From Serratia marcescens (GTDB taxonomy: Bacteria; Pseudomonadota; Gammaproteobacteria; Enterobacterales; Enterobacteriaceae): a stretch of DNA of 64,000 nt. A model generated the notes under the pieces. That model was not told where the DNA came from. It saw only the letters and a program-made list of their open reading frames with translations, and did no database searches. The DNA lies in assembly GCF_006715005.1 (NCBI RefSeq), contig NZ_VFMJ01000001.1, positions 4,898,001 through 4,962,000 on the forward strand, given 5' to 3'. Below, piece after piece: positions 1 through 64,000 of this stretch (positions are counted from its first letter, which is position 1; each line of letters opens with the position of its first letter). The position numbers and the translations under genes are program-made.

Positions 1-258
1 GGCGTCGCCGCTCAAAATGTAGTGACAGGCGATCTGCTCATCGAGCGAGGTTTGCTCTGAAATGGTGGTCAGGGAATAGGTGCCCGGCAAATCGACCAGC
101 CGCACGTCGGACTGCGGGGTGGCGAAATGGCCTTCTTTGCGTTCGACCGTCACGCCCGCCCAGTTGCCGACCCGTTGGCGTGCGCCGGTCAGCTGGTTGA
201 ACAGCGTGGTTTTGCCGGAGTTCGGGTTACCGATTAAGCCGATGGTGAGTTTTTTCAT
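1..258 (-). CDS. feoB: Ferrous iron transporter B, N-terminal part (partial)
   Basis: Only the first 86 codons are in the window; the gene runs off the left edge. The protein begins MKKLTIGLIGNPNSGKTT, and the GNPNSGKTT P-loop (residues 10-18) and a DLPGTYSL G3-like motif are the GTPase signature of FeoB, the inner-membrane Fe(II) transporter with an N-terminal G domain. The ATG at 256-258 lies 72 bp downstream of the feoA stop, the usual feoAB order. The membrane domain cannot be judged because it lies outside the window. Confidence 0.95.
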   Translation of the reverse strand, partial: MKKLTIGLIGNPNSGKTTLFNQLTGARQRVGNWAGVTVERKEGHFATPQSDVRLVDLPGTYSLTTISEQTSLDEQIACHYILSGDA

Positions 259-330
259 AGTTCAGCGTGTCGTCTTCAAGGAGAACAGCGCCGGCGCAAG
301 GGCGCGTCGGCAAACGGAGGGCGCGCCGGC

Positions 331-555
331 TCAGGACTGGCCGTCGAGCTGCAGCAGCGCCAGATCCTTCCTGCGAAGCACCAGGCTGACGCGGCGAGTT
401 TTAATTTCTATCGGATCGCCCAGCGGCGCGACGCGCACCACGTCGAACGAAGAGCCGGGCAGCATGCCGAGCGATAACAGTTTCTGGCGATAGGCCGGCG
501 CAATTTCACCGGAAAAGCCGACGATCTTATACGTGTGTTTAGGTTGAAGCTGCAT
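331..555 (-). CDS. feoA: Ferrous iron transport protein A
   Basis: This is a 74-residue SH3-like protein that works with FeoB in Fe(II) uptake. The stretch [17 protein letters not shown] is the FeoA family core and is nearly the same as in E. coli as I recall it. I start it at the ATG at 553-555 ([10 protein letters not shown]), not at the upstream in-frame ATG at 585, because the family begins here. It is first in the operon, ahead of feoB, and the upstream region carries a Fur box (676-694), so iron repression is expected. Confidence 0.95.
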
Positions 556-675
556 GTGATTAACCTTCCGGGTGCCGATGAGCATCGGGCTGATGATAAT
601 TGGACGTTGCCGGCGAAAATGCCACGCCGTCGGCGGTATTCATCCATAAGGTCATGCAATAAAGTGAGCGAAAAT

Positions 676-694
676 AATAGTAATTATCATTATC
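676..694 (-). promoter_or_regulatory. Fur box upstream of feoA
   Basis: Read on the minus strand the site is GATAATGATAATTACTATT, matching the Fur consensus GATAATGATAATCATTATC in most positions, including a perfect first 12. It lies about 120 bp upstream of the feoA start. The match is visible; repression by Fe-Fur is inferred from the known control of feo operons. Confidence 0.8.
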
Positions 695-1128
695 GCATTC
701 AATACAAAAAGTAAGGGTATTGTAACCAATTATTATGGCGACGACAGTTTTTGATGGCGTTGCCTTGATTAACGACGTTTTACCACCGCTTGCGAGCGGG
801 AACAAATGAGAATGGCGAGTTAAATCAGTTACGTATTTGTAGCCGAGTTTTCTCGTTTGCAAATACCGATGGTTTTTTCCCCTTATTTATTTCCGCCCAA
901 AGGCAATTCAATAACATTATTCCGGCGTAATGCGAGCGGTAACCATTTGTGTTTCGTTCACAATTTGCGAGATGAAATAGGCGTGTTAACGAAGTTGTTA
1001 ATAAATGGCTGCGGAGAGGATTTTTGTTGCCTGAATAATGGGAGGGCGGTCACGCAGGAACGGGAAATAAAAAGATGACGGTTTATTGAGACGGGTCAAA
1101 AAATGCCGCAAGTTTTATTCGTCAGCAA

Positions 1129-1148
1129 GGGCGGAGCAGGCTCCGCCC
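1129..1148 (-). terminator. Hairpin after tex, weak terminator
   Basis: GGGCGGAG and CTCCGCCC pair in an 8-bp GC-rich stem with a CAGG loop, 14 bp beyond the tex stop codon. There is no uridine run right after it on the minus strand, so termination may be weak or Rho-dependent. Confidence 0.45.
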
Positions 1149-1161
1149 TGTCGGTTCCGAC

Positions 1162-3495
1162 TTAGCGTTTCTTACCGAACGCCGCCGCCAGCGCGTCGCC
1201 CATGGCGCTGTTGCCGGCCGGCGCCGCGTTGCGCGGTTTGGCCTTGTTGCCGCCCGCCGAACGGTTGGCGTTGTCGCGTGCCTGCGCTGGCGCGTTGCCG
1301 CCGCGGCGCGGTGAACCTTCGCCCGGCTGCTCATCCAGACGCATGCTCAGCGCGATGCGTTTACGCTGCAGATCGACTTCCATCACCTTCACTTTGACAA
1401 TGTCGCCGGCCTTCACCACGGTGTGCGGATCTTCAACGAACTTGTCCGCCAGCGAGGAGATGTGCACCAGGCCGTCCTGATGCACGCCGATATCCACGAA
1501 GGCACCGAAGTTGGTGACGTTGGTGACCGATCCTTCCAGGATCATGCCCACCTGCAGATCGTTGAGGGTTTCCACCCCTTCGGCAAAGGTCGCGGTTTTG
1601 AACTCAGGGCGCGGATCGCGGCCCGGTTTCTCCAGCTCTTTCAGGATATCGGTGACCGTCGGTACGCCGAATTTGTCGTCGGTGAAATCGACCGCTTTCA
1701 GGCTGCGCACCGCCGAAGCGTTGCCCATCAGGTCCTGCAGCGCCTGCTCGGTGGCGGCCAGAATGCGCTGCACCACCGGGTAGGCTTCCGGGTGAACGGT
1801 GGAGGCGTCCAGCGGGTTGTCGCCGTGGTTGATGCGCAGGAAGCCGGCGCACTGTTCGAAGGCTTTCGGCCCCAGGCGGCTGACTTTCAGCAGCTGTTCG
1901 CGGTTGCTGAAGCGGCCGTTCTCGTCGCGCCAGTTGACGATATTTTGCGCCATCATGCGCGTCAGGCCGGCCACGCGGGTCAGCAACGGCACCGACGCGG
2001 TGTTCAGATCGACGCCGACGGCGTTCACGCAGTCTTCCACCACCGAGTCCAGCTTCTTCGCCAGCTGGCTCTGGCTGACGTCGTGCTGATACTGGCCGAC
2101 GCCGATGGATTTCGGGTCGATCTTCACCAGCTCCGCCAGCGGATCCTGCAGACGACGAGCGATGGACACCGCGCCGCGCAGCGACACGTCGAGATCCGGG
2201 AATTCCAGCGCCGCCAGTTCGGACGCGGAATACACCGACGCGCCCGCTTCGCTGACGATCACTTTCTGCGCCCGGACCTCACCGAACTGTTTTTGCAGGT
2301 CGAGATAGAAGCGCTCGGTCTCACGCGAAGCGGTGCCGTTGCCGATGGCCACCAGCTCCACGTTATGTTTGATGCACAGTGCCGCGACGATGGCGGCGGC
2401 TTTGGCCGCTTGCCCGGTGTGCGGGTAGACGGTGTCGGTGGCGACCAGCTTGCCGGTTGCGTCGACCACGGCGACTTTCACCCCGGTGCGCAGGCCCGGA
2501 TCGAGGCCCATGGTTGCGCGCATGCCGGCCGGCGCGGCCATCAGCAGATCGTGCATGTTGCGGGCGAACACGTTGATCGCTTCGTCTTCCGCGCGCTCGC
2601 GCACCGTGCCCATCAACTCGGTTTCCAGGTGCAGCAGCACCTTGATGCGCCAGGTCCAGTTGACCACCGCCTTGCGCCAGGCGTCGGCCGGGGCGTTGTT
2701 CAGGCGCAGGTTGAGGTGATTGATGATGATCAGCTCCGCCTGGCTTTCGCGCGGCGCTTCCTCAAATTGCGGATCGGCGTTCAGCGCCAGCTGCAGCACG
2801 CCTTCGTTGCGGCCGCGGAACATCGCTAGCGCGCGGTGCGAAGGCACCTGAGAAATCGGTTCGTGGTGATCGAAGTAGTCGCGGAACTTGGCGCCTTCTT
2901 CTTCCTTGCCCTCGACCACCTTGGACACCAGATGGGCGTTTTTCCACAGGTAGTCGCGCACCTTGGCCAGCAGCGTGGCGTCTTCGGCGAAGCGCTCCAT
3001 CAGGATATAGCGCGCGCCGTCGAGGGCGGCTTTCACGTCCGCCACGCCCTTGTCGGCGTCGACGTAGCGTTCAGCCAGCTGTTCCGGCTGCTGTTGCGGA
3101 TCCTGCCACAGCGCGTCCGCCAGCGGTTCCAGACCGGCTTCGATGGCGATCTGACCGCGGGTGCGGCGCTTCGGTTTGTACGGCAGGTAGAGGTCTTCGA
3201 GCTCGGTCTTGCTCAGCGTGGCGTTGATCGCCCCCGCCAGTTGTTCGGTCAGTTTGCCCTGTTCATCGATCGACTTCAGGATGGTCTGGCGACGATCTTC
3301 CAGTTCACGCAGATAACCCAGGCGGGTTTCCAGCTGGCGCAGTTGGGTGTCGTCCAGGCCCCCGGTGACTTCCTTACGATAGCGTGCAATAAAGGGCACG
3401 GTATTACCTTCATCCAGCAGACGGATGGCGGAGTCGACTTGCTCCGGCCGGGCCTGCAGTTCTGTTGCAATAATGCGGCTCAGTGGGTCATTCAT
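1162..3495 (-). CDS. tex: Tex (YhgF) RNA-binding transcription accessory protein
   Basis: The 777-residue product is a full-length Tex protein, close to the roughly 773 residues in E. coli. Order of parts: N-terminal Tex domain (about 1-190), YqgF/RNase H-like domain with [16 protein letters not shown] (about 330-450), helix-hairpin-helix region with [14 protein letters not shown] (about 500-560), then an S1 RNA-binding domain (about 650-720, [17 protein letters not shown]) and a basic Ala/Gly/Arg-rich tail. Tex is a cytoplasmic nucleic-acid binding factor linked to transcription; its exact role is not settled. It lies downstream of greB on the same strand, 157 bp apart. Confidence 0.95.
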
Positions 3496-3652
3496 AGGTC
3501 TGGTATCTGTATTGAGAACGGTGAATAAACAGGGGACAGTTATACGGATTGATCGTGGAAAATGCCAGCGGAGCGGGCCGCCGCCGCGCGGCCGCGGCGT
3601 GGAGAACAGCGCAGGTGGCGGCGTTGGCGGCGGTTCGGAAAAAGCTGAAAGC

Positions 3653-4126
3653 TTACTTCGGGTAGTCTATCTCGTTCACGTACCACTGCGCCTCGCCCAG
3701 CGGCGTATTGACGGTGGCGACGTCCCCGACCTCTTTTTTCAGCAGGGCGCGCGCCATCGGCGCGTCGATGGAGATGTAATCCTTGCGGCCGAAGATCTCG
3801 TCGTAACCGACGATGCGAAAGCGTTTGGTTTCGCCGTCTTCGTTCTCCACCTCCACCCAGGCGCCGAAGAACACTTTGCCTTCCTGCTGCGGGGAGTAAT
3901 CGACGATCTTCAGCTGCTCCAGGCATTTGGTCAGATAGCGGACGCGGCGGTCAATTTCCCGCAGCCGCTTCTTGTTGTATTGGTAGTCGGCGTTTTCGCT
4001 TCTGTCGCCCAGGCTGGCGGCCCAGGTCACTTTCTTGGTCACCTCGGGGCGTTCTTCGCGCCAGAGGTAATCCAGCTCTTGTTTGAGCTTGTCATACCCT
4101 TCACGGGTTATCAGTTGAGTTCTCAT
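3653..4126 (-). CDS. greB: Transcript cleavage factor GreB
   Basis: The 157-residue product has the GreA/GreB layout: an N-terminal antiparallel coiled coil (about 1-75, with the [21 protein letters not shown] tip region) and a C-terminal FKBP-like domain. The tip acidic residues D and E that act in the RNA polymerase secondary channel are present in [10 protein letters not shown]. GreB rescues backtracked polymerase by stimulating cleavage of the 3' RNA end. [14 protein letters not shown] and the [18 protein letters not shown] stretch point to GreB over GreA. It diverges from cbpA, and is followed by tex as in E. coli. Confidence 0.96.
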
Positions 4127-4356
4127 CGTGATTTATCTTTATGGGGCCACCGCCACAGTGTACGTGAATGCGCAGGGCTTTAGAAATGGCGCGCGGGCCT
4201 GCGCGTTGTCGCACGGTTTTTATTCAGTTTGCGCAGCTTTTAACAATCGGGAGTATGCTTAGCGATAGCGGAAAAGGAATGTGACGAAAGGAGGATATCT
4301 GGCGAGAGAGACAAGGAATTTTGGCGCACAACCCAACACATTGAAGGTATTACCGC

Positions 4357-5319
4357 ATGGAATTTAAAGATTACTACGCAACGATGGGCGTCGAGCCCAA
4401 CGCCGATCTGAAAACCATCAAAACGGCCTACCGCCGGCTGGCGCGTAAATATCACCCTGACGTGAGCACCGAAGAAGACGCCGAGAGCAAATTCAAGGAG
4501 CTGGCCGAAGCCTATGAGGTGCTGAAGGACGAAGAGCGCCGCGCTGAGTACGATCAGATCCGGCTGCACCGCAACGATCCTAACTTTGGCCGCCAGGCGC
4601 GCGGCGATCACGGCGGCTATCAGCAGAGCGCTTCATGGCACGGCGGCGGCGCCGACGCGCAAGACTTCTCCGATTTCTTCGAAAGCATGTTCGGCGGGCG
4701 GGCGGCGGGCGGGCACCGCTCCGCTTCGCACTCGCACGGCGGGCATGGCTTCCGCGGGCAGGATCTGGAGATGGAGGTGCCGCTGTTCCTCGAGGAAACG
4801 CTGCATGGCCAAAGCCGCGAGATCGCCTACAAGCTGCCGGTGTACGACGAGCTGGGGCGGCAGGTGAGCGAAGCCAGCAAAACGCTGAACGTGAAAATCC
4901 CGGCCGGCGTGGGCGACGGCGAGCGCATTCGCCTCAAGGGGCAGGGCGTTGCCGGCGTGGGCGGCGGCCAGAACGGCGACCTGTACCTGGTCATCCGCCT
5001 CGCGCCGCATCCGCTGTTCGAAATTGATGGCCACAACCTGAGCATCGTGGCGCCGCTCGCCCCGTGGGAAGCGGCGCTGGGGGCCAGCATTGAGGTGCCG
5101 ACGCTGACCGGCAAAATCGCGCTGACCGTGCCGGCCGGCAGCCAGAGCGGCAAACGGCTGCGGGTCAAAGGCAAAGGGCTGGCGGGCAAGAAAGAGCCCG
5201 GCGATCTGTATGTCATTCTCAAGGTGGTGATGCCGCCGAAGCCGAACGAGAAGGCCAGCGCCCTGTGGCGCGAACTGGCTGAGCAGGCGGCGTTCAACCC
5301 GCGTGCGGAATGGGAGTAA
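4357..5319 (+). CDS. cbpA: Curved DNA-binding protein CbpA, DnaJ-family co-chaperone
   Basis: The 320-residue product has a J domain (about 1-70, HPD at 33-35), a Gly/Ser/His-rich linker (about 85-145), and two C-terminal beta domains without the DnaJ zinc fingers, which is the CbpA layout. It stimulates DnaK and binds curved DNA in stationary phase. It is a little longer than E. coli CbpA (306), mostly through the linker. It is followed at once by its modulator cbpM. In E. coli this pair is elsewhere on the chromosome, so its place between greB and ompR is lineage-specific. Confidence 0.93.
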
Positions 5320-5324
5320 AGCAC

Positions 5325-5630
5325 ATGATGAAGAAAGAGATCACATTCACCGTGGTGGAACTGTGTCAGCGAGTGGAGATTTCAGAGGATGAGCTGGTCG
5401 AGATTGTCGGCCTGGGCGTGATCGTGCCGCTGGAGCCGGCGCAGCCGAGCTGGGAGTTCGATTATCCGGCGCTGAGCCATCTGCAGCGCGCGCGCAGGCT
5501 GCGGGCCGAACTGGATCTGGATTGGCCGGGGATCGCCATGGCGCTGACGCTGCTCGATCGGGTCGATGCGCTGCAGCAAGAGAACCGGCAGCTGCGCCGG
5601 CAGTTGGCGCGTTTCCTGCAGACTTCCTGA
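5325..5630 (+). CDS. cbpM: CbpA modulator protein CbpM
   Basis: This 101-residue MerR-like helical protein binds the J domain of CbpA and inhibits its co-chaperone activity. The stretches EDELVEIVGLGVIVPLE and LDWPGIAMALTLLDRV, followed by a short C-terminal coiled coil (QQENRQLRRQLARF), are typical. I start it at the ATG at 5325 because GGAG at 5312-5315 lies at the right distance; the earlier ATG at 5310 is inside cbpA and has no such site. The 5-bp gap after the cbpA stop suggests translational coupling. Confidence 0.92.
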   Translation: MMKKEITFTVVELCQRVEISEDELVEIVGLGVIVPLEPAQPSWEFDYPALSHLQRARRLRAELDLDWPGIAMALTLLDRVDALQQENRQLRRQLARFLQTS

Positions 5631-5887
5631 CTCGCCGTCAAAACGCCACCGTGCGGTTCGCCGGTGGCGAAATTGCGCAAAATTGGGCCGCTGCCCCACA
5701 TTGCGCCGATAAAGGGCGAAATTTTGACGAACCCCCGTCGACATTCGATGAAAATTGTTGATAAATGGGGAAAAGAATAAGCTTTGTAACAATTTCGTCT
5801 AGAATACATACCATTAAACGCTGTCTCAAATGGCAAGGTTTTCTAACAATATTCGAGTCAGGCAATAAAGCCTTTGGGAGTAATACC

Positions 5888-7974
<2,087 letters not shown>

Positions 7975-7986
7975 CGCTCTTGGCGT

Positions 7987-8006
7987 GGGCCGCGCCGCTG
8001 CGGCCC
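7987..8006. terminator. Hairpin between envZ and the toxin gene, weak terminator
   Basis: GGGCCGC (7987-7993) pairs with GCGGCCC (8000-8006) around a 6-nt loop, in the 34-bp gap between two convergent genes. There is no clear uridine run on either strand, so it is only a candidate. Confidence 0.4.
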
Positions 8007-8008
8007 CG

Positions 8009-8488
8009 TCAGGACTTCCTGCTCATCACGTAGTATTCCGCCGCATCTTCATGCAACCGACGGCCGGTCGGCGCCTGCCACGGGTCGATTAACTCGATGC
8101 CGCAGTGGAGAAAGTCTTTGGTATTGCGGGTGGCGAGGGCCGCGCCGTAATGCAGGCAGGTGGCGGCGATTTGGGCATCCGGCACGCTCATCGCTTGACC
8201 CAGAAGCCGGTTCCTTGCCGTCAATTCCGCGTATTGCATCGCACACAGCCCATCAAACGGCAATATCTGCCCCTCGAACTTCAATTCAATCGCGTCCGCC
8301 AATTTGAGCTTGAGATCCCGCTGGCGCTTGCCGTCAGGCATGCAGGCGACGCCGCTGAACAGTTCTGCCAGGACAATGGCGCTCAGATAGAGCTCGTCAT
8401 TGTCCTTTTCATTTAACCAGTTAATGACGTTGTAGTACGGACTGGGGCGCAGCGTTTCTGAAATGACGTCAGTGTCGAGAATAATCAT
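8009..8488 (-). CDS. PIN-domain toxin, VapC/FitB family
   Basis: The 159-residue product begins MIILDTDVISE and keeps the PIN acidic residues: the first Asp in LDTDVISE, a Glu in LAELFSG, and the Asp of SVPDAQIAATC, with a fourth candidate in NTKDF. PIN toxins are Mg-dependent ribonucleases, many cutting tRNA. It overlaps the upstream antitoxin gene by 4 bp (ATGA), the normal arrangement. The last 20 residues extend past the usual PIN core. FitB is the closest subfamily by feel, but the target RNA cannot be read from sequence. Confidence 0.88.
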   Translation of the reverse strand: MIILDTDVISETLRPSPYYNVINWLNEKDNDELYLSAIVLAELFSGVACMPDGKRQRDLKLKLADAIELKFEGQILPFDGLCAMQYAELTARNRLLGQAMSVPDAQIAATCLHYGAALATRNTKDFLHCGIELIDPWQAPTGRRLHEDAAEYYVMSRKS

Positions 8489-8748
8489 GCGTTGCCATTT
8501 TCATCATCAAAGGTGACGATGCGTGGTGGCACTGCGTCACGCGGTGGGATCTCCAGCTCGACGCCGCCGAATTCGGCGAAGTGCTGATGCATCCAGGTAC
8601 CCAATCCATAGCGCGGCGGCTTTTTCACCAGCGCCTGTTTCAGGATCATACGCGCTTCCTCTTCCATGGAATGGCCGTTTTTCGCCGCTGAAATACGCAG
8701 CAGCTCTTTGATTTCGTCGTCCAGATTTCTGACGGTGATAGTCGCCAT
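8485..8748 (-). CDS. Ribbon-helix-helix antitoxin, FitA/VapB type
   Basis: The 87-residue protein begins MATITVRNLDDEIKELLRISAAKNGHSMEEEARMIL, a classic FitA/Arc-like ribbon-helix-helix DNA-binding domain, followed by a C-terminal tail that would wrap the PIN toxin. A strong Shine-Dalgarno AAGGAGG lies 5 bp before the ATG. It is the first gene of a two-gene operon and probably represses it with the toxin through the inverted repeat just upstream (8767-8780). The module lies between envZ and pckA, which are neighbours in E. coli, so it looks inserted. Confidence 0.87.
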   Translation of the reverse strand: MATITVRNLDDEIKELLRISAAKNGHSMEEEARMILKQALVKKPPRYGLGTWMHQHFAEFGGVELEIPPRDAVPPRIVTFDDENGNA

Positions 8749-8761
8749 TTAAACCTCCTTT

Positions 8762-8819
8762 GCTATCAATGATTGCATTGACTTATTTTCTCGCCTTGCT
8801 GGTTAAAAAGCAATCAATG
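8762..8819 (-). promoter_or_regulatory. Candidate operator region of the PIN toxin-antitoxin operon
   Basis: An inverted repeat CAATG-ATTG-CATTG lies at 8767-8780, about 20 bp upstream of the antitoxin start. The 10-mer GCTATCAATG (8762-8771) recurs as GCAATCAATG at 8810-8819, 48 bp away. Paired repeats like these suit cooperative binding by a ribbon-helix-helix antitoxin. Function is inferred. Confidence 0.5.
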
Positions 8820-8820
8820 A

Positions 8821-8850
8821 AAATAAAAAAAGGCGCGGGATCCGCGCCTT
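8821..8850 (-). terminator. Rho-independent terminator of pckA
   Basis: AAGGCGCGG (8830-8838) and CCGCGCCTT (8842-8850) form a 9-bp stem with a 3-nt loop, followed on the minus strand by a T-rich tract (8821-8830). It lies 25 bp past the pckA stop. Confidence 0.9.
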
Positions 8851-8874
8851 AGCTGAAGAGGTAACGCTACCGAA

Positions 8875-10494
8875 TTACAGCTTAGGGCCGGCGCTGACCA
8901 GCGCGGCGCCCGCAGGCGTGTCGGTGTATTTGTCGAAGTTGGTGATGAAGCGCTCGGCCAGATCCTGCGCTTTTTCCTGCCACTGCTCGAGGCTGGCGTA
9001 GGTATTGCGCGGATCGAGGATTTCCGGGTTCACGCCCGGCAGCGCGGTCGGCATCGCCAGATCGAAGATCGGCAGAGTAATGGTTTCCGCCTTGTCGATT
9101 TCACCGCTCAGGATGGCGTCGATGATGCCGCGCGTATCTTTGATCGAGATGCGCTTGCCGGTGCCGTTCCAGCCGGTGTTGACCAGGTAAGCCTGGGCGC
9201 CGGCGGCCTGCATGCGTTTCACCAGCACTTCGGCGTACTGCGTCGGGTGCAGCGAGAGGAACGCGGCGCCGAAGCAGGCGGAGAAGGTTGGCGTCGGCTC
9301 GGTTACGCCGCGCTCGGTGCCGGCCAGCTTGGCGGTGAAGCCGGACAGGAAGTGGTACTGAGTCTGGTTGGCGGTCAGACGCGATACCGGCGGCAGTACG
9401 CCGAAGGCATCGGCGGTCAGGAAGATCACCTTGGTGGCATGACCCGCCTTGGACACCGGCTTGACGATGTTCTGGATATGATAGATCGGGTAAGAAACGC
9501 GGGTGTTCTCGGTTTTCGAACCGTCGTTGAAGTCGATGCTGCCGTCGGCCAGCACGGTGACGTTTTCCAGCAGCGCGTCGCGTTTGATGGCGTGGTAGAT
9601 GTCCGGCTCGGCTTCTTCAGACAGCTTGATGGTCTTGGCGTAGCAGCCGCCTTCGAAGTTGAACACGCCATCGTCGTCCCAGCCGTGCTCGTCATCGCCG
9701 ATCAGCTGACGCTTAGGATCGGTGGAGAGGGTGGTCTTGCCGGTACCGGACAGGCCAAAGAACACCGCCACGTCGCCTTTCTCGCCCACGTTGGCCGAGC
9801 AGTGCATCGAGGCGATGCCTTTCAGCGGCAGCAGGTAGTTCATCATCGAGAACATGCCTTTCTTCATTTCGCCGCCGTACCAGGTGCCGCCGATCAGCTG
9901 CATGCGCTCGGTCAGGTTGAAGGCGACGAAGTTCTCCGAGTTCAGGCCTTGCTGCTGCCAGTTCGGGTTGGTGCATTTGGCGCCGTTCATCACCACGAAG
10001 TCCGGCTCGAAGTCAGCCAGCTCGTCGTCGCTTGGGCGGATGAACATGTTTTTCACGAAGTGCGCCTGCCAGGCCACCTCGGTGATGAAGCGCACTTTCA
10101 GGCGCGAGTCGGCATTGGCGCCGCAGAAGGTATCCACCACGAACAGGCGTTTGCCGGAAAGCTGCTCGGTGACCAGGTGTTTCAGATCGGCCCACACTTC
10201 CGGGCTGAGGGGTTTGTTGTCGTTTTTGCCTTTGCCCTGATCGGCCCACCACACGGTATCGCGGGTGATGTCGTCGCGGACGATGTATTTGTCTTTCGGC
10301 GAACGGCCGGTGAAGATGCCGGTATCGACGGAGACGGCACCCAGCTTGGTGACTACCCCACGCTCAAAACCTTCCAGAGATGGGTCTGTTTCTTCCTTAA
10401 ACAGCAGTTCATAGCTCGGGTTGTGAACGATTTCGCTAACGTCGTGAATGCCGTAAGCGGCCAGATCCTGAGGGGTTATACCTTTAACGCGCAT
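8875..10494 (-). CDS. pckA: Phosphoenolpyruvate carboxykinase (ATP)
   Basis: The 539-residue enzyme converts oxaloacetate and ATP to phosphoenolpyruvate, CO2 and ADP, the first committed step of gluconeogenesis. The kinase-1a P-loop [11 protein letters not shown] (about 248-258), the kinase-2 region LIGDDEHGW and the [12 protein letters not shown] substrate loop are intact. Length matches E. coli (540). It is monocistronic, with its own terminator. The start at 10492-10494 ([11 protein letters not shown]) is consistent with the family and is followed upstream by a good AAGGAG site. Confidence 0.98.
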
Positions 10495-10688
10495 GTTACT
10501 ACTCCTTGGTCACAGAATTTCTGGCGGCAATTGTAGGGATCTAACGGTGCGTAACCGCGATGGGTATCAAATATTTAACGTTTTAGGCGGTATTTCGTTA
10601 CGATCTGAGAGATAGCACACGGAAAAAAGCAAACGTGCAAACGGCGGGCGTTGGCGGGCGCTGGGCGCACCCGCCGAAGGAGTGTAAC

Positions 10689-11567
10689 TTAGTGCAACTG
10701 GTCGCTTTCGCCGGTATTACCCGCATACAAAGCGGCAACATCAACCGGGTCAAAGACATAGTGGCTGCCACAGTAGTCGCAGTGCATGTCGATATTACCG
10801 TCCTGCTCCAGCATGTCCGCCACTTCGTCGGTCGGCAGGGTCATCAGCGCGTCGGCGCAACGCTGGCGCGAACAGGTGCAACGGAACTGCACGTCCTGCG
10901 GTTCGTACAAGGTGACCTCTTCCTGATGGTACAGGCGGTACAACACTTCGTTGGCCGGCAGGCCGAACAGCTCTTCGCTTTTGACCGTGTTGGTCAGTTG
11001 CACCAGATGATCGAAATTATCGAGGTTGCCGTCCTGCGCCGGCAGCACTTGCAGCAGCATACCGGCTGCCGCGGCATTGCCTTGCGCTTCGCTGGTGCGG
11101 ATGAACAGGCGGGTTGGCAGCTGCTCGGACTGGCGGAAGTAGGCTTCCAGGCATTCGGCCAGGGTTTCACCTTCCAGGCCGACCACGCCCTGATAGCGCT
11201 CGCCTTCCGTCGGCGAAATGGTGATGACCATGACGCCGTTGCCAATCATCTGATGCAGGGTGCTGTCGTCGGCGATAGGCGCCTGGGTGCGCGCAACGCC
11301 ACGCATCTCCTGGCGGTTGTTGCCGTTGATCACTGCCAGCTTCAGCGGGCCGTCGCCCTGCAGCTGCACGGTGATGTCGCCGTCGAACTTCAGGGTTGCG
11401 GTCAACAGGCTGGTGGCGACCAACAGCTCGCCCAGCAGCTTTTGCACCGGCGCCGGGTAGTCGTGGTTATTCAGGATCTGCTGATAGGTTTCGCTGACGG
11501 TAACCAGCTCGCCGCGCACCGCGTAGTTTTCAAACAGGTAACGGTGCAATTGGTCATGGTTGGACAT
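10689..11567 (-). CDS. hslO: Redox-regulated chaperone Hsp33
   Basis: The 292-residue cytoplasmic holdase carries the C-terminal zinc-binding switch CxC...CxxC ([10 protein letters not shown] and [10 protein letters not shown]). Under oxidative stress these cysteines form disulfides, zinc is lost and the chaperone is activated. The N-terminal substrate domain is intact and the length equals E. coli Hsp33. It lies 25 bp downstream of hslR on the same strand, the conserved hslRO heat-shock arrangement. Confidence 0.97.
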
Positions 11568-11592
11568 AATCTTCTCTCATTGCGGTGAGGGG

Positions 11593-12000
11593 TTATTCCG
11601 GCTCACCAAATTTAAATTTCATCAGGTCGCGCCGCTCCTTTTTGTCCGGACGGCGGTCCGGATGCGGCATGGTCAACGCGTTCATCTTGCGCGCCAGCGC
11701 CATTTTTTCGCGATTGGCGATGCTGGCTTCGGTTTCCTGATACATTTGCTGCGCCTCGTTGGCGCCGCGGCGTTGGCTGGTCAGCGCCAGCACGATCACC
11801 GTACGTTCTTCGTTGCCCTGCCGCAGCTTGAGCTCGGCGTTGAGTTCGACAATCTTGCTCGGCTTGCCGCGCTGGCCGTTGTAGTGCACCTTGCCGCCGT
11901 CGATCATTTCGCGCGCCAGCGCGCGGGTCTTATAGAAGCGTGCGGCCCAGAGCCACTTATCCAGCCGGATCGCGTCGTCGCGCGTCGCTTTTTCCTTCAT
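11593..12000 (-). CDS. hslR: Ribosome-associated heat shock protein Hsp15
   Basis: The 135-residue protein has an S4 RNA-binding domain (about 9-70, RLDKWLWAARFYKTRALAREM) and a basic C-terminal tail (RRPDKKERRDLMKF). Hsp15 binds free 50S subunits that still carry a nascent chain. It overlaps yrfG by 4 bp and precedes hslO, as in E. coli. Confidence 0.97.
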   Translation of the reverse strand: MKEKATRDDAIRLDKWLWAARFYKTRALAREMIDGGKVHYNGQRGKPSKIVELNAELKLRQGNEERTVIVLALTSQRRGANEAQQMYQETEASIANREKMALARKMNALTMPHPDRRPDKKERRDLMKFKFGEPE

Positions 12001-12677
12001 GCTTCCCCCTTGGCCAGCGCCGGTATCAGCAGGCGATAGTCGCGCATCGACGGATGGCGCTGGAAGCTTTTTTCCGCCGTGCTGGAGTCCGGGTTTTGCA
12101 CGCCCAGGCAGTAACGAATGCCGAAAGTGCGCGCCGCGTCGAGGATCGGCTCACCGTCGTCGACAAACAGCGTGCGCTGCGGGTTGAACCCGGTGTGCTG
12201 TTGCACCGCCTGCCACAGACGCTGATCTTCTTTCGGATAACCAAATGTGTGGGTGGAAAACAATAAATCAAGGTGCCGATCGAGGCCGGTATGCTCGATT
12301 TTCACCGCCAGGCTGTGCGGATGGGCGTTGGTCAGCAAAATGGTTTGCAGACCGGCGTCGCGCAGCGCCCGTAAAAACGGCTCGGTGTCTTCGCGCAGCC
12401 GGGCGCGGCTGCCCACTTCGCTGGTCATGCGGTAGATATCCAGATCCAACCGCTCGCTCCAGTAATCGAAGCAATACCAGTTCATGGTGTGCTGCACCGC
12501 CTGATACTCCCGCTCAATGATATGACGGGCTTCGTCGAACGGAATGGCGCGCCTTTCGCTCAGCGCCTGCGGCACCAGGCTGAGCCAAAAGTGGCTGTCG
12601 AACTCCAGATCCAGCAAGGTGCCGTCCATATCCAGCAGCACGGTATCGATCTGCGGCCAATCAAACTCGGGAACCAT
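11997..12677 (-). CDS. yrfG: GMP/IMP 5'-nucleotidase, HAD family
   Basis: The 226-residue protein has HAD motif I DMDGTLLDLEFD (about 16-27), motif II LLTNAHP, and the motif III/IV region FVDDGEPILDAA. E. coli YrfG hydrolyses GMP and IMP. It lies between igaA and hslR in conserved order. GGAG at 12683-12686 (plus coordinates) is its ribosome site, and a 7-bp inverted repeat (12691-12711) ends only 4 nt upstream of it. Confidence 0.95.
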   Translation of the reverse strand: MVPEFDWPQIDTVLLDMDGTLLDLEFDSHFWLSLVPQALSERRAIPFDEARHIIEREYQAVQHTMNWYCFDYWSERLDLDIYRMTSEVGSRARLREDTEPFLRALRDAGLQTILLTNAHPHSLAVKIEHTGLDRHLDLLFSTHTFGYPKEDQRLWQAVQQHTGFNPQRTLFVDDGEPILDAARTFGIRYCLGVQNPDSSTAEKSFQRHPSMRDYRLLIPALAKGEA

Positions 12678-12690
12678 AAAAACTCCACGG

Positions 12691-12711
12691 GCGGACCGAC
12701 GGGCGGTCCGC
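12691..12711 (-). other. Inverted repeat abutting the yrfG ribosome site
   Basis: GCGGACC (12691-12697) pairs with GGTCCGC (12705-12711) with a 7-nt loop. On the minus strand it sits between the igaA stop and the yrfG Shine-Dalgarno. It has no following uridine run right at its foot, although a T5 lies in the spacer before the ATG. It may be a partial terminator or a mRNA stability element. Confidence 0.4.
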
Positions 12712-12775
12712 AGATGAGAATAATAGCGTTAGCGTAGCATAAGCAGATGACAGGGCGGAGGCCCCGGCGTCAGGT

Positions 12776-14905
12776 TCAGGCCATCGGCCGCATCGACATC
12801 GGATTGAGCTGCGGATTGAAGCAGCTGTCGTAGTAACGCTGGATATCGGCAACGCGGTGCTGATTGATGCGCCGACGCTGCACCAGCCGCCAGGCGTTAT
12901 AGCCCAGGCTGATGACGACCGCCAACAACAGCAGGCTGGTGCCGAGGTAACGCCAAAGGGTGATCATGTCCGGTTCGCTGTGCAGCGCCACATGGCGGGT
13001 GCCGTTGGCATCGACGCTGAGGCTGGTGATCACGCCCTGCGCCTGGAAGGGGGTATGCAGCAGCAGAGTGGAAAGGCGCTGCAACTCATTCCACTGGTCG
13101 AGGGCGTTGTATTCGCTCTGCGGCGCCGACGGCTGCGGATGGCTGACCAGCTGGCGGCCTTCGTCGCTGCTGATCAGGAAACCGCCCGGCGGCGGGCTGT
13201 TGAGCGCTGCGGCGGCCAAACGCGTTTCATTGAAGATGAACGACGACGTGGCCACTTTGGTCAGGCTTTCCAGCGACTCGGCGCTCACCGGGCGCAGCAG
13301 GACGTTGACGCCTTGCAGCGCGCCGGACCTGGCGCGTTTCACCAGGCCGCTCCAGTTTTTGGCGTTGCCCAGGTTGACCAGGGCGTTCTTCAACCGCACG
13401 CAGTCGTTTTCTGCCTGGCACAAATCCTGTGTTTTCAAAACGATATCAGAGAAATCGTCCAACAGGATCATGCCGGATTTCTCGATGGCGCTGGCCAACT
13501 GAGGGTTGACCTTCTGATCGGCGCCGCTCGGATGCAGCTGGCTGTTGACCGTGGCCAGCAGGGCCGTCGCTTTGTCTATGACTTCCGATTCCGGCTGCGG
13601 CAGTGGAGCGGCGTTGTTCCAGTAGATGCCGGAGCAGTCGAACGGCGCAAAGTTGGCGCCGCCGGCGGCCGCCGGTGGGACATAACACATGCCGCTGCCG
13701 CGCACTTTCAGCGTGTCGCCGATGCGCAGCGGCGTGGCTTCCAGTGCCTGAACGCTGGTCACTTCCACTTTTTGCGCGCCCTGCAGCCAGGCCATGCTGA
13801 GGGTCAGCGGTAGGTTCAGCGGGATATAGATCAGCAGCAACAGCAGCACCAGCGCCGAGCTGGCGACCAGCACCGCGTTGCGGCCCCACTGCTGCAGCGG
13901 GAAGTTTTTCACTTCGTCATGCAGAGAGAGGAAGCGCCCCTGGCGCACCACCTGCCGATTGAGGTAAACGTCCACATCGGTGGTCTTGCCCAGGTCCTGC
14001 GTCAGGTAAGGCTGCCAATGCGGCGGGTAAATAAGATCGATGATGCCGAGTGAAATATTGCTGATCTGCCCCTGGCCGGATTCGCCGAACAGGCCCCAGC
14101 GTTTCGGCGTGCCGCGCAGACAATGGATCTCTTTCAGCTCGCGTGACGCCGGACGGCGGAACAGGTTCCAGCATCCCCAGGCGATCATCAGCACCGCCAC
14201 GAAAATCATCCAGGGGATCACCAGCACCGGGCTTATCAGGCTGAAGAACAGCAGCAGCAGCGCGGCGGAGATGATGACGGCTTCACGGATGCCGTTCGGC
14301 CGGTTCAACGCATGCTCTTCCGGCGTTTCCTTGCGAATATTTATCAGCTCGACATGCTCGCTCTCTTCCTTGCGGATAGAGGCGTTTTTGGTCGGCGCGG
14401 CGGTCACCACCGGCGGCTGTGGCCGGTCGTGGATATGATCTTTCAGCGAGTGCCCGTTGAGCGAAATCACCAGAGGCAGCGTCTGGGTTCGGATCACTTC
14501 CACATGGTTGTCAGCGGTGATATAGGGTTCCCAAAACGGCGGCAGGTGAACCTCTTCGGCATCGAGGTAATAGCGCCATTTATTGGGATCGTCGCTGGCC
14601 AACCCGTAGCGCGTGATGGCGTGCGTGACGGGATAAACGTTATCGCTTTGCGGGGTGAGCGCCAGTTTGGCTGCAGGCAAGGTAGCGCCGCCGCCGGGCA
14701 ACAGTTTGTTGCTCAGCTTGTTTTGCTGATTGAGATAGAACTCGACCGCGGCGCGTTCTTCGTCGGTCAGCTTGCGGTGGGCAGGTTTGATAAACGGCAA
14801 TGCGTGCGCCAGCGCCGACGGGTTGCGCGCCTTGAACCACAGGTACAGGCCGGCGGTAATCAGGCAGACAAGCACTAAGGCCAATATCAACACTATTGTG
14901 CTCAT
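12776..14905 (-). CDS. igaA: IgaA, Rcs phosphorelay repressor, inner membrane protein
   Basis: The 709-residue protein matches the YrfF/IgaA family in length and layout: a membrane segment at about 4-23, a cytoplasmic region, a pair of segments at about 210-250 (ISAALLLLFFSL and VIPWMIFVAVLMIAW), another at about 335-360, a periplasmic domain of about 290 residues, and a last segment near the C-terminus (LGTSLLLLAVVISLGY). IgaA holds down Rcs envelope-stress signalling and is often essential. It is followed by yrfG and diverges from nudE. Confidence 0.95.
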   Translation of the reverse strand: MSTIVLILALVLVCLITAGLYLWFKARNPSALAHALPFIKPAHRKLTDEERAAVEFYLNQQNKLSNKLLPGGGATLPAAKLALTPQSDNVYPVTHAITRYGLASDDPNKWRYYLDAEEVHLPPFWEPYITADNHVEVIRTQTLPLVISLNGHSLKDHIHDRPQPPVVTAAPTKNASIRKEESEHVELINIRKETPEEHALNRPNGIREAVIISAALLLLFFSLISPVLVIPWMIFVAVLMIAWGCWNLFRRPASRELKEIHCLRGTPKRWGLFGESGQGQISNISLGIIDLIYPPHWQPYLTQDLGKTTDVDVYLNRQVVRQGRFLSLHDEVKNFPLQQWGRNAVLVASSALVLLLLLIYIPLNLPLTLSMAWLQGAQKVEVTSVQALEATPLRIGDTLKVRGSGMCYVPPAAAGGANFAPFDCSGIYWNNAAPLPQPESEVIDKATALLATVNSQLHPSGADQKVNPQLASAIEKSGMILLDDFSDIVLKTQDLCQAENDCVRLKNALVNLGNAKNWSGLVKRARSGALQGVNVLLRPVSAESLESLTKVATSSFIFNETRLAAAALNSPPPGGFLISSDEGRQLVSHPQPSAPQSEYNALDQWNELQRLSTLLLHTPFQAQGVITSLSVDANGTRHVALHSEPDMITLWRYLGTSLLLLAVVISLGYNAWRLVQRRRINQHRVADIQRYYDSCFNPQLNPMSMRPMA

Positions 14906-15350
14906 GCAATCCCCATCTCACACCCGTGAATTTCGCCAACCTGATGAAAAGGTGAATATTATACGGAGTAAACCGCCAGGAGGCACCCAGAACTAATGAG
15001 GGAACAAACAGATTCTCGCTCTGGATCTCATTCCTTCATGACGCAAGGCCATTTTATCACTGATTCTTGCCTGCGTGATACTAGCAACCGGCCTCTGCCG
15101 TCGATATCGGTATTATCCTATTTTCATGCGTGCTGTTTGCTGAATCAGTACGGAAAATCGCCCGCCGCTGGCTACGCTTGTTAAAAGAAAGTAAATTACT
15201 GCTCATGCTCGTTGCGGCGGAGCTTAGCCTTAACGCACAATGTGATCAGGATCGAATTTGGTCAGCGTTTGAGCGCCAACGAGCCGTGCGTTACGCCAAT
15301 CATTATTTCGGTTGCCCCGTCCGCGCCTGGGTAACCTCTTTGAGGCAATC
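14906..15350. other. 445-bp divergent region between igaA and nudE
   Basis: This stretch must hold the promoters of both genes. I see no solid gene. A 62-codon open frame at 14996-15184 (plus) has AGGAGG at 14979-14984 but the spacing to its ATG is long (about 11 nt) and the sequence is unfamiliar. The nudE ribosome site GAGG lies a few bases before 15351. Confidence 0.55.
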
Positions 15351-15905
15351 ATGGATAAACACCTGCAAAAACCTAAAATTCTGAAAGTGGAAACCGTCGC
15401 GCGTTCGCGTTTGTTCAACGTCGAGTCGGTCGATTTGGAATTCAGCAACGGTGTGCGGCGGGTGTATGAGCGCATGCGGCCTTCGGATCGCGAAGCGGTG
15501 ATGATTGTGCCGGTGATTGGCGATGACCTGCTGCTGATCCGCGAATATGCGGTAGGCACCGAATCCTATGAGCTGGGGTTCCCGAAAGGGCTGATCGATC
15601 CCGGTGAGGGGGTGCTGGAGGCCGCCAACCGCGAGCTGATGGAAGAGGTGGGATACGGGGCGAAGCGCTTTGATTTTCTCAGCAAGCTGACGATGGCACC
15701 CTCTTACTTTTCCAGCAAAATGAATATCGTGCTGGCGCACGATCTCTATCCGCAGAGCCTGGAAGGGGACGAACCGGAGCCCCTGCCGCAGGTGCGCTGG
15801 CCGATCGCCGACATGATGGCGCTGCTGGCGGAACCGGATTTTCGTGAGGCGCGCAACGTCAGCGCGCTGTTCCTCTCCGAGGCATTTTTGCGCGCTTCGC
15901 GCTGA
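15351..15905 (+). CDS. nudE: ADP compounds hydrolase NudE
   Basis: The 184-residue Nudix enzyme hydrolyses ADP-ribose, NADH and Ap3A-type compounds. The Nudix box GX5EX7REUXEEXGU is visible as GLIDPGEGVLEAANRELMEE plus VGY (about 80-102). I start it at ATG 15351 (MDKHLQKPKILKVETV), which matches the family N-terminus, not at the in-frame ATG at 15312. It converges with mrcA and they share a terminator. Confidence 0.96.
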   Translation: MDKHLQKPKILKVETVARSRLFNVESVDLEFSNGVRRVYERMRPSDREAVMIVPVIGDDLLLIREYAVGTESYELGFPKGLIDPGEGVLEAANRELMEEVGYGAKRFDFLSKLTMAPSYFSSKMNIVLAHDLYPQSLEGDEPEPLPQVRWPIADMMALLAEPDFREARNVSALFLSEAFLRASR

Positions 15906-15922
15906 TACGCTTCGCGCCGAAT

Positions 15923-15954
15923 AAAAAAGGGCCAGATTTCTCTGGCCCTTTTCG
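15923..15954. terminator. Bidirectional terminator of nudE and mrcA
   Basis: AAGGGCCAGA (15927-15936) and TCTGGCCCTT (15941-15950) form a perfect 10-bp stem with a TTTC loop, with an A run on the left and Ts on the right, so it works on both strands between these convergent genes. Confidence 0.88.
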
Positions 15955-15955
15955 A

Positions 15956-18514
15956 TCAGAACAGCTCGTGGCTTTCGCCGCCCGGATCGGTCAACGTGGT
16001 GCCGGTATCGCGCGATGGGTAGTCCGTCGGCTGAGTTCCTTCGATGAAGTACTCGGAACGGCTACCGCCGCCACCGCCAGAGAGCTTGCCGCTGCTCTTG
16101 TCGATGGTGACGCTGATGATACCCGGCGGCGGCGTGACTTTCTGCTCCGGAATGCCTTCCAGCGCGGTCTTCATGAAGTCGTCCCACGCCGGCTGGGCGC
16201 TTTTGGCACCGCCTTCGCCGCCGGAAATCTGATCCGGGATGGCGCCGGATACCGTCGAACGGCCCAGGTCGCGGCGGTGATCGTCGAAACCTATCCACAC
16301 CGACGTCACGGTATCCGGGCCATAGCCGGAGAACCAGGCGTCTTTGGAACTGTTGGTGGTACCGGTTTTGCCGCCGATATCATGACGTTTCAAATCGCGC
16401 CCGGCACGCCAGGCCGTGCCCATCCAACCCGGTTCGCCGAAGATGTTGCTGTTCAGCGCATCGTGGATCAGGAAGGCCAGCGGCGTGCTGATCACGTGCG
16501 GCGCATACTGTTGGTCGCCGTCCTGCTGCACCTGAGCCGGGGTAACCTGCTCCAGCTGCGGCATCGGCACCGTGCTGTTGCTGCCTTCCTGCGAGGTGGC
16601 GACGTTTTCGATGTTGTCGTCGGACAGCACCGCCGAACGGTGGGTGTCGCCGTAGATCACCGGCAGGTTGCAGCTGCTGCACACCACTTTCGGTTTGGCT
16701 TCGAACACCGTATTGCCGTTGTCGTCTTCAATTTTGGTGATGAAGTACGGGTCAACCAGGTAACCGCCGTTAGCCAGCACCGCGTAGCCGCGTACCAGCT
16801 GCATCGGGGTGAAGGAGGCGGAACCCAGCGCCAGCGATTCGGTATGCACGATGTTCTGTGCCGGGAAGCCGAAGCGCTGCAGATATTCCGCCGCGTAGTC
16901 GACGCCCATCGCACGCATTGCGCGCACCATCACCACGTTCTTCGATTGCCCCAGCCCCTGACGCAGGCGAATCGGGCCGTCGTAGGTCGGCGGCGAGTTC
17001 TTCGGCCGCCAGTCGGTGCCGGCGCCGGCATCCCAACGGGTAATCGGTAAGTCGTTCAGGATGGTGGCCAGCGTCAGGCCTTTATCCATCGCAGCGGTGT
17101 ACAGGAACGGTTTGATGTTCGACCCCACCTGGCGCAGCGCCTGCGTGACGCGGTTGAACTTGCTCTGGTTGAAATCGAAGCCGCCGACCAGCGCTTTCAC
17201 CGCGCCGTCGTTCGGGTTGATCGAGACCAGCGCCGAGTTGACGTCCGGCACCTGCGACAGCCACCAGGCTTCGTTCACTTTACGCACCCACACCTGCTGG
17301 CCGGCCTGCACCACGTCGGTGACGCGTTTCGGCGTTGGGCCTTGCTGCGTGTCTGAACGGTATGGGCGCGCCCAGCGCATGGTCGCCATCGGCAGGGCAA
17401 TGCTGCTGCCGTCGGCCAGCATCGCCGTCGCTTCCTGCGGGTTGGCGGCGGTGATGACCGCCGGCGCCAGCGGGCCGTAGCTCGGCAGGTTTTTCAGCGA
17501 ATCGACAATCTGCTTGCGATCCCAGGCCGCTTCGCCGACTTTCCACAACACGTTGGACGGGCCGCGATAGCCGTGACGCATGTCATAGGCCAGTACGTTG
17601 TTGCGCACCGACTCCTGCGCCGCCAGCTGCAGCCGTTTGGTGACGGTGGTGTAAACCTTGTAACCGTCGGTATAGGCGTTTTCACCGTAGCGCTTGATCA
17701 TCTCCTGACGCACCATCTCGGAGAGATACGGCGCGGAGAAGCTGATTTCCGGCGCATGGTAGTTGGCGACCAGATCTTCGGCGCGCGCCTGATCGTACTG
17801 CGCCTGCGTGATGTAGTGTTCGTCCAGCATGCGCGACAGCACTACGTTGCGACGGGCAACGGCGCGATCGTGCGAATAGAGCGGGTTGAAGGTGGACGGC
17901 GCTTTCGGCAGGCCGGCGATGGTCGCCATTTCGCTCAGGGTCAGCTGGCTGACGTCTTTGCCGAAATAGACCTGCGCGGCGGCGCCCACGCCGTAGGCGC
18001 GGTAACCCAGATAGATTTTGTTCAGATACAGCTCAAGGATTTCATCCTTGGTGAGCATCTGCTCGATGCGCACCGCCAGGAAGGCCTCCTTGATTTTACG
18101 CATCAGGGTGCGTTCCGGGCTTAAGAAGAAGTTACGCGCCAGCTGTTGGGTAATGGTACTGGCCCCCTGCGAAGCGTGGCCGGAGACCAACGCGATGGAG
18201 GCGGCGCGGAAGATGCCGACTGGATCGACGCCGTGGTGATCATAGAAGCGGCTGTCTTCGGTAGCGATAAATGCGTGCACCATCACCGGCGGAATTTGAT
18301 CCAGCTTCAGCGGAATGCGGCGCTTCTCGCCGTATTGGGCGATCAGTTCGCCATCGGCGCTGTAAACCTGCATCGGTATCTGCAGCCGTACATCTTTCAG
18401 CGTTGCGACGTCGGGCAGTTGCGGCTCGACATATTTGTACAAGCCGAAAATCGAGGCTGCTCCCAGCACGATGCAACATACTGCAAGGATTAGTAAATAC
18501 TTTACGAACTTCAC
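15956..18514 (-). CDS. mrcA: Penicillin-binding protein 1A
   Basis: The 852-residue bifunctional class A enzyme builds and cross-links peptidoglycan. It has an N-terminal membrane anchor (about 5-27), a GT51 glycosyltransferase domain (EDSRFYDHHGVD, ASTITQQLARN, KIKEAFLAVRIE; about 55-235), an OB-like insert, and a transpeptidase domain with the active serine in SNIKPF, the SKN triad and KTGTTN. A Gly-rich C-terminal tail follows. Length fits E. coli PBP1A (850). It is divergent from the hof cluster, as in E. coli. Confidence 0.98.
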   Translation of the reverse strand: MKFVKYLLILAVCCIVLGAASIFGLYKYVEPQLPDVATLKDVRLQIPMQVYSADGELIAQYGEKRRIPLKLDQIPPVMVHAFIATEDSRFYDHHGVDPVGIFRAASIALVSGHASQGASTITQQLARNFFLSPERTLMRKIKEAFLAVRIEQMLTKDEILELYLNKIYLGYRAYGVGAAAQVYFGKDVSQLTLSEMATIAGLPKAPSTFNPLYSHDRAVARRNVVLSRMLDEHYITQAQYDQARAEDLVANYHAPEISFSAPYLSEMVRQEMIKRYGENAYTDGYKVYTTVTKRLQLAAQESVRNNVLAYDMRHGYRGPSNVLWKVGEAAWDRKQIVDSLKNLPSYGPLAPAVITAANPQEATAMLADGSSIALPMATMRWARPYRSDTQQGPTPKRVTDVVQAGQQVWVRKVNEAWWLSQVPDVNSALVSINPNDGAVKALVGGFDFNQSKFNRVTQALRQVGSNIKPFLYTAAMDKGLTLATILNDLPITRWDAGAGTDWRPKNSPPTYDGPIRLRQGLGQSKNVVMVRAMRAMGVDYAAEYLQRFGFPAQNIVHTESLALGSASFTPMQLVRGYAVLANGGYLVDPYFITKIEDDNGNTVFEAKPKVVCSSCNLPVIYGDTHRSAVLSDDNIENVATSQEGSNSTVPMPQLEQVTPAQVQQDGDQQYAPHVISTPLAFLIHDALNSNIFGEPGWMGTAWRAGRDLKRHDIGGKTGTTNSSKDAWFSGYGPDTVTSVWIGFDDHRRDLGRSTVSGAIPDQISGGEGGAKSAQPAWDDFMKTALEGIPEQKVTPPPGIISVTIDKSSGKLSGGGGGSRSEYFIEGTQPTDYPSRDTGTTLTDPGGESHELF

Positions 18515-18635
18515 CTGAGATTTCCCATTTCTAAGTCATTTGGGCAGTTTATAAACAACCGCGCGGTAGTATAAAGGCAAGCCTGCGACATGGATATGTT
18601 CTTTTATCATCTGATGTTATGGAGGCTTGCGAAAC

Positions 18636-19469
18636 ATGTTCCCTCAAGCATGGCAGGTGGGGCTGGATATACAAATCGACTGCGTGCGGGCGGTGGCGGT
18701 TCAACGTCGCCGCAACGGCTGGCAGTTGCGTCACTGGTGGCAACAGACGCTGCCGCAGGCAGTTTTACGCGATGGCTGCCTGGAACCTTCCGAATTTCTG
18801 ATCCGGGCGCTGCGGCAATGGCGCGTTCAACTTCCGCGACATATTTCCTTACGCATTGCTCTGCCGGCACAGCGCGTGTTGCAGCAACGTATGGCACAGC
18901 CGGACGCGCGGCTGCGCGAGCCGGAACGCAGCGACTATATCGATGGCCACGGCCTAAAACAGTTTCCACTCGATGGCCAGACGCTGGCGCTCGACTATCG
19001 CGCAGCGCCGGCGGATGAAGCGGCGCTGCTGTTGACCACCGCGCGGCGGCAGGAGCTGCAGCAGTGGCTGCATTGCCTGCGTCAGGCTGGCTTGCATCCG
19101 CAAGCGGTCGATATCACCCCCTGCGCGCTGCGGACGATGGCGACGGCGGCGGACGTGCCGCCCGCCTCGGGGCTGATGCACCGTCTCGAACGAGAATGGC
19201 TGTGGGTAGCGCCGGCCGACGGCGCGTTCGCCTTTGGTCTGGTGCCGGGCGACGATGGCGCCCAGGCGCTGCGGGCGCTGCAAGCCCAGATGCCGGCGGG
19301 CGACGATCGGCCGGTCTATGCCGGCAGCGTGCTGGCGGGAGCCCTGCCCGCCGGTTGCCTTGCCTGGTCGCCGCTCAGCGCCTTTACGCAGCTGCGTCCG
19401 CCGTTGCCTGTGCATCCCTCGGCGTTCGCGCTGGCCGGTGGTCTGGCGCTGCGCGAGGAGGATCGCTGA
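18636..19469 (+). CDS. hofM: HofM, PilM-like DNA utilization protein
   Basis: The 277-residue product is a divergent PilM-like protein (MFPQAWQVGLDIQ, actin-like fold expected). In E. coli hofMNOPQ are needed to use DNA as a nutrient and resemble type IV pilus assembly proteins PilMNOPQ. I start at ATG 18636 because GGAGG at 18621-18625 is 10 bp upstream; a TTG 9 bp earlier is too close to it. It overlaps hofN by 1 bp (TGATG). Identification rests largely on position and operon order. Confidence 0.82.
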   Translation: MFPQAWQVGLDIQIDCVRAVAVQRRRNGWQLRHWWQQTLPQAVLRDGCLEPSEFLIRALRQWRVQLPRHISLRIALPAQRVLQQRMAQPDARLREPERSDYIDGHGLKQFPLDGQTLALDYRAAPADEAALLLTTARRQELQQWLHCLRQAGLHPQAVDITPCALRTMATAADVPPASGLMHRLEREWLWVAPADGAFAFGLVPGDDGAQALRALQAQMPAGDDRPVYAGSVLAGALPAGCLAWSPLSAFTQLRPPLPVHPSAFALAGGLALREEDR

Positions 19470-20008
19470 TGTATCAGGTCAACTTTCTGCCCTGGCGCCA
19501 GCGCCGCGATCGGCGACGCGCCTATTTCTGGCTGGGCATGCTGCTGCTGCAGGTAACGGCGCTGCTGCTGGCATTGTTCCTGGCCGCCGGCCAGCTGCGT
19601 CACCAACAGGCGCAGCGGCAGGCGCGGCTGGTGATGCTGGGTGAGGAGCTGGCGGCATTGACGTTGCTCGCTCGTGAGCAACAACAAGATCGGGCGCAGC
19701 GAGCGCTGCACAGCGCCCGCGCCGAACGGCAGGCGCGCAATGCCCAACATAACCGGCGTTATTTGCAGCTGCTGCAGCAGTTGTCCTCCTGCATGCCTCC
19801 ACCGCTGTGGCTTACGGCGTTGGACAGCGATGCGGCGAACGGCCTGCGGCTGCGTGGATTGAGCCGCTCTCCTGCGGCCATCACGCAGTTCGAACGGCGA
19901 CTGGCGGGGATGCCTGCGTTGCCAAGGCTGCGTTTGGCTGAGGTAGTGCAACGCGAAGACGGCCTGTACGCCTTTCACTTGGCGGCGCAGTGGGGGCGTG
20001 ATGGATAG
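19469..20008 (+). CDS. hofN: HofN, PilN-like membrane protein
   Basis: The 179-residue protein begins MYQVNFLPWRQRRDRRR, the PilN-type cytoplasmic N-tail (INLLPWR in pilus systems), then a membrane helix (about 20-42) and an Arg/Gln-rich coiled coil (about 43-95) with a small C-terminal domain. It would join HofM and HofO in the inner-membrane platform. The start ATG overlaps the hofM stop by 1 bp. Confidence 0.82.
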   Translation: MYQVNFLPWRQRRDRRRAYFWLGMLLLQVTALLLALFLAAGQLRHQQAQRQARLVMLGEELAALTLLAREQQQDRAQRALHSARAERQARNAQHNRRYLQLLQQLSSCMPPPLWLTALDSDAANGLRLRGLSRSPAAITQFERRLAGMPALPRLRLAEVVQREDGLYAFHLAAQWGRDG

Positions 20009-20495
20009 CCGTTTGTCATCCGTGCTGCGCTTTTGGCTGAGCTTGCCGGGCTGGCTATTGCTGGCGGCGCAAGGGCTGGGCATCGGCACGCTGGCGCTGT
20101 TGGGCGGCGGTTGGCTGCTGCAAGACGAATGGCGTCAGCGGGAAAACGCGGCGGAGCGGCAACAGCGCCTGTTGCAACAGATAGCCATGGTACAGCGCCA
20201 ACTGGACGAGGCGCCGGAAGCCCCTATGCCGCCGACGCCGATCGGCCCGACCACCGCCGGCGATCTGGCGAACGTGCTGCAACAGGCGGGGAGCGCCTTG
20301 TTGCGCTGGCAGCGGCAGGAAAAACCGCTGCGGCAAACGCTGAGTTTGCGCATTGACTACGCCGGTTTATTGGCGCTGCTGGAGGCGCTGCCCGCCGATT
20401 TGCGTCTCGAACAATTGAGCGTGGAGACACCGCCGCAAGGCATGACGGCGCGGTTGGTTTTACAGGATGCCGCCGAGGAGCAGGCCGATGAGTAA
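20001..20495 (+). CDS. hofO: HofO, PilO-like membrane protein
   Basis: The 164-residue product has a short N-tail, a membrane helix (about 16-40), a coiled coil (about 41-70) and a C-terminal domain (IDYAGLLALLEALPADLRLEQL) typical of PilO/GspM-like proteins. A GTG three bases earlier (19998) is also possible. It overlaps the end of hofN by 8 bp and the start of hofP by 8 bp, so the cluster is tightly coupled. Confidence 0.78.
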   Translation: MDSRLSSVLRFWLSLPGWLLLAAQGLGIGTLALLGGGWLLQDEWRQRENAAERQQRLLQQIAMVQRQLDEAPEAPMPPTPIGPTTAGDLANVLQQAGSALLRWQRQEKPLRQTLSLRIDYAGLLALLEALPADLRLEQLSVETPPQGMTARLVLQDAAEEQADE

Positions 20496-20847
20496 AAGAC
20501 TCGGCCGTTGGTGGTGGCTGCTATGGCCGTGGGCCTTGTGTGCTGAACCGCGCGATCCGTTTGCGCCGCCTCCGCTGCCTGCTTGTGCCCAAACGGCGGC
20601 ATCGCCGGCGGGCTGGCGCCTGAAAGGCGTCATCGGGCAACCGACGCTGCGCTATGGCTGGGTGGTGACGCCGGCGGGGCAATGGCTGCGCCTGCGGCCG
20701 CAGCAGCGGGTACTGGCCGATCGCTGGCAGGTGGCGCAGGTGCAGGCGCGCAGCCTGACGTTAATGGCGCTGGCGGCCGAGCCGGATTGCCCGGCGAGTC
20801 AGGGTGACATCTCGCTGATGATGGACAACAAGGATGGCAAACCATGA
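20488..20847 (+). CDS. hofP: HofP, PilP-like protein
   Basis: The 119-residue product has a signal-like N-terminus (MSKRLGRWWWLLWPWALCAEPRDPFAP) and a PilP-like small beta domain (GWRLKGVIGQPTLRYGWVVTPAGQWLRL). The DPF motif after the signal is typical of PilP/GspC-type proteins that contact the secretin. It overlaps both neighbours. Assignment relies on order and these weak features. Confidence 0.75.
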   Translation: MSKRLGRWWWLLWPWALCAEPRDPFAPPPLPACAQTAASPAGWRLKGVIGQPTLRYGWVVTPAGQWLRLRPQQRVLADRWQVAQVQARSLTLMALAAEPDCPASQGDISLMMDNKDGKP

Positions 20848-22088
20848 AAGGACGCGCGGGATTGGCTGTGGCGCTGTGGTGTCTGACGCTCGGCATCGCA
20901 CAGGCGCAGGATAAACAGGTTATTTCGCTGGAGTTTCAGGATGCGCCGGTCACGGTCATCCTGCAGGCGCTGGCGGATTATCGGCAACTAAACCTGATCG
21001 CCGCGCCCGGCGTGAGCGGCAACCTGACGCTGCGGTTGGAGAATGTGCCTTGGCCTCAGGCGCTGGCGCTGACTCTGCGCATGGGCAAGCTGACGATGAC
21101 GCGGGAGGGGAGCGTGATGCTTATCGCCCCGGAGCCGGGCGCACAGGAAAAAAAGCAGCAGCGAGAGGCGCTGGCGCAGCGGCAACCCTTGCATAGCCTG
21201 ACGCTGACAGTGCAAAACGGCGATGCGACGGAGATTGCCGAAAGCCTCAATGCCCAACGTGGCACGTTGCTCAGCGAGCGTGGCAGCGTGTTGGCGGATA
21301 AGCGCACCAATACGCTGCTGCTCCGCGACACCGCGCCGATTCTGGCGCAGTTGAGAAAGCGGGTAACGGAAATGGATGCGCCGCTGGCACAGGTGCAACT
21401 GGCGGCGCATATCGTGACCATCAACAGCGAAAGCCTGCGCGAACTCGGCGTGCGTTGGGGATTGGCGCCCGACGACAGGCCGGCGCAGCCGCTGCGGCCG
21501 GGCAATCTTGGCGTCAACCTGCCGCTGGAGCGCAGCGCGGTAAATGCCGGTTTCCACCTCGCGCGCATCAGCGGGCGTTTGCTGAGCCTCGAGCTGACGG
21601 CGCTGGAACAGGAGAATCAGGTGGAGATCATTGCCAGCCCGCGCCTGCTGACGGCGCACCTGCAAACCGCCAGCATCAAGCAGGGAACCGAGATCCCTTA
21701 CGAAGTGTCAAGCGGCGCCAGCGGTGCGACCGCCATTGAGTTCAAAGAGGCGGTGCTGGGCATGGAGGTGACGCCGAGAGTGTTGCCGGACGGGCGCATC
21801 ACGCTGACGTTGCACATCAGTCAAAATATGCCGGGGCGCGCCATCAGCCGGGGCGCGGGTGAAGCGCTCACCATCGATAAACAGGAGATTAAAACGCAGA
21901 TCACGGTGAAAAACGGTGAAACCCTGGTTCTCGGCGGTATTTTTCAACGGCATAGCGGCAAGACGGCGGACAAGGTGCCGGGATTGGGGGATGCGCCGTT
22001 ATTGGGAGGTTTGTTCCGACAAAGCGGCACACAACAGAAAAAACGCGAGCTGGTGATCTTCATTACGCCGACTCTGATTAAGGGATAG
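20844..22088 (+). CDS. hofQ: HofQ, secretin of the DNA utilization system
   Basis: The 414-residue outer-membrane secretin has a signal peptide (about 1-21, ending AQA), an N0/STN domain (ISLEFQDAPVTVILQALADYRQLNLI), N1-like repeats (LTVQNGDATEIAESLNAQRG), and the C-terminal secretin domain (about 225-414) with VEIIASPRLLTAHLQTASIKQG and VPGLGDAPLLGGLFR. It forms the outer-membrane pore in the PilQ/ComE-like role. Its ATG overlaps the hofP stop (ATGA). It is the last hof gene before aroK. Confidence 0.92.
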   Translation: MKGRAGLAVALWCLTLGIAQAQDKQVISLEFQDAPVTVILQALADYRQLNLIAAPGVSGNLTLRLENVPWPQALALTLRMGKLTMTREGSVMLIAPEPGAQEKKQQREALAQRQPLHSLTLTVQNGDATEIAESLNAQRGTLLSERGSVLADKRTNTLLLRDTAPILAQLRKRVTEMDAPLAQVQLAAHIVTINSESLRELGVRWGLAPDDRPAQPLRPGNLGVNLPLERSAVNAGFHLARISGRLLSLELTALEQENQVEIIASPRLLTAHLQTASIKQGTEIPYEVSSGASGATAIEFKEAVLGMEVTPRVLPDGRITLTLHISQNMPGRAISRGAGEALTIDKQEIKTQITVKNGETLVLGGIFQRHSGKTADKVPGLGDAPLLGGLFRQSGTQQKKRELVIFITPTLIKG

Positions 22089-22437
22089 GCGGCTGCCTGT
22101 CAGCCGGGCGGCAAATCTCCTAAAGTTGATGAGCAGATACACTTTTTTATCCCCTTGGGGGGATCTGCGTTTGACGCTGCGGCCGATTTAGCTTACAAGG
22201 GTTACCGAATTGAGCACCGAGGTTTTTTGTTAGCGCCAAGACGCCGTTAAAAACATATGGTTTCCCTCCCGCGGCGTGGATTGCGATTTAATCGGTTGCC
22301 AAACTACCAAGAGTGTTGAGATAATTTTTCGTCTGATCTCGCACTATCGCTCATGAGGTTTCAGTTTAGGTCCCGCCGCTAATTTGATTGGCGGGGCGGG
22401 TTAACATTAACGAATTGTCTTAGTAATACCGAAAAAC
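22089..22437. other. 349-bp region upstream of aroK
   Basis: No gene is seen. A short inverted repeat ATCCCC-TTGG-GGGGAT lies at about 22149-22162, preceded by a T run, and a longer imperfect repeat CCCGCC...GGCGGG lies at about 22372-22400, close to the aroK start. The region should contain the promoters of the dam superoperon. Which hexamers are used is not clear by eye. Confidence 0.5.
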
Positions 22438-22959
22438 ATGGCAGAGAAACGCAATATCTTTCTGGTTGGGCCTATGGGTGCCGGCAAAAGCACTATTGGC
22501 CGTCAGTTAGCTCAGCAACTCAATATGGAGTTCTTCGACTCCGATCAAGAAATTGAGCGACGTACCGGAGCTGACGTGGGCTGGGTATTCGACGTGGAAG
22601 GGGAAGAAGGTTTCCGCGATCGTGAAGAAAAAGTCATTAATGAACTGACGGAAAAACAAGGGATTGTGTTGGCGACCGGCGGCGGTTCGGTGAAGTCGCG
22701 CGAAACGCGCAACCGTCTGTCCGCGCGTGGTGTGGTGGTCTATTTGGAAACCACGATCGAGAAGCAGTTGGCTCGCACTCAGCGTGATAAAAAACGTCCG
22801 CTGTTGCAGGTCGACTCTCCGCCGCGTGAAGTGTTGGAAGCTTTGGCGAAAGAGCGCAATCCGTTGTATGAAGAGATTGCTGATGTCACCATCCGCACCG
22901 ACGATCAGAGCGCTAAAGTGGTTGCCAACCAGATCATCAACATGCTGGAAAGCAACTGA
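22438..22959 (+). CDS. aroK: Shikimate kinase I
   Basis: The 173-residue enzyme phosphorylates shikimate at O3 with ATP. The P-loop GPMGAGKS (11-18), the shikimate-binding D and R residues ([11 protein letters not shown]), GGGSV and the LID region with RPLL are intact. It heads the conserved aroK-aroB-damX-dam-rpe-gph-trpS superoperon. Confidence 0.98.
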
Positions 22960-23065
22960 TTGCCGATTTTCGCGTTCGCCGTCGGCTAATGCGGAAAACT
23001 GATTTGTGTTCCCCGCTGCTGCGGGGATCAACCACCGCCGCACCATACAGAGAACTGAGCGCGAC

Positions 23066-24166
23066 ATGGAGAGAATTACTGTAACGCTTGGGGAGCGCAG
23101 CTACCCGATTACCATCGCCGCCGGATTGTTTGACGATCCGGCTTCTTTTATGCCGTTAAAGGCAGGTGAGCAAGCGATGTTGGTCACCAACCAGACCCTG
23201 GCGCCGCTCTATCTGGAGCGTGTCCGGCAGGTGCTGGAGCAGGGCGGCGTCGTGGTGGATCAGGTGATTCTTCCCGATGGTGAGCAGTACAAATCTCTGG
23301 CGGTGCTGGAGCAGGTGTTTTCGGCGCTGCTGGAAAAACCGCACGGGCGAGATACCACGCTGATCGCACTCGGTGGTGGTGTTGTCGGCGATCTGACCGG
23401 CTTTGCCGCCGCGTGTTACCAACGTGGCGTGCGTTTCATCCAGGTTCCCACCACGCTGCTGTCGCAGGTGGATTCTTCCGTGGGCGGCAAGACCGCCGTC
23501 AACCACCCGCTCGGCAAAAACATGATCGGTGCTTTCTATCAACCCGCTTCGGTGGTGGTTGATCTGGATTGCCTGAAAACGCTGCCGACGCGTGAACTCT
23601 CTTCCGGCTTGGCCGAAGTCATCAAATACGGGATCATCCTCGATCGCGAGTTCTTCGTCTGGTTGGAAAATAACATCGATGCGCTGATGGCGTTGGATAT
23701 GCAGGCATTGGCCTACTGTATCCGCCGCTGCTGCGAACTGAAGGCCGAGGTGGTGGCTGCTGACGAACGCGAAAGCGGTCTGCGCGCCCTGCTGAATCTG
23801 GGCCATACTTACGGCCATGCTATCGAAGCCGAGATGGGCTACGGCGTGTGGCTGCACGGTGAAGCGGTGGCTGCAGGCATGGTGATGGCGGCGGAAACCG
23901 CGCACCGTCTCGGCCAGTTCTCTGTTGAAGACATCGAACGTATCAAAGCGCTGCTGTTGCGCGCCGGCTTGCCGGTCTGCGGGCCGCAGGAAATGACGCC
24001 GGAATCCTATCTGCCGCACATGTTGCGCGACAAGAAAGTGCTGGCGGGCGAACTGCGTCTGGTGCTGCCGACCGCGATCGGTGCGGCGGAAGTGCGCGGT
24101 GGCGTAGGGCATGAGCTGGTGCTGGCGTCGATCGCCGCCTGCTTGCCTGAGCCGCAGCGTAATTAA
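23066..24166 (+). CDS. aroB: 3-Dehydroquinate synthase
   Basis: The 366-residue NAD- and metal-dependent enzyme makes 3-dehydroquinate from [20 protein letters not shown] (NAD site), [13 protein letters not shown] and the metal ligands in GHTYGHAIE and HGEAVAAGM are present. I start at ATG 23066 ([15 protein letters not shown]), the family N-terminus; the frame runs open 20 codons further upstream. It lies 106 bp after aroK. Confidence 0.98.
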
Positions 24167-24322
24167 ATCGGACTAAGTAACAGTGGCTTAGCCGCCATTT
24201 GCATCTATATTAATACAGTGAGCAGAGCACGACGGGTGTCGCTTTGCCATCATCGGGTTAATCTGCCCGTGCCACGGTAGGTCTACGGTGGTGGGCTTTT
24301 GCCTCTAGTTGGAGGGTTTCAG

Positions 24323-25336
24323 ATGGACGAGTTTAAACCGGAAGACGATCTCAGACCTGATAGCAGCGATCGTCGTCCAACGCGTTCGCGCAAGCCGGCC
24401 GCCGTGCCGCGCTTCGCCGTTTCGCGCCAGCATTTGATGATTGGCATCGGCATTTTGGTGCTGTTGCTGCTGATTATCGGCATCGGTTCCGCCTTGAAGG
24501 CGCCGACCAAACATGAAGCGGCTCAGGAGAGCGGCGCGCAAAACGGCGCGGCCCGCGATATCAACCTGTCCGGTTCTTCGTCGCTGACCACTGCCAATAA
24601 CGGCGTGCCGGGCGGCACGACGGATACCCACGATAATAACGGCGTGAGCGCAACTCAGCCGCAGCAACCGCAGAACGTCAGCGTTCCGCCGATCTCTGGC
24701 ACGCCGACTGAAGCGCAAACGCAGCCTCAGCAGGGCGGTGCACAGCAGCGCGTCGATTTGCCGGGCAACATGGCGGATGCGCTGTCGCAGCAGCAGGGGC
24801 AGGTGGATGCCGCAACCCAGGGCATGACCGGCGCAGCGTCGACGTTGCCGACCGCACCGGCGACGGTGATGAGCGGCGCCGCGGCGCGCGAAGCGACGCG
24901 TCCTGTGCAGGGCACCGCGCCGCAACAGCATAAAACGCCGGCGAAAACCGCCGCCACCAAACCGACCGCGACGCAGCATAAATCACCGACCACGGTGTAT
25001 ACGCCGCCGGCCAAGCCGTCTTCCACCGCGAAAGCGGGAGCGGTCGCCAGCAGCGGCAGTTTACTGCAGTCTGCGCCGGGCAGCCACTATACCCTGCAGC
25101 TGAGCAGCGCTTCGCGTTCCGACACGCTGAACGCCTACGCCAAACAGCAGAAGCTGCAGAACTACCTGGTGTACGCCACCAAGCGTGACGGCAAGCCGTG
25201 GTACGTTCTGGTGAGCGGCAACTATGCGTCTTCTGCGGAAGCGAAGCGCGCCATTGCTTCGTTGCCGGCGGATGTGCAGGCGAAAAAACCGTGGGTCCGA
25301 CCTGTACACCAAGTGCAGCAAGATCTTAAAAAATAA
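24323..25336 (+). CDS. damX: DamX, SPOR-domain cell division protein
   Basis: The 337-residue protein is a bitopic inner-membrane protein: cytoplasmic charged N-tail, one membrane helix (about 39-58, MIGIGILVLLLLIIGIGSAL), a long Gln/Thr/Ala/Pro-rich periplasmic linker, and a C-terminal SPOR domain (about 255-335, YTLQLSSASRSDTLNAYAKQ) that binds denuded glycan at the septum. GGAGG at 24311-24315 supports the ATG at 24323. It is followed by dam 84 bp downstream. Confidence 0.95.
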   Translation: MDEFKPEDDLRPDSSDRRPTRSRKPAAVPRFAVSRQHLMIGIGILVLLLLIIGIGSALKAPTKHEAAQESGAQNGAARDINLSGSSSLTTANNGVPGGTTDTHDNNGVSATQPQQPQNVSVPPISGTPTEAQTQPQQGGAQQRVDLPGNMADALSQQQGQVDAATQGMTGAASTLPTAPATVMSGAAAREATRPVQGTAPQQHKTPAKTAATKPTATQHKSPTTVYTPPAKPSSTAKAGAVASSGSLLQSAPGSHYTLQLSSASRSDTLNAYAKQQKLQNYLVYATKRDGKPWYVLVSGNYASSAEAKRAIASLPADVQAKKPWVRPVHQVQQDLKK

Positions 25337-25420
25337 ATCATTTAAATTTGTGCGCTGATGTGCTGTCTGAAACAGAGTACAATCCGCCGCTCTGAATTGT
25401 ATAAGTAGCTAATTGACGGC

Positions 25421-26233
25421 ATGAAGAAAAACCGCGCTTTTTTAAAATGGGCTGGTGGAAAATACCCGCTGGTAGATGAGATTCGTCGCCATCTGCCGGC
25501 GGGAGACTGCTTAATCGAGCCCTTCGTGGGTGCGGGATCCGTCTTTCTGAATACGGATTACGACGCCTACATTCTCGCCGACATCAATAGCGATCTTATC
25601 AACCTGTATAACATCGTTAAGCTGCGCACGGATGACTTCGTGCGCGATGCCCGCACGCTTTTCGCCGATGAATTCAATAACTCGGATCAGTTTTACCTGC
25701 TGCGAGAAGAGTTCAATACTAGCACCGAGCCTTACCGCCGGGCGCTGCTGTTCCTGTACCTGAACCGTCACTGCTATAACGGCCTGTGCCGCTATAACCT
25801 GCGCGGCGAGTTCAACGTGCCGTTTGGCCGGTACAAGAAACCGTACTTCCCGGAAGAAGAGCTCTACTGGTTTGCCGAAAAATCGCGCAATGCCACTTTT
25901 GTCTGCGAGCATTACCGCGATACCATGGCGAAGGCCGTGGCCGGCGCCGTGGTGTATTGCGATCCGCCTTATGCGCCGCTGTCGGCGACGGCGAATTTCA
26001 CCGCTTACCACACCAACAGCTTCAGCATCGCCGATCAGCAGAGCCTGGCGCAACTGGCGCACCAGCTCTCGGTAGAGAACCAGGTACCGGTATTGATCTC
26101 CAATCACGATACCGAGCTGACGCGCGACTGGTACCAGAATGCTGCGCTGTATGTGGTGAAAGCGCGCCGCACGATCAGTCGCAATATTCTCGGCCGCAGC
26201 AAAGTGAACGAGCTTTTGGCGCTGTATCGCTAA
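25421..26233 (+). CDS. dam: DNA adenine methyltransferase Dam
   Basis: The 270-residue enzyme methylates adenine in GATC, serving mismatch repair, replication timing and gene control. The AdoMet motif FVGAGSVF (35-42) and the catalytic DPPY (181-184) are intact, as is the N-terminal KWAGGKYPLVDEI. Length and position are those of the housekeeping Dam, not a phage copy. Confidence 0.98.
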   Translation: MKKNRAFLKWAGGKYPLVDEIRRHLPAGDCLIEPFVGAGSVFLNTDYDAYILADINSDLINLYNIVKLRTDDFVRDARTLFADEFNNSDQFYLLREEFNTSTEPYRRALLFLYLNRHCYNGLCRYNLRGEFNVPFGRYKKPYFPEEELYWFAEKSRNATFVCEHYRDTMAKAVAGAVVYCDPPYAPLSATANFTAYHTNSFSIADQQSLAQLAHQLSVENQVPVLISNHDTELTRDWYQNAALYVVKARRTISRNILGRSKVNELLALYR

Positions 26234-26250
26234 GCCGGGGGCACCCCGGC
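26234..26250 (+). other. Intercistronic hairpin between dam and rpe
   Basis: GCCGGGG and CCCCGGC pair around a 3-nt loop right after the dam stop codon. There is no uridine run, so it is more likely an mRNA processing or stability element than a terminator. Confidence 0.4.
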
Positions 26251-26284
26251 GCATAACAACTCGACCCTACGTTTGGAGAAGCGG

Positions 26285-26962
26285 ATGAAAAAGTTTTTGA
26301 TTGCCCCGTCCATTCTGTCGGCAGATTTTGCCCGGTTAGGTGAAGATACCGCCAACGTGCTGGCCGCAGGCGGCGACGTGGTGCACTTCGACGTGATGGA
26401 TAACCACTACGTGCCCAATCTGACCATCGGTCCGATGGTGTGCGAAGCGCTGCGCAACTACGGCATTACTGCGCCGATTGACGTACACCTGATGGTCAAA
26501 CCGGTGGACCGCATCGTGCCTGATTTCGCCAAGGCTGGCGCGTCTTATATCTCTTTCCACCCCGAAGCTTCCGAGCATGTCGATCGCACCATTCAGCTAA
26601 TCAAAGAGCACGGCTGTAAAGCCGGCCTGGTGTTCAACCCGGCGACGCCGCTGAGCTACCTCGATTACGTGATGGATAAAATCGACGTGATCCTGCTGAT
26701 GTCGGTTAACCCGGGCTTCGGCGGCCAGTCGTTCATCCACGGCACGCTGGACAAACTGCGCCAGGTGCGCAAGCTGATCGACGACAGCGGTCGCGATATC
26801 CGCCTGGAAGTTGACGGCGGGGTGAAGGTGGACAACATCGCCGAAATCGCCGCCGCGGGTGCCGATATGTTCGTCGCCGGTTCTGCCATCTTTGGGCAGC
26901 CGGACTACCGTAAGGTGATCGACGAGATGCGCAGCGAGCTGGCGAAGGTTTCCCATGGCTGA
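26285..26962 (+). CDS. rpe: Ribulose-phosphate 3-epimerase
   Basis: The 225-residue TIM-barrel enzyme interconverts ribulose-5-phosphate and xylulose-5-phosphate. [38 protein letters not shown], and the phosphate-binding VDGGVK are intact. The start at 26285 has GGAG 7 nt upstream and gives the family N-terminus [11 protein letters not shown]. It overlaps gph by 8 bp. Confidence 0.98.
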
Positions 26963-27653
26963 TTTCGGCGCGATCCGCGCATTGGCCTTCGATCTGGACG
27001 GCACGCTGGTCGACAGCGCGCCGGGTCTGGCGGCCGCTATCGATATGGCGCTGGAAGAAAGGGGCCTGCCGCAAGCGGGTGAAGAACGGGTCGGCACCTG
27101 GATCGGCAACGGCGCCGACGTGCTGGTGCAGCGCGCGCTGCGCTGGGCGGAAGCGGAAGGTACGCCGGAGCAGTGCGGCCGGCTGCGTGAACGCTTCGAT
27201 CATTTCTATGCGCAGACCGTCGACAGCGGCAGCCGCCTGTTCCCGCAGGTGCAAGAGACGCTGGCCCGACTGGCCGCGCACGGCTACCCGATGGCGCTGG
27301 TGACCAACAAGCCGACGCCGTTCGTGGCGCCGCTGCTGGCATCGTTGGGCATTGGCGACTATTTTTCGCTGGTGATCGGCGGCGACGACGTGACGGAAAA
27401 AAAACCTCATCCGGCGCCGCTGTACCTGGTGCTCGGCAAGCTTGGGCTGCGCGCACATGAACTGCTGTTCGTCGGCGATTCGCGCAACGATATTCAAGCC
27501 GCGCAGGGCGCCGGTTGCCCGAGCGTCGGCTTTACCTACGGTTATAACTACGGCGAATCGATCGCCCTGAGCCACCCCGATCGGGTGTTGGAGCGCTTTG
27601 CCGATTTGTTGCCCGCTCTTGGGCTGTCATCTTTAGAGAATCAGGAAATTTAA
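26955..27653 (+). CDS. gph: Phosphoglycolate phosphatase
   Basis: The 232-residue HAD enzyme removes phosphate from 2-phosphoglycolate, a by-product of repair of damaged DNA ends. Motif [10 protein letters not shown] (about 13-21), motif II LVTNKPT, the conserved lysine in [10 protein letters not shown] and motif [10 protein letters not shown] are in place. It overlaps rpe by 8 bp and precedes trpS by 2 bp. Confidence 0.97.
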
Positions 27654-27655
27654 AC

Positions 27656-28663
27656 ATGAGTAAGCCCATCGTATTTAGCGGCGCGCAGCCGTCCGGCGAA
27701 CTGACCATCGGCAACTACATGGGTGCGCTGCGTCAGTGGGTGCAGATGCAGGACGACTACGACTGCATCTACTGCATCGTCGATCTGCACGCCATCACCG
27801 TGCGCCAGGACGCCGAGAAGCTGCGCAAGGCCACGCTGGATACGCTGGCGCTGTACCTGGCCTGCGGCATCGACCCGGAAAAAAGCACCATCTTCGTGCA
27901 GTCGCACGTGCCTGAGCACACGCAGCTGAGCTGGGTGCTGAACTGCTACACCTATTTCGGCGAACTGAGCCGCATGACGCAGTTCAAGGACAAATCCGCG
28001 CGCTACGCCGAGAACATCAACGCTGGGCTGTTCAGCTATCCGGTGCTGATGGCGGCGGATATTCTGCTGTATCAAACCAACCAGGTGCCGGTGGGCGAAG
28101 ACCAGAAACAGCACCTGGAGCTGAGCCGCGACGTGGGCCAGCGTTTCAACGCGCTGTACGGCGACGTGTTCAAAGTGCCGGAGCCGTTTATTCCTAAATC
28201 CGGCGCGCGCGTGATGTCGCTGCAGGAGCCGACCAAGAAGATGTCCAAGTCGGACGACAACCGCAACAACGTGATCGGCCTGCTGGAAGATCCGAAAGCG
28301 GTGACCAAGAAGATCAAACGCGCAATGACCGACTCGGAAGAGCCGCCTGTCGTGCGTTACGATGTGGTCAACAAGGCGGGCGTCTCCAACCTGTTGGATA
28401 TTCTCGCCGGTGTGACCGGCAAGAGCATCGCGCAGCTGGAAGCCGAGTTCGAAGGCCAGATGTATGGCCACCTGAAAGGCGCGGTGGCGGAAGCCGTCTC
28501 CGGCATGCTGGGTGAGCTGCAGGAGCGCTATCACCGCTTCCGTAACGACGAAGCCTATCTGCAGCAGGTGATGCGCGACGGCGCCGCCAAGGCACGCGCA
28601 CGCGCGCAGGAAACCCTGGCGAAGGTCTATCAGGCCGTCGGTTTCGTACCGCCGCAGGCGTAA
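27656..28663 (+). CDS. trpS: Tryptophanyl-tRNA synthetase
   Basis: The 335-residue class I synthetase charges tRNA-Trp. The HIGH-like signature appears as [11 protein letters not shown] (about 12-22) and the KMSKS loop as [10 protein letters not shown] (about 195). Length is normal (334 in E. coli). It is the last gene of the dam superoperon and is followed by a strong terminator. Confidence 0.98.
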
Positions 28664-28674
28664 CGTCGGTGCAA

Positions 28675-28706
28675 ATAAAAAAAGCGGCCATAGGCCGCTT
28701 TTTTTA
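28675..28706. terminator. Bidirectional terminator of trpS and cysG
   Basis: AAAGCGGCC (28681-28689) and GGCCGCTTT (28693-28701) form a 9-bp stem with an ATA loop, with an A run on the left and a T run on the right. It serves both convergent operons. Confidence 0.92.
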
Positions 28707-28714
28707 CGTCGGTA

Positions 28715-30118
28715 TCATGCCATTTGCGCCAGGTCGGCGGGCGGTACCTCGCTGGCGAACCAGTTGAGCTTGCTGCGCAGGCTGACCACGCTGCCGACGA
28801 TGATCAGGCTGGGGCTGGCGGCCTGCAATGACAGGGAGCCCAGTTGGCCGAGCTCGCCTTCAATCACCCGCTGGCGGCAGGAGGTGCCGTTTTCTACCAG
28901 CGCCACCGGCGTGGTGGCCGCCAATCCATTCGCTATCAGCTGGCGCTGGATCTCCGCCGCTTGCGACAGCCCCATATAGAACACCAGCGTCTGTTGCCCG
29001 GCGGCCAGCGTCGCCCAGTCCAATCCGCCGTCGGCCTTGGCGTGGCCGGTCACCAGGCGCACGCTCTGCGCATGGTCGCGGTGGGTGAGCGGGATACCGC
29101 TGTAGGCGGAACAGCCGGAGGCGGCGGTGATACCCGGCACCACCGAGAACGGCACGTTGGCGTCCGCCAGCGTTTCCAGCTCTTCGCCGCCGCGGCCGAA
29201 GATAAAGGGATCGCCCCCCTTCAGGCGCACCACACGTTTGCCTTGCTGCGCCTGCTGCAGCAGGATTTGATTGATCTGCTCCTGCGGCACGCAGTGGTGG
29301 CCTGCGCGTTTGCCGACGAAGATACGCTCGGCGTCGCGGCGCACCAGCGTCATGATCTCTTCGGAGACCAGCCTGTCGTAAACCACCACGTCGGCCTGCT
29401 GGATCTGTTGCAGTCCTTTCAGCGTCAGTAAGCCGGCATCGCCCGGCCCGGCGCCCACCAGCACCACTTCACCGCGATCTTCCGGCTGTTCGCTGAACAG
29501 CTGCTCGAGCTGACGTGTGGCCAGCGTGGCGTCGTCGTTGGCCAGCGACTGCGCCAGCCGATCGTGGGCGAATAACCGTTCCCAGAAGCGACGGCGCGCG
29601 CCGAGGCTGCTGAAGCGTTGTTTTACCCGCTGCCGCAGCGAGCCGCCCAGCTGGGCCAACTTACCGAGGTGCTGCGGCAGCATCGCTTCCAGCTTCTCGC
29701 GCAGCAGGCGCGCCAGCACCGGCGCTTTGCCGCCGGAGGACACCGCCACCATGATCGGTGAACGATCGATGATCGACGGCATGATAAAGCTGGCGCGTTT
29801 CGGATCGTCCACCACGTTGCAGAACACCCGCTGCTGGTTGGCGCACTGATACACCCGTGCGTTGACTTCCAGCCGGTCGGTAGCGGCGATCACCAGCCAT
29901 TTTTCCGCCAGCAGGGTCGGGCTGAATTCGCCTTCGGCCAGCGTCAACCGGCCTTCTTCCGCCCACAGGCGGAACTGTGGGGTGAAGTCTACGGCGTTGA
30001 CGGTCAGCGCTGCGCCGGCGTCCAGCAGCAGGCGCGCCTTGCGTTCGGCGATCTCGCCGCCGCCGACCAGCAGGCAGGCTTTATGTTGCAGTTGGCAGAA
30101 AATCGGCAGGTAGTCCAT
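28715..30118 (-). CDS. cysG: Siroheme synthase CysG
   Basis: The 467-residue fusion makes siroheme from uroporphyrinogen III: an N-terminal NAD-dependent dehydrogenase/ferrochelatase part (about 1-205, [17 protein letters not shown]) and a C-terminal SAM-dependent uroporphyrinogen methyltransferase (about 215-460, [33 protein letters not shown]). I place the start at the ATG at 30116-30118 with AGGAG 5 nt upstream; a GTG two codons earlier is too near that site. It ends the nirBDC-cysG operon and supplies the NirB cofactor. Confidence 0.97.
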
Positions 30119-30169
30119 CGGCACTCCTCGGGGGTAATCAGTGTGGGGGCGAAATGCGCCCCCGAAAAA

Positions 30170-30970
30170 TCAGGCGGTCTGACGTGCGGCGGCTTTCGCC
30201 GCCTGCGGGCGTTCGGCGCGCGGCGTGGCGTACCAATACCCCAGGCCCATCAGCACCGAGCCGGAGAGGATGTTGCCCAGCGTCACCCACAGCAGGTTGT
30301 GGCCGATGCCGGCGAGGGTGTAGGCCTCGCTGTGGTTGCCGAACCAGGAGAGGGCAAACAGCGTCATGTTGGCGACGGAGTGTTCGTAACCCGAGGCGAT
30401 AAAGGCCAGCAGGCACCACCAAATGGCGATGAACTTGGCGGCGCCTTCTACGCGGATCGCCATCCAGATCGCCAGGCAAACCAGCCAGTTGCACAGCACG
30501 CCCTTGAAGAACAGCACTTCGGCCGGCGCGGTGGTTTTCGCCAACGCGGCGCTGTGCACCAGACTGGTATCCACCGGCAGCAGGCTGCCGCCGCCGTAGT
30601 AATACATCAGCGCCACCAGCACCGAGCCGAGCAGGTTGCCGAGCCAGGTTTGCGGCAGCACCGCCCACATCTGGCTTTGGCGGATGGTGCCGGCCTTGAC
30701 GCCGAGCATCAGGAACATCGTATGGCCGGTGAACAGCTCGGAACCGGCGATGATCACCAGCGTCAGCGCGATGCCGAAGGTGGCGCCCATCACCAGCGGC
30801 CGCACGCTTGGGTCGACCAGGTTGCCGAGGGTGAAGATCAGGATGATGCCAAGGCCGACGTAGGCGCCCGCCATCGCCGAGCTGATCCAGAAGCCGAGCG
30901 GGCTCTCCTTCGCCAGGCGGACGATGCGCGCCGCGTTGGCGGCGCATTTGTTTATCGTGTCGGTAAACAT
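30170..30970 (-). CDS. nirC: Nitrite channel NirC
   Basis: The 266-residue inner-membrane protein of the formate/nitrite transporter (FNT) family has six hydrophobic segments and the FNT motifs (GAYVGLGIILIF, AGSELFTGHTM, GNLLGSVLVALM, CNWLVCLAIWM, SGYEHSVANM). It moves nitrite and related anions. I start at ATG 30968-30970; the frame upstream overlaps nirD and is not used. It is between nirD and cysG. Confidence 0.97.
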   Translation of the reverse strand: MFTDTINKCAANAARIVRLAKESPLGFWISSAMAGAYVGLGIILIFTLGNLVDPSVRPLVMGATFGIALTLVIIAGSELFTGHTMFLMLGVKAGTIRQSQMWAVLPQTWLGNLLGSVLVALMYYYGGGSLLPVDTSLVHSAALAKTTAPAEVLFFKGVLCNWLVCLAIWMAIRVEGAAKFIAIWWCLLAFIASGYEHSVANMTLFALSWFGNHSEAYTLAGIGHNLLWVTLGNILSGSVLMGLGYWYATPRAERPQAAKAAARQTA

Positions 30971-30986
30971 GTTGCCTCCCGAAAGG

Positions 30987-31313
30987 TTATGCCGCGACTT
31001 GCACGATGCCGTCGACCACCCGGCTGGCGAAGCTGGCGACGGAACGGCTGTCATCTTCCAGACAGTGACCGTCGTACAGGCGGAAATGCTGTTTCTTCAG
31101 CGGGCTGGCGACCCACAGTTCGCCCTGATGCTCGGCGATCAGCCCGCGTGACAGCACGCTGGCCTGGGCGAACGGGTCGATATTGCTGATGGCGAACACC
31201 TGTTCGTCGGCATAGGGGCGGAACACCGCCACCTGCCGATCGCCGATCAGGGCACATACGCCGGTGCCGGGCAGAATGTCGGCGACGGGACAAACGGTAA
31301 TCCACTGGCTCAT
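30987..31313 (-). CDS. nirD: Nitrite reductase (NADH) small subunit
   Basis: The 108-residue protein has a Rieske-like fold (ALIGDRQVAVFRPYADEQVFAISNIDPF) without the iron-sulfur ligands, as is normal for NirD. It partners NirB in the cytoplasmic NADH-dependent reduction of nitrite to ammonium. It overlaps nirB by 4 bp. Confidence 0.97.
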   Translation of the reverse strand: MSQWITVCPVADILPGTGVCALIGDRQVAVFRPYADEQVFAISNIDPFAQASVLSRGLIAEHQGELWVASPLKKQHFRLYDGHCLEDDSRSVASFASRVVDGIVQVAA

Positions 31314-33859
31314 GCGTGGCTCTCCTCGGTATCGATCAGGGTGACGGGAATGCGCTCGTCAGGGCGCGCCGGGCGGTGCTGGTCGCGTTCGGCCACCACC
31401 TGCACGTTCGGATCGCGCAGCGGGCTGTTGATGAAGTGGGCGAAGCGCAGCTGCGTTTCCGGATGCTCGACGGTCTCTTTCCACTCGCAGACCACCGCGT
31501 CGCGCAGGCGGGCGATCTCCGCTTCCAGTTGGTCGTTGATGCCGAGCTTGTCGTCGACGATCACCTTGCGCAGGTAATCGATGCCGCCTTCCAGGCTCTC
31601 CAGCCACACCGAGGTGCGCTGCAGCTTATCGGCGGTGCGGATATAGAACATCATGAAACGGTCGAGGTAGCGCACCAGGGTCTCGCGATCGAGATCGGCG
31701 GCCAGCAGGTCGGCGTGGCGCGGTTTCATGCCGCCGTTGCCGCAGACGTACAGGTTCCAGCCGTTCTCGGTGGCGATGATACCGACGTCCTTGCCCTGCG
31801 CCTCGGCGCATTCACGGGTACAGCCCGAGACGCCGAACTTCATTTTGTGCGGGGTGCGGATGCCTTTGTAGCGATGTTCCAGCGTGACGCCGAAGCCGAC
31901 GCTGTCGCCGACGCCATAGCGGCACCAGGTGCTGCCGACGCAGGTTTTCGCCATGCGCAGCGCCTTGGCATACGCGTGGCCGGTTTCAAAGCCGGCGGCG
32001 AGCAGCTTGCTCCAGATGGCCGGCAGATCGTCTTTCTGCGCGCCGAACATGCCGATGCGCTGCGAGCCGGTCATTTTGGTGTAGAGGTTGTATTCCTTGG
32101 CGATCTGGCCGATGGCCAGCAGGCCGTCCGGGGTGATTTCGCCGCCGGCGGAACGTGGGATCACCGAGTAGGTGCCGTCTTTCTGGATATTGCCGAGGAA
32201 GTTGTCGTTGGTATCCTGCAGCGGTGTATGCTGCGGCTTGAGGATGTATTCGTTCCAGCACGAGGCCAGCAACGAGCCGACGGTCGGTTTACACACTTCG
32301 CAGCCGTAACCTTTGCCGTATTTGGCCAGCAATGCCTCGAACGACTTGATGCCTTCGACGCGGATCAGGTGGAACAGCTCCTGGCGTGAATAGGCGAAGT
32401 GTTCGCACAGGTGGTGGTTGACCTCGATGCCCTGCTTGCTCAGCTCGGCGTTCAACACCTGGGTGAGCAGCGGGATGCAGCCGCCGCAGCCGGTGCCGGC
32501 CTTGGTTTCGGCCTTCAGCGCCGCCACGGTGTGGCAGCCTTTGTTGACTGCCTGGATGATGTCGCCTTTGCTGACGTCGAAGCAGGAGCAGATCTGCGCG
32601 CTTTCCGGCAGCGAATCTACGCCGATGGCCGGTTTGCTGCCCGCATGGGCCGGCAGGATCAGGCCGTCCGGGTTTTCCGGTAGCTCGATGCCGTTCAACG
32701 CCAGCTGCAGCAGGTTGCCATAATCGCTGGTGTCGCCTACCAGCACCGCGCCGAGCAGGGTTTTATTGTCGGCGCTGACCACGATACGTTTGTAGACTTC
32801 TTTGCTTTCATCCAGATAAACGTAGCTGCGGGCGCCTTCGGTGCGGCCATGGGCATCGCCGATGCCGCCGACGTCCACGCCCAGCAGCTTCAGCTTGGCG
32901 CTCATGTCGGCGCCCTGGAAGCCGTTTTCGCGGTCCAGCAGGTGATCGGCGGCCACCTGCGCCATTTTGTACCCCGGCGCCACCAGGCCAAAGGTGCGAT
33001 CGCGCCAGGCGGCGCACTCACCGATGGCGTACACGTCCGGATCAGACGTTTGGCAGCTGTCGTTGATGGCGATGCCGCCGCGGCGGCCAACCTCCAGCCC
33101 GCACTGACGCGCCAGCTTGTCCTGGGCGCGGATGCCGGTGGAGAACACGATGAAATCCACTTCCAGCAGGCTACCGTCGGCGAAATGCATGGTTTTGCGC
33201 GCCGTGCCGCCGCCGTTGACGATCTCCTGGGTATTTTTGCCGGTGTGTACCTTGACGCCCATGCGCTCGATCTTGCGGCGCAGCTGGTCACCGCCCATCG
33301 GGTCGAGCTGTTCGGCCATCAGTACCGGAGCGAACTCGATCACGTGTGTTTCCACCCCCAGGCTTTTCAGCGCGCCGGCGGCTTCCAGCCCTAACAGCCC
33401 GCCGCCGACTACCGCACCGCGTTTGCTGCGGCGCGCGCAGGCTTCGATGGCGTTCAGGTCTTCGATGGTGCGGTAAACGAAGCAGTCCTGGCTATCCGAG
33501 CCCTTAATCGGCGGGATCCACGGATAGGAGCCGGTGGCCATGATCAGCTTGTCGTAATAGACGGTGCGACCGGTGTTGGAGTGGATGACCTTCTCGTCGC
33601 GATTGATGGTGATAGCGCGTTCGCCGACCAGTACCTTTACGCCGTGTTTTTCGTAAAAGCCTTCGCGCACCAGCGACAGCTCTTCGGCGGTGTGGTGCGA
33701 GAAGTAGGAGGAAAGGTGCACGCGATCGTAAGCGATGCGTGGCTCTTCGCAAAAGACGGTGATTTCGAACTGGTCTTTGTCTGCTTTATCCAACAGATCT
33801 TCGATGAACCGGTGGCCGACCATGCCATTGCCGACGACGGCAAGTTTGACTCTGCTCAT
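31310..33859 (-). CDS. nirB: Nitrite reductase (NADH) large subunit
   Basis: The 849-residue enzyme reduces nitrite to ammonium with NADH. Order: FAD/NAD pyridine oxidoreductase part (about 1-400; VVGNGMVGHRF, AVVGGGLLGLEAAGALKSLG), a BFD-like [2Fe-2S] region with CSCFDV and CGGC (about 420-490), and a sulfite/nitrite reductase part with siroheme/[4Fe-4S] cysteines in GCTRECAEAQ and CGNGG (about 610-720). I start at ATG 33857-33859 (MSRVKLAVVGNG), matching the family; 24 further upstream codons overlap the promoter. Control is by FNR and NarL/NarP (33918-33960). Confidence 0.98.
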   Translation of the reverse strand: MSRVKLAVVGNGMVGHRFIEDLLDKADKDQFEITVFCEEPRIAYDRVHLSSYFSHHTAEELSLVREGFYEKHGVKVLVGERAITINRDEKVIHSNTGRTVYYDKLIMATGSYPWIPPIKGSDSQDCFVYRTIEDLNAIEACARRSKRGAVVGGGLLGLEAAGALKSLGVETHVIEFAPVLMAEQLDPMGGDQLRRKIERMGVKVHTGKNTQEIVNGGGTARKTMHFADGSLLEVDFIVFSTGIRAQDKLARQCGLEVGRRGGIAINDSCQTSDPDVYAIGECAAWRDRTFGLVAPGYKMAQVAADHLLDRENGFQGADMSAKLKLLGVDVGGIGDAHGRTEGARSYVYLDESKEVYKRIVVSADNKTLLGAVLVGDTSDYGNLLQLALNGIELPENPDGLILPAHAGSKPAIGVDSLPESAQICSCFDVSKGDIIQAVNKGCHTVAALKAETKAGTGCGGCIPLLTQVLNAELSKQGIEVNHHLCEHFAYSRQELFHLIRVEGIKSFEALLAKYGKGYGCEVCKPTVGSLLASCWNEYILKPQHTPLQDTNDNFLGNIQKDGTYSVIPRSAGGEITPDGLLAIGQIAKEYNLYTKMTGSQRIGMFGAQKDDLPAIWSKLLAAGFETGHAYAKALRMAKTCVGSTWCRYGVGDSVGFGVTLEHRYKGIRTPHKMKFGVSGCTRECAEAQGKDVGIIATENGWNLYVCGNGGMKPRHADLLAADLDRETLVRYLDRFMMFYIRTADKLQRTSVWLESLEGGIDYLRKVIVDDKLGINDQLEAEIARLRDAVVCEWKETVEHPETQLRFAHFINSPLRDPNVQVVAERDQHRPARPDERIPVTLIDTEESHA

Positions 33860-33917
33860 TATTGCCTCAAAATTCTGGTTTCCTAGGCTTACCTTATCTC
33901 TCCCGATGAGCAATTTA

Positions 33918-33931
33918 TTGATGCAAATCAA
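33918..33931 (-). promoter_or_regulatory. FNR site of the nirB promoter
   Basis: TTGAT-GCAA-ATCAA is a perfect FNR consensus. A TAAGGT -10 element (33891-33896, minus strand) lies at the distance expected if this site is centred at -41.5, giving a transcript start near 33883 and a 24-nt leader. This repeats the known E. coli nirB layout. Confidence 0.92.
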
Positions 33932-33944
33932 TCACACCCCCATA

Positions 33945-33960
33945 TACCTCTAACGTGGTA
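33945..33960 (-). promoter_or_regulatory. NarL/NarP 7-2-7 site of the nirB promoter
   Basis: Read on the minus strand: TACCACG-TT-AGAGGTA. The second heptamer matches the AKRRGTA consensus fully, the first has two mismatches to TACYYMT. Its centre is 28 bp from the FNR centre, so it falls at -69.5, the position known in E. coli nirB. Confidence 0.85.
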
Positions 33961-34040
33961 TATAAATGATTTTTCACGTTTTTTGATAAGTTGCGGATTT
34001 TATTCATCTTTAGCTGAAGCGAGTCAGTTTGCATGTAAAT

Positions 34041-34056
34041 TACCCCTCAGGGAGTA
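34041..34056. promoter_or_regulatory. Second NarL/NarP 7-2-7 site, between nirB and codA
   Basis: TACCCCT-CA-GGGAGTA matches TACYYMT-N2-AKRRGTA with one mismatch, better than the nirB site. It is 96 bp from the first site. Its centre is about 73 bp upstream of the expected codA transcript start and about 165 bp upstream of that of nirB. A single GGGGGTA half site follows at 34063-34069. Confidence 0.65.
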
Positions 34057-34086
34057 AACGCAGGGGGTAGGCAGACAACGGCGACT

Positions 34087-34115
34087 TTGTCAGCGCGATC
34101 CGCTGCCAGTATGAT
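34087..34115 (+). promoter_or_regulatory. Sigma-70 promoter of codA
   Basis: TTGTCA (34087-34092) and TATGAT (34110-34115) are separated by 17 bp, near-consensus elements. The GTG start of codA is about 26 bp beyond the expected transcript start. Confidence 0.7.
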
Positions 34116-34147
34116 GAAGAAAACCAGCGCAACGGCAGAGGTGAAGG

Positions 34148-35431
34148 GTGGCGAAACGTCCATTGAAATTTATCGACAACCTGCGTTTAAGCGGGCATGA
34201 GGGATTGTGGCAACTGGCGATCGAGCAGGGGCGCATTGCGCATCTGGTACCGCAGCCGGAGGGGCAGGAGTGGCGCGGCGACGTGTTGGATGCGCAGGGC
34301 GGGCTGGCGTTGCCGGCGTTCGTCGAACCGCATATCCACCTGGATACCACGCAGACCGCCGGTCAGCCGGCCTGGAACCAGTCCGGCACGCTGTTCGAGG
34401 GCATTGAGCGCTGGGCCGAACGCAAAGCGCTGCTGACTCATGAAGACGTCAAACAGCGCGCCTGGCAAACGCTTAAGTGGCAGATCGCTAACGGCGTGCA
34501 GTATGTGCGCACCCACGTCGACGTTTCCGATCCCACGCTGACCGCGCTGCGTGCCATGCTGGAGGTTAAGCAGGAGGTGGCGCCCTGGGTGACGCTGCAG
34601 ATCGTCGCCTTCCCGCAGGAGGGGATCCTTTCCTACCCCAACGGCAAAGCGCTGCTTGAAGAGGCGCTGCGGCTGGGCGCCGACGTGGTGGGCGCCATTC
34701 CGCACTTCGAATTCACCCGCGAATACGGCGTGGAGTCGCTGCATAAGGCGTTCGCGCTGGCGCAAAAATACGATCGGCTGGTGGACGTGCACTGCGATGA
34801 AATCGACGACGAGCAATCGCGCTTCGTCGAGACCGTGGCGGCGCTGGCGCTGAAGCTGGAGATGGGGGCGAAAGTCACCGCCAGCCACACCACGGCGATG
34901 CACTCTTACAATGGCGCTTACGCCTCGCGGCTGTTCCGCCTGTTGAAAATGTCCGGCATCAACTTCGTCGCCAATCCGCTGGTGAACATTCACCTGCAGG
35001 GGCGTTTCGACAGTTACCCGAAACGGCGCGGCGTGACGCGGGTGAAGGAGATGCTGGAGGCGGAGATCAACGTCTGTTTCGGCCACGACGACGTGTTCGA
35101 TCCCTGGTACCCGCTCGGCACCGCCAACATGCTGCAGGTGCTGCATATGGGGCTGCACGTGTGCCAGCTGATGGGCTATGGCCAAATCGACGATGGGCTG
35201 AAGTTGATCACCCACCACAGCGCACGCACCCTTAACCTGAGCGACTACGGCCTGGCGGCCGGCAACAGCGCCAACCTGGTGATCCTGCCGGCGGAAAGCG
35301 GCTTCGACGCGGTGCGCCGCCAGACGCCGGTGCGTTATTCGATTCGCCAGGGGGCAGTGATCGCCGAAACGCGGCCGGCGGAAACTACGCTGCGTTTACA
35401 GCAGGATGAGACGGTGGATTTTCGGCGTTAG
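34148..35431 (+). CDS. codA: Cytosine deaminase
   Basis: The 427-residue amidohydrolase converts cytosine to uracil and ammonia. It is very like E. coli Cod[16 protein letters not shown] (HIH at 62-64 as metal ligands), the HCDEIDDEQ active-site segment, [15 protein letters not shown] and [19 protein letters not shown]. The start is a GTG at 34148 with AGAGG 6 nt upstream; no ATG fits. codB, the cytosine permease normally just upstream in E. coli, is absent here. The gene diverges from nirB and its tail overlaps chpB by 4 bp. Confidence 0.95.
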
Positions 35432-35778
35432 TCGATGATTGCCTGAAGCCGCGCCAGCGCGTCGGCGATGACTTCGCCAGGGGCACGTTCAATGAATTGC
35501 GCGCTGCGCCCGGCCAGATCCATCATGCGAACCTGGTTGATCAAGATGACACCCTGCGTTGCGGTGCCGCTCCCGCTCAGGCTGACGGTGAAACCCGCTG
35601 TACGGGCAAAATTAGCCCCTTGCGAAATAGGGGCGACCAGCACCATGCCCAGCGCATTAAACTCACGGGGGGAGAGCACCAGTGCCGGACGAAAGTCGCC
35701 TTGCTGCTCACGGCCAACCACGGGATTCAGGCTGACCCGGATAAGATCTCCGCGCTGAAAAACGGGGCGCTTCACCAT
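35428..35778 (-). CDS. chpB: MazF/PemK-family endoribonuclease toxin, ChpB-like
   Basis: The 116-residue product begins [27 protein letters not shown] and has [23 protein letters not shown] and [10 protein letters not shown], close to E. coli ChpB as I recall it. MazF-family toxins cut mRNA at short motifs. The conserved RGD, RPALVLS and QVR blocks are intact, so the toxin looks functional. It overlaps the antitoxin by 7 bp. The symbol is by similarity, because E. coli chpSB sits elsewhere. Confidence 0.9.
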
Positions 35779-36020
35779 ACTTCTTTCCCCGCCGGCGGCA
35801 TGTGTTCCCAGTTGTCGTCTGCGGCGGCCGGCGCTTCACCGTCGCAGCCATCGAGCAATTGCTGCAGTGAATAGCGTTTCTTAACCGGCTTAATGACCAA
35901 CGCTCCATCGATGACCTGCATGTCCATTTCCTGACCTACCTGTAGTTCCAGCTCGTTCATTAGCGCTGAGGGCACCAGCATTCCCGCGCTGTTGCCCCAT
36001 TTTTTGATAAAGACTTTCAT
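35772..36020 (-). CDS. chpS: MazE-family antitoxin, ChpS-like
   Basis: The 82-residue protein has an N-terminal AbrB/MazE swapped-hairpin domain (MKVFIKKWGNSAGMLVPSAL) and a C-terminal acidic tail ([12 protein letters not shown]) that should fill the toxin active site. I start at ATG 36018-36020, preceded by GAGAGGG; the open frame runs much further upstream through the promoter and tsgA but is not coding there. It is first in the operon. Confidence 0.9.
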   Translation of the reverse strand: MKVFIKKWGNSAGMLVPSALMNELELQVGQEMDMQVIDGALVIKPVKKRYSLQQLLDGCDGEAPAAADDNWEHMPPAGKEVW

Positions 36021-36035
36021 GAGCAATCCCTCTCC

Positions 36036-36072
36036 ATTGTTCATGTATAAACAATGTATAATTAAGTGTGAA
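36036..36072 (-). promoter_or_regulatory. Promoter and operator of the chpSB-like operon
   Basis: On the minus strand TTCACA (36067-36072) and TATACA (36044-36049) are 17 bp apart. An inverted repeat ATTGTT-N8-AACAAT (36036-36055) covers the -10, and ATGTATA is repeated directly at 36043 and 36054. This fits autorepression by the antitoxin. Confidence 0.6.
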
Positions 36073-36082
36073 AAATGTACAT

Positions 36083-36109
36083 AAAAAAGGGCGCCTTGCG
36101 GGCGCCCTT
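36083..36109 (-). terminator. Rho-independent terminator of tsgA
   Basis: AAGGGCGCC (36087-36095) and GGCGCCCTT (36101-36109) form a 9-bp stem with a 5-nt loop, followed on the minus strand by a run of Ts. It lies 22 bp past the tsgA stop and just ahead of the chpSB promoter. Confidence 0.9.
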
Positions 36110-36130
36110 GATGTATTTGATGCGAAGAAA

Positions 36131-37315
36131 TCAGTGCGTCACGTGACCGTGGCTGCGGTGCTTGGTCACGAAGCCCAGCAGCAGACACATCACAAACACC
36201 GCCAGGTACAGGCCGTTGGCGGTGGTCAGCGCCGCATGCGCGCCGCCTTTCGCCACGATAGGACCGGTGACCACGAAGGTCAGCATGGTGCCGATGGTGC
36301 CGCAGGTCAGGATAAAGTTGACCAGTTTCGGCGAGGAAGCCTTGGTCTGCAGCGAGCCGAGGGTGATCAGCGTGGTGTAGATGGCGCTGGAAACGAAGCC
36401 CAGGGCCATAATGTAGTAGCCGAGGTGCTCCGGATTGTCGGTGCTGACGAACAGGTACATCGCGCCGGTAGCCAGTGCGGCCAGCACGGTAACGATGCGC
36501 TGCAGATCGAAGAAGCGCAGGATGAAGCTGAACACCCACATGCCGACCATATAAGAGGTCCAGAAGTCGCTCACCAGCTTACCGGCCTGGCCGATGTCCA
36601 TATTGAACGACTTGGTGGCGTACTCCGGCACCCACTGAATGAAGCCCAGCTGGCCGAGGATGTAGCACAGCGCGGCGATCGACAGGAACAGCACGCCGAT
36701 GCCCCATTTTTCTTTCTCGACCGGTTGACCGGCATCAGTGCCTTTCTTGCCCAGCACCGGGAATTCGGAGCACAGGGTCAGCACGAAGATCCCCACGTAC
36801 AGCAGGCCGATGCAGGCATAAACCCAGTACCAGCCGATATGGCGGGCCAGCAGCATCGCAGCGACGATCGGGAAGATCATCCCGGCCATGCTGAAGAAGG
36901 AGTCGGTGAACAACAGGCGTGAACCGCGCTGGCGGCCGGCATACATGTGGGTGATCAGGAAGGTGCCGATCGACATGGTGATACCGCTCACCACGCCGAG
37001 GATAAACATGCACAGCGAGAACATGGTCAGGCTCTTGCCGAGCATCAGCCCTGCGACCGCCAGCACCATCAGGACAAAGCCGAAGATCAGCTGACGCTTC
37101 AGCGGGATGATTTCCATCAGCCAGGCATTGAGGAAGATCGAAATCAAAATACCGGCGTTGAGGAAAGTAAAGGTGTTACTCATGCTGGAAACCGGCAGAT
37201 TAAAGTACTCTGCAATGTTTCCCATCACCATCCCTGTGACGATCACTAAAGCACCGGTCAGCGCGTAAGAAAAGAAGCTGATCCAGGTAAGCCGTATGCG
37301 GTTACTGTCATTCAT
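36131..37315 (-). CDS. tsgA: MFS transporter TsgA
   Basis: The 394-residue inner-membrane protein of the major facilitator superfamily has about 12 hydrophobic segments and is highly similar to E. coli TsgA ([42 protein letters not shown] region). Its substrate is not firmly known. I start at ATG 37313-37315 ([14 protein letters not shown]), 15 codons inside the longest frame, to match the family. In E. coli it lies directly beside nirB; here codA and chpSB separate them. Confidence 0.95.
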
Positions 37316-37508
37316 TGTATAGGCCTGAATATGTCTGTTAGAGGTTTTTATAGCTGGCATAAGGCCCGCTGGCTTTTCCTGGCAAACGCAGAAAAAAGTC
37401 CCGATCAGGCCACCAGGAGGCGGATCCTAGCACAGACAACGGGATTTTTTGTGATGGTTGTCGATTTTTTGATGTAACCCATGAAGGGGTGGTGCGCATT
37501 AGTGTGAT

Positions 37509-38489
37509 CTATTTGCGTGCCGTCACAATGGAATCGCGGTGGACGATCGTCGGCTCAAACCGGTGCGCCGGGGTGGCGGGATCGATCAACCTGCGCGCCG
37601 CGTATTGGGCCATCTCGCTGATGGGAAAGTGTACGCTGCTCAACGCCGGGCGCACGAAAGGCGCGCGTTCGCCGCTGTCGTAGCAGATCAAGGAGATATC
37701 CTGCGGCACCCGCAGGCGGTGCTCATTGATTGCCAGCAGGGCGCCGATCGCCATCTCTTCGTTGCAGCAGTAGATGGCGCTGGGCCGCACGGCTTGCCGC
37801 AGCAGCCGATCGGCACAGCGGTAACCGCTTTCCAGATCGTAGACGCCCTCCAGGCAGGCCACCGGCTCGATATTCGCCGCCTGCATTGCCTCTTCAAACC
37901 CTTGCAGCCGCAGGCGGCTCGACGGGCGCTCGCGCGGGCCACTGATGCAGGCGATGCGCCGGTGCCCGGCATCGAGCAACTGCTGCGTCGCCATGCGGCT
38001 GGCGAGCGGGTGATCGAAGGTGACGCAGCGGTCTTCCAACCCCGGCACCAGACGATCGAGCAACACGAAATCACGTTGCTCCGCCGCCAGCTGGCGCAGC
38101 CGATCGTCGCTGAGAAAACGCACGTGCAGGATCACGCCGTCGCAGCGCAGGCTGAACAGCCTCTGCACCGCCTGCCATTCGTTTTCGGCGCTGTTGCGGC
38201 CCTGGGTCACCAGCAGCTGCTTGCCGTGGGATTCGGCCTCGGTCTGCACGAAGTCCATCAGCGCGCCGAAGAAGCCGCCGCGGTATGACGTGGTGACCAG
38301 CCCAAGGGTATTGCTGTGGCTGGAGGCGAGCGCGCGGGCCGCCGGGTTGGGGGTATAACCGAGCTGGGCGACGGCGCGTTCAACCTTCTCGCGGGTCGGC
38401 GCCTTGACGTTGCTGTCGCCGTTCACCACGCGCGATACGGTGGCGCGCGAAACGCCCGCCAGCGCCGCGACATCTTCCAGTGTCACCAT
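37509..38489 (-). CDS. LacI/GalR-family transcriptional repressor
   Basis: The 326-residue protein has an N-terminal LacI helix-turn-helix (3-22, TLEDVAALAGVSRATVSRVV) with hinge helix PNPAARALAS, then a periplasmic-binding-protein-like sugar domain (about 60-326). It lies downstream of the GH4 glucosidase and PTS IIA genes on the same strand and probably represses them through the palindrome at 40282-40299. The inducer is unknown; a phosphorylated beta-glucoside is likely. It has little room for its own promoter, as a terminator-like hairpin lies 24 bp before its start. Confidence 0.9.
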   Translation of the reverse strand: MVTLEDVAALAGVSRATVSRVVNGDSNVKAPTREKVERAVAQLGYTPNPAARALASSHSNTLGLVTTSYRGGFFGALMDFVQTEAESHGKQLLVTQGRNSAENEWQAVQRLFSLRCDGVILHVRFLSDDRLRQLAAEQRDFVLLDRLVPGLEDRCVTFDHPLASRMATQQLLDAGHRRIACISGPRERPSSRLRLQGFEEAMQAANIEPVACLEGVYDLESGYRCADRLLRQAVRPSAIYCCNEEMAIGALLAINEHRLRVPQDISLICYDSGERAPFVRPALSSVHFPISEMAQYAARRLIDPATPAHRFEPTIVHRDSIVTARK

Positions 38490-38512
38490 CGTCCCACTCC
38501 TGAATTACGGCT

Positions 38513-38540
38513 AAAAAAATGGGTTCGGCGCGCCGAACCC
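38513..38540 (-). terminator. Terminator-like hairpin after the GH4 gene
   Basis: GGGTTCGG (38521-38528) and CCGAACCC (38533-38540) form an 8-bp stem around CGCG, within a perfect 20-bp palindrome, followed on the minus strand by ATTTTTTTAG. It lies between the glucosidase stop and the repressor start, so it should limit transcription into the repressor gene. Confidence 0.88.
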
Positions 38541-38562
38541 CTGTCTGGCTGCGTATAGCCGT

Positions 38563-39870
38563 TTACCTGAACTGCGGCAAATACGGCGCGTTTATCGTCA
38601 ACACCTCGTCCAGCAGCGGCTGCGCCAGGTTGGCGTTGCCCACTAACGGGTTGGCGATCAGCGCCAGCAATCCGCTGCGGCGATCGCCGTGCACTGCGGT
38701 TTCGATGGTCAGACGTTCGTAGGCTTTCACCTGCTGCGTCAGGGCCTGCATCGGCTCCGGCAGCGGGCCGAAGGTCAGCGGGTGTGCGCCCTGAGCATCG
38801 ACGATACAGTTGATTTCTATCACAGCATCGTCCGGCAGGCCATGGATTGCGCCGCGGTTTGCGGTGTTGACCACTAATTGCGTGCCGAGATTATTATGGA
38901 TAGCACGAATCAGCTCCAGCGCAACTTCGGAATAGAAAGAACCGCCGCGGAAGCTGAGCTGCTCCGGCTTACTGTTCAGCTGCGGATCGGCATACAGCTC
39001 GAACAGCTCTTTTTCTACCTGCATCACCTGCTCGGCGCGGGTGCCGCGCTCGCCGGCAGCGGCCATCTCCTCCGCCAGCATCTCGCGGGTCTGGTAAAAA
39101 TAGCGGTGGTACGGGCAGGGGATCGCGCCGAGCGCGCGCAGGAAGTCCGGCTGCCAGGGCTCTTCCTTGATGTTGTTCATGGTCAGCGCCGCGCCGTCGC
39201 ACAGCATGTCGATCACCTTAGCGGTGACGTCGCGCCCCTGCTGCGTGACCTGATGCACCCAGACCATGTGGTTCAGGCCGGCGAACTGCAGCTGCACGTC
39301 GGCGTAAGGCGCCTGCAGCATGTTGGCGATCATGTGATGCATGCTGATCGGTACGTTGCACAGGCCGATGATTTTCGCTTTGGTAAAGCGGGACACCGCC
39401 TCGGTGACGATGCCGGCCGGGTTGGTGAAGTTGATGATCCAGGCGTCCGGCGCCAGCTTTTCCACCCGACGGGCGATATCCAGCATCACCGGAATGGTGC
39501 GCAGCGCCTTGGCGAAGCCGCCGACGCCGGTGGTTTCCTGGCCGAGCAGCTGGTATTTCAGGCCCAGCCGTTCATCAGCGGCGCGCGCCGGCAGTTGCCC
39601 GACGCGGAACTGGGTCAGCACGAAAGCGGCGCCGCGAATGGCGTCGTCCAGCGCGAAGTGCACGCTGACCTTCACCTGCTCCAGCCCGTGGCGCGCCAGC
39701 ATGCGGCGGGTCAGGGCGGCGATGGTTTCCACTTTTTGCCGGCCCGGCTCGACGTCCACCAGCGCCAGTTCGGTGACCGGCAGCTCCTCGATGCGCTGGA
39801 TCAGCCCATCGACCAATTCGGGAGTGTAGCTGCTGCCGCCGCCGATCACGGCGATTTTGAGCGTACTCAT
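38563..39870 (-). CDS. 6-Phospho-beta-glucosidase, glycoside hydrolase family 4
   Basis: The 435-residue enzyme belongs to GH4 (CelF/ChbF/LicH type), which needs NAD+ and a divalent metal and works by oxidation and elimination. The N-terminal NAD motif AVIGGGSSYTPELVDG (7-22), NFTNPAGIVTEAV (147-159), and metal ligands C171 in CNVP and H201 in LNHMVWV are present. CN(V/I)P rather than CHS/CD points to phospho-beta-glucosides. It overlaps the PTS IIA gene by 4 bp, so it probably splits a PTS-imported beta-disaccharide. Cellobiose or chitobiose cannot be told apart by eye. Confidence 0.92.
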   Translation of the reverse strand: MSTLKIAVIGGGSSYTPELVDGLIQRIEELPVTELALVDVEPGRQKVETIAALTRRMLARHGLEQVKVSVHFALDDAIRGAAFVLTQFRVGQLPARAADERLGLKYQLLGQETTGVGGFAKALRTIPVMLDIARRVEKLAPDAWIINFTNPAGIVTEAVSRFTKAKIIGLCNVPISMHHMIANMLQAPYADVQLQFAGLNHMVWVHQVTQQGRDVTAKVIDMLCDGAALTMNNIKEEPWQPDFLRALGAIPCPYHRYFYQTREMLAEEMAAAGERGTRAEQVMQVEKELFELYADPQLNSKPEQLSFRGGSFYSEVALELIRAIHNNLGTQLVVNTANRGAIHGLPDDAVIEINCIVDAQGAHPLTFGPLPEPMQALTQQVKAYERLTIETAVHGDRRSGLLALIANPLVGNANLAQPLLDEVLTINAPYLPQFR

Positions 39871-40217
39871 GGTCGGCCCTCCGTCTGCGACTGACGGCGA
39901 TAGAGCTCGATCATGTCGTCGGCCAGATCCTGGATCACCATGGCGTTCATCAGATGATCCTGCGCATGCACGGTGATCAGGTTGATCGCCAGCTTGCCGC
40001 AGCCTTCGTCCAGGCCGATCAGCTCAGTCTGGATCAGGTGCGCCTTCTTCACCCACTCTTTGGACTCGGCCATGTGTTTGGCCGCCGCGGCGAAGTCGCC
40101 GGCACGCGCTTGCCGCAACGCCATCAACGCATTGCTGCGCGCGCTGCCGGAGAACACCAGCAGTTCCATGATGGTGCTTTCAAACTCGGGGCTGACTTCA
40201 GTCATCAATTCACTCAC
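39867..40217 (-). CDS. PTS lactose/cellobiose-type IIA component
   Basis: The 116-residue helical protein has the IIA-lac/cel signature: FSGSARSNALMALRQARAGDF, then VHAQDHLM with H84 as the likely phospho-acceptor. It would take phosphate from HPr and pass it to a IIB. The start is a GTG (40215-40217) with GGAG 7 nt upstream; an ATG four codons later is possible but lacks a ribosome site. No IIB or IIC gene is found nearby, so it must use partners encoded elsewhere. It is first in the operon under a LacI-type operator. Confidence 0.9.
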   Translation of the reverse strand: MSELMTEVSPEFESTIMELLVFSGSARSNALMALRQARAGDFAAAAKHMAESKEWVKKAHLIQTELIGLDEGCGKLAINLITVHAQDHLMNAMVIQDLADDMIELYRRQSQTEGRP

Positions 40218-40558
40218 GTCATTTCTCCAGGGGTTGCGCGGCGATGCCGCCGTGGGATGCCTCAGTATCCGTTCTTTTTATAATGAGAGCGCTCTCATTT
40301 ATATAGAGTAACGGCAATGTATGTGCAAACTGGGAGGCAGATCGCAAAAACCGACCCAGGGCGGCGCGGGGCAAAAAATGCGTGATGCGGTTGGCAAAAA
40401 AGCCTTCTGCGCCCATACTTTCCGCAGCAAAATTCAGGGCCGCCTAGGATATGTCCCGTAATTGGGTAAATATAGGTAAATGGCTGGCACTTGCCGATAC
40501 AGCTCTTTAGAATCAAAGCGCTTTTCCGTAGTTTGTCTCTCAGAGAAAGGACCCGTTA
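40218..40558. other. 341-bp divergent region between the PTS IIA gene and ppiA
   Basis: It holds the promoter and operator at 40282-40328 on the minus strand and, further right, the ppiA promoter. The ppiA ribosome site AGAAAGGA lies at about 40541-40551. I see no CRP palindrome of good quality and no gene. Confidence 0.55.
40282..40328 (-). promoter_or_regulatory. Promoter and perfect LacI-type operator of the PTS IIA-GH4 operon
   Basis: On the minus strand TTGCAC (40323-40328) and TATATA (40300-40305) are 17 bp apart. Directly downstream lies a perfect 18-bp palindrome AATGAGAGCGCTCTCATT (40282-40299) with the central CG typical of LacI/GalR operators. It should cover the transcript start, so the bound repressor would block initiation. 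Confidence 0.78.
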
Positions 40559-41128
40559 ATGTTCAAACGTACTTTAGTGACCTTCGTCGCGCTGTGTTCC
40601 CTGACTGCAGTGGCGCCAGCCGCACTCGCCGCCGGTGAGACCCACGTCATGCTGACGACCTCGGCGGGGAATATCGAGTTGGCGCTCGACAGCAAGAAGG
40701 CACCGGTTTCCACCCAGAACTTCGTCGATTACGTGAACAGCGGGTACTACAACAACACCATCTTCCACCGCGTGATCCCGGGTTTTATGGTGCAGGGCGG
40801 CGGTTTCACCGCTGACATGCAGCAAAAATCCACCAAGGCGCCGATCAAGAATGAAGCCGATAACGGCTTGCGTAACCTGCGTGGCACCATCTCAATGGCG
40901 CGCACCGCCGACAAGGACAGCGCCACCAGCCAGTTCTTCCTGAACGTGGCGGATAACGCCTTCCTGGATCACGGCCAGCGTGACTTCGGCTACGCGGTGT
41001 TCGGCAAAGTGGTGAAAGGCATGGACGTGGTGGACAAAATTGCCCAGGTGCCGACCGGCAACGTCGGCCCTTACCAGAATGTGCCGACCAAACCGGTGGT
41101 GATTCTGTCAGCCAAGGTGCTGCCGTAA
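40559..41128 (+). CDS. ppiA: Periplasmic peptidyl-prolyl isomerase A (cyclophilin)
   Basis: The 189-residue protein has a signal peptide (about 1-24, ending AALA before AGETHVM) and a cyclophilin domain with [17 protein letters not shown] and [20 protein letters not shown], which keep the catalytic Arg and Phe. It speeds proline isomerisation in the periplasm. In E. coli it is divergent from tsgA; here the sugar operon intervenes. Confidence 0.97.
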
Positions 41129-41134
41129 GTTTTT

Positions 41135-41157
41135 GGCCGATCCCGTCGGGGTCGGCC
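41135..41157 (+). terminator. Hairpin after ppiA, weak terminator
   Basis: GGCCGA (41135-41140) pairs with TCGGCC (41152-41157), extended inward by CCC/GGG. It is 7 bp after the ppiA stop but no uridine run follows. Confidence 0.4.
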
Positions 41158-41283
41158 GCTCCTTCCTCCCGAAGCCTTGCCTTCATCACTGTTTTCTCCC
41201 TCGCCCCATGCTCTAATCGACAGACAATAATCAGACCGGGAATCCGGCGTTCGCCCTTTGTTGTCTCTGGATGAGTTGCTGCC

Positions 41284-42969
41284 ATGTATGAATTTAACCA
41301 GGTGCTGTTGCTGTTGCAGCAGATGTGCGTCTATCTCGTTATCGCCTATCTGCTGAGCAAAACCCCGCTGTTCATCCCGCTGATGCAGGTGACCATTCGC
41401 CTGCCGCATAAGCTGCTGTGCTACGTGATCTTCTCCGTGTTCTGCATCATGGGCACCTACTTCGGGCTGCACATTCAGGATTCGATCGCCAACACCCGCG
41501 CGATAGGCGCGGTTTTGGGCGGGCTGCTGGGCGGGCCGTCGGTGGGCTTTCTGGTCGGGCTGACCGGCGGCCTGCACCGGTATACGCTCGGCGGCATGAC
41601 CGACGTGGCCTGCGCGATTTCCACGGTGTCGGAAGGCCTGGTCGGCGGCATCGTACACAGCATCGCCATGCGCCGGGGGCGCATCGAGCTGCTGTTCAAT
41701 CCGCTGTTCGTCGGCGGCGTGGCGCTGGTGGCGGAAGTGCTGCAGATGGCGATCATCCTGGCGGTGGCGCGCCCTTACGGCGAAGCGTTGCAGCTGGTGG
41801 AGCACATCGCGCTGCCGATGATGATCGCCAATACCGTCGGCGCGGCGATGTTCATGCAAATCCTGCTGGATCGGCGCGCGATGTTCGAAAAATACACCAG
41901 TGCCTTCTCTTCCAAGGCGCTGAAGATCGCCGAGCGCACCGAGGGCATCCTGCGGCAGGGGTTCGATCAGGAGAACAGCATGAAGGTCGCCCGGGTGATC
42001 TATCAGGAGCTGGGCATCGGCGCGGTGGCGATCACCGATCGCGACAAATTGCTGGCGTTTATCGGCATCGGCGACGATCACCACCTGCCGGGCACGCCGA
42101 TCGCCTCGGTGCATTCGCATCGCGCCATCGACAACAACGAGGTGGTGTACGCCGACGGTAATCAGCTCTCTTATTGCTGCTCGATCAACCCGGCCTGCAA
42201 GCTGGGTTCGACGCTGGTGATCCCGCTGCGCGGCGAAAACCAGCGGGTGATCGGCACCATCAAGCTGTACGAACCGAAAAGCCAGCTGTTCAGCACCATC
42301 AACCGTACGTTGGGTGAAGGCATCGCCAGCCTGCTGTCGGCGCAGATCATGGCCGGACAGTATGAGCGCCACAAGCAGTTGCTGGCGCAGTCGGAGATCA
42401 AGCTGCTGCATGCGCAGGTCAATCCGCATTTCCTGTTCAATGCCTTGAATACCCTGGTGGCGGTGATCCGCCGCGATGGCGAACGCGCCTGCGATCTGGT
42501 GCAGTCCCTCTCGACCTTCTTTCGTAAAAACCTCAAACGTTCGGATGACGAAGTCAGCCTGGCGGACGAGATTGAACACGTGAACGCCTACCTGCAGATT
42601 GAGAAAGCGCGCTTCGCCGATCGGCTGGAGATCGCGGTGTCGCTGCCGGAGGCGCTGTTGGCGGTGCGGCTGCCGGCGTTCTCGCTGCAGCCGATCGTCG
42701 AAAACGCCATCAAGCATGGCACCTCGCATCTGTTGGGCGTGGGCCGTATCGAAATTGGCGCCTGCTGCGAAGGCGAGCATCTGCTGCTGCAGGTGACGGA
42801 CAACGCCGGGCTGTTCCAGCCGAAACCGAACTGCAGCGGGCTGGGGATGAATCTGGTGGATAAACGCATTCGCGTGCGCTACGGCGAAGGCTATGGCGTG
42901 CAGGTGGATTGCCGGCCGGACGCCTACACCCGCATTACGCTCAATGTTCCCATGGAGAGGGCCGCCTGA
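41284..42969 (+). CDS. btsS: LytS-family sensor kinase BtsS
   Basis: The 561-residue inner-membrane kinase has an N-terminal 5TM-LYT receptor region (about 1-200), a GAF-like domain (about 215-355), and a LytS-type kinase part with H382 in [14 protein letters not shown] and an ATPase domain ([19 protein letters not shown]). Length and motifs match E. coli BtsS (YehU), a high-affinity pyruvate sensor, better than YpdA. It overlaps btsR by 1 bp. The known target btsT is not in this window. Confidence 0.94.
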
Positions 42970-43694
42970 TGTTAAACGCACTGATTGTTGACGATGAACC
43001 TTCCGCGCGCGACAACCTGCGCCATCTGCTGGAGGCCGAGGCGGAGATCGCGATCATCGGCGAATGCACCAATGCCATCGAAGCCATCAGCCAGATCCAC
43101 CGGCTGCAGCCGGACGTGGTGTTTCTCGATATCCAGATGCCGCGCATCAGCGGGCTGGAAATGGTCGGCATGTTGGATCCTAACCGCATGCCGCACATCG
43201 TGTTTCTGACCGCCTACGACGAATATGCCGTGCAGGCGTTCGAGGAGCATGCCTTCGACTATCTGCTGAAGCCGGCGGAGCCGAAGCGGCTGAGCAAGAC
43301 GCTGCAACGCCTGCGGCAGCGCAGTGCACCGCAGGACGTGGCGGCGCTGGATGAGAGCGCCGGTTACCTGAAATACATTCCCTGCACCGGCCACAGCCGC
43401 ATCTACCTGCTGCGGTTCGATGAAGTGCTGGCGATCCGTTCCAAACTGAGCGGGGTGTTCGTGGTGCGCAGCGACGGCATGGAGTGTTTCACCGAGCTGA
43501 CGCTGCGCACGCTGGAAAGCCGTACCCCATTGGTGCGCTGCCATCGGCAGTATCTGGTCAACCTGGAGCAGGTGCGCGAGATCCGCTTCGAAGAGGGCGG
43601 CGCGGCGGAGATGATCATGTCGGCCGGCGATCCGGTGCCGGTCAGCCGGCGCTATTTGAAGGCGTTGAAGGAGCAACTGGGGCTGCGGGGGTGA
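42969..43694 (+). CDS. btsR: LytTR response regulator BtsR
   Basis: The 241-residue protein has a receiver domain (D54 in [20 protein letters not shown]) and a C-terminal LytTR DNA-binding domain (about 135-238, [13 protein letters not shown]-like start; [14 protein letters not shown]). It pairs with BtsS. The ATG at 42969 overlaps the btsS stop. Its stop is directly followed by the stop of a toxin gene on the other strand. Confidence 0.94.
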
Positions 43695-43973
43695 CTATGC
43701 CGGCGGCCACCGGCGGCGAGTATGCACGATGGCCAATACGATGATGCGTTGAGGCGCCCATTCATAGACCAGCAGATAGGACGGGGAGATGACCAGCTCG
43801 CGCGTGCCGGCTATCCGACCCGTTTTCCCACTGGCGGGATGATGCACGAGGCGTGCCGCCGCGTCAGCGATTTTTGCATCATTCTCTGCCGCGGCGGCCG
43901 GGTTTTTAAGTTCCAACCATTCATAAATCGCCAGACGATCGGCGATGGCGGGTTCCGTCCATGTCAGTTTCAC
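43695..43973 (-). CDS. RelE/ParE-family toxin
   Basis: The 92-residue basic protein has the RelE/ParE fold signature: WTEPAIADRLAIYEWLELKNP, a central RELVISPSYLLVYEW and the terminal IVLAIVHTRRRWP. The TRELVI...YLLVYEW...VLAIVHTRRRW pattern is common in toxins paired with RelB/DinJ-type antitoxins. Whether it cuts mRNA on the ribosome (RelE) or blocks gyrase (ParE) cannot be told by eye. It lies 17 bp after its antitoxin. Confidence 0.85.
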   Translation of the reverse strand: MKLTWTEPAIADRLAIYEWLELKNPAAAAENDAKIADAAARLVHHPASGKTGRIAGTRELVISPSYLLVYEWAPQRIIVLAIVHTRRRWPPA

Positions 43974-43990
43974 AAAAGTCCTTTTGTGTT

Positions 43991-44260
43991 TTATTGCGTT
44001 GATTTAGCTCTGCGTTCGGCGAAATAAGCGGCCACCTCTTCATCGTCAGCGAACTTGCCTTCACGCCACGCCTTGCGGCTCACCTCGACCTTTTCCTTTA
44101 ACCACTGGTCGTACTCTTCCTGCTGTGCCTGGCGGCTGACAAACTCGCGCATGAAATCGCGCAGCAGTTGCGAAGCCGTGCGATCGGCGGCCTTTGCCGC
44201 GCTGGCGAAAGCGGTTTTTAACTCTTCATCCACGCGGATTACCACGGTAGATTCAGACAT
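43991..44260 (-). CDS. Ribbon-helix-helix antitoxin, RelB/DinJ-like
   Basis: The 89-residue protein has an N-terminal ribbon-helix-helix region (TVVIRVDEELKTAFASAAKAADRTASQLLRDFMREF, cut here by eye) and an acidic helical tail that would bind the toxin. It is the first gene of the pair. A good promoter with an internal palindrome lies upstream (44293-44320). Confidence 0.84.
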   Translation of the reverse strand: MSESTVVIRVDEELKTAFASAAKAADRTASQLLRDFMREFVSRQAQQEEYDQWLKEKVEVSRKAWREGKFADDEEVAAYFAERRAKSTQ

Positions 44261-44292
44261 GGTATTTACCTCGTATATACAGCGTAATGATC

Positions 44293-44320
44293 ACTATAGC
44301 ACTGGTGCTTTATTGTTCAA
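44293..44320 (-). promoter_or_regulatory. Promoter with palindromic operator of the RelE/ParE-type operon
   Basis: On the minus strand TTGAAC (44315-44320) and TATAGT (44293-44298) are 16 bp apart, and the palindrome AGCAC-CA-GTGCT (44298-44309) fills the spacer. A second palindrome GTATATAC lies at 44273-44280. Both suit autorepression by the antitoxin. Confidence 0.55.
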
Positions 44321-44470
44321 GCAAAGACGTGCTGGCGCTAAGCGCAATCTGAATTCATCAGGCTCCGACGGCGCCCATTTTGTTTGTCCTTGACGGGGTT
44401 ACGCGGCGCTTATAGCTTTATTGCATCAACAGGCGCGTTTCGCGCCGCGTCAGCGTCAAAGGAACAGAAA

Positions 44471-45991
44471 ATGAGTGAACCACGGATTATCGCCAAAGCG
44501 ATGAAAGACGGAAAACCGGAGCAGGATCTGGTGATTTTGCCGGCGTTGGCCAACCGCCACGGGCTGATCACCGGGGCAACCGGCACCGGTAAGACGGTGA
44601 CGCTGCAAAAAATGGCCGAGCAGTTCTCGCGCATTGGCGTGCCGGTGTTCCTGTCGGACGTGAAAGGCGATTTGTCCGGCATCGGCGCCGAGGGCGTGCC
44701 TTCCGAGAAATTGCAGGCGCGCCTGGCGGCGATTGGCGTCACCGACTGGCAGCCGCAGGCCTGCACCATTATCCCGTGGGATATTTACGGCGAGAAGGGC
44801 CACCCGATCCGCGCCACGATTTCCGATCTCGGGCCGCTGCTGCTGGGGCGCCTGTTGGATCTGAACGAGGTGCAAAGCGGCGTGCTGCAGCTGGTGTTCA
44901 AAATTGCCGATGACAACGCGCTGCTGTTGCTGGACATGAAAGACCTGCGCGCCATGGTGCAGTTCGTCGGCGACAACGCCAAACAATTCCAGACCCAGTA
45001 CGGCAATATCTCTACCGCGTCGATCGGTGCCATCCAGCGTGGGTTGTTGACGCTGGAAGAGCAGGGCGCCAACCAGTTCTTCGGCGAGCCGATGCTGGAC
45101 ATCAACGATCTGATGAAAACTGACGCCAACGGCCATGGCGTGATCAACCTGCTGGCGGCTGACAAGCTGATCAATCAGCCGAAGCTGTATTCGGTGTTCC
45201 TGCTGTGGCTGCTGGCCGAGCTGTTTGAGCACCTGCCGGAAGTGGGCGATCCCGAACAGCCGAAGCTGGTGTTCTTCTTCGATGAGGCGCACCTGTTGTT
45301 CAACGATGCGCCGGCGGCGCTGCTGACCAAGATTGAACAGGTGGTGCGTCTGATCCGTTCCAAAGGCGTCGGCATTTACTTTGTCACCCAGAACCCGCTG
45401 GACATCCCGGACAGCGTGCTCGGCCAACTGGGCAACCGCGTGCAGCATGCGCTGCGCGCCTATACCCCGCGCGATCAGAAGGCGGTGAAGACGGCGGCGC
45501 AAACCCTGCGCGCCAATCCGGCCTTCGATGCCGAAACGGCGATCACCGAGCTGGGCGTGGGCGAAGCGCTGGTGTCATTCCTCGACGAGAAGGGCCGCCC
45601 GAACGTGGTGGAGCGGGCGATGGTCATTGCGCCGGAGTCCAAAATGGGCATGCTCGGTGCGGAAGGGCTGAACAGCGCGATCAACAAATCGCCGCTGTAT
45701 GGTCGCTATGAGGATATGATCGACCGCGAGTCCGCCTACGAGAAGCTGTCGTCGGGCGGCTTCGCCACCGTCGGCACCCCGCAGCAAGGGCAGCAACCGC
45801 AAGCGCAGCAACAGCAGGCGGGCGGCGGCCTGATGGACGGTTTGAACGAGCTGCTGTTCGGCTCTACTGGCCCGCGCGGCGGCAAGCGCGACGGAATTGT
45901 CCAGACCGCCGCCAAGAGCATGGCGCGCGATCTCGGCCGCCAGATCCTGCGCGGCGTGCTGGGGTCGATCACCGGCGGCCGCAAAAAGTAA
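44471..45991 (+). CDS. yjgR: HerA-like ATPase YjgR (DUF853 family)
   Basis: The 506-residue protein is a P-loop ATPase with Walker A GATGTGKT (35-42), Walker [11 protein letters not shown] (about 275-284), and a sensor-like [12 protein letters not shown]. It ends in a Gln-rich linker and a basic tail. The family resembles HerA/FtsK DNA pumps but its cellular role is not known. I start at ATG 44471 with AGGA upstream; the frame is open 29 codons earlier. In E. coli yjgR is elsewhere on the chromosome. Confidence 0.92.
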
Positions 45992-46063
45992 GCGGAAATT
46001 ATCGTCGGCAGCGGCGGGTTAAATCAGTACACTGTGGCGGCGTTTTTCTCTGCCGGATCTAAC

Positions 46064-46639
46064 ATGCTGCTGCTGATCGATAACTACGACTCCTTTACCT
46101 ATAACCTTTACCAGTATTTCTGCGAATTGGGCGCCGAGGTGCTGGTGAAGCGCAACGATGAGCTGCAGCTGGCCGATATCGCGCGGCTGGCGCCGCAGCA
46201 CCTGGTGATTTCCCCTGGCCCCTGTACCCCGAACGAAGCGGGTATCTCGCTGGCCGCCATTCGTCATTTCGCCGGCAAGCTGCCGATCCTCGGCGTGTGC
46301 CTGGGGCACCAGGCGCTGGGGCAGGCGTTCGGCGCCGAGGTGGTGCGCGCCCGCGCGGTGATGCACGGCAAAACCTCAGCGATCCGTCACCTGGGCGTCG
46401 GCGTGTTTCGCGGCCTGAGCGATCCGTTGACCGTGACCCGCTATCACTCGCTGGTGCTGAAAGCCGATACGCTGCCGGACTGCTTTGAAGTGACCGCCTG
46501 GAGTGAACGCGACGGCGTGCGCGACGAGATCATGGGTATCCGCCACCGCACTTTGGCGCTGGAAGGCGTGCAGTTCCATCCGGAAAGCGTGCTCAGCGAG
46601 CAGGGCCACCAGCTGCTGGATAATTTCCTCAAGCGTTAA
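46064..46639 (+). CDS. pabA: Aminodeoxychorismate synthase component 2 (glutamine amidotransferase)
   Basis: The 191-residue class I glutamine amidotransferase supplies ammonia to PabB for 4-amino-4-deoxychorismate in folate synthesis. The nucleophile Cys lies in [12 protein letters not shown] and the catalytic His and Glu in [29 protein letters not shown] is typical. The start ATG at 46064 is chosen to match the family. It precedes argD, as in E. coli. Confidence 0.96.
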
Positions 46640-46746
46640 TTCCGGTGCGTTTTTTTCGCCCGTCAGGCGTTTTGCGTTTGCGCTTGATTGGTTTTTTATG
46701 CATATTTCGTGATTATGTTTTCAATCTGATATTACGATAGCGCTGA

Positions 46747-47988
<1,242 letters not shown>

Positions 47989-48008
47989 AGCCCGTGCGTC
48001 GAATAACG

Positions 48009-48028
48009 GGGCGCGGCATGCCGCGCCC
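48009..48028. terminator. Perfect palindrome between argD and yhfK
   Basis: GGGCGCGG and CCGCGCCC pair around CATG, a perfect 20-bp palindrome in the 40-bp gap between these convergent genes. The T content after it is low, so it is a moderate terminator candidate in both directions. Confidence 0.6.
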
Positions 48029-50107
48029 TTATTGATCGCGCAGTTTGCGCTTGAGCCAAATGCCGTGGTGCGGGCGCTGGCGCCAGGCCAGCGACGAAAT
48101 GGTGTGCATCACGCTCAGGTGCGACAAAATGCGCCGCAGATGGCGCTCCATCTCGGTGACGGGCATCTCCGGATGCAGATCCGGCGGCTGCATGATGCCG
48201 CTGTTGCCGCTGCTCGGCCCGTCGTATTCCAACCGCTGCTGGCAGCTTTGCAGCGCGATTTCACAGGTCTGCAGATACTCTTCCGCCAGCTTCGGCGTCA
48301 GCATGTAGTGCTCGCGCGCCAAAATGGTCATGGCGTTCAGGTGTTCGACGATGAACTGGCTGTGAGTGACCCACAGCCGCATGTCCGCCAGATAGTTCGA
48401 CGCGAACCCCGGCTCCTGCATCGCCTGATTGAGCGAGGTGAACAGCGCGTTGTGCGCTTGGTTGACCTGCATGCGGGTATAGGCCAGCGCAGTGGCGTCC
48501 GGTTCCGGTTGCTTCAGCATCAGCCGCAGCGCGGCTTGATCGTTCTCCAGCGCCTGATGGGCATTCTTGCGCAGCAGCCCGCTTTGCCACTGCGGCCATA
48601 GCCAAATGGTGCCGCCGAACGCCAGTACGCAGCCGATCAGCGTATCGATCAGGCGCGGTACCAGAAAATGCGAGCCGTTCAGCGCCAGCAGCTGCAGGGT
48701 GTAAACCGCCGTGACCGTAAAGCCAATCACCGACAGCCCGTAGTTCTTGCGCGAAACCAGGTAGGCCAGCAGCGTGATCACCAACATGATGCTCAGCGTT
48801 TCTCCTTCCGGCAACTGCAGCTGCAACAGCCCGGCCGCCAGCAGCAGCCCGGCAATCGTGCCCAGCGCACGGTGCTGAATACGCACCCGGGTAGCGTTAT
48901 ACCCGTTTTGGCTCACTAGCATGATGGTGAGCAGGATCCAGTAAGGTTTCGGCAGGTTGAACACCGCACCCAGACTGCTGCCGACCGCGAGCGTCACGCC
49001 CAGGCGCGCGGCGTTGCGCAGGGCGGTGGATTTGAACGACAGGTAGCTGACCAGCGCCGGCCAAAACGGCAGGCGGTGCTGGCCGGGCATCAGGTCGCGG
49101 CGGTACAGCGGATGCTGGGTACGTAGCAGGCGGGCGATGCGGCTGAAGTGGTAGTAACAAAATTGGCCGACCGGGTTATCGGGATGCTGCGCCGCCATTT
49201 TTTCCAGCGCTGCCAGCTCATGGGTCATGGAGAAGCGCTTCGAATGTTGATGGTAGAGAATATCGTGCGCCACCACGCGCAGCCGGCCGGCGATCACCTG
49301 AGCATTGCGGCGAATGATCGCTTCGGCCTGGCTCTGCTCCACCAGTTTTTGCACCTCTTCCGGCAGGTGCAGGCTGACGGTGATGTGCTCCTGCAGGTCC
49401 ATCGCTACCTGAAAGGCGCGCTGCAGGCGCTTTTGCTCGAGGTTGTTGGCGTGCGGCAGGAAATTAAGCTGTTGGTACAACAGGCTGATCAGATCCATCA
49501 CCTTTTGCTGGCGCACCAGCAGCGGCGGCAGCGCGGTTTGCGGATCGGTGTGCTGGGTCAGCAGCGAGTATTTGGCTTCGAAATAGTCCGCCAGTTCCAG
49601 GTAGAGTTGGCTCAGCGTTTCGCGCATCGGCTGTTCTTTCCACAGCTTGAACCAGAACCAGGTAAATAAGCCGTACCAGGCAGTGCCGATCGCGTAAAGC
49701 AGCGGCGCCTGCCAGATGGGTACCGTACCGGTCGTGCTGAGGGCGAAGATGGCGGCCACCAGCGCCGCCGGCAACAGCCGGGCGTGCAGCGGGCTGATTT
49801 CACCGGTGACGCCGAGCAGCAGCGCCAGGCCCAGCATCAGCGCCGGTAGCGGCACGTGCCACAGCAGTGCCTGTTGCAGCAGCACGCTGCTGAAGGCGAA
49901 CAGCGAACCGCCGACGATCAGCCGTTTAAAGAAGCGCTTATGCGGCGTGTCCAGACCGGCGATATTGCAGCAGGCGGGCACCAGAGAGAACATCAGGCCG
50001 AGCTGTAACTGGCCTATCAACAGGCCGAACAGCACCGGCAGGCACAACACCAGCGTTTGTCGCAGTGCGTAGTTGATTTCCGGGTGGTAGATCAGGCGGC
50101 GCCACAT
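48029..50107 (-). CDS. yhfK: YhfK, FUSC-family inner membrane protein
   Basis: The 692-residue protein has two sets of hydrophobic segments (about 15-165 and 370-510) separated and followed by cytoplasmic helical regions, the YccS/YhfK FUSC layout related to aromatic acid efflux proteins. The LDTPHKRFFKRLIVGGSLFAF stretch and GTIAGLLLAAGLLQLQLP are family-like. Its substrate is unknown. It lies downstream of crp, as in E. coli. Confidence 0.92.
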   Translation of the reverse strand: MWRRLIYHPEINYALRQTLVLCLPVLFGLLIGQLQLGLMFSLVPACCNIAGLDTPHKRFFKRLIVGGSLFAFSSVLLQQALLWHVPLPALMLGLALLLGVTGEISPLHARLLPAALVAAIFALSTTGTVPIWQAPLLYAIGTAWYGLFTWFWFKLWKEQPMRETLSQLYLELADYFEAKYSLLTQHTDPQTALPPLLVRQQKVMDLISLLYQQLNFLPHANNLEQKRLQRAFQVAMDLQEHITVSLHLPEEVQKLVEQSQAEAIIRRNAQVIAGRLRVVAHDILYHQHSKRFSMTHELAALEKMAAQHPDNPVGQFCYYHFSRIARLLRTQHPLYRRDLMPGQHRLPFWPALVSYLSFKSTALRNAARLGVTLAVGSSLGAVFNLPKPYWILLTIMLVSQNGYNATRVRIQHRALGTIAGLLLAAGLLQLQLPEGETLSIMLVITLLAYLVSRKNYGLSVIGFTVTAVYTLQLLALNGSHFLVPRLIDTLIGCVLAFGGTIWLWPQWQSGLLRKNAHQALENDQAALRLMLKQPEPDATALAYTRMQVNQAHNALFTSLNQAMQEPGFASNYLADMRLWVTHSQFIVEHLNAMTILAREHYMLTPKLAEEYLQTCEIALQSCQQRLEYDGPSSGNSGIMQPPDLHPEMPVTEMERHLRRILSHLSVMHTISSLAWRQRPHHGIWLKRKLRDQ

Positions 50108-50121
50108 GGCAGAGAGCAGAC

Positions 50122-50148
50122 AAAAAAACGGCGCAGATTGCGCCGTTT
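50122..50148 (-). terminator. Rho-independent terminator of crp
   Basis: AAACGGCGCA (50126-50135) and TGCGCCGTTT (50139-50148) form a perfect 10-bp stem with a GAT loop, followed on the minus strand by a T7 run. It lies 10 bp past the crp stop and just before yhfK. Confidence 0.93.
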
Positions 50149-50157
50149 CTTCAGGGA

Positions 50158-50790
50158 TTAACGGGTGCCGTAGACGACAATGGTTTTGCCGTGGGCGGAA
50201 ATCAGGTTTTGATCTTCCAGCATTTTCAGAATACGGCCAACGGTTTCACGCGAGCAGCCGACGATCTGGCCGATCTCCTGGCGGGTGATCTTGATCTGCA
50301 TGCCGTCCGGGTGAGTCATGGCGTCGGGTTGTTTCGCCAGATTCAGCAGGGTTTGCGCGATGCGGCCGGTAACGTCCAGGAAGGCGAGGTTGCCCACTTT
50401 TTCGGAGGTGACCTGCAGGCGGCTCGCCATTTGGGCGGACAGGCGCATCAGGATGTCCGGGTTCACCTGGATCAGCTGGCGGAATTTCTTGTAGGAAATT
50501 TCGGCCACTTCACAGGCGGTTTTCGCGCGAACCCAGGCGCTGCGCTCCTGGCCTTCTTCGAACAATCCGAGCTCGCCGATGAAATCCCCCTGGTTGAGGT
50601 AGGACAGAATCATCTCTTTACCTTCTTCATCCTTGATCAGCACCGCGACGGAGCCTTTCACGATGTAGTAAAGCGTTTCGGCCTTTTCACCTTGGTGAAT
50701 CAGCGTACTCTTCGATGGATATTTGTGGATATGGCAATGAGACAGGAACCATTCGAGAGTAGGGTCTGTTTGCGGTTTGCCGAGAACCAT
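50158..50790 (-). CDS. crp: cAMP receptor protein CRP
   Basis: The 210-residue regulator is nearly identical to E. coli CRP from memory: a cAMP-binding domain with [18 protein letters not shown] and a C-terminal helix-turn-helix ([19 protein letters not shown]). I see S123 where E. coli has Arg (QMASRLQV against QMARRLQV); the adjacent R124, a cAMP contact, is kept. It governs carbon catabolite control. It is divergent from yhfA. Confidence 0.99.
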
Positions 50791-51171
50791 TCGCTGTTAT
50801 CCTCTGTTGTTATCGCTGCCTTGTGTCACAGGGGTCAGAGTTCCCTGTAAAACCCACCTGTAGCCGCAGTTATGAGCGAGGGCTACCGGCAAGTTTTGAG
50901 GCGTGTCATAAAAATACGCTGTCGCTCTAGCATATTAACTTGCCGTAAGCGCTGCAAGCTACATTCTGTTAACATACCGGTAAAGGAGCCTTTCTCTGGG
51001 CGTTTCCCTGAATACAGTGTCCCGGAAAGATTTATTGCGGCTCTGTTTGTAGCACAGAGTAAGGCGGGTGTCTCGTGTTGTCTCGCTTCAGCATGATTAG
51101 CATCAGGTTACGTTGCCTGTTTCTATGCGAAAGCGTACTCTGATTTTAAGAAATCAACCGGAGTGACCAGA
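50791..51171. other. 381-bp divergent regulatory region of crp and yhfA
   Basis: No gene is seen. E. coli crp has a long leader and autoregulatory CRP sites here. In this sequence I find only poor TGTGA-N6-TCACA matches (for example around 50822-50840 and 50903-50920), none strong enough to call. The yhfA ribosome site GGAG lies at 51160-51163. Confidence 0.5.
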
Positions 51172-51579
51172 ATGCAGGCAAGAGTTAAGTGGGTGGAAGG
51201 GTTAACGTTTTTGGGTGAATCGGCCTCCGGCCACCAGGTGCTGATGGACGGCAACGCCGGTGATAAAGCGCCCAGCCCGATGGAGATGGTGCTGATGTCG
51301 GTGGGCGGCTGCAGCGCGATCGACGTGGTATCCATCCTGCAAAAGGGGCGCAACGACGTGCGCGACTGCGAGGTGAAGCTGACCTCCGAGCGCCGCGAAG
51401 AAGCCCCGCGGCTGTTCACCCATATCAATCTGCACTTCATCGTTACCGGCCAGGACCTGACCGACAAGATCGTCGAGCGTGCGGTGAACCTGTCAGCGGA
51501 GAAATACTGCTCGGTGGCGCTGATGCTCAACAAGGCCGCCACGGTGACCCACAGCTTCGAGATCCGCCAACCGGCGTAA
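51172..51579 (+). CDS. yhfA: YhfA, OsmC-family protein
   Basis: The 135-residue protein of the OsmC/Ohr fold keeps the two cysteines of the family (VGGCSAIDVVSIL and SAEKYCSVALML), usually tied to thiol-dependent peroxide or organic hydroperoxide reduction. The function of YhfA itself is not known. The ATG at 51172 has GGAG 8 nt upstream, while a GTG at 51163 overlaps that site. It converges with prkB. Confidence 0.94.
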   Translation: MQARVKWVEGLTFLGESASGHQVLMDGNAGDKAPSPMEMVLMSVGGCSAIDVVSILQKGRNDVRDCEVKLTSERREEAPRLFTHINLHFIVTGQDLTDKIVERAVNLSAEKYCSVALMLNKAATVTHSFEIRQPA

Positions 51580-51587
51580 TCGAAACG

Positions 51588-51610
51588 GAGCGCGGCCCGG
51601 CGCCGCGCTC
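51588..51610. terminator. Hairpin between yhfA and prkB
   Basis: GAGCGCGGC (51588-51596) pairs with GCCGCGCTC (51602-51610) around a 5-nt loop, in the short gap between the two convergent stops. The following bases are only modestly T-rich. Confidence 0.5.
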
Positions 51611-51617
51611 AACGCAT

Positions 51618-52487
51618 TTATTCGATCTTCTTGCCTTCCAGCAACCGCTGCACCAGCGGCGCCATGATCAGTTCCATCGCCAGCCCCATCTTGCCGCCCG
51701 GCACCACTAACGTATTGATGTGCGAGATAAACGAGCCCTGCAGCATCGCCAGCAAATAGGGGAAATCTATCTGATCCAGCCCGCGGAAGTGGATCACCAC
51801 GAAGCTTTCATCCAGTGAGGGAATGGCCTTGGCGGCGAACGGGTTGGAGGTGTCCACCGTCGGCACGCGCTGGAAGTTGATGTGGGTGCGCGAGAACTGC
51901 GGCGTGATGTAGTTGATGTAATCTTCCATCGAACGCACCACTGAATCCATTACCGCTTCGCGAGAGTGGCCGCGCTCGCCGGTATCGCGGATCAGTTTCT
52001 GTATCCACTCCAGGTTGACGATCGGCACCACGCCGACCAGCAGATCGACGTGGTTGGCCACGTCATGGTGCTCGGTGACCACGCCGCCGTGCAACCCCTC
52101 GTAGAACAGCACGTCGGTCGGCGCCGGCAGCGGTTCCCACGGGGTGAAGGTACCCGGCACCTGATTGTAGGGCACCGCTTCGTCGTAGGTGTGCAGATAC
52201 TTGCGCGAGCGCCCGGTGCCGTTCTTGCCGTAGTCGATAAAGCTCTGCTGCAGCAGACCGAAGTCGTTGGCCTCGGGGCCGAAATAGCTGATGTGTCTGC
52301 CCAGATCGCGCGCTTTGCGGATCGCCGCGTCCATTTCCGGCCGGGTGTAGCGATGGAAGCTGTCGCCCTCCAGCTCGGCGGCGCGGATGTTGAGCTGCTG
52401 GAAGATCTTACGGAACGCCACGCTGGTGGTGGTAGTGCCGGCGCCGCTGGAACCGGTCACCGCGATAACGGGATGTTTGGCAGACAT
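51618..52487 (-). CDS. prkB: Phosphoribulokinase-like protein PrkB
   Basis: The 289-residue P-loop kinase has VTGSSGAGTTTTS (about 9-21), EGDSFHRY and the FYEGLHGGVV segment, close to E. coli PrkB. Phosphoribulokinase activity is by family only; enterobacteria lack a Calvin cycle, so the substrate in the cell is unclear. I start at the ATG at 52485-52487 (MSAKHPVIAVTG); a GTG four codons earlier is too close to the GGAG. Confidence 0.93.
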   Translation of the reverse strand: MSAKHPVIAVTGSSGAGTTTTSVAFRKIFQQLNIRAAELEGDSFHRYTRPEMDAAIRKARDLGRHISYFGPEANDFGLLQQSFIDYGKNGTGRSRKYLHTYDEAVPYNQVPGTFTPWEPLPAPTDVLFYEGLHGGVVTEHHDVANHVDLLVGVVPIVNLEWIQKLIRDTGERGHSREAVMDSVVRSMEDYINYITPQFSRTHINFQRVPTVDTSNPFAAKAIPSLDESFVVIHFRGLDQIDFPYLLAMLQGSFISHINTLVVPGGKMGLAMELIMAPLVQRLLEGKKIE

Positions 52488-52639
52488 GGTGGTTGTCACT
52501 CCGTGTTGAATGCGCCGGCGTCAGGGGGGTATTGTGGCTCTTGTTGACGCTCTCTATCTCAGGGAAAAAATGGCGCGCGCTAGTTTGCAATGCCCCATTG
52601 TTACCTGATTTTTTCCGTCAGTCATAGAACCGTGCGCCA

Positions 52640-52873
52640 CTAAATTTCTTCCTGCCCGGCGCGGAACTGACCGCGCGGCATGATGTTGACGCTCTCGTGC
52701 AGTTCCGACCACACCAGCACCACTTCGCCGTTTTTCAGCTGGCGGCGCACGTCCTCCACCTTCTGTTCCAGCGAGCGTTCGTGTTCGCCGTAATCGGTGC
52801 CTTCGCGCAGTACAAAGGATTCGATCAGGCTGTTCAGGGTGTCGGTTGCCAGTTCTTGCCAGGGAATGATCAC
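52640..52873 (-). CDS. yheU: YheU family protein
   Basis: The small protein (77 residues from a GTG) has the YheU core [18 protein letters not shown] and [17 protein letters not shown]. The start is inferred as GTG at 52871-52873, overlapping the yheT stop by 4 bp (GTGA), because the family begins MIIPW; the longer frame from 52927 lies inside yheT. Function is unknown. It sits between yheT and prkB as in E. coli. Confidence 0.88.
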
Positions 52874-53850
52874 GTCGGGATGTCCAGATAAGGGGAAAGC
52901 CAGGCCGGAATGCGATGTTCCAGCCACATGTGCGGTTTTTTCAGCGTGCCACCGACGAAGCCGACGTGGCCGCCGTACTCGGTCAGCTGATATTCGATAT
53001 TGCGCGGCAGGCCGGCGACGTCGGGGATCACCTCATGGGTCATGAAGGGATCGTCCTTCGCATGGATGATCAGCAGCGGCGTCTGGACAGCCGGCAACAG
53101 CGGCAGGGCGCTGCAGCGGCGATAATAGTCGGTAGCGTCGCTGAAGCCGTGAATGCGCGAGGTGATGGCGTCGTCGAATTCGCGGATGCGCCGCAACCCG
53201 TTCAGCTGTGACAGTTTGAGCGGCAGGGTGTCCGGGTAGTGCAACAGCTTGCGGGTGGCGTTTTGTTTCAGCTGCCCCAGCAGGTAGCGCTGATAAACGC
53301 GGGAGAAACCTTGCTCCATGCGGTAGGCGCAAGGCTCCAGCATCAGCGGCGCCGAGACCACCACCGCCGCCTGCAGCAGGCTGTCGGCGCCTTGCTGTGC
53401 CAGATAGCAGGCCAGCATGTTGCCGCCGAGCGAAACGCCTACCGCCGCGGTCGGCACCTCGCCGTAGCGGTCGCGCAGCCAGCGCAGGAAGAAGCGCGCA
53501 TCTTCGGTTTCACCGGAGTGGTAGATGCGCTGCTTGCGGTTGGGCACGCCGCTGCAGCCGCGAAAGTGCATCACCACGCCGAGCCAGCCGCGCTCACGCC
53601 AGGCGTTGAGCAGGCCATGCGCGTAGGGGCTGTAGAAGCTGCCTTCCAGGCCGTGGAACAGCACCGCGCGCGGTTTGTCGCGCGCCTGCGCCGGATCTTC
53701 GCTCCAGGCGAGATCGACGAAATCACCGTCGGGCAATTCCAGCCGTTGCCAATGCGGTTTCAATAACACGCGGCGGCGCACCAACCGCGGCAACAGCGTT
53801 TGCAGGTGCGGGTTACTGGCCCCGGTCAGAGGGCGAAAGACGTCATGCAT
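52870..53850 (-). CDS. yheT: YheT, alpha/beta hydrolase
   Basis: The 326-residue protein has an alpha/beta hydrolase fold with the nucleophile elbow GVSLGGN (about 137-143), oxyanion-region [14 protein letters not shown] and the catalytic His late in [10 protein letters not shown], with the Asp in AKDDPFM. It belongs to the YheT/AB-hydrolase UPF0017 group. The substrate is not known. The yheT-yheU-prkB order is kept, but yheS is now 5 kb away. Confidence 0.94.
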
Positions 53851-53969
53851 AGGCTGAGTAAAAATGTTGTGGGCGGCTATTGTGAGATCCCTAGCGCACT
53901 GTTAGCTTCAATACCAAGAACTAACAATGATACTGCAAAAAAGCGCCTTGGGTGAGGAGCACCCGTGCC

Positions 53970-54572
53970 ATGGAACCGAGTTTATTCCTTTCGATGCTGG
54001 GCTTCCTGTGGGTCGCCGCCATCACGCCTGGCCCCAATAACCTGCTGTTGACCACCTCCGGCGCTAACTTCGGCTTTATGCGATCGCTGTGGCTGATGGT
54101 CGGTATCATGCTCGGCATGCAAAGCATTTTGCTGCTGGTGGCCTTCGGCGTCGGCAGCCTGATCCTGGTCTACCCGTCGCTGCACCTGATCCTGAAAATC
54201 CTCGGCAGTCTGTACCTGCTGTGGCTGGCGTGGAAAGTCGCCACCGCCGCCTATGAAAAACTGGAAACCGACGTGGCGCCGCCGCAGCCGGTGCGGCTGT
54301 ATCAGGGCTGGCTGCTGCAGTTCCTCAACCCGAAAGCCTGGCTGATGGCGCTGGGGGCGGTGGCCAGCTTCAGCCTGGCGGGCGATAAGTACAACGGTTC
54401 CATTGCGGCGATCGCGCTGGGCATTTTTGTGGTCAACATTGTCGCCGGCATTATCTGGCTGGCGTTCGGCACCGTGATCGGCCGCCTGCTGCGCAGCAAA
54501 AAGGCTTGGGTTATCTTCAACGTTTCCATGGGGTTGTTGACCGCAGCCTGTGTGTTACTGATCTGGCATTAA
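53970..54572 (+). CDS. LysE-family amino acid exporter
   Basis: The 200-residue inner-membrane protein has about six hydrophobic segments and the LysE/RhtB hallmark GFLWVAAITPGPNNLLL near the N-terminus, plus QFLNPKAWLMALGAV. Family members export amino acids or related metabolites; the substrate here is unknown. GAGGAG at 53954-53959 supports ATG 53970. It diverges from yheT and is 10 bp upstream of the PhzF-family gene, so the two are likely co-transcribed. Confidence 0.9.
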   Translation: MEPSLFLSMLGFLWVAAITPGPNNLLLTTSGANFGFMRSLWLMVGIMLGMQSILLLVAFGVGSLILVYPSLHLILKILGSLYLLWLAWKVATAAYEKLETDVAPPQPVRLYQGWLLQFLNPKAWLMALGAVASFSLAGDKYNGSIAAIALGIFVVNIVAGIIWLAFGTVIGRLLRSKKAWVIFNVSMGLLTAACVLLIWH

Positions 54573-54582
54573 GGAGCGAACG

Positions 54583-55365
54583 ATGGCGGAAAATTATTAT
54601 CATGTGGTTGCCTTTACCGGCAAAGGGCTGCGCGGCAACCCGGCCGGGGTTTGCCTGCTGACGAAGCCGCTGCCGGCGGAGCGGCTGCAGGCGATCGCCA
54701 ACGAGATCGGCCTGCCGGAAACCAGCTTTGTCTGGGATGACGGCGACATGACCGCTATCCGCTGGTTTACCCCGGAACGCGAGGTCGATCTTTGCGGCCA
54801 CGGCACCCTGGCGGCAGCGCATGTGATGTTCAGCGCGATCAATCCGGCGCTGCAGGATATCCGCTTCCGTTCGGCCGGCGGCGAGCTGTTCGTCAAGCGC
54901 GATGCGCAGGACGGGGAACGGCTGGTGCTCGACTTCCCCGCGCGGCCGCCGCAGAAGGTGGCTGAACCGGCGGGCCTTGCGGCGCTGCTGGGCGTACAGC
55001 CGCAGGAGGTGTGGCAGGCGAAAGCGCTGATGGTGGTGCTGGAAAACGAGGCGCAGGTACGCGCGCTGCGGCCGGACATCCCGGCGCTGATCGCGCTGGC
55101 CGGGTGTGCGGTAATCGTTACCGCGCCGGGTGACACCGTGGACTTCGTTTCGCGCTATTTCACGCTCGACGGCGGTGAAGATCCGGTCACCGGCTCCGCG
55201 CACTGCACGCTGATGCCTTACTGGACGGCGCGTCTCGGCCACCATCGGCTGCATGCGCAGCAGATCTCGGCACGCGGCGGCGAACTGTTCTGCGAACTGC
55301 AAGGGGATCGCACGCTGCTCGGCGGCTATGCTCATGTGTTCCTGCGCGGAAGTATCGCGCTGTAA
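54583..55365 (+). CDS. PhzF-family isomerase (YddE-like)
   Basis: The 260-residue protein has the PhzF/diaminopimelate-epimerase-like double fold: NPAGVCLL, the likely catalytic E46 in GLPETSFV, REVDLCGHGTLAAAHV and GEDPVTGSAHC. Known members isomerise small acids such as 2,3-dihydro-3-hydroxyanthranilate, but most have no known substrate. Pairing with a LysE-type exporter suggests a metabolite that is changed and then exported. The tau operon follows 114 bp downstream. Confidence 0.9.
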   Translation: MAENYYHVVAFTGKGLRGNPAGVCLLTKPLPAERLQAIANEIGLPETSFVWDDGDMTAIRWFTPEREVDLCGHGTLAAAHVMFSAINPALQDIRFRSAGGELFVKRDAQDGERLVLDFPARPPQKVAEPAGLAALLGVQPQEVWQAKALMVVLENEAQVRALRPDIPALIALAGCAVIVTAPGDTVDFVSRYFTLDGGEDPVTGSAHCTLMPYWTARLGHHRLHAQQISARGGELFCELQGDRTLLGGYAHVFLRGSIAL

Positions 55366-55479
55366 TCTGCAGTTATATTACTCAAGGTAATAAAGAAGAT
55401 TTTTTTATTCTTTTATCGCCCGTCATCGCTCAGATAAAACTGTCAGCAACTGAACAGATTTTTATCAACGGAGCGGAAC

Positions 55480-56475
55480 ATGGCGGGCAAACTCTTTTCC
55501 TTACGCAACGCGGCGCTGTTGGCGCTGTCGCTCAGCGCAGCCAGCGCCTACGCGGTGGACGTGACCGTGGCGTACCAGACGTCGGCAGAACCGGCCAAGG
55601 TGGCGCAGGCGGAAAACAGCTTCGCCAAACAGTCCGGCGCGACGGTCGACTGGCGTAAGTTCGACAGCGGTTCCAGCGTGCTGCGTGCGCTGGCCTCCGG
55701 CGACGTGCAGATCGGCAATATCGGCTCCAGCCCACTGGCGGTGGCCGCCAGCCAGAAACTCCCCATCGAAGTGTTCCTCATCGCCTCGCAGCTCGGCAGC
55801 TCCGAAGCGCTGGTGGTGAAGAATGACATCAAAAGTCCGCAGGATCTGATCGGCAAGCGCATTGCGGTGCCGTTTATTTCCACCACCCATTACAGCCTGC
55901 TGGCCTCGCTCAAGCATTGGGGCATCAAGCCTGAGCAGGTGAAGATCCTCAATCTGCAGCCGCCGGCCATCGCCGCCGCCTGGCAGCGCGGCGACATCGA
56001 CGGCGCTTACGTCTGGGCGCCGGTGGTCAACGAACTGGCCAAACAGGGCAAGGTGCTGACCGACTCCGCGCAGGTGGGCGAATGGGGTTCGCCGACGCTG
56101 GACGTGTGGGTGGTGCGTAAAGACTTTGCCGAGAAACATCCTGACGTAGTGACCGCCTTTGCCGCCAGCGCCCTGCAGGCGCAAAAGGCCTACCTGGCGG
56201 CGCCGGAGCAGTGGCTGAAAGATCCGAGCCATCTCAGCACGCTGGCGCGCCTGAGCGGCGTGCCGCAAACGCAGGTGCCGGAGCTGGTGAAGGGGAACCG
56301 TTATCTGCCGGTGGCCGATCAGGTTGCCCAGCTCGGCCAGCCGGTGGACAAGGCGATCCGCGATACCGCCGAATTCCTCAAGCAGCAGGGCAAGATCCCG
56401 CAGGTCGACAGCGACTACAGCGCTTACGTGACCGACCGTTTTGTGAAACAGGTGCAGGCTGCGCCGCAGTCGTAA
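55480..56475 (+). CDS. tauA: Taurine ABC transporter, substrate-binding protein
   Basis: The 331-residue periplasmic protein has a signal peptide (about 1-25, ALSLSAASAYA before VDVTVAYQ) and a SsuA/TauA-type binding fold (SGDVQIGNIGSSPLAVAAS, WQRGDIDGAYVWAPV). It captures taurine. GGAG at about 55471 precedes the ATG. It is the first of tauABCD, expected under CysB/Cbl control during sulfate starvation; the 114-bp AT-rich leader region could bind them but no consensus is clear. Confidence 0.95.
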   Translation: MAGKLFSLRNAALLALSLSAASAYAVDVTVAYQTSAEPAKVAQAENSFAKQSGATVDWRKFDSGSSVLRALASGDVQIGNIGSSPLAVAASQKLPIEVFLIASQLGSSEALVVKNDIKSPQDLIGKRIAVPFISTTHYSLLASLKHWGIKPEQVKILNLQPPAIAAAWQRGDIDGAYVWAPVVNELAKQGKVLTDSAQVGEWGSPTLDVWVVRKDFAEKHPDVVTAFAASALQAQKAYLAAPEQWLKDPSHLSTLARLSGVPQTQVPELVKGNRYLPVADQVAQLGQPVDKAIRDTAEFLKQQGKIPQVDSDYSAYVTDRFVKQVQAAPQS

Positions 56476-56484
56476 GGAAGCAGG

Positions 56485-57252
56485 ATGCTAAACGTCAATC
56501 ATCTTTCAGCAGAGTATCAGGGGCGGCCCGCGCTGCGTGACGTGTCGTTCCAGATCGCCGCCGGGCAACTGGTGGTGGTGCTCGGCCCGTCAGGCTGTGG
56601 CAAGACCACGCTGCTGAATTTGATCGCCGGGTTTATCGAGCCTTCAGCTGGCAGCATCACGCTGGATGGAACGTCCGTTCACGGCCCGGGCGCCGAACGG
56701 GGCGTGGTGTTCCAGCATGAGGGCTTACTGCCGTGGCGCAACGTGGTGGACAACGTCGAGTTCGGCCTGCAGCTGGCCGGCGTCGGCAAGGCGCAGCGCC
56801 GCCAGGTGGCGGAGCAGATGTTGCAGCGCGTGGGACTGGCGGGTTATGAACAGCACTTTATCTGGCAGCTTTCCGGCGGCATGCGCCAACGCGTCGGCAT
56901 CGCCCGCGCTCTGGCCGCCGATCCGCAGCTGTTGTTGTTGGATGAGCCGTTTGGCGCCCTGGATGCATTCACTCGCGAGCAGATGCAGGAGCTGTTGCTG
57001 ACCATTTGGCGTGATACCGGCAAGCAGGTGCTGCTGATCACCCACGATATCGAAGAGGCGGTGTTCCTCGCCAGCGAACTGCTGCTGCTGTCGCCGGGGC
57101 CGGGGCAGGTGGTGGAGCGGCTGTCGCTGAACTTCGGCCAACGCTATGCCGACGGCGAGGCCTGCCGCGCCATCAAGTCCGATCCTGAATTTATCGCGCA
57201 GCGCGAATACGTGCTGGGCAAAGTTTTCCAACAGCGCGAGGCCTTGTTATGA
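56485..57252 (+). CDS. tauB: Taurine ABC transporter, ATP-binding protein
   Basis: The 255-residue ATPase has Walker [10 protein letters not shown] (about 35-43), Q-loop [11 protein letters not shown], signature [14 protein letters not shown], Walker [13 protein letters not shown] and H-loop ITHDIEEA. It powers taurine import with TauC. It lies 9 bp after tauA and overlaps tauC by 4 bp. Confidence 0.95.
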
Positions 57253-58085
57253 GCCTGCATTCCACTCTGAAGGCCGCGGCGCAGCCGCAGGGCAAAGCGG
57301 CGCGCCGTTTCAGCGTGCCGCGCAACGTTTGGCTGAGCGGCGCCACGCTGTTGACGGTGTTGATCGTCTGGTGGGGCGTGACGGCGCTGCAGCTGATCAG
57401 CCCGCTGTTTTTGCCGGCGCCGCAGCAGGTGCTGCACCAGCTGATTACCATCGCCAGCCCGCAAGGCTTTATGGACGCCACGCTGTGGCAGCATCTGGCG
57501 GCCAGCCTGGGGCGCATTCTGGTAGCGCTGTTGGCGGCGGTGATCGTCGGCATTCCGGTGGGCATCGCCATGGGGCTGAACGACACGGTACGCGGTATCC
57601 TCGATCCGCTGATTGAAATCTATCGCCCGGTGCCGCCGCTGGCCTATCTGCCGCTGATGGTGATTTGGTTCGGCATCGGCGAAACCTCAAAAATCTTACT
57701 GATTTATCTGGCGATCTTCGCGCCGGTGACGCTGTCTGCCGTGGCCGGCGTGCGCAGCGTGGCGCAGGTGAGGGTGCGTGCCGCCCGCGCGTTGGGCGCC
57801 ACGCGTTGGCAGGTGCTGCGTTTCGTGGTGCTGCCGAGCGCGCTGCCGGAGATCCTGACCGGCATCCGCATCGGGCTGGGCGTCGGCTGGTCGACGCTGG
57901 TGGCCGCCGAACTGATCGCCGCCACGCGCGGCCTGGGATTTATGGTGCAATCCGCCGGTGAGTTTCTGGCGACCGACGTGGTGTTGGCCGGCATCGGCGT
58001 GATTGCGGTGATTGCATTTGGGCTGGAGCTGGGGCTGCGTGCCCTGCAGCGCCGATTGACCCCGTGGCATGGAGTACAGCAATGA
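57249..58085 (+). CDS. tauC: Taurine ABC transporter, permease
   Basis: The 278-residue permease has about six membrane segments and the BPD EAA-type loop ([26 protein letters not shown]). It forms the taurine channel. It overlaps tauB and tauD by 4 bp each. Confidence 0.95.
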
Positions 58086-58930
58086 ACGAACGTCTGAATA
58101 TCACCCCGCTGGGGCCTTACATCGGGGCGCTGGTGGAAAACGTCGAGTTGGCCCGGCCGCTGGGCGACGGCCAGTTTGAACAGCTTTATCACGCCTTGCT
58201 GAAGCATCAGGTGCTGTTCTTCCGCAATCAGCCGATCACGCCGCTGCAGCAGCGCGATCTGGCCGGCCGCTTCGGCGATCTGCATATCCACCCGGTCTAT
58301 CCGCATGCCACCGACGTGGAAGAGATTATCGTGCTCGATACCCATGACGACAACCCGCCGGACAACGATAACTGGCACACCGACGTGACCTTTATCGAAA
58401 ACCCGCCGCTGGGGGCGATCCTGGCGGCCAAGACCTTGCCTTCCACCGGCGGCGATACGCTGTGGGCCAGCGGCATCGCGGCCTACGAGGCGCTGTCGGC
58501 GCCGTTCAGAACGCTGCTCGCGGGGTTGCGCGCGGAGCATGACTTCACCAAGTCGTTCCCGGAGTACAAGCATCGCGGTAGCGAAGAAGAACACCAGCGC
58601 TGGCAACTGGCGGTGCAGAAAAACCCGCCGCTGCTGCATCCGGTGGTGCGTACTCACCCGGTCAGCGGCCGGCAGGCGCTGTTCGTCAATGAAGGGTTCA
58701 CCACGCGGATCGTGGATGTGGCGCCGAAGGAGAGCGACGCTTTGCTGAACTTCCTGTTTGCTCACATCACCAAACCGGAGTTTCAGGTGCGCTGGCGCTG
58801 GCAGGAAAATGACGTGGCGATCTGGGATAACCGCGTGACGCAGCACTACGCCAACGCGGATTATCTGCCGCAGCGGCGCATCATGCACCGCGCGACCATT
58901 CTGGGGGATAGGCCTTTTTACAAGGCCTGA
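58082..58930 (+). CDS. tauD: Taurine dioxygenase
   Basis: The 282-residue Fe(II)/2-oxoglutarate dioxygenase splits taurine to sulfite and aminoacetaldehyde, freeing sulfur. The iron ligands H99, D101 (NWHTDVTF) and H255 (RVTQHYAN) fall at the same positions as in E. coli TauD. It ends the operon and stops 3 bp from the yheS stop on the other strand, with no terminator between. Confidence 0.97.
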
Positions 58931-58933
58931 GAC

Positions 58934-60847
58934 TTAGGCTTCGAACGCCTGCGTTAACTGTTCCAGCTGTTCTTGTGCATCCAGCCAGGTCATTTCCGTC
59001 TCTTCCAGCGCGGATTTGGCCTGGCTTTGCTTTTGCAGGCAGTCGGTCAACTCGGCCTTGCGGCTGATGTCGTACAGTGCGGAATCTGCCAGCTGTTCCT
59101 CCACCGCCGCCAGTTCGGCACCCAGTTTTTCCATCTGCTGTTCCAACTTGGCGATCTGCTTGCGCAGCGGTTGGGTCTGCGTACGGAACTCCGCCTCGCG
59201 GCGTTTTTGATCCTTGCGCGCCTGCGCGCTGTTGCCGCCGCTCTCTTTTTCCGGTGCGTCCTGCTGGCTTTCCTGGCGCTGCAGGTCGACAAGCCACTGC
59301 TGGTAGTCGTCGAGATCGCCCTCGAAAGGCTCGACCTGGCCGTCGTGCACCAGGTACAGATCGTCGGTGGTGGAGCGCAGCAGGTGACGGTCGTGCGAGA
59401 CCACCACCAACGCGCCTTCGAAATCGATCAGCGCCTCGGTCAGCGCCTGACGCATGTCGAGATCCAGGTGGTTGGTCGGTTCATCGAGCAGCAGCAGGTT
59501 AGGGCGCTGCCAAACGATCAGTGCCAGCACCAGCCGCGCCTTCTCGCCGCCGGAGAAACGTTCGGTCACTTCGCTGACCTTGTCGCCCTGGAAACCGAAA
59601 CCACCCAGATAGTCGCGCAGCTGCTGCTCCAGCACCCGTGGTGCGATGCGGCTCAGGTGCTGCAGCGGCGATTCGTCGGCGCGCAGGAATTCCAGCTGGT
59701 GCTGGGCGAAGTAACCCAGCTTGATGCCTTTCGCCAGGCCGATCTCGCCGCTCAGCGGTGCCAAGGTGCCGGCCAGCAGTTTGATCAGCGTCGATTTACC
59801 GGCGCCGTTGCGGCCGAGCAGGCCAATGCGCGAGCCGGGCACCAGGTTCAGCTTGATTGACTTCAGGATCACTTTATCGCCATACCCGGCGCTGACTTTG
59901 TCCATGCGCAGCAGCGGGTTCGGCAGGCTTTCCGGCGGACGGAAGCTGAAGGTGAACGGGTTGTCGACGTGCGCCGGGGCGATCAGCTCCATGCGCTCCA
60001 GCATCTTGATGCGGCTCTGCGCCTGCTTGGCTTTGGTGGCCTGCGCGCGGAAACGGTCGATATAGCTTTGCAGGTGCGCCACTTTCTCTTGCTGGTGCTG
60101 ATACAGCGACTGCTGCTGCGCCAGCTTGGTGGCGCGCTGGCGTTCGAACGACGAATAGTTACCGGTGTATTCATTCATCGTCTGCTGTTCGATATGCAGG
60201 ATCTTGTCGACGATCGGATCGAGGAAGTCGCGGTCGTGCGAGATCAGTACCAGCGTGCCGGGATAGCTTTTCAGCCAGCGCTCCAGCCAGATCACCGCAT
60301 CGAGATCCAGGTGGTTGGTCGGTTCGTCGAGCAGCAGCAGGTCGGAACGGCACACCAGCGCCTGCGCCAGGTTGAGGCGCATGCGCCAGCCGCCGGAAAA
60401 GTCGCGCACCGGGCTTTGCAGCTGTTCGTTGGAGAAGCCGAGGCCGTGCAGCAGGCTGGCGGCGCGGGAACGGATGGTCCAGGCGTCGATGGCGTCCAGC
60501 TTGCCGTGCAGGGTGGCGATGGCGTGGCCGTCGTTACGGTCGTTGGCCGTCTGCAATTCGGCTTCGAGTTGGCGAAACTCGCGGTCGCCGTCGATAACAT
60601 ACTCAATGGCCGGCACGTCCAGCGCCGGCGTCTCCTGGTTGACCCAGGCCAGCGCCCAGTTGCCGGGGAAGGTAAAGCTGCCGCCGTCCGCCGCGAGCTC
60701 GCCCTTCAGCAGCGACAGCAGCGTGGACTTGCCGCAGCCGTTTTTGCCCACCAGGCCGACCTTCTGACCTGGATTAACCGTCGCCGTGGCGTTGTCCAGC
60801 AGGACGCGGATGCCGCGTCGGATTTGTAGCGAGGAGAATACAATCAT
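58934..60847 (-). CDS. yheS: ABC-F family ATPase YheS
   Basis: The 637-residue soluble protein has two ABC domains in tandem (Walker A GKNGCGKST and GRNGAGKST; signatures FSGGWRMRLNLA and FSGGEKARLVLA; Walker B LLLLDEPTNHLDLD twice), an interdomain P-site linker, and a C-terminal coiled coil (about 530-637). ABC-F proteins bind the ribosome E site. Length equals E. coli YheS (637). In E. coli yheT follows it; here the tau block lies between. Confidence 0.96.
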   Translation of the reverse strand: MIVFSSLQIRRGIRVLLDNATATVNPGQKVGLVGKNGCGKSTLLSLLKGELAADGGSFTFPGNWALAWVNQETPALDVPAIEYVIDGDREFRQLEAELQTANDRNDGHAIATLHGKLDAIDAWTIRSRAASLLHGLGFSNEQLQSPVRDFSGGWRMRLNLAQALVCRSDLLLLDEPTNHLDLDAVIWLERWLKSYPGTLVLISHDRDFLDPIVDKILHIEQQTMNEYTGNYSSFERQRATKLAQQQSLYQHQQEKVAHLQSYIDRFRAQATKAKQAQSRIKMLERMELIAPAHVDNPFTFSFRPPESLPNPLLRMDKVSAGYGDKVILKSIKLNLVPGSRIGLLGRNGAGKSTLIKLLAGTLAPLSGEIGLAKGIKLGYFAQHQLEFLRADESPLQHLSRIAPRVLEQQLRDYLGGFGFQGDKVSEVTERFSGGEKARLVLALIVWQRPNLLLLDEPTNHLDLDMRQALTEALIDFEGALVVVSHDRHLLRSTTDDLYLVHDGQVEPFEGDLDDYQQWLVDLQRQESQQDAPEKESGGNSAQARKDQKRREAEFRTQTQPLRKQIAKLEQQMEKLGAELAAVEEQLADSALYDISRKAELTDCLQKQSQAKSALEETEMTWLDAQEQLEQLTQAFEA

Positions 60848-60973
60848 AAAGCGCCGTATGTTCAGAGTATGTTAAATTATCATTAAGGTAACAGAACGCG
60901 TACCGCGCGCTGTTTTTGTCTTTGCGATGCATGGTAACGGAAAACCGCTACCCTGACGACGCTTTGGAGGGGA

Positions 60974-61528
60974 ATGATGTCGCAGCCGCCCAAGGTCTTG
61001 CTGCTGTATGCCCATCCGGAATCCCATGACTCGGTGGCGAATCGGGTTTTGCTTCGACCGGCGCAGCAGTTGGAACATGTCACCGTGCACGATCTCTACG
61101 CGCACTACCCTGATTTTTTTATCGATATCCATCACGAACAACAGCTGCTGCGTGAGCATCAGGTCATCGTGTTTCAACACCCCCTGTATACCTACAGCTG
61201 CCCGGCGCTGCTGAAGGAGTGGCTGGATCGCGTGCTGTCGCGCGGCTTCGCCAGCGGCGTGGGCGGCAATGCGCTGGCGGGCAAATACTGGCGTTCGGTG
61301 ATCACCACCGGTGAGCCGGAAGGCGCCTACCGCACCGGCGGTTATAACCACTACCCGATGGAAGATATTCTGCGGCCGTTCGAGCTGACCGCCGGGATGT
61401 GCCATATGCATTGGCTGACGCCGTTCGTGGTGTATTGGGCGCGGCGGCAAAAGCCGGAGGTGCTGCGCAGCCATGCGGACGCCTACGGCGAGTGGCTGAG
61501 CCACCCGCTGCCACGTGGAGGGCGGTGA
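60974..61528 (+). CDS. kefG: KefG, ancillary flavoprotein of the KefB potassium efflux system
   Basis: The 184-residue protein has a flavodoxin-like NQO1 fold ([60 protein letters not shown]). It is required for full KefB activity in glutathione-gated K+ efflux. The start is MM at 60974 with GGAGGGGA just upstream; 60977 is equally possible. It precedes kefB by 2 bp. Confidence 0.95.
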
Positions 61529-61530
61529 GC

Positions 61531-63339
61531 ATGGAAGGATCGACCTTACTGACCGCCATTTTACTGTTCCTGTTCGCCGCGGTGGTGACGGTGCCGATCG
61601 CCCGTCGCCTGGGGATCGGCGCGGTGCTGGGCTATCTGATCGCCGGCATCGCCATCGGCCCCTGGGGATTGGGTTTCATTCGCGACGTCGACGAGATCCT
61701 GCACTTCTCCGAGCTGGGCGTGGTGTTCCTGATGTTCATCATCGGCCTGGAGCTGAACCCCAGCAAACTGTGGGAGCTGCGGCGCTCGATCTTCGGCGCC
61801 GGCGCCGGCCAGGTGCTGATCACCGCGGCGGTGCTGGGCGCGCTGCTGTACCTGACGCATTTCGCCTGGCAGGCGGCGGTGATCGGGGGCGTCGGCCTGG
61901 CGATGTCTTCCACCGCCATGGCGCTGCAGCTGATGCGCGAGAAGGGCATGAACCGCAACGAAGGGGGGCAGCTCGGCTTCTCGGTGCTGCTGTTCCAGGA
62001 TATGGCGGTGATCCCAGCGTTGGCGCTGATTCCGATTCTGGCCGGCGCCGGCGGCACCAGCGACGACTGGGCGAAGATCGCGCTTAAGGTGGCGGCGTTC
62101 GGCGGCATGCTGATCGGCGGCCGCTTCCTGCTGCGGCCGCTGTTCCGCTATATCGCCGCTTCGGGGGTGCGCGAGATCTTCACCGCCGCGGCGCTGTTGC
62201 TGGTGCTCGGCTCGGCGCTGTTTATGGAAGCGCTCGGCCTGTCGATGGCGCTTGGCACCTTCATTGCCGGGGTGCTGCTGGCGGAGAGCGAATACCGCCA
62301 TGAGCTGGAGATATCCATCGAGCCGTTTAAAGGGCTGCTGCTGGGGTTGTTCTTTATCTCGGTGGGCATGGTGTTGAATATCGGCGTGCTCTACACCCAT
62401 CTGGCCGAGGTGTTGATCGGCGTGCTGGTGCTGGTGGCGGTTAAATCTGGCGTGCTCTACGGCGTATCGCGCCTGTTCGGCCTGCGCAGTTCGGTGCGGC
62501 TGCAGTTTGCCGGGGTGCTCAGCCAGGGCGGTGAGTTTGCCTTCGTGCTGTTTTCTGCGGCGGGCGCCCAGAAGGTGCTTCAGCCGGATCAACTCTCTTT
62601 GCTGCTGGTGGTGGTGACGCTGTCGATGATGACCACGCCGCTGCTGATGCAGGCCATCGACCGCATTTTGGCGCGCCGCTATAACGCCAAAGACGAAGAC
62701 GAGGAGACGCCGTACGTGGAAGATGACGATCCGCAGGTGATCATCGTCGGCTTCGGGCGTTTCGGCCAGGTGATCGGCCGCCTGTTGATGGCCAACAAAA
62801 TGCGCATTACCGTACTGGAGCGCGACGTCAGCGCCGTTGGCGTACTGCGGCGCTACGGTTACAAGGTTTATTACGGTGATGCCACCGAGCTGGAGCTGCT
62901 GCGCGCGGCGGGCGCCGAGAAGGCCAAGTCGATCGTGATCACCTGTAACGAGCCGGAAGACACCATGGAGATCGTGCGGCTGTGTCAGCAACACTTCCCG
63001 AACCTGAGCATTCTGGCGCGGGCGCGCGGCCGCGTGGAGGCGCATGAGTTGCTGCAGGCGGGGGTGAAACAGTTCAGCCGCGAAACCTTCTCCAGCGCGC
63101 TGGAACTGGGGCGCAAGGCGCTGATGGAGTTGGGCATGCACCCGCATCAGGCCTTCCGCGCCCAGCAGCATTTCCGCCGCCTGGATATGCGCATGCTGCG
63201 TGAACTGATGCCGCCGCATCAGGGCGACGTGGCGCAAATTTCCCGCGTGAAAGAGGCGCGGCGCGAGCTGGAAGAGCTGTTCCATCGAGAAATGCAAAAA
63301 GAAAGTCGCCAGTTCGACGGCTGGGACGAATACGAATAA
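61531..63339 (+). CDS. kefB: Glutathione-regulated potassium/proton antiporter KefB
   Basis: The 602-residue inner-membrane CPA2 antiporter has a 12-13-segment membrane domain (about 1-380, with [14 protein letters not shown] and the [11 protein letters not shown] helix) and a C-terminal KTN/RCK domain (about 400-530) with [17 protein letters not shown] and the ERD site. It expels K+ and acidifies the cytoplasm to protect against electrophiles. The ATG at 61531 gives the family N-terminus [13 protein letters not shown]; the longer frame overlaps kefG. Confidence 0.96.
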
Positions 63340-63353
63340 GCGGGAGCATAACG

Positions 63354-63557
63354 ATGTCTGCAACACGTAAGAGATTTATCGCCGGGGCGGTGTGCCCGAG
63401 CTGTAGCGCCATGGATACGCTGGCGGTGTGGCGGGAGGATCAGGTGGAGGTGGTGGAGTGCGTCAAGTGCGGCCACCATCAGCGCCAGACCGAACAACAG
63501 GTGGAAAAACACGTTCGCCCGCAGGAGCAGGTGATCGGCATTTTCCAGCCGAAGTAG
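63354..63557 (+). CDS. yheV: YheV, zinc-ribbon protein
   Basis: The 67-residue protein has two CxxC pairs (C14/C17 and C36/C39, CPSC and CVKC), a small zinc ribbon. Its function is unknown. It follows kefB by 14 bp, so it is likely in the kefGB operon, and precedes slyD, the E. coli order. Confidence 0.94.
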   Translation: MSATRKRFIAGAVCPSCSAMDTLAVWREDQVEVVECVKCGHHQRQTEQQVEKHVRPQEQVIGIFQPK

Positions 63558-63669
63558 CGTTTTTTTATCCCGGAGGGTACAGCGAGGCAGATTTCCGTTA
63601 CAATCTGTCCGGAAAAGGCGCGCATCCCGATAACGGTGTGCGTCCTAGTAGCCAACGGTAGGAGATATC

Positions 63670-64000
63670 ATGAAAGTAGCAAAAGACTTGGTGGTCAGCC
63701 TGGCTTACCAAGTACGTACAGAAGACGGTGTTTTGGTTGATGAGTCTCCGGTGAGCGCACCGCTGGACTATCTGCACGGGCATGGTTCTCTGATCGCAGG
63801 TCTGGAAAAAGCACTCGAAGGCCACGACGTTGGCGATCGTTTTGACGTTCACGTCGGCGCGAACGATGCGTACGGCAACTACGACGAAAACCTGGTGCAG
63901 CGCGTACCGAAAGACGTCTTCATGGGCGTTGACGAACTGCAGGTCGGCATGCGTTTCCTGGCTGACACCGATCAGGGCCCGGTACCGGTTGAAATCACCG
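63670..64000 (+). CDS. slyD: FKBP-type peptidyl-prolyl isomerase SlyD (partial)
   Basis: Only the first 110 codons are in the window. The N-terminus MKVAKDLVVSLAYQVRTEDG, then PLDYLHGHGSLIAGLEKALEG and DAYGNYDENLVQRVPKDVF, are the SlyD FKBP and insert-in-flap domains. SlyD is a prolyl isomerase and nickel-binding metallochaperone; its His/Cys-rich tail lies outside. GGAG upstream at 63661 supports the ATG at 63670. Confidence 0.96.
   Translation, partial: MKVAKDLVVSLAYQVRTEDGVLVDESPVSAPLDYLHGHGSLIAGLEKALEGHDVGDRFDVHVGANDAYGNYDENLVQRVPKDVFMGVDELQVGMRFLADTDQGPVPVEIT

Follow-up and report, generated by a model that had tools for sequence, protein, structure and literature searches.

The 288-bp gap between the divergent nirB and codA genes of Serratia marcescens carries two predicted NarL/NarP-type sites, and the one farther from nirB, a 7-2-7 palindrome centred at -165.5 from the nirB start, would belong mainly to the nirB promoter, where it would act as a second NarL-P and/or NarP-P site in a two-site plan resembling that of narG. 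This reading, drawn from comparison of sequences, is held at slightly better than even confidence. The palindrome is counted as a far nirB site on account of its conservation, its 96-bp spacing from the near Nar site, a single telling arrangement in another genome (G084), the presence of the regulators in the genome, and the precedent of narG.

The window, i.e., the whole 64-kb stretch of DNA that was analysed (G000:C1:4898001-4962000), lies within a 5.57-Mb S. marcescens genome, in which nirB runs leftward and codA rightward from the gap. Starting from the nirB side, the gap contains an FNR site, the near Nar 7-2-7 site, a conserved block, the palindrome, and the presumed codA promoter (Table 1). 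The FNR site is taken to lie at -41.5, the position listed for FNR at nirB of E. coli in the excerpted text of PMC3688515, which sets the nirB start at 33883, the near Nar site at -69.5, and the palindrome at -165.5. Farther to the right of codA, the window contains tsgA, confirmed by its NCBIfam model. Between codA and tsgA, the minus strand carries what we take, by eye, to be a PemK/MazF-type toxin and its antitoxin (35428-35778 and the 3' part of 35772-36539). Judged by codA, the closest named loci among the best 80 of at least 583 relatives come from Serratia nevei, S. ureilytica, and S. marcescens. An origin of the region as a plasmid-borne piece was considered and set aside, as no match on plasmids was found.

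Table 1. Features of the nirB-codA region, in coordinates of the window
Feature	Positions	Strand	Details
nirB	31310..33859	-	Nitrite reductase large subunit, 849 aa; ATG at 33859; NCBIfam NF011565, 1795 bits against a cut-off of 883
FNR site of nirB	33918..33931		TTGATGCAAATCAA; at -41.5; direct reading and comparison across the genus
Near nirB NarL/NarP site	33945..33960		TACCTCTAACGTGGTA; at -69.5; 2 mismatches; offset from the FNR site as in E. coli K-12
Conserved block	33987..34005		TAAGTTGCGGATTTTATTC; about -104 to -122 of nirB; candidate architectural (IHF/Fis) element
Predicted second NarL/NarP-type 7-2-7 palindrome	34041..34056		TACCCCTCAGGGAGTA (TACCCCT-CA-GGGAGTA); centre 34048.5; direct sequence reading
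Possible third heptamer	34063..34069		GGGGGTA; same direction as the right arm of the palindrome
Presumed codA sigma-70 promoter	34087..34115	+	TTGTCA-17-TATGAT; 10/12 consensus matches; TATGAT in 26/26 genus genomes
codA	34148..35431	+	Cytosine deaminase, 427 aa; GTG start; NCBIfam NF006685, 863 bits against a cut-off of 483

The palindrome is present in the sequence exactly as the original prediction gave it. When scored against the NarL/NarP consensus TACYYMT-N2-AKRRGTA, it shows a single mismatch, at the innermost base of the right heptamer (7/7 matches on the left and 6/7 on the right), and is indeed nearer to the consensus than the near nirB Nar site (one versus two mismatches), as had been claimed. 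Inverted heptamers 2 bp apart are the 7-2-7 arrangement attributed to NarL/NarP sites in the excerpted texts of PMC4549865 and PMC2718512, the latter of which names nirB as one of four genes with a reported site of this type. The 64-kb window contains just one match to the motif with no more than one mismatch, against 0.03 expected, and 3 of 100 shuffled sequences reach that number. Chance alone yields two or three such strings per megabase, and the chance of finding one in the 288-bp gap is, by our own arithmetic, roughly one in a thousand. Across the whole genome, the motif has 11 matches at this threshold versus 17 for a reversed-pattern control, and 7 of the 10 other matches fall within ORFs (by a crude choice of ORFs); the score was accordingly rejected as proof by itself. 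Because motif strings are not rare genome-wide, it is conservation, rather than the score, that makes the case for the palindrome.

Thirty genomes of the genus were searched, 26 of which have codA, with nirB adjoining it in all 26. The searches of the other four genomes, all of them small, gave no match to codA, nirB, or NarL/NarP; lacking a nirB match as well, these genomes are of no use as a case of nirB without codA. An aligned comparison finds the palindrome at the same position in all 26 genomes and intact, as a 7-2-7 site with 0 to 2 mismatches, in 25 of them, the exception being locus L014, in which one base is gone from the right arm. On a tree of codA and nirB, the number of Fitch changes per column is 1.31 in the 16-bp site and 5.05 in 40 flanking columns (Mann-Whitney p=5e-7, with columns treated as independent). 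The ends of the heptamers are nearly invariant (one change in the three TAC columns and none in the three GTA columns), and the 25 intact sites, which represent 13 different strings, fit the consensus in 24 to 25 cases at each of positions 1 to 6 and 11 to 16. The innermost heptamer bases fit it poorly, in 14 of the 25 sites at position 7 and in one at position 10. This pattern resembles that of a NarL/NarP site that is maintained but less constrained at its inner bases, and on these comparative grounds the palindrome is accepted here as a predicted functional site of the NarL/NarP type. A search with a double-site pattern recovered 12 of the 30 genus genomes and 2 of 295 family genomes, both from the window's own genus; these are undercounts, as the pattern demands at position 7 of both sites a T that is absent in many species.

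Candidate regulators are encoded in the same genome, namely a NarP match (68%) and a second match (44%) that adjoins narX; the NarX equivalog scores 902 bits against a cut-off of 578. The queries used were NarP and NarX, so the assignment of the second match as NarL is based on its place beside narX. Two NarP/NarL matches were found in 26 of the 30 genus genomes, and the remaining four are those that also have no codA or nirB match. The narP gene adjoins a gene for a NarQ-like sensor (34% to NarX) at G000:C1:656674-659078, and the stop reported within this NarQ-like match apparently just terminates an open frame of 556 aa.

The spacing of the palindrome points to nirB more than to codA. In all 26 genus genomes it lies 96 bp from the near nirB Nar site, whereas its distance to the codA -10 hexamer is 59 bp in 3 genomes, 60 bp in 10, and 61 bp in 13, which implies five or six independent length changes. 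This contrast is modest, since the sequence on the nirB side is itself conserved over much of its length; nor is the spacing on the codA side free, given its range of only 2 bp within the genus and the 59 to 60 bp also seen in loci L229 to L231. These three loci, all from a sister genus (g102), and L233 from genome G084 are the four loci outside the genus that hold a copy of the site, which is intact in L230 and L231 and decayed in L229. These copies lie 96 bp (L229, L230, and L233) or 95 bp (L231) from the nirB Nar site, so that in the g102 loci the spacing is kept on both sides. The G084 locus, the only genome to combine the site with an intervening codB, has codB between nirB and codA; its site still lies 96 bp from the nirB Nar site and is 87 bp from the -10 hexamer of an unrelated codB promoter. 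The PurR operator found upstream of codB in E. coli, AAGCAATCGTTTTCGT, occurs there as an identical copy. This placement of codB, represented in G084 by locus L061, was also seen in locus L054 (genome G323) and in L140 of Hafnia alvei, the PurR operator of codB in G323 being weaker (4 mismatches). No codB separates nirB from codA in Serratia, and g102 has both arrangements.

The distribution of the site outside Serratia is patchy. Of six nirB loci in g102, two have it intact, one has a decayed copy, and three have none; two of the latter, L227 and L232, keep the codA promoter. It is likewise absent from L057, L058, and L071, which represent two other near genera, and this patchiness indicates that the site is gained or lost readily. 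It also appears dispensable over longer times, as nirB of E. coli has no far site and only two of the six g102 loci have an intact one. Among 80 family loci outside the genus (chosen from 134 genomes with a nirB match, often one per genus), a second site at the palindrome position was seen in 1 of the 37 with codA within 300 bp of nirB and in 1 of the 5 with codA further off. The 38 family loci without codA in the stretch include four with a Nar-type site (no more than two mismatches) located 130 to 260 bp from nirB: L119 and L120 have it in place of the usual -69.5 site, about 45 bp further upstream, and in L084 and L096, two-mismatch strings lie further up from nirB. These four codA-less loci indicate that the distance between a nirB promoter and its Nar site can differ. 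A best nirB Nar site about 45 bp further upstream was observed in three lineages (L119, L120, and L124, with 0, 1, and 3 mismatches, respectively).

When loci are taken instead from the best 80 of at least 583 named relatives, the site is present in 7 of the 48 that have nirB upstream of codA with no codB detected, all 7 of them Serratia sensu stricto; no site with up to two mismatches was found in the named loci of S. rubidaea or of the sampled Yersinia, Rahnella, Pantoea, Enterobacter, and other genera. Conservation in relatives that keep codA beside nirB, which had been put forward as a test, was thus seen within Serratia and fails in most of the sampled genera. In codBA loci whose upstream 2.5 kb contain no nirB, no site with up to two mismatches was found within 350 bp upstream of codB (0 of 27), and under the same limits none was found in the four codA loci for which that upstream stretch shows neither nirB nor codB. 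These counts, the 96-bp spacing, and the G084 case argue against placement for the control of codA as the leading reading, which the original prediction had favoured; its alternative, a far site for nirB at -165, fits better, with the spacing to the nirB Nar site kept even in G084.

Other elements of the nirB promoter are conserved to various degrees. The near Nar site occupies -69.5, the position of the NarL/NarP site at nirB of E. coli; it is weaker in the genus (2 to 3 mismatches in 26 of 26 genomes) than in the family, where 51 of 80 loci have 0 to 1. The conserved block, found at an equal distance from nirB, has 0 to 1 mismatches in Yersinia-type loci and 3 to 5 in several other genera, whose loci with weak copies include those both with and without codA in the stretch. 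This block is possibly bound by IHF or Fis. The scans used consensus strings for IHF, Fis, and PurR. Between the two Nar sites, no IHF match was found at up to one mismatch; the best has two, and the scan of E. coli nirB did no better. One of the two-mismatch IHF matches, AATCCGCAACTTA on the minus strand, falls inside the conserved block. The longer stretch 33967-34028 (TGATTTTT...TTGATAAGTTGCGGATTTTATTC-CTTTAGCTGAA), upstream of nirB, is better conserved than its surroundings and is an IHF/Fis candidate; its core is common to Yersinia-type loci at an equal distance from nirB and is weakly discernible in several codA-less loci.

On the opposite side of the palindrome, the near-consensus sigma-70 promoter that had been predicted for codA is present and is the better of two promoter matches in 33600-34500, against 0.4 expected from shuffled sequences. 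The statement that the palindrome lies about 73 bp upstream of this promoter holds for the distance from its centre to the presumed codA start (about 34122, placing the centre at about -73.5) and does not hold for the hexamers, which lie about 61 bp (-10) and about 38 bp (-35) away. Beyond the palindrome by 4 to 6 bp, 18 of the 26 genomes have a possible third heptamer within one mismatch of AKRRGTA; it is the best of 12 offsets tried, with p=0.043 in the column test, and its presence on the codA side is suggestive only. No codB adjoins Serratia codA, the best relative in the same genome being 31% identical, and a PurR operator was rejected for codA, as the best match has 6 mismatches.

These features leave some room for a role of the site at codA. 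A bidirectional nitrate switch is a tentative idea, possible at well below even confidence: Serratia codA, having neither codB nor a recognizable PurR operator, would have been brought into the NarL/NarP regulon by sharing a site with nirB, and nitrate or nitrite would thereby set the release of both nitrite-derived and cytosine-derived ammonia. Shared divergent control, with NarL/NarP bound at the site raising nirB and either raising or lowering codA and thereby tuning ammonia release from cytosine, is rated as unlikely. The site does lie between two conserved divergent promoters, the possible third heptamer extends towards codA in 18 of 26 genomes, the spacing between the site and the codA -10 is confined to 59 to 61 bp even when L229 to L231 are included, and the lack of a codB partner and of a PurR operator makes new control conceivable. 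Every observation that favours nirB weighs against it, as do the persistence of the codA promoter in L227 and L232 without the site and the lack of the site in 41 of the 48 named loci (again from the best 80 of at least 583) in which nirB lies upstream of codA and codB is missing. Control of both genes keeps what probability it has because the G084 arrangement is a single case, the codA promoter is conserved with only 2 bases of slack, the third heptamer may be real, and the site is readily gained and lost.

Regulation of codA alone is improbable: the site is suitably located, at about -73.5 of a good and conserved promoter and with 59 to 61 bp to its -10 in 26 of 26 genomes, but it is the spacing to nirB that is fixed, and that is kept in G084 despite the intervening codB, while none of the 27 codBA loci away from nirB has the site. 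Least probable of all, and very much so, is that the palindrome serves some other regulator, or matches the motif by chance and is conserved for a different reason. The lack of genome-wide enrichment (11 versus 17 matches), the location of most other matches inside ORFs, and the poor fit of the innermost bases speak for this; yet the frozen positions are the TAC and GTA heptamer ends, 12 of the 14 motif positions fit in 24 to 25 of the 25 sites, the adjacent promoter is of a kind with known NarL/NarP control, and the 26 genomes that have nirB and codA also have the Nar regulators, with no match to any of these in the other four.

For the preferred reading, a far nirB site, the following course of events may be envisaged. 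In anaerobic cells exposed to nitrate or nitrite, both the near and the far site would be filled by NarL-P or NarP-P, and the DNA between the two sites would be bent, possibly with IHF or Fis bound at the conserved block around -113, allowing the two dimers to help each other. The 96 bp between the sites correspond to about nine helical turns, close to a whole number. The cooperating Nar dimers would then raise the activation of nirB by FNR at -41.5. Such a two-site, narG-like plan would have been acquired separately in the Serratia lineage.

The nirB promoter is a model case of an oxygen sensor and nitrate sensors acting at one promoter, and an added, precisely spaced Nar site would show, in nature, a simple nitrate promoter growing into a two-site one like that of narG. 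Sister genomes include some with the site, some without it, and some with a decayed copy. If codA were affected too, pyrimidine salvage would be tied to nitrate respiration. A Nar site at nirB is already known; the second site at a fixed spacing appears to be new and, among the genomes compared, is confined to Serratia and its close relatives. No report of NarL/NarP control of codA, or of a second nirB Nar site in Serratia, was found in the open-access literature searched.

Compared to the codBA operon of E. coli, which encodes the same enzyme and has the PurR operator upstream of codB, Serratia codA has no codB, no PurR operator with fewer than 6 mismatches, and a different promoter. The nirB promoters of the two organisms share the FNR site and the near Nar site at the same mutual offset. 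However, nirB of E. coli K-12 has tsgA upstream, where Serratia has codA; its near Nar site has no mismatches, versus 2 to 3 in Serratia (26 of 26 genomes); and no second Nar site with up to three mismatches is found between nirB and tsgA, whereas Serratia has the far palindrome. A further parallel is narG of E. coli, whose full induction, according to the excerpted text of PMC4549865, needs NarL at -89 and -195 in addition to FNR and IHF. By this analogy, involvement of IHF at Serratia nirB is only a guess. The same excerpt describes narG as having no 7-2-7 sites, whereas Serratia nirB has two, 96 bp apart. Like narG, Serratia nirB has two separated NarL-type regions, here predicted ones, upstream of the FNR site, and the spacing between them is fixed (96 bp in 26 of 26 genomes).
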